The position numbers were made by a program, and so were the translations under genes. Below, piece by piece: positions 1 through 15,716 of a stretch of 15,716 nt of DNA. Numbering within the stretch: the stretch's first letter is position 1; every line of letters starts with the position of its first letter. The stretch is from Candidatus Fermentibacterota bacterium (GTDB lineage: Bacteria; JAFGKV01), in NCBI GenBank assembly GCA_030620115.1, contig JAUXFG010000088.1, positions 1-15,716 on the forward strand, in the 5' to 3' direction. Under the pieces are notes generated by a model, which worked only from the letters and a program-made list of their open reading frames with translations, was not told the DNA's origin and did not search any database.

Positions 1-1742
1 GTCTCAAGGAATGTCGCCATGGGCGTGGTGACGCGGATATAGCCCCACCGTGATGAGTAGTAGTAATCATCAAACGGTAAGAAGGGATTGTCTGTGACCT
101 TGATCGAGGCGCCCAATTGTCGAATTCTACGATGATATGTCGATTCCTCGATTGTACTGGGTCCTGTTCCCAGGAGCCGATGATAGATCTCCGCGGTCCC
201 TTCCTTTCCTGCTTCCTCGAAGCTTGCCTTCTTCCGGAAGAGAAGAAACAAACCGGCCACGGGTAATCCGGTCTCTTCTCTGACGCAGATTACCATTCCT
301 GAGCTCAGTGTGTCCAATAGGGTCGAGGCAATGACCATGCTATCTTCTACTTGGGGCGAGATCTTTGGTAGAACCTCCCGGAATGTGGGTATCTTCTGGC
401 CACGCGGCCTTCCCAAGGAGATCGATCCCCGTGGTTGAGGATCGAGAGCCTCAAAGGAAGGCATCTCCTCGCCCGGGAGCACTATCAGCAAGGATCGTGG
501 CGCCCCGACCAGCCATTTCCTGACTGCTTGTGAGAAGTTCTCAGGATCCATGGTGTGGATCGCCTGTTCCAGGCGGGTTGCCTTCTCCCATCCCAAGCCC
601 GCCAGCAGATCATAGACCATTATGGCGAACATGTGAGGTCGTTCCATCCAGAAAAGCATGTCGGTCTCCCAGCCAATCTTGCCCAGCTGCAGCTCATCGT
701 GAGATGAGATGCGCCGGCACAGAGACACAAGGAGAGAATCGAGCCGTGTGCCCAATGTATGGAGGGCCGCTTTGTCCGGAAGGGTCATGGTAATGGTGAG
801 TCTGCTCTCCTGCGCTCCGATCCACAGGTTGGCGGAGAGTGAAGAGATGGTTGAATCGCACATCTCGTTGCTCACTTCGGGCAGGAGCTTGCTCATGAGG
901 TACACCGCAGGGAAGTCGGGGTCCTCCGGCCCGGGTGCGGCAAGCGTCAACAGCACAGCCGGGGACGGTGTGGGAACAGAGGTTGTCTCCGGAGGGATGG
1001 AGCGCACATCCGGGAGAACACATGGCTTTGAAGCCGGCGCAGGAGCCGGGGAGTACGTGCCGAATGATGCGTGGAGTCTGTTCCATGTCTCGGGCCAGGG
1101 GAAGTTACCCATGAGCACCAGCGTCATGTTGTTTGGTACATAGTATGTCTTGTAGTAGGTGTACAGAACATCCCGCGACATGGCTTCTACAGTCGCCGGG
1201 CTTCCGAGAACGGGAAATCGGCATGAGGACCCGGCGAATATCAGTGTCTTGTAGAATGCGGAGATGTACTCATCGGCTCGTGTGCGGCCACCGGCCAATT
1301 CCTCGAGCACAATAAGCTTTTCTTTCTCGAAGTTCTCGGCAGCGAGTGTCGATGCGAAAAGCATCCCGGCTTGGACATCCAGGAGCGCGTCCATCTCGTC
1401 AGGCGCAGAAAGGCCGATGAAGACGGTTCCTCGTTGACGCGTGGCGGCATTGATATAGAGGCCATGCAGCTCCATGAAGGTATAGAGCTCATCCTGCGAC
1501 ATGTCTTCCGTTCCATTGAACAGCAAATGCTCCAACAGGTGCGTCGCGCCACTGGTCGCTTCGCTCTCGTTCTCTGAACCCGCACGGATGAAAATACCCG
1601 TGGCAACCACGGGGAGAGAAGGGTCTCTGAGCAGGATCACCTCGAGGCCATTTTTCAACATGCCCCGAGTCCCCAGGGAGAAGGGTCCTCCGTATGCAGT
1701 GGACAACAAGAGGAGGAGAAGCAACCCGGCGCGAGGGATCAT
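1..1742 (-). CDS. M16 family zinc metallopeptidase, secreted (3' end cut by window edge)
   Basis: The frame is open from the ATG at 1742 to the left edge, giving about 580 residues of a protein whose family usually reaches 850-950. Residues 1-20 form a signal peptide with a long leucine run after one arginine, so export to the periplasm or outer membrane is likely. The inverted zinc motif HLLEH is at residues 68-72. A third ligand glutamate lies about 76 residues on, at E147/E148 in LIVLEEL, the usual M16 spacing. So the N-terminal half looks catalytic. A second M16 repeat begins near residue 475, and where HxxEH would be expected it reads AEIYHRLL. It is therefore probably the inactive half of the clamshell, as in pitrilysin-like proteins. 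The ATG overlaps the stop of the upstream M1-like peptidase gene as ATGA, so translation is probably coupled. The family call is firm; the substrate is unknown. Confidence 0.9.
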   Translation of the reverse strand, partial: MIPRAGLLLLLLLSTAYGGPFSLGTRGMLKNGLEVILLRDPSLPVVATGIFIRAGSENESEATSGATHLLEHLLFNGTEDMSQDELYTFMELHGLYINAATRQRGTVFIGLSAPDEMDALLDVQAGMLFASTLAAENFEKEKLIVLEELAGGRTRADEYISAFYKTLIFAGSSCRFPVLGSPATVEAMSRDVLYTYYKTYYVPNNMTLVLMGNFPWPETWNRLHASFGTYSPAPAPASKPCVLPDVRSIPPETTSVPTPSPAVLLTLAAPGPEDPDFPAVYLMSKLLPEVSNEMCDSTISSLSANLWIGAQESRLTITMTLPDKAALHTLGTRLDSLLVSLCRRISSHDELQLGKIGWETDMLFWMERPHMFAIMVYDLLAGLGWEKATRLEQAIHTMDPENFSQAVRKWLVGAPRSLLIVLPGEEMPSFEALDPQPRGSISLGRPRGQKIPTFREVLPKISPQVEDSMVIASTLLDTLSSGMVICVREETGLPVAGLFLLFRKKASFEEAGKEGTAEIYHRLLGTGPSTIEESTYHRRIRQLGASIKVTDNPFLPFDDYYYSSRWGYIRVTTPMATFLE

Positions 1743-3793
1743 GGAGCTCCCCCTTTGTCGCCGAACAGAACTACCATTGGATTTGATCCTCGCTTCCATC
1801 GCTTCTTGGTTTTGCACCGCGTGCCTTCGAAAGAAAGGAAGTTGTAGGCACCATAGTGTGCAAGTTTCCTGGTGATGGATAAGAGAACCGCCGGATTGGT
1901 GTTCTTGCCGGGGATGATCCAGCATAAGCCCCTGCTGGCCTCCATCCGGGCCGCCAGTACGACGGTCCTTTCATCTCCCAATGCTTCGGGCTCGGCATCA
2001 TCGGCTTTCGATAGATCGTGATACATGGCGGCCATCTCCGGCGCTTCGGCATGGAGTTGCTTGGGCAGCGGCCCAATCCCCAATACGGCGTTGCCCTCCG
2101 CTCCTCGGGAAACGATTGCCGGCAGATCTTCGTCAGAGCACAATTGCATCACTCCTTCGGTGGGCCACTTGTCCCGAACCGCGTGGACAAACTCGTCGCC
2201 GAGCGATGAGAGAAGAAGTGTGGTGTCCGCCCCGAAGATCATGCCCAGACCAGTGGGCGCTTCTCCGTCGAGGAGAAGGCGAAATACATCGAAATCGGGA
2301 TCCACGGCAATCTCGACGGGTGTGCCGGATGTCGCGATGGTGGTGTCCACCATGACGGAGCTCATGGGAATCCGGTGGGTCGTGATGCGGGGCTCGCCGT
2401 CGAGCTCCGAGGTCAAACGAATGGGAATCTCCAGAGAGAAGACCGGTTCGGATTGTCTGAGTACGAGAAACACTGCGTTCCCAATGATATGAGCACTCTC
2501 CAGGCAGATTTTGGGGGCGCCCGTTGAGTCGACCCACTGGTGGAAGAACCAAGATAGATCATGATCGGAGAAGGCCTCGGCGATATCATCCCATGAAGCG
2601 TGTTTGAACTTCATCTCTTCCCAGAATCCCTGCAGACCCAAGAAGAACAGATCATCGCCGAGCATTCTCCTCAGCATGTGGAAGAGCATGGCGGCTTTGC
2701 CGTATCCAATTGCCTCAGTGGAGGAGGAGCTTCGCTCCGTGAATTCCCTGAGAGGGAAGTCGCTCTTTCCGGCGGCATACCATGCGTAGTTGAGAAGGAG
2801 CTTCTGCCGGTGTTCAGCCCCTTGGCCCGCAAGCTCCTTGTAATAATGGTCGGCCAGATAGGAGGTGAGGCCCTCGCACCAGTTGCCCGAATCCCAATCA
2901 ACGTACACGCCGTTTCCCCACCAATTATGGAGGATCTCGTGACCGTACGATGTATGCACAATAAAGGGCAAACGGATCACCACACTGCCGAGGAGGGTGA
3001 ATGAGGGCATGCCGTAGCCTGTCTGCCAGAAATTCTCCACCAGGGCGAACTTCTCGTACGCGTATGGCCCGATCATGGCGCTGTACATGTCGAGGTATCG
3101 ACAGGTGGCTTCGAGATAGGTGGAGGCAAGAGAGGTATCCGGGCTGAAGAGATAGACCTCCGCGGTTGCCGGCTCACAGGGATGCTCGAATCTGATGTAC
3201 TTCCCTGCCACCAGATAAGCTTCCTCCATGGGATGGCGGCAATGCCACACTACATCGCCGTGAGAATCTTGCCCGCGTTCGCCCTGGCTGACGCCTTGCC
3301 AGCCCTCCGGGAGGGAGAGATGGAGATCATAGGAAAAGAGACAATCAGGGATCGTGGGCAGCCAGTAGCTTCCCCCGGTGAGAAACACACCTATCGTGTC
3401 GATGAGTCCGCTTGTGGTGGAGAATCCACGGGCGTAGTTGACCGCTTCTTCCAACTCGTCATGGATGATGCCGCTATAGGTCAACACGATGGGGAAAGGA
3501 AGCACATCGTCTTCGGCTCGGAGCGTGATGAGACGCGCCGGGGATTCTGCATCGAAGGGCACGGACCCAGTGGTGTCGGGATCGGTAATAGTCACGCCCG
3601 CGACCGGAGCCAGTGTAAGCGACTCATGCAGCAGGATTGAGAGGTCGCGTTGCGGCCCATGGGGCCATGTGAAGGTATCGGTAACCTGAATCCCATGTTC
3701 CTCCGGAAGGATAATCGCATGGATTTCATGGTGAGGGAGCGGCGCAGATGCAATGAAGGCACTGGTCAAAAGACAACAAAAAAGCGTGCACAC
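1739..3793 (-). CDS. M1-like (gluzincin) secreted metallopeptidase
   Basis: This encodes a 684-residue zinc peptidase related to family M1. The motif GHEILHNWWGN gives H285, E286 and H289, with the third ligand E307 in NWCEGLTSY. Seventeen residues separate H289 from E307, one fewer than in leukotriene-A4-hydrolase-type M1 enzymes. Where classical M1 aminopeptidases carry GAMEN, this one has GYGMPSF (about 259-265), so exopeptidase specificity cannot be assumed. Residues 1-17 are hydrophobic and end in ASA, which suggests Sec export, although the n-region lacks a basic residue. The start is GTG. It is supported by GGAGG eight bases upstream and by a stop codon shortly before it in the same frame. 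The C-terminal part, with HYGAYNFLSFEG near residues 640-655, resembles the tail of other M1-like proteins of this subgroup. It lies 19 bases after murI and overlaps the M16 gene by four bases. A joint role in extracytoplasmic peptide breakdown is an inference. Confidence 0.88.
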   Translation of the reverse strand: MCTLFCCLLTSAFIASAPLPHHEIHAIILPEEHGIQVTDTFTWPHGPQRDLSILLHESLTLAPVAGVTITDPDTTGSVPFDAESPARLITLRAEDDVLPFPIVLTYSGIIHDELEEAVNYARGFSTTSGLIDTIGVFLTGGSYWLPTIPDCLFSYDLHLSLPEGWQGVSQGERGQDSHGDVVWHCRHPMEEAYLVAGKYIRFEHPCEPATAEVYLFSPDTSLASTYLEATCRYLDMYSAMIGPYAYEKFALVENFWQTGYGMPSFTLLGSVVIRLPFIVHTSYGHEILHNWWGNGVYVDWDSGNWCEGLTSYLADHYYKELAGQGAEHRQKLLLNYAWYAAGKSDFPLREFTERSSSSTEAIGYGKAAMLFHMLRRMLGDDLFFLGLQGFWEEMKFKHASWDDIAEAFSDHDLSWFFHQWVDSTGAPKICLESAHIIGNAVFLVLRQSEPVFSLEIPIRLTSELDGEPRITTHRIPMSSVMVDTTIATSGTPVEIAVDPDFDVFRLLLDGEAPTGLGMIFGADTTLLLSSLGDEFVHAVRDKWPTEGVMQLCSDEDLPAIVSRGAEGNAVLGIGPLPKQLHAEAPEMAAMYHDLSKADDAEPEALGDERTVVLAARMEASRGLCWIIPGKNTNPAVLLSITRKLAHYGAYNFLSFEGTRCKTKKRWKRGSNPMVVLFGDKGGAP

Positions 3794-3812
3794 CGGGGCA
3801 TCCTCCGTGGGG

Positions 3813-4613
3813 TTAGAGTGCTACTCGTTCTACATGTGCGACGGGCCGCCCAAGAAACCTCCCCGCCATGCCGATGAATGAAGGAGGTATGTCGGTAAGG
3901 TAAACGCGGAGCGAACCGACAGCACCCGTGTTCCGGCTTTCAGTGCTCTGAAGATGGCGTTCTACCTCGGCAGCAGTCTGGGTTGCAGAATCAACAAGGC
4001 GAATGTCTGGCCCCGCCACCTGTTGGATGGTTGGGAAAAGAAGCGGATAGTGGGTGCACCCGAGGACGAGGACGTCAATCTGCTGCGCGACTAGTGGCCC
4101 GAGGTACTGGCGCGCCACCAGAAGCGCCACCTCCGTCTCTTCCCAGCCTTCCTCCGCCAATGGTACGAAAAGTGGACTGGCCTGGCTGAACACCTGACAC
4201 TCGGGTCTCCGCCGGAGGATCGCCCTCCTATATGCTTGGGAGGCAATGGTGGCTGAGGTGCCGATGATTCCGATCCTCCCGCTTCGGCTTGTTTTGCATG
4301 CCCCTTCGGCGCCGGGTTCTATGACGCCAAGCACCGGGATCGAAAGCTTGGATGCCAACGCGGGCAGCGACGTGGCTGACATGGTATTGCACGCAAGTAC
4401 CAGGAGTTTGATGTCTGTTGAGAGCAGGAATGTCGCACCCTCCAAGGTGAATCTCTCGATGACCTCCGCTGATTTGGTTCCATAAGGGACCCTTGCCGTG
4501 TCGCCCAGATACACCAAATCTTCGGCCGGCAAAGCATCGAGCAGTGCCCGGACGACAGTCAATCCCCCCAGGCCACTGTCAAAAACGCCAATGGGACGGG
4601 ATGAGTTAATCAC
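3813..4613 (-). CDS. murI: Glutamate racemase
   Basis: MurI interconverts L- and D-glutamate in the cytoplasm, supplying the D-glutamate that MurD adds to the peptidoglycan stem peptide. The 266-residue length is normal. The N-terminal GVFDSGLGGLTV (residues 9-20) carries the conserved Asp-Ser pair. The two catalytic cysteines appear as C75 in LACNTMSA and C186 in LGCTHYPLL, the latter followed by the conserved T187 and H188. The GDTARVPYG substrate loop is at 37-45. The start is GTG at 4613, inside the end of the radical SAM gene (shared bases GTGATTAA), with only a weak GGA upstream. Translation is therefore probably coupled to that gene. Its presence supports a peptidoglycan-making cell. 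No odd residue was seen. Confidence 0.96.
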   Translation of the reverse strand: MINSSRPIGVFDSGLGGLTVVRALLDALPAEDLVYLGDTARVPYGTKSAEVIERFTLEGATFLLSTDIKLLVLACNTMSATSLPALASKLSIPVLGVIEPGAEGACKTSRSGRIGIIGTSATIASQAYRRAILRRRPECQVFSQASPLFVPLAEEGWEETEVALLVARQYLGPLVAQQIDVLVLGCTHYPLLFPTIQQVAGPDIRLVDSATQTAAEVERHLQSTESRNTGAVGSLRVYLTDIPPSFIGMAGRFLGRPVAHVERVAL

Positions 4614-5943
4614 GATGGATTCCAGGATTCTTCAGTGCGCGCACGAACTGTCGCGTCTGCCATGCGGCGCCAAGGATGGAAATCAAAGGGTTCAAGAGAT
4701 GAGATTTTGGGGGCGGATTGTAGTATGCGGGCTCTATGAGGTCATCATCGGCGCGGATGATCCCATCATGAATAGCAACTTCCTGGAGGCGAGTATGGGG
4801 GTATATGCGTACTACAAGGACGAAATAGCTGGTGAGGCGCAGCTTTCGACCGAGTTTCAGAGACGCAATTCCAAGGAACTTGGCCACCTTCACCAGGGAA
4901 GACCAGCTTTCGCCCGGGCCATTGACCATGAAGTTCCATTCCGCAGGAATGCCTGTCCGCCTCACGACTTCCATGGCCTGGTACAAGTGCTCCTCCTTCA
5001 AGCCTTTACCCCACAGCGAAAGAAGATCATCTGAGGCCACGTCGGGTGAGAAAAACAATCCATTGCAGCCGGCGCGTTGGAATAACCGAACCGACTCCTC
5101 AGTGATTTCACTCTCCTTGAACCACGCCGTCCATCTCAACCTTAGATTCCGCCTGAGCATTTCCTCGCATATCTCTTGGGCGTGGCGTCTCGGCAAGTTG
5201 AAGATCTCGTCGGCGAACATGAAATGATGGAGCCCATGATCCTGGACTAACTCCTCTATCTCATCAACGACGTCGCCGGGTTCGCGCATACGAAGCTTCC
5301 GCTGAAAGAGGTAGTGATTGCTGCAGTGGATGCAGTCCAAGGCGCACCCGCGTTTTGCTTGGATCCCAATACCCATTGACTCCCTTGCATAGGCTCTTAT
5401 GTCAAAATGATGATGCGTAGGCCGTGCAAGTGAACGGAAGTCCAGAGGCGGTCGACGCCCGGTGAACTCTATCTGATCGCCGTCGCGCCAGAGCACTCCT
5501 AGGACATCCTGTGGGCTTTGCAGATTCGATAGCAGCTCGGGAAAGGTCTCCTCGCCTTCTCCGAAGACGGCCACGTCGAATTCCGGGATCTGCATCATGA
5601 GTTCCTTGCCGTACAGGGAGAAGCCCGCCCCGCCTGCGACGATGGTTGCGGCAGGCGCCTGTGCTCTGATGAATCGCATGGTGGCCCGGTGCTCGTCGAT
5701 ATCGGATTGGTGACTGCCTGGGCGGGCATTCTTGATGTTTCGTATCGAGACTCCCACGATCTCTGGCTTGATCGCTTCAATGGCGCGCTCCATGGCCCGT
5801 TCGGTACTGAGACCAATGTTGGAATCATATACATACACATGGTGGCCTTCCGCGCGCAAAGCAGGAGCGAGATACGCGAGCCCCAGGGGAAAGATCGGAG
5901 GCTCGTCCAACATTGTTCTCGTTTGAAGAAGCAGCACCCGCAA
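4606..5943 (-). CDS. B12-binding-domain radical SAM protein of unknown substrate
   Basis: A 445-residue protein. The N-terminal part (about 1-140) has the Rossmann-like layout of cobalamin-binding radical SAM enzymes: FPLGLAYLAPALRAEGH, then VAGGAGFSLYG and VFGEGEETF. A radical SAM core follows. The iron-sulfur motif CALDCIHC gives C200, C204 and C207 (CX3CX2C), ligands of the 4Fe-4S cluster that cleaves S-adenosylmethionine. The DxHxxG cobalamin motif is not visible, so B12 may bind base-on-free or not at all. The chosen start is TTG at 5943, giving MRVLLLQT, with GGAG eight bases upstream. A GTG two codons further in is possible but sits too far from that site. It heads the minus-strand operon and overlaps murI by eight bases. 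Related proteins perform methylations, cyclisations and ring contractions; nothing here fixes the substrate. Confidence 0.85.
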   Translation of the reverse strand: MRVLLLQTRTMLDEPPIFPLGLAYLAPALRAEGHHVYVYDSNIGLSTERAMERAIEAIKPEIVGVSIRNIKNARPGSHQSDIDEHRATMRFIRAQAPAATIVAGGAGFSLYGKELMMQIPEFDVAVFGEGEETFPELLSNLQSPQDVLGVLWRDGDQIEFTGRRPPLDFRSLARPTHHHFDIRAYARESMGIGIQAKRGCALDCIHCSNHYLFQRKLRMREPGDVVDEIEELVQDHGLHHFMFADEIFNLPRRHAQEICEEMLRRNLRLRWTAWFKESEITEESVRLFQRAGCNGLFFSPDVASDDLLSLWGKGLKEEHLYQAMEVVRRTGIPAEWNFMVNGPGESWSSLVKVAKFLGIASLKLGRKLRLTSYFVLVVRIYPHTRLQEVAIHDGIIRADDDLIEPAYYNPPPKSHLLNPLISILGAAWQTRQFVRALKNPGIHRD

Positions 5944-5964
5944 TAGTCATACTCCATCAGAATC

Positions 5965-5988
5965 ATCAATGGGATTGATCACATGTGA
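5965..5988. repeat. Paired inverted repeats, possible operator
   Basis: A six-base inverted repeat ATCAAT-GGG-ATTGAT (5965-5979) directly abuts a perfect ten-base palindrome TCACATGTGA (5979-5988). Both lie between the candidate minus-strand promoter and the radical SAM start, so a repressor site or a leader hairpin is possible. No regulator gene is in the window. Confidence 0.35.
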
Positions 5989-6011
5989 GCCTTGTCGGGA
6001 AAGCGCAGGGC

Positions 6012-6040
6012 AAGATAGGCTCGTCCATGGGCTCCGGCAA
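6012..6040 (-). promoter_or_regulatory. Candidate promoter for the radical SAM-murI-peptidase operon
   Basis: On the minus strand TTGCCG (6040-6035) and TATCTT (6017-6012) are separated by 17 bases, each matching the sigma-70 consensus at four of six positions. Transcription would start near 6005, about 60 bases before the TTG start. The match is moderate and could be chance. Confidence 0.4.
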
Positions 6041-6061
6041 CTGGCCCGCACGGCAGTTCCC

Positions 6062-6089
6062 TTGACAGTGTGTGACACGTTACTCTAAT
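6062..6089 (+). promoter_or_regulatory. Sigma-70-type promoter for rho
   Basis: A perfect TTGACA (6062-6067) is followed after 16 bases by TCTAAT (6084-6089), which matches TATAAT at five of six positions. This is the best promoter match in the spacer and points at rho. Transcription would begin near 6096. The spacing is one base below the optimum. Confidence 0.6.
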
Positions 6090-6161
6090 TTGCAGCGCAG
6101 CTGTTTTTTTTGGACCAGCCGCTCTGCGGATTCGCATTTTGGGGCGCCTCCGCAAATAGGA

Positions 6162-6184
6162 GAATAGGGCGGATTGCCCTATTC
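6162..6184 (+). promoter_or_regulatory. Stem-loop in the rho leader
   Basis: GAATAGGGC (6162-6170) and GCCCTATTC (6176-6184) form a perfect nine-base-pair stem with a five-base loop. No T run follows, so it is not an intrinsic terminator. It sits about 70 bases into the inferred rho leader. It could stabilise the message or take part in control of rho; that role is an inference. Confidence 0.5.
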
Positions 6185-6362
6185 GCTGGATTCCTCAAGG
6201 GCACAACTTCTCTTGCTATTCGGCTACGTGATATCCATAGGCCACACAACAATCGCCCATACACGTGTGTGTGGATAATTATCCTTCAGTTGAATGAGGC
6301 CACGCGGACTGATGTCGGGTGGCCGCCTGATCCATCATCTCACCCATCCACAGGAACAGACT

Positions 6363-7745
6363 ATGGTAGAAAAAGTTACCAAGAGAACATCATCGCGCTC
6401 TTCGGCTCCAATAGATGAGGCCAAGAAAGTCCCGGCTTCCAAAGAGTCGACATCAACCGGGGGACAGAAGAGGGCATTCGATCGGAATGGTTCACATCTG
6501 GACATTGCCGCTCTGAAGAGGAAGACGATGCCTCAGCTCCTCGATGTGGGGACTGATTTCGGGCTGCAGGGATTTGCCGGGCTTCGGAAGCAAGAGCTCA
6601 TCTTCAGGATACTTGAGGCCCAGGCAAAGCGGAATGGGCTCATATTCTCCGAGGGAATCCTCGAGATCCTTCCTGAGGGCTACGGATTCCTGCGATCCAC
6701 CTCGTACAATTATTTGCCGGGGCCGGACGATATCTATGTGTCGCCATCACAGATAAAGCGGTTCGGCCTGCGGAAGGGTGACACCATATCCGGGCAGATT
6801 CGTCCTCCGAAAAACGGGGAGCGATACTATGCCTTGCTCCGTGTTGAGGCCGTGAACTTCGAGAATCCGGACGGCGCAAAGAACGCACCACTGTTCGACA
6901 ACTTGACGCCATTCTATCCCACCGAACGATATCGGCTTGAGTATGTGCCCGACAAGATCTCCACCAGGATCATGGATCTTCTCTCACCCATCGGGAAGGG
7001 ACAAAGAGGGCTCATTGTTTCTCCTCCCAAGGCGGGGAAAACCATGCTCCTCCAAGAAATTGCCAATGCGATCTCCACCAATCATCCTGATGCCGTCTTG
7101 ATAGTCCTTCTCATCGACGAGCGGCCCGAGGAAGTGACGGACATGGAGAGGTCGGTAAAGGGAGAGGTCATCAGCTCAACCTTTGATGAGCCGGCTGAAC
7201 GCCATGTCCATGTGGCGGACATGGTAATAGAAAAGGCGAGGAGGCTGGTGGAACATAAGCACGATGTCGTGATCCTCTTGGACTCCATCACCAGGCTCGC
7301 TCGAGCTCATAATACGGTGGTACCGCATTCAGGCAGGATTCTTTCGGGGGGCGTCGATGCCAATGCCCTTCAGCGACCGAAGCGATTCTTCGGAGCCGCG
7401 AGGAAGATAGAGGAAGGCGGCAGCCTGACGATCATCGCGACCGCGCTTATCGATACCGGGAGCAGGATGGACGAAGTGATCTTTGAGGAGTTCAAGGGCA
7501 CGGGGAATATGGAACTTGTCCTTGACAGAAAGCTCTCCGATAGGCGTATTTTCCCCGCCATTGAGGTCAATAGGTCATCCACCAGGAAGGAGGAACTCCT
7601 TCTTGAAGAGGATACGCTGAATAAGGTATGGATTCTGAGGAAATTCTTGAACGAGCTCAGTCCTCAGGAGGGGTTGGAACTCCTGGTTGAACGGATGCGT
7701 AAGACGAAGAGCAACAAGAAATTCCTTGAATCAATGAGTGAGTAG
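6363..7745 (+). CDS. rho: Transcription termination factor Rho
   Basis: Rho is the hexameric ATP-dependent RNA translocase that ends transcription. This copy has 460 residues against about 420 in Escherichia coli. The excess is a polar, Ser/Thr/Lys-rich N-terminal stretch (about 1-45) of low complexity. An N-terminal helical segment ([10 protein letters not shown]) precedes the cold-shock-like RNA-binding domain with GYGFLR (106-111). The ATPase core shows Walker A PPKAGKT (221-227), Walker B VVILLD (302-307), the Q-loop region [20 protein letters not shown] and SDRRIFPAI (392-400). I chose the ATG at 6363, preceded by AGGA at seven bases' spacing. An in-frame ATG at 6294 would add 23 residues with no clear ribosome site. 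rpmE follows 19 bases downstream. Confidence 0.97.
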
Positions 7746-7764
7746 TCCCGCAAGGAGCAATGTC

Positions 7765-7983
7765 ATGAAGAAAAAAATCCATCCTGAATACCATGAAGTG
7801 ACGGCCGCTTGTGCCTGCGGAAACGAATTCAAGACCAGGTCAACGGCCACAAGGATCAAGACGGAGATCTGTGCCAAATGCCACCCATTCTTCACGGGGA
7901 AACAGAAGCTGATTGATACCGCAGGCCGTGTGGAGAAATACCGCAGGCGCTATAAGCTCGCCACGCCTCGGCGCGAGCAATAG
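7765..7983 (+). CDS. rpmE: 50S ribosomal protein L31, zinc-binding form
   Basis: This 72-residue protein of the large ribosomal subunit begins [12 protein letters not shown], typical of L31. It is the zinc-containing (C+) type: C16 and C18 in ACACGN and C36 and C39 in EICAKCHPF are the expected ligands. The region ending in KYRRRYK is basic, for RNA contact. The ATG at 7765 is supported by AAGGAG with a seven-base gap. Longer readings from 7738 lack both the family start and a ribosome site. It sits between rho and prfA, and rho-rpmE-prfA order is seen in several bacterial groups. Zinc-responsive control of L31 exists elsewhere, but no such site is evident here. Confidence 0.96.
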
Positions 7984-7994
7984 CGGGCACCGGG

Positions 7995-8016
7995 GGGGTA
8001 AGCGCGTGGGGTAAGC
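7995..8016 (+). repeat. Direct repeat GGGGTAAGC x2 before prfA
   Basis: GGGGTAAGC occurs at 7995-8003 and again at 8008-8016, a 13-base period with nine matching bases. It lies exactly where the prfA start should be. It may be the trace of a small tandem duplication or a place prone to assembly error. Each copy carries a TAA. Confidence 0.7.
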
Positions 8017-9108
8017 AGAACACAATTCTACGAACACCTGCGGGGGCTTCGGGAGCGGCTGCGCGAGCTTGAGCAAGAGCTGGCAAGCCCGGCAACTGTA
8101 CAAGATCCATCCCGCTACAAGACAATAGGCCGCGAGCACTCTCGAGTACAGAGAATCGTCGGCGAGCTCGAAAAGATGGAAGCATTGGAGCAACGCCTTG
8201 CTGAGGCGAAGGAACTGGTTGCTGATAGTGACGAAGAGCTTGCTGCCCTTGCCGAGGAGGAAGTCGCCGAGCTGGCGCCAAAGGTCGAGGCCAAAAGAGA
8301 GGAGATGTTGCATCATCTTCTTCCCCCCGATCCTCATGAAAACAAGGATGCAATTCTCGAGATCCGTGCGGGAACCGGTGGGGATGAGGCGGCGCTTTTT
8401 GCGGCAGAACTCCTTCGTATGTATACGAAATACGCGGAGCGCAAGGGGTGGAAAATCGAGCGCCTCAACACCAATGCCACTGAACTTGGTGGGATCAAGG
8501 AAGTAGTATGTGCGCTTCACGGCTCTGAGGCCTATGGCATGATGCGCCATGAGAGCGGAGTGCATCGCGTGCAGAGAGTGCCGGTCACGGAGACACAAGG
8601 TCGGGTCCACACCTCCGCGGTGAGTGTGGCGATCCTTCCGGAAGCAGAAGAGGTGGATATTGACCTCGATCCCAAAGATCTCCGGATCGATGTGTACCGG
8701 TCAAGCGGCCCGGGCGGCCAGAGTGTCAACACCACCGATTCGGCCGTCAGAATCACGCATGTCCCTTCCGGTATCACGGTACAATGTCAAGATGAGAAAT
8801 CACAACATAAGAACAAATCAAAGGCACTGAAGGTTCTTCGTGCTAGATTGCTGGACAGTGCAATCCGCCAGCGAAACGAAGAGCTGGCACGGGAACGGCG
8901 GAGCCAAGTCGGCTCTGGCGATAGGAGTGCAAAGATACGCACATACAACTATCCACAGTCGCGGGTGACCGACCATCGTGTGGGATTGACCCTCTATAAG
9001 TTGGATCAAATTCTTGCCGGCGAGCTTGATCCCTTCATTGCCGCACTCCAAGCCCGCCATGCGGAGCAGCAACTGGCCTTATTAGAGCATGCTCGCCCAT
9101 GCACATGA
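8006..9108 (+). CDS. prfA: Peptide chain release factor 1, start codon unresolved
   Basis: RF1 reads UAA and UAG stop codons and releases the peptide. PVT at 8581-8589 (in [14 protein letters not shown]) is the RF1-type PxT tripeptide that reads the stop codon. GGQ at 8713-8721 is the catalytic loop. [15 protein letters not shown] and the C-terminal [22 protein letters not shown] are family hallmarks. The first in-frame ATG (8176) would give only 310 residues. RF1-like sequence ([20 protein letters not shown] and on) continues in frame back to about 8020, and the usual length of about 360 needs a start near 8011. No ATG, GTG or TTG exists in this frame between the stop TAA at 7999 and 8176. 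The listed 8006 is a GTG in another frame (GTG GGG TAA) that would need one added base or a one-base backward slip. A G-run at 7992-7998 could serve as its ribosome site. Identity is firm; the 5' end is not. Confidence 0.9.
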
Positions 9109-10010
9109 GATGGATTGACGCAGCGCGGCGCTTGACCCGCTTTCTGGATCCTGAAGGCAATACAGGAGCAGGAGTGAACGCGGCATGGAGACTCCTTGCC
9201 GATATAACCGGGAGGGAGTTGGAGAATATCCTTCCACGCAGGGTGCATGAAAAGATGCCCCCCGAGAGTGTTTGTCTCCTTCATAGTGCGCTGAATCGAC
9301 TCGCGGGAGGTGAGCCAGTTGCCTATGTGCTTGGCCGTGTTGGCTTTCACGACATAGAGGTTTCCGTGGACAAACGCGCGCTCATCCCAAGACCCGAGAC
9401 GGAGATGCTCGTGGAAGAGGTGATCGCCTGGTGTAGGCAGCGGCGTCTTCCGGCCCCCTGGATTCTTGATCTGGGAACGGGCACGGGATGTATTGCCAAG
9501 GCGCTCTCCAAGGCGATGCCAGCGTCGACAATTGTTGCCATTGATCGCGCCATGGAGACATTGGAGTTGGCCAAGGCGAATCTTCGTTTTGAGCGCACGG
9601 CGGGGAGCATACATATTGTGGCAAGTGATTGGCTGACCGCCCTGCGGCCTGGGCCGCACTTTGACGTGGTGGCAAGCAACCCGCCATATATCTCGTCCGA
9701 CCGCTTGGCCTCCCTGCCCTCTTCTGTGCGGGAGTGGGAGCCAGAAAGTGCCCTTGATGGCGGATGGCAAGGCATAGAGCAGCTCCAGGCGATTCTTTTC
9801 ACTGCTGCCACCCACATGAAACCCCAAGGCCTTCTGGCCATGGAAATAGGCCCCGAGCAGGCGGAGCACATGGGGAGAGTTCTCGAGAAGACCGACCTAG
9901 GCCATTATCGGATCGTCGATGATCTGGCCGGTCGTGCCAGAGTAGTCATGGCGGAGGGCCCTTGTGGGAGGTCGGGAAGAGGGGAGGAATCCGTATGCTG
10001 CGCAGCATGA
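9099..10010 (+). CDS. prmC: Release factor glutamine methyltransferase
   Basis: PrmC (HemK) uses S-adenosylmethionine to methylate the glutamine of the GGQ motif in RF1 and RF2, raising termination efficiency. The 303-residue protein has an N-terminal helical domain (about 1-75). Next comes the signature [14 protein letters not shown] (95-108) and the SAM-binding [10 protein letters not shown] (124-133). The NPPY motif at 194-197 holds the target glutamine. It overlaps the end of prfA by ten bases, so enzyme and substrate are translationally linked. An ATG two codons in (9105) is an alternative start, and no strong ribosome site decides. The last 18 or so residues, rich in Gly and Ser and ending CCAA, are encoded over the yicC ribosome site and look like non-conserved tail. 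Confidence 0.96.
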
Positions 10011-10867
10011 CCGGGTTCGGAAGGGCGGCACGGATCGTGCACGGAGTAGCGGTAGAGGCGGAGCTGCGAAGCGTCAACTCCAGATTCCTTGACTTGTCGA
10101 TGCGTCTACCCCCTCGGTGGGAGTATATGGAGATCGAATACGGTCGATTGGTTCGCTCACGGCTTTCTCGGGGCAAAGTCACACTCACTTTGACTGTCAC
10201 AGGGAAGACACGAGGTTCGAATGCCGCGCTGAATCAGGCCCAGATGAGGGCTTATCTTCGTCAAGCGCGTCTATTGATACCGGGTCCTGATGGGAAACTC
10301 GATCCTTCGGCGGTGATGATGCTGCCGGGCCTTGCAGGGGGTTCCTCGCACGATCCGGAACGATTCCGCGATGTGTCGCTCCAAGTTGTTGAGAGAGCGC
10401 TGGGAGAACTGCTGATTTCACGGGAAGCTGAGGGCAAGGCTACACTGGAGGATCTTGATGCACATCTCCATGCCGCCGAAGAGACCCTCGAGGCAATAGA
10501 TCAACATACTCCAACGGTGGCTCGGAAGCTTGAGGAACGTCTCGAGATGTCTTGTGGACGACTCGGAGAAGGGGCGGATCTCCTCGTTGCTGACCGGGAA
10601 CGGATCAGCAAGGAAATCGCACTTCTCTTGGTTAAGGGCGACTATAGTGAAGAGATCACTCGCCTGAGAAGCCATATTTCGGCCTTTCAAGAGCGCGTGC
10701 AGAGAAAAGGAGCGCAGGGGAGATTTCTCGAGTTTCTCATTCAAGAGATGCAGCGGGAGCTGAGTACTCTCTCCAGCAAGAGCTCGCTCATCGAGGTGGT
10801 GAATCTTGCGCTCGAGGCGCGTTCCAGGGTTGAGAAGATGAAGGAACAGGTCGCCAATCTTGAGTGA
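9995..10867 (+). CDS. yicC: YicC family endoribonuclease
   Basis: The 290-residue length matches E. coli YicC (287). The N-terminus [13 protein letters not shown] is the family signature, followed by ELRSVNSRFLDLSMRLP. The C-terminal domain contains GRFLEFLIQEMQRELSTLSS (about 245-264), the other conserved block. YicC proteins are reported to act as endoribonucleases in RNA turnover; that role is taken from family knowledge. I chose the ATG at 9995 because GGAGG lies seven bases before it and because it starts the conserved signature. A GTG or ATG further upstream would only add a poorly conserved extension. It overlaps prmC by 16 bases and gmk by eight. yicC next to gmk is a widespread arrangement. 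Confidence 0.94.
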   Translation: MLRSMTGFGRAARIVHGVAVEAELRSVNSRFLDLSMRLPPRWEYMEIEYGRLVRSRLSRGKVTLTLTVTGKTRGSNAALNQAQMRAYLRQARLLIPGPDGKLDPSAVMMLPGLAGGSSHDPERFRDVSLQVVERALGELLISREAEGKATLEDLDAHLHAAEETLEAIDQHTPTVARKLEERLEMSCGRLGEGADLLVADRERISKEIALLLVKGDYSEEITRLRSHISAFQERVQRKGAQGRFLEFLIQEMQRELSTLSSKSSLIEVVNLALEARSRVEKMKEQVANLE

Positions 10868-11495
10868 GGGAGTTCTATTCCCCGTCGTGCTCTCGGCGGG
10901 ATCGGGAACGGGCAAGACAACCGTGGCACAGGAGCTCCAACGGGCGAACCCGGAGAGGTTCTGCATCTCCGTTTCCGCAACTACACGCCCGCCGCGAGGG
11001 AAGGAGCGGGATGGTGTCGACTATCATTTTTTTGATGAGGGGCAGTTTCTAAGTTTGGTCGACAGTGGCGGGTTCTTGGAATGGGCGGTGGTTCATGATC
11101 ACTACTATGGGACACCCAGAAGCGAGGTGGAACATGGTCTCAGTCGTGGGCGCATCGTGCTCCTTGATATTGACATTCAAGGTGGATGCGAGATCATGTC
11201 CACTCTTTCAGAGGCGGTGTCCATCTTTCTTCTGCCTCCGAATAAGGATGAGCTCATTCACAGGCTCCGCTCCCGGGGCACGGAGGATGAAGAGAAGATC
11301 AAGCTGAGGATACAGAATGCGCAATATGAGATAGAAAGGGGTATGGAGGCCTACGATTATTTGGTGGTCAACGATGTGTTGGAGGAATGTGTCTCCACCG
11401 TGACGGCAATCATCAAGGCGGAGCAAATGAAACGCTGGCGCATCGAAAAGAACAGTAGTTTGTATCGGGCTTTTCACGGAGGAATCAAACAGTGA
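10860..11495 (+). CDS. gmk: Guanylate kinase
   Basis: Gmk phosphorylates GMP to GDP with ATP, on the route to GTP. The 211-residue length is normal. Conserved parts include ATTRPPR (40-46), GVDYHFF (52-58), FLEWA (72-76), YYGTPR (82-87) and LLDIDIQG (101-108), which bind GMP and magnesium. The P-loop reads SAGSGTGKTT (12-21) instead of the usual SGPSGAGKST. It still satisfies the general [AG]-x4-GK[ST] rule, so activity is expected. The start is TTG at 10860, lying across the yicC stop, with only a loose CAGG upstream; coupling to yicC translation is likely. The end overlaps rpoZ as GTGA. Confidence 0.95.
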   Translation: MSEGVLFPVVLSAGSGTGKTTVAQELQRANPERFCISVSATTRPPRGKERDGVDYHFFDEGQFLSLVDSGGFLEWAVVHDHYYGTPRSEVEHGLSRGRIVLLDIDIQGGCEIMSTLSEAVSIFLLPPNKDELIHRLRSRGTEDEEKIKLRIQNAQYEIERGMEAYDYLVVNDVLEECVSTVTAIIKAEQMKRWRIEKNSSLYRAFHGGIKQ

Positions 11496-11722
11496 TTTTC
11501 CCCATTGATAGAATCTCAGAGCAATACAGGAATAAGTATGAAGCCATCATCGTTGCCGCGAAAGAGGCGAGAAGGATCAACGCCTTGCGGATGGCAGCGG
11601 GAGGTGCGCCCGAAGGGGCCGTCGAAGCGACGATGGAGGGACTTCGGAGGGCCACTGCCGGAGATGTGTCCTGGCGCTATACGGACAGATCTTCAAGGGG
11701 GATGAACCCTGAGAAGGAGTAG
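11492..11722 (+). CDS. rpoZ: RNA polymerase omega subunit
   Basis: This small 76-residue protein matches omega, which helps fold and hold the beta-prime subunit of RNA polymerase. The recognisable part is PIDRISEQYRNKYEAIIVAA followed by KEARRIN (residues 4-30), the conserved helix pair of the family. The C-terminal half is divergent. The start is GTG at 11492, inside the gmk stop, with GGAGG nine bases upstream. The position directly after gmk is the classic location for rpoZ and strengthens a call that would be weaker on sequence alone. In some bacteria omega contributes to a ppGpp-binding site; whether that holds here cannot be told. Confidence 0.88.
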   Translation: MIFPIDRISEQYRNKYEAIIVAAKEARRINALRMAAGGAPEGAVEATMEGLRRATAGDVSWRYTDRSSRGMNPEKE

Positions 11723-11741
11723 CCCTACTGCCACACAGCTT

Positions 11742-12437
11742 GTGGCGTATCTCAGACAGCTCCGTGATCTCGGCGAGGAGGAGCTCTTTTTCGACAAGCC
11801 CATGCTTCTGACGAGGGATCAGCCCATTTCCCCGGAGCCCGGCGACGCCGGTAGAGCGCTCCAGAGGATTGCGGATCAGATCAGGGAGTGCACCGCGTGC
11901 CCCCTGCACAGGACTCGACGAAACACGGTCCCCGGGGCCGGCAGCTATGCAAGCGGTCTTGTACTGGTTGGGGAAGCTCCAGGCGGGCAAGAAGATCAGC
12001 AGGGCTTTCCTTTTGTGGGTGTGAGCGGGAAATTGCTGAGACGCCTATTCCTTCTGGCGGGGATTCCCGACGATCAGTATTTCCTGCTGAATCTGGTCAA
12101 GTGCAGGCCACCGGGGAATCGAGACCCTGAGCCAGAGGAAGTGGAGGCTTGTAGGCGCTTCACCGAGGAGCAGATCAGGATCTTGCGGCCAAGACTGATT
12201 GTAGGTTTGGGCCGGTTTGCCGGCCGCTATCTGTTGAAAAGCGAGGGGTTGTCGCTTTGGCAGATGAGGGGAAAGGTTCACATGCGAAACGAGATCCCCG
12301 TCGTCGCCACATACCATCCCTCGGCCTTGCTCCACCAGGTGGCCACGCGACCGGACGCGTGGCGCGACATAAAGATGATACGTCGGACCGCGACGGAATT
12401 GGGGATTCTCTCTCCGAGACCCCAGAAGGATAGCTGA
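11742..12437 (+). CDS. Family 4 uracil-DNA glycosylase (iron-sulfur type)
   Basis: This enzyme removes uracil from DNA, starting base-excision repair of deaminated cytosine. Motif GEAPGGQEDQQGFPFVG (77-93) contains the family 4 active-site block, and YHPSALLH (191-198) is the second. Four cysteines suit a 4Fe-4S cluster: C50 and C53 in CTACPL, C121 in NLVKCRPPGNR, and C137. The 231-residue length is typical. GTG at 11742 is the only ATG, GTG or TTG in this frame after the stop at 11703, but it has no ribosome site at normal distance. A good AAGGAG (11714-11719) sits 22 bases upstream, so the true start may be an unusual codon nearer 11727, or translation may be coupled to rpoZ. dnaB begins two bases after its stop. 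Confidence 0.92.
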   Translation: MAYLRQLRDLGEEELFFDKPMLLTRDQPISPEPGDAGRALQRIADQIRECTACPLHRTRRNTVPGAGSYASGLVLVGEAPGGQEDQQGFPFVGVSGKLLRRLFLLAGIPDDQYFLLNLVKCRPPGNRDPEPEEVEACRRFTEEQIRILRPRLIVGLGRFAGRYLLKSEGLSLWQMRGKVHMRNEIPVVATYHPSALLHQVATRPDAWRDIKMIRRTATELGILSPRPQKDS

Positions 12438-12439
12438 TC

Positions 12440-13795
12440 ATGGCTGCGCAAAGAGCTCCAACAAGCCTGGTGCCGCCTCAAGCGCCTGAAGCGGAAATGG
12501 CGGTTCTCGGGGCGGTGATGTTGGATAATCAGGCGCTTCTGTCGGTCCGGGAGGTCATGGGGCCCGACGATTTCTATTCACCCGCCAACAAGATCATTTT
12601 CTCGACCATGCTCGATCTGGACGCCGCCGGAACCCCCATAGACCTGGTCACCGTTCAAGAAGCATTGCGCTCCTCCGGAAAGCTCGAGGGGGTCGGAGGC
12701 GTACTCTACCTCACCGAACTGCTCGAACGTGTGGCCACCGCCGCCAATGCTGATTATTACGCCAAGATTGCGGCTGAGAAGGCGAGGTTGCGTGACCTTA
12801 TCCGCGTGACCACGAGTCTCACGGCCCGATGCTATGAAGGGCCGGATGATGTTGAGCAGTTCATCGACGAGGCTGAGCAGTCCATCTATGACGTGGGCAG
12901 CACGGCTCGTCCAGGGCGCTTTCGGCCTCTGTCGGAGCTCGTCATCGAGACATGGGATGAGCTTGATGCCATCCATAGGGGAGATCGGAGCCGAGTTGGT
13001 CTCCTTACCGGCTTCAAGGTCCTGGATGGCATGTTGGGCGGTCTCCAGCCGGGCAACCTGATTATCGTGGCGGGAAGACCATCCATGGGAAAGACCGCAC
13101 TTGCCCTGGATGTTCTGAGATATGTGGCGCTTCGGGAGAAGGTGCCCTGCGCCCTGTTCAGCTTGGAGATGAGCCAGTTCGACATTGTGCAGCGGATACT
13201 CAGTGCAGAGGCCCGGGTGGACTCCCACAGCTTGCGCACTGGCCGACTGGGGAACCGTGGATGGGATTCGCTCACCCGCGTGGTTGGTGCGCTTTCCGAA
13301 GCTCCCGTCTGGGTTGACGATTCGGCCGCTCTCTCGATCATGGAGATCCGGGCGAAAGCCCGAAGGCTCAAGGCTGAGCATAATATCGGGGTCCTGATGG
13401 TGGACTACCTCCAACTGGTGTCGGGCGGCGGCAGGACCGAGTCACGGCAGATCGAAATCTCTGACATCTCCAGAGGCTTGAAAGCCCTGGCAAAGGAATT
13501 GGCAATACCGGTGGTTGCTTTGAGTCAGCTCAGTCGGAAGCCGGAGGAGCGGCATGGGAGCAAGCGCCCTCTGCTTTCCGACCTGCGGGAGTCCGGCGCC
13601 ATTGAACAGGATGCCGACGTGGTGCTCCTTATTTTTCGACCAGGGATGTATGACAAGGAGAAGGATGAGGAGGGGGCCACGGAACTCATTATCGCTAAAC
13701 AGAGAAATGGCCCCACAGGCGTTGTGCATCTCTTCTTTGAGAAAACCCACACCCGCTTCTATCCAGCCACATCCGAGACCGTGGAACCGTCTTGA
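12440..13795 (+). CDS. dnaB: Replicative DNA helicase DnaB
   Basis: DnaB is the hexameric helicase that unwinds DNA ahead of the replication fork and recruits primase. This 451-residue protein has the N-terminal domain starting PPQAPEAEMAVLGAVMLDN (12-30) and a linker near 150-185. The RecA-like core has Walker A GRPSMGKT (212-219), EMS (243-245), Walker B VLMVDYLQL (318-326), SRGLKALAKEL (344-354) and IIAKQRNGPTG (417-427) with the arginine-finger region. It is uninterrupted: no intein lies at the P-loop or elsewhere. ATG at 12440 has AAGGA nine bases upstream. The stop overlaps the radA start as TTGA. DnaB next to RadA links replication with fork repair. Confidence 0.98.
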   Translation: MAAQRAPTSLVPPQAPEAEMAVLGAVMLDNQALLSVREVMGPDDFYSPANKIIFSTMLDLDAAGTPIDLVTVQEALRSSGKLEGVGGVLYLTELLERVATAANADYYAKIAAEKARLRDLIRVTTSLTARCYEGPDDVEQFIDEAEQSIYDVGSTARPGRFRPLSELVIETWDELDAIHRGDRSRVGLLTGFKVLDGMLGGLQPGNLIIVAGRPSMGKTALALDVLRYVALREKVPCALFSLEMSQFDIVQRILSAEARVDSHSLRTGRLGNRGWDSLTRVVGALSEAPVWVDDSAALSIMEIRAKARRLKAEHNIGVLMVDYLQLVSGGGRTESRQIEISDISRGLKALAKELAIPVVALSQLSRKPEERHGSKRPLLSDLRESGAIEQDADVVLLIFRPGMYDKEKDEEGATELIIAKQRNGPTGVVHLFFEKTHTRFYPATSETVEPS

Positions 13796-15156
13796 CGAAA
13801 AAGAGAATCGTGTACCGCTGCGCAGAGTGCGGTTCGGAGAGCCTCAAGTGGCAAGGTCGCTGCCCGGAATGTGGTGAATGGAATTCCTATCGCGAGGAAA
13901 AGCACACAGAAAGCGCTTCCACCTTCACCGTACCGTCCGGTGGGCGCCCTCTCCTCTTGTCCGAGGTAGATATGGCCGAAGCACCGCGGTTCGGCTCAGG
14001 ATCAACTGAGCTTGATAGGGTGTTGGGAAGCGGTGTGGTGCCTGGGTCGCTTGTGCTTCTCGGGGGAGATCCGGGCATCGGGAAGTCAACGCTGCTTCTT
14101 CAGACCGCTGCAAAGGTTGCCTCCACAGGCAAGAAGGTCCTCTATGCCACCGCGGAAGAGAGCAGCCACCAGATCAAGATCCGGGCGTCTCGACTGGGCA
14201 TCTCCACCACCGATATGCTGGTCATGGCAAACAATGATATCGAGGAGGTGGAAAGGGCGGCTGAAGAGCTTTCCCCTCACTTCCTGGTTGCTGATTCCAT
14301 CCAAGCCTTGTATCTGCCCTCTCTTCCTGGGGTGCCGGGAACGGTATCCCAGGTTCGACAATGTACTTCGCTCCTCATGGCAATGGCAAAACTCAAAGGA
14401 ATTGCCACGTTTCTGGTGGGACACGTCACCAAGGAAGGCTCTCTGGCCGGTCCTCGTGTGTTGGAACATATGGTGGACACGGTACTCTATTTCGAAGGCG
14501 ATCGGTATCAGAGCTTCAGGGTTCTTCGGGCCACCAAAAACCGTTTCGGATCGACCAATGAGATTGGTGTTTTTGAGATGAAAGATGTCGGTCTTGTTGA
14601 TGTGGATGATCCTTCTCGTTTTTTTGTGGAGGAGCATGCCAATCCGGTCTCAGGGAGCGCGCTGGTGGCCACGGTGGAAGGAACGCGGGTCATTATCCTG
14701 GAGGTACAGGCACTGGTTTGTCCCACGGTGTATCCGGCGCCCCAGCGGGTGTGCACAGGGATGGAACGGCAACGGCTCGCGCTTCTGCTGGCAGTGCTGG
14801 AGAGACGGGCAGGCGTGCGGACAAGCAGCAGCGATGTGTTTGTGAATGTGGTGGGAGGCGCCCGCCTTGTGGAGCCCGCTTCCGACCTGGGCATAGCCCT
14901 TGCGGTGGCTTCTGCGGTGACCGATCGGCCGCTCCCCGAGGGGACGGCCTGCGCGGGTGAGATCGGGCTTGCCGGTGAGATACGGCGAGTCACGCATATC
15001 GAGAATCGTCTGAAGGAGGCGGCGAAGCTTGGCCTCAGCGGGTTCATCCTCTCATCCCGGCATAAGAAAGTCACGCCTCCCCAAGGCTTGGAGCTTGTCC
15101 CCGTGGGGAGTTTGTTTGAAGCGTTGAAGAGGATGGGCTCACGGGAAGTCCGGTAA
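13792..15156 (+). CDS. radA: DNA repair protein RadA (Sms)
   Basis: RadA is a RecA-related, DnaB-like ATPase that helps branch migration and processing of recombination intermediates. The 454 residues are in normal order. An N-terminal zinc finger has C10, C13, C24 and C27 (YRCAECG and GRCPECGEW). Walker A is GGDPGIGKST (91-100). The RadA-specific KNRFG is at 249-253. A C-terminal Lon-protease-like domain contains GGARLVEPASDLGIALAVAS, without the catalytic role seen in Lon. The start is TTG at 13792, giving MTKKRIVYRC, and overlaps the dnaB stop by four bases. The upstream GTGGAA is a weak ribosome site, so coupling to dnaB translation is likely. Confidence 0.97.
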   Translation: MTKKRIVYRCAECGSESLKWQGRCPECGEWNSYREEKHTESASTFTVPSGGRPLLLSEVDMAEAPRFGSGSTELDRVLGSGVVPGSLVLLGGDPGIGKSTLLLQTAAKVASTGKKVLYATAEESSHQIKIRASRLGISTTDMLVMANNDIEEVERAAEELSPHFLVADSIQALYLPSLPGVPGTVSQVRQCTSLLMAMAKLKGIATFLVGHVTKEGSLAGPRVLEHMVDTVLYFEGDRYQSFRVLRATKNRFGSTNEIGVFEMKDVGLVDVDDPSRFFVEEHANPVSGSALVATVEGTRVIILEVQALVCPTVYPAPQRVCTGMERQRLALLLAVLERRAGVRTSSSDVFVNVVGGARLVEPASDLGIALAVASAVTDRPLPEGTACAGEIGLAGEIRRVTHIENRLKEAAKLGLSGFILSSRHKKVTPPQGLELVPVGSLFEALKRMGSREVR

Positions 15157-15164
15157 ATCCGTTG

Positions 15165-15198
15165 GTCGATTCGCAATCGGCGGTCGACCTTGGTGTTT
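15165..15198 (+). terminator. Weak hairpin between radA and hflK, possible terminator or attenuator
   Basis: GTCGATT (15165-15171), loop CGC and AATCGGC (15175-15181) form a seven-base-pair stem with one G-U pair. GGTCGA (15164-15169) can instead pair with TCGACC (15184-15189), so two folds exclude each other. Only GTTTTC follows, about 14 bases after the first stem, so as an intrinsic terminator it is poor. It could mark the operon boundary before hflK. Confidence 0.3.
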
Positions 15199-15223
15199 TC
15201 TGATTCATAGCAGGAGGTTTTGA

Positions 15224-15716
15224 ATGAGCACTGGACGTGGAAGTCTCACAGGTCCGCCTGAGGGATGGGAGGTCAAGATGCCGAACATCAATCTCAGTTT
15301 CAAATGGGTCCTCTTGGGATTCATCGTTCTCTGGCTTCTTTCCGGCATCTATACGGTGGGTCCGGATGAGGCCGGCGTGGTGAGACGGTTCGGCGAGCAT
15401 GTCCGAACCACAGGGCCGGGAATGAACTATCGGCTGCCGACCCCCATGGAGCAGGTGGACACGCCGAAGATCCTCAAGGTCAGGAGAGTCGAGGTTGGGT
15501 TCAGGACGCTGAGCGTCGGCCCGCCGGCTCGATACCGGGAAATCCCGGAAGAAGCGCTCATGCTCACGGGTGATGAGAACATCATCAAGGCGGAGTTCAT
15601 AGTCCAGTACAAGATTTTGGATGCCGCGAAGTACTTGTTCGAGGTCAAAGATCCCGACGGCACTGTCAGAGACGCCGCGGAAGCATCTCTTCGCCAAATC
15701 ATCGGCGCGCACGGCA
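15224..15716 (+). CDS. hflK: HflK-like membrane protease modulator (3' end cut by window edge)
   Basis: HflK and HflC form a large inner-membrane complex that surrounds the FtsH protease and tunes it. Only the first 164 residues are in the window. A short Gly/Pro-rich N-terminus leads to one membrane segment (about 27-44, WVLLGFIVLWLLSGIY). The SPFH/band-7 domain then begins with VGPDEAGVVRRFGEHV. The block LTGDENIIKAEFIVQYKI is highly characteristic of HflK, whereas HflC carries a different equivalent. ATG at 15224 has a perfect AGGAGG six bases upstream, the best ribosome site in the window. An hflC gene would be expected just outside the right edge. A 67-base gap separates it from radA, so it may have its own promoter. 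Confidence 0.92.
   Translation, partial: MSTGRGSLTGPPEGWEVKMPNINLSFKWVLLGFIVLWLLSGIYTVGPDEAGVVRRFGEHVRTTGPGMNYRLPTPMEQVDTPKILKVRRVEVGFRTLSVGPPARYREIPEEALMLTGDENIIKAEFIVQYKILDAAKYLFEVKDPDGTVRDAAEASLRQIIGAHG

Follow-up and report, generated by a model that had tools for sequence, protein, structure and literature searches.

Bacterial peptide chain release factor 1 (RF1, product of prfA) ends translation at UAG and UAA; TAG is read by RF1 alone, and UAA is also read by RF2 (product of prfB). The autoregulatory +1 programmed frameshift of prfB couples a CUU UGA C slip site to a Shine-Dalgarno-like element upstream of it and is conserved between related genomes. Programmed -1 frameshifting uses a slippery heptamer of the form X XXY YYZ together with a downstream structure. 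A survey of more than 12,000 bacterial genomes listed 34 with a prfA gene that would need a frameshift, and found no conserved elements; programmed frameshifting in prfA was judged unlikely, none being known there (PMC12421855). According to a review, no RF1 gene is known in which an early in-frame stop plays the corresponding part (PMC5009743).

Here we describe prfA in a window of 15,716 nucleotides (the whole stretch of DNA analysed; contig JAUXFG010000088.1) from a Candidatus Fermentibacterota bacterium. The locus is like the surveyed prfA 'pseudogenes' in belonging to an isolated genome, in needing a frameshift and in lacking a conserved element. The survey cases mostly concerned one genome per species. 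Their premature stops lie at varied places, whereas here the break falls within the first codons (PMC12421855).

Genomes and loci compared

The relatives compared were G001 and G002, two further genomes from the phylum, whose RF1s are 66-69% identical. A search for closer relatives found none in viral contigs, and identity in genome_contigs did not exceed 59%. The two genomes and loci from other groups together provided 109 other RF1 loci. Open reading frames from 0.82 Mb of G001 and two G002 contigs were compared with 0.51 Mb of the present genome.

RF1 identity and gene neighbourhood

The frame read from 8020 matched TIGR00019 over residues 2-355, equivalent to model positions 5-358 of 361. 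Scores were 490.7 bits for TIGR00019 (cut-off 423.25) and 497.8 for NF001859 (cut-off 400), as for a whole-protein RF1 equivalog. The protein frame is intact for approximately 360 codons, and its translation carries the GGQ catalytic motif (GPGGQSVN) and an RF1-type PxT stop-recognition motif (PVT). The locus thus resembles bacterial PrfA (TIGR00019, NF001859, PF03462 and PF00472) in its full-length match above curated cut-offs, in both motifs and in its gene order, rho-rpmE-prfA-prmC; it is unlike PrfA in having no in-frame standard start codon in the present consensus. The usual neighbour downstream of prfA is prmC, which is intact here. Upstream, rpmE ends with TAG and shares the frame of prfA; readthrough fusion of the two was rejected, as two stops (TAG 7981 and TAA 7999) intervene despite the shared frame.

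A single RF1 was found in the 4.1 Mb genome. The remaining matches were RF2 and a short RF-like match only, and a second RF1 gene was rejected on this basis. In a 514 kb sample of the genome, TAG ended about a third of long genes (108/303). Because this is the only RF1 of the genome and TAG ends around one third of the sampled genes, RF1 must be expressed, and a dead RF1 is not plausible. Most likely, both prfA, as an essential RF1 gene, and its neighbourhood are ordinary.

Reading frame and initiation region of prfA

Coordinates of the features are given in Table 1. The stop preceding the prfA frame is TAA 7999-8001, and in register the sequence reads CCG GGG GGG TAA(7999-8001) GCG CGT GGG GTA AGC AGA ACA CAA TTC TAC GAA CAC CTG. 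The first ATG, GTG or TTG in this frame is ATG 8176. Both the coordinates and the reading of this start-free interval in the initial annotation were correct, as was its placing of RF1-like sequence from approximately 8020, upstream of the first standard start; the TIGR00019 match begins near that position. It put the cost of a start at 8176 at about 55 N-terminal residues; in the profile matches the loss is about 45-57 model positions, varying with the model used. An automatic caller would place the RF1 start at 8176, and most of domain 1 would be lost from the annotation. A stretch of 58 codons free of ATG, GTG and TTG is not rare alone (approximately 6% expected by our estimate, assuming uniform codons); the unusual part is that the stretch spans a conserved N-terminus.

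Table 1. Features around the start of prfA, in window coordinates.
Feature	Position	Strand	Basis
rpmE, ribosomal protein L31, upstream of prfA	7765..7983	+	NCBIfam L31 match above cut-off
G run resembling a Shine-Dalgarno site (GGGGGGGT), some 7 nt upstream of GTG 8006	7992..7999	+	Duplex energy
First copy of 9-base direct repeat GGGGTAAGC	7995..8003	+	Sequence reading
Open frame of prfA (RF1), stop ending at 9108	8002..9108	+	No ATG/GTG/TTG before 8176; RF1 similarity full-length from about 8020
GTG GGG TAA, best-placed initiation codon, out of the prfA frame and closed at its third codon	8006..8014	+	Sequence, duplex energy
Second copy of GGGGTAAGC, 13 nt downstream of the first, containing the four-G run	8008..8016	+	Sequence reading
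prmC, release factor glutamine methyltransferase	9099..10010	+	NCBIfam RF_mod_PrmC above cut-off

Duplex energies were calculated against the canonical 16S tail. Ahead of GTG 8006 the G run gave -11.3 kcal/mol, and an equally good Shine-Dalgarno site was found at 0.8% of random GTGs. The frame opened by GTG 8006-8008 reaches TAA 8012-8014 at codon 3. At CTG 8038 there is no Shine-Dalgarno site (-0.1 kcal/mol), and at ATG 8176 the site is weak (-3.7 kcal/mol). GTG 8006 is thus the best site for initiation; what needs explaining is how its frame connects to the rest of the gene. The true prfA start lies almost certainly just upstream of 8020, and most likely at or beside GTG 8006, behind the G-rich Shine-Dalgarno site.

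The two copies of GGGGTAAGC (7995-8016) straddle the expected prfA start and may mark a small duplication or an assembly-sensitive spot. A tandem insertion at the repeat was rejected, since a single-copy version likewise has no start and the break is left unexplained.

Start of prfA in other genomes

The prfA start is GTG in G001 and a cluster of GTG and ATG in G002, all ordinary and in frame. Each stands behind GGGGAG, at the same position relative to the conserved first leucine, and the early stop in prfA is absent from both genomes. A standard in-frame start at the RF1 N-terminus, present in G001 and G002, is absent here; it was missing within two codons of the aligned start in 0/109 other RF1 loci. 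As all 109 loci, those of G001 and G002 among them, have standard starts, the arrangement is private to one assembly. The comparison with relatives called for in the initial annotation shows intact in-frame starts in both; at only 66-69% identity the four-G run is not comparable letter by letter.

Accuracy of the assembly

Single-base frameshifts inside genes numbered none in approximately 55-65 kb of coding DNA matched to the relatives. The sole out-of-frame event was a 29-base deletion, located in a hypothetical gene, and with one such deletion in the approximately 55-65 kb compared, a generally error-ridden assembly was not supported. Of 111 non-edge orthologue pairs, just two (prfA and polA) had a standard start in the relative but none in the present genome; other flagged cases resembled gene-overlap, antisense or contig-edge artefacts. 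A coding-potential frameshift scan returned 44 frame transitions, nearly all with stop and start codons nearby, as at gene overlaps. Because single-base indels are uncommon in the assembly, a consensus error exactly at the prfA start is not expected a priori, and an assembly without a general excess of indels leaves real biology some scope. That a metagenome assembly should contain one miscalled gene is in itself unremarkable.

The 29-base deletion, relative to G001, lies on the minus strand at about 950 of L126 (G000:C203, near 46950) and may be a pseudogene, a restart or an error.

Explanations for the missing start

Most likely, with a probability of roughly 0.74, an ordinary RF1 gene is represented here with a one-letter error or strain variant near its start. 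A one-letter difference in the short stretch upstream of 8020 would uncouple the start from the prfA frame in the consensus. The difference could have come from an assembly or sequencing error, from collapse at the small GGGGTAAGC repeat or from a variant in part of the population, and is presumably absent from working cells. The in-frame starts are intact in both relatives; this favours an error or a change at strain level, and the comparison indicates an ordinary gene whose start is broken in one assembly. The initial annotation listed the loss of one base among its options, but a substitution could also remove the start.

Real autoregulatory -1 slippage, as an RF1 counterpart of the RF2 frameshift, is very unlikely. 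Translation would begin at GTG 8006 and, under a shortage of release factor, stall at the codon-3 UAA; the glycine tRNA would then slip from its GGG back by one base to the overlapping GGG, bringing the ribosome into the RF1 frame. GTG GGG TAA stands behind a strong Shine-Dalgarno site, the register for re-pairing on the G run is perfect, so that chemistry alone cannot dismiss a slip back on GGG, and the stop at codon 3 is one read by RF1 itself. The lineage already has a +1 frameshift in prfB (CTT TGA, 3/3 genomes), and indels are not a general feature of the assembly. However, the arrangement is not conserved in G001, in G002 or elsewhere among the 109 RF1 loci, and UAA, being read by RF2 too, would make a blunt sensor. 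No X XXY YYZ heptamer occurs in 8002-8030, RNA folding is no better than in shuffles (z-scores +1.45 and -0.29) and the prfA start region has no Rfam match; an RNA element was rejected on the last two results. Programmed slippage, one form that the unusual decoding allowed for in the initial annotation could take, is thus left with no positive support from heptamer, structure or conservation. As in prfB, an early stop here separates the start of a release factor gene from its main frame, but the shift would run in the opposite direction, the stop is UAA and not UGA, the slip site is another one and conservation is absent; the prfB-type motif sits in prfB instead, with GTG GGG TAA in its place in prfA. 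We accordingly give little credence to autoregulation of RF1 through a -1 slip on GGG where UAA forms the third codon, by which one genome would regulate both release factors through frameshifts in opposite directions. If correct as written, the sequence could be the first RF1 gene under the control of its own frameshift.

Use of a rare in-frame start, for example GUA 8011 or CUG 8038, would leave prfA intact as written and is unlikely. CTG starts seem to be in use elsewhere in the genome (udg 11709 and polA), and GTA 8011 falls, by extrapolation, near position 1 of the RF1 model and shares the G run 7992-7999. Against this, GTA has two mismatches to AUG, and its spacing from the G run is longer, approximately 11 nt. 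CTG 8038 is the only near-cognate in-frame codon close to the expected start, with no other one-mismatch codon in the prfA frame at 8002-8040; a start there would trim the first helix, and CTG has no genome-wide link to Shine-Dalgarno sites. The rare-start option of the initial annotation fails at this point, as no in-frame codon one mismatch from ATG has a good site where the start is expected. An internal start at ATG 8176, truncating RF1 by most of domain 1, is scarcely credible: the codon is the first in-frame standard start, but its ribosome-binding site is poor, the codons upstream remain RF1-like back to 8020 and that region is kept in all compared RF1s.

Frameshift site of prfB and CTG starts

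The classical CTT TGA +1 site was located in prfB of all three genomes of the phylum (L121, L122 and L123). CTG starts in the present genome look real but rare. The family 4 uracil-DNA glycosylase gene udg (11709-12437 of the window, + strand) probably starts at CTG 11709, behind GGGGGA (-11.9 kcal/mol). G001 has TTG at exactly the aligned position. No ribosome-binding site precedes GTG 11742, the first standard start. In polA (L121, G000:C203, minus strand), which has no standard in-frame start, an in-frame CTG stands at a good distance from AAGGAGGT (-12.6 kcal/mol), and an out-of-frame ATG lies only 1 nt after GGAGG.
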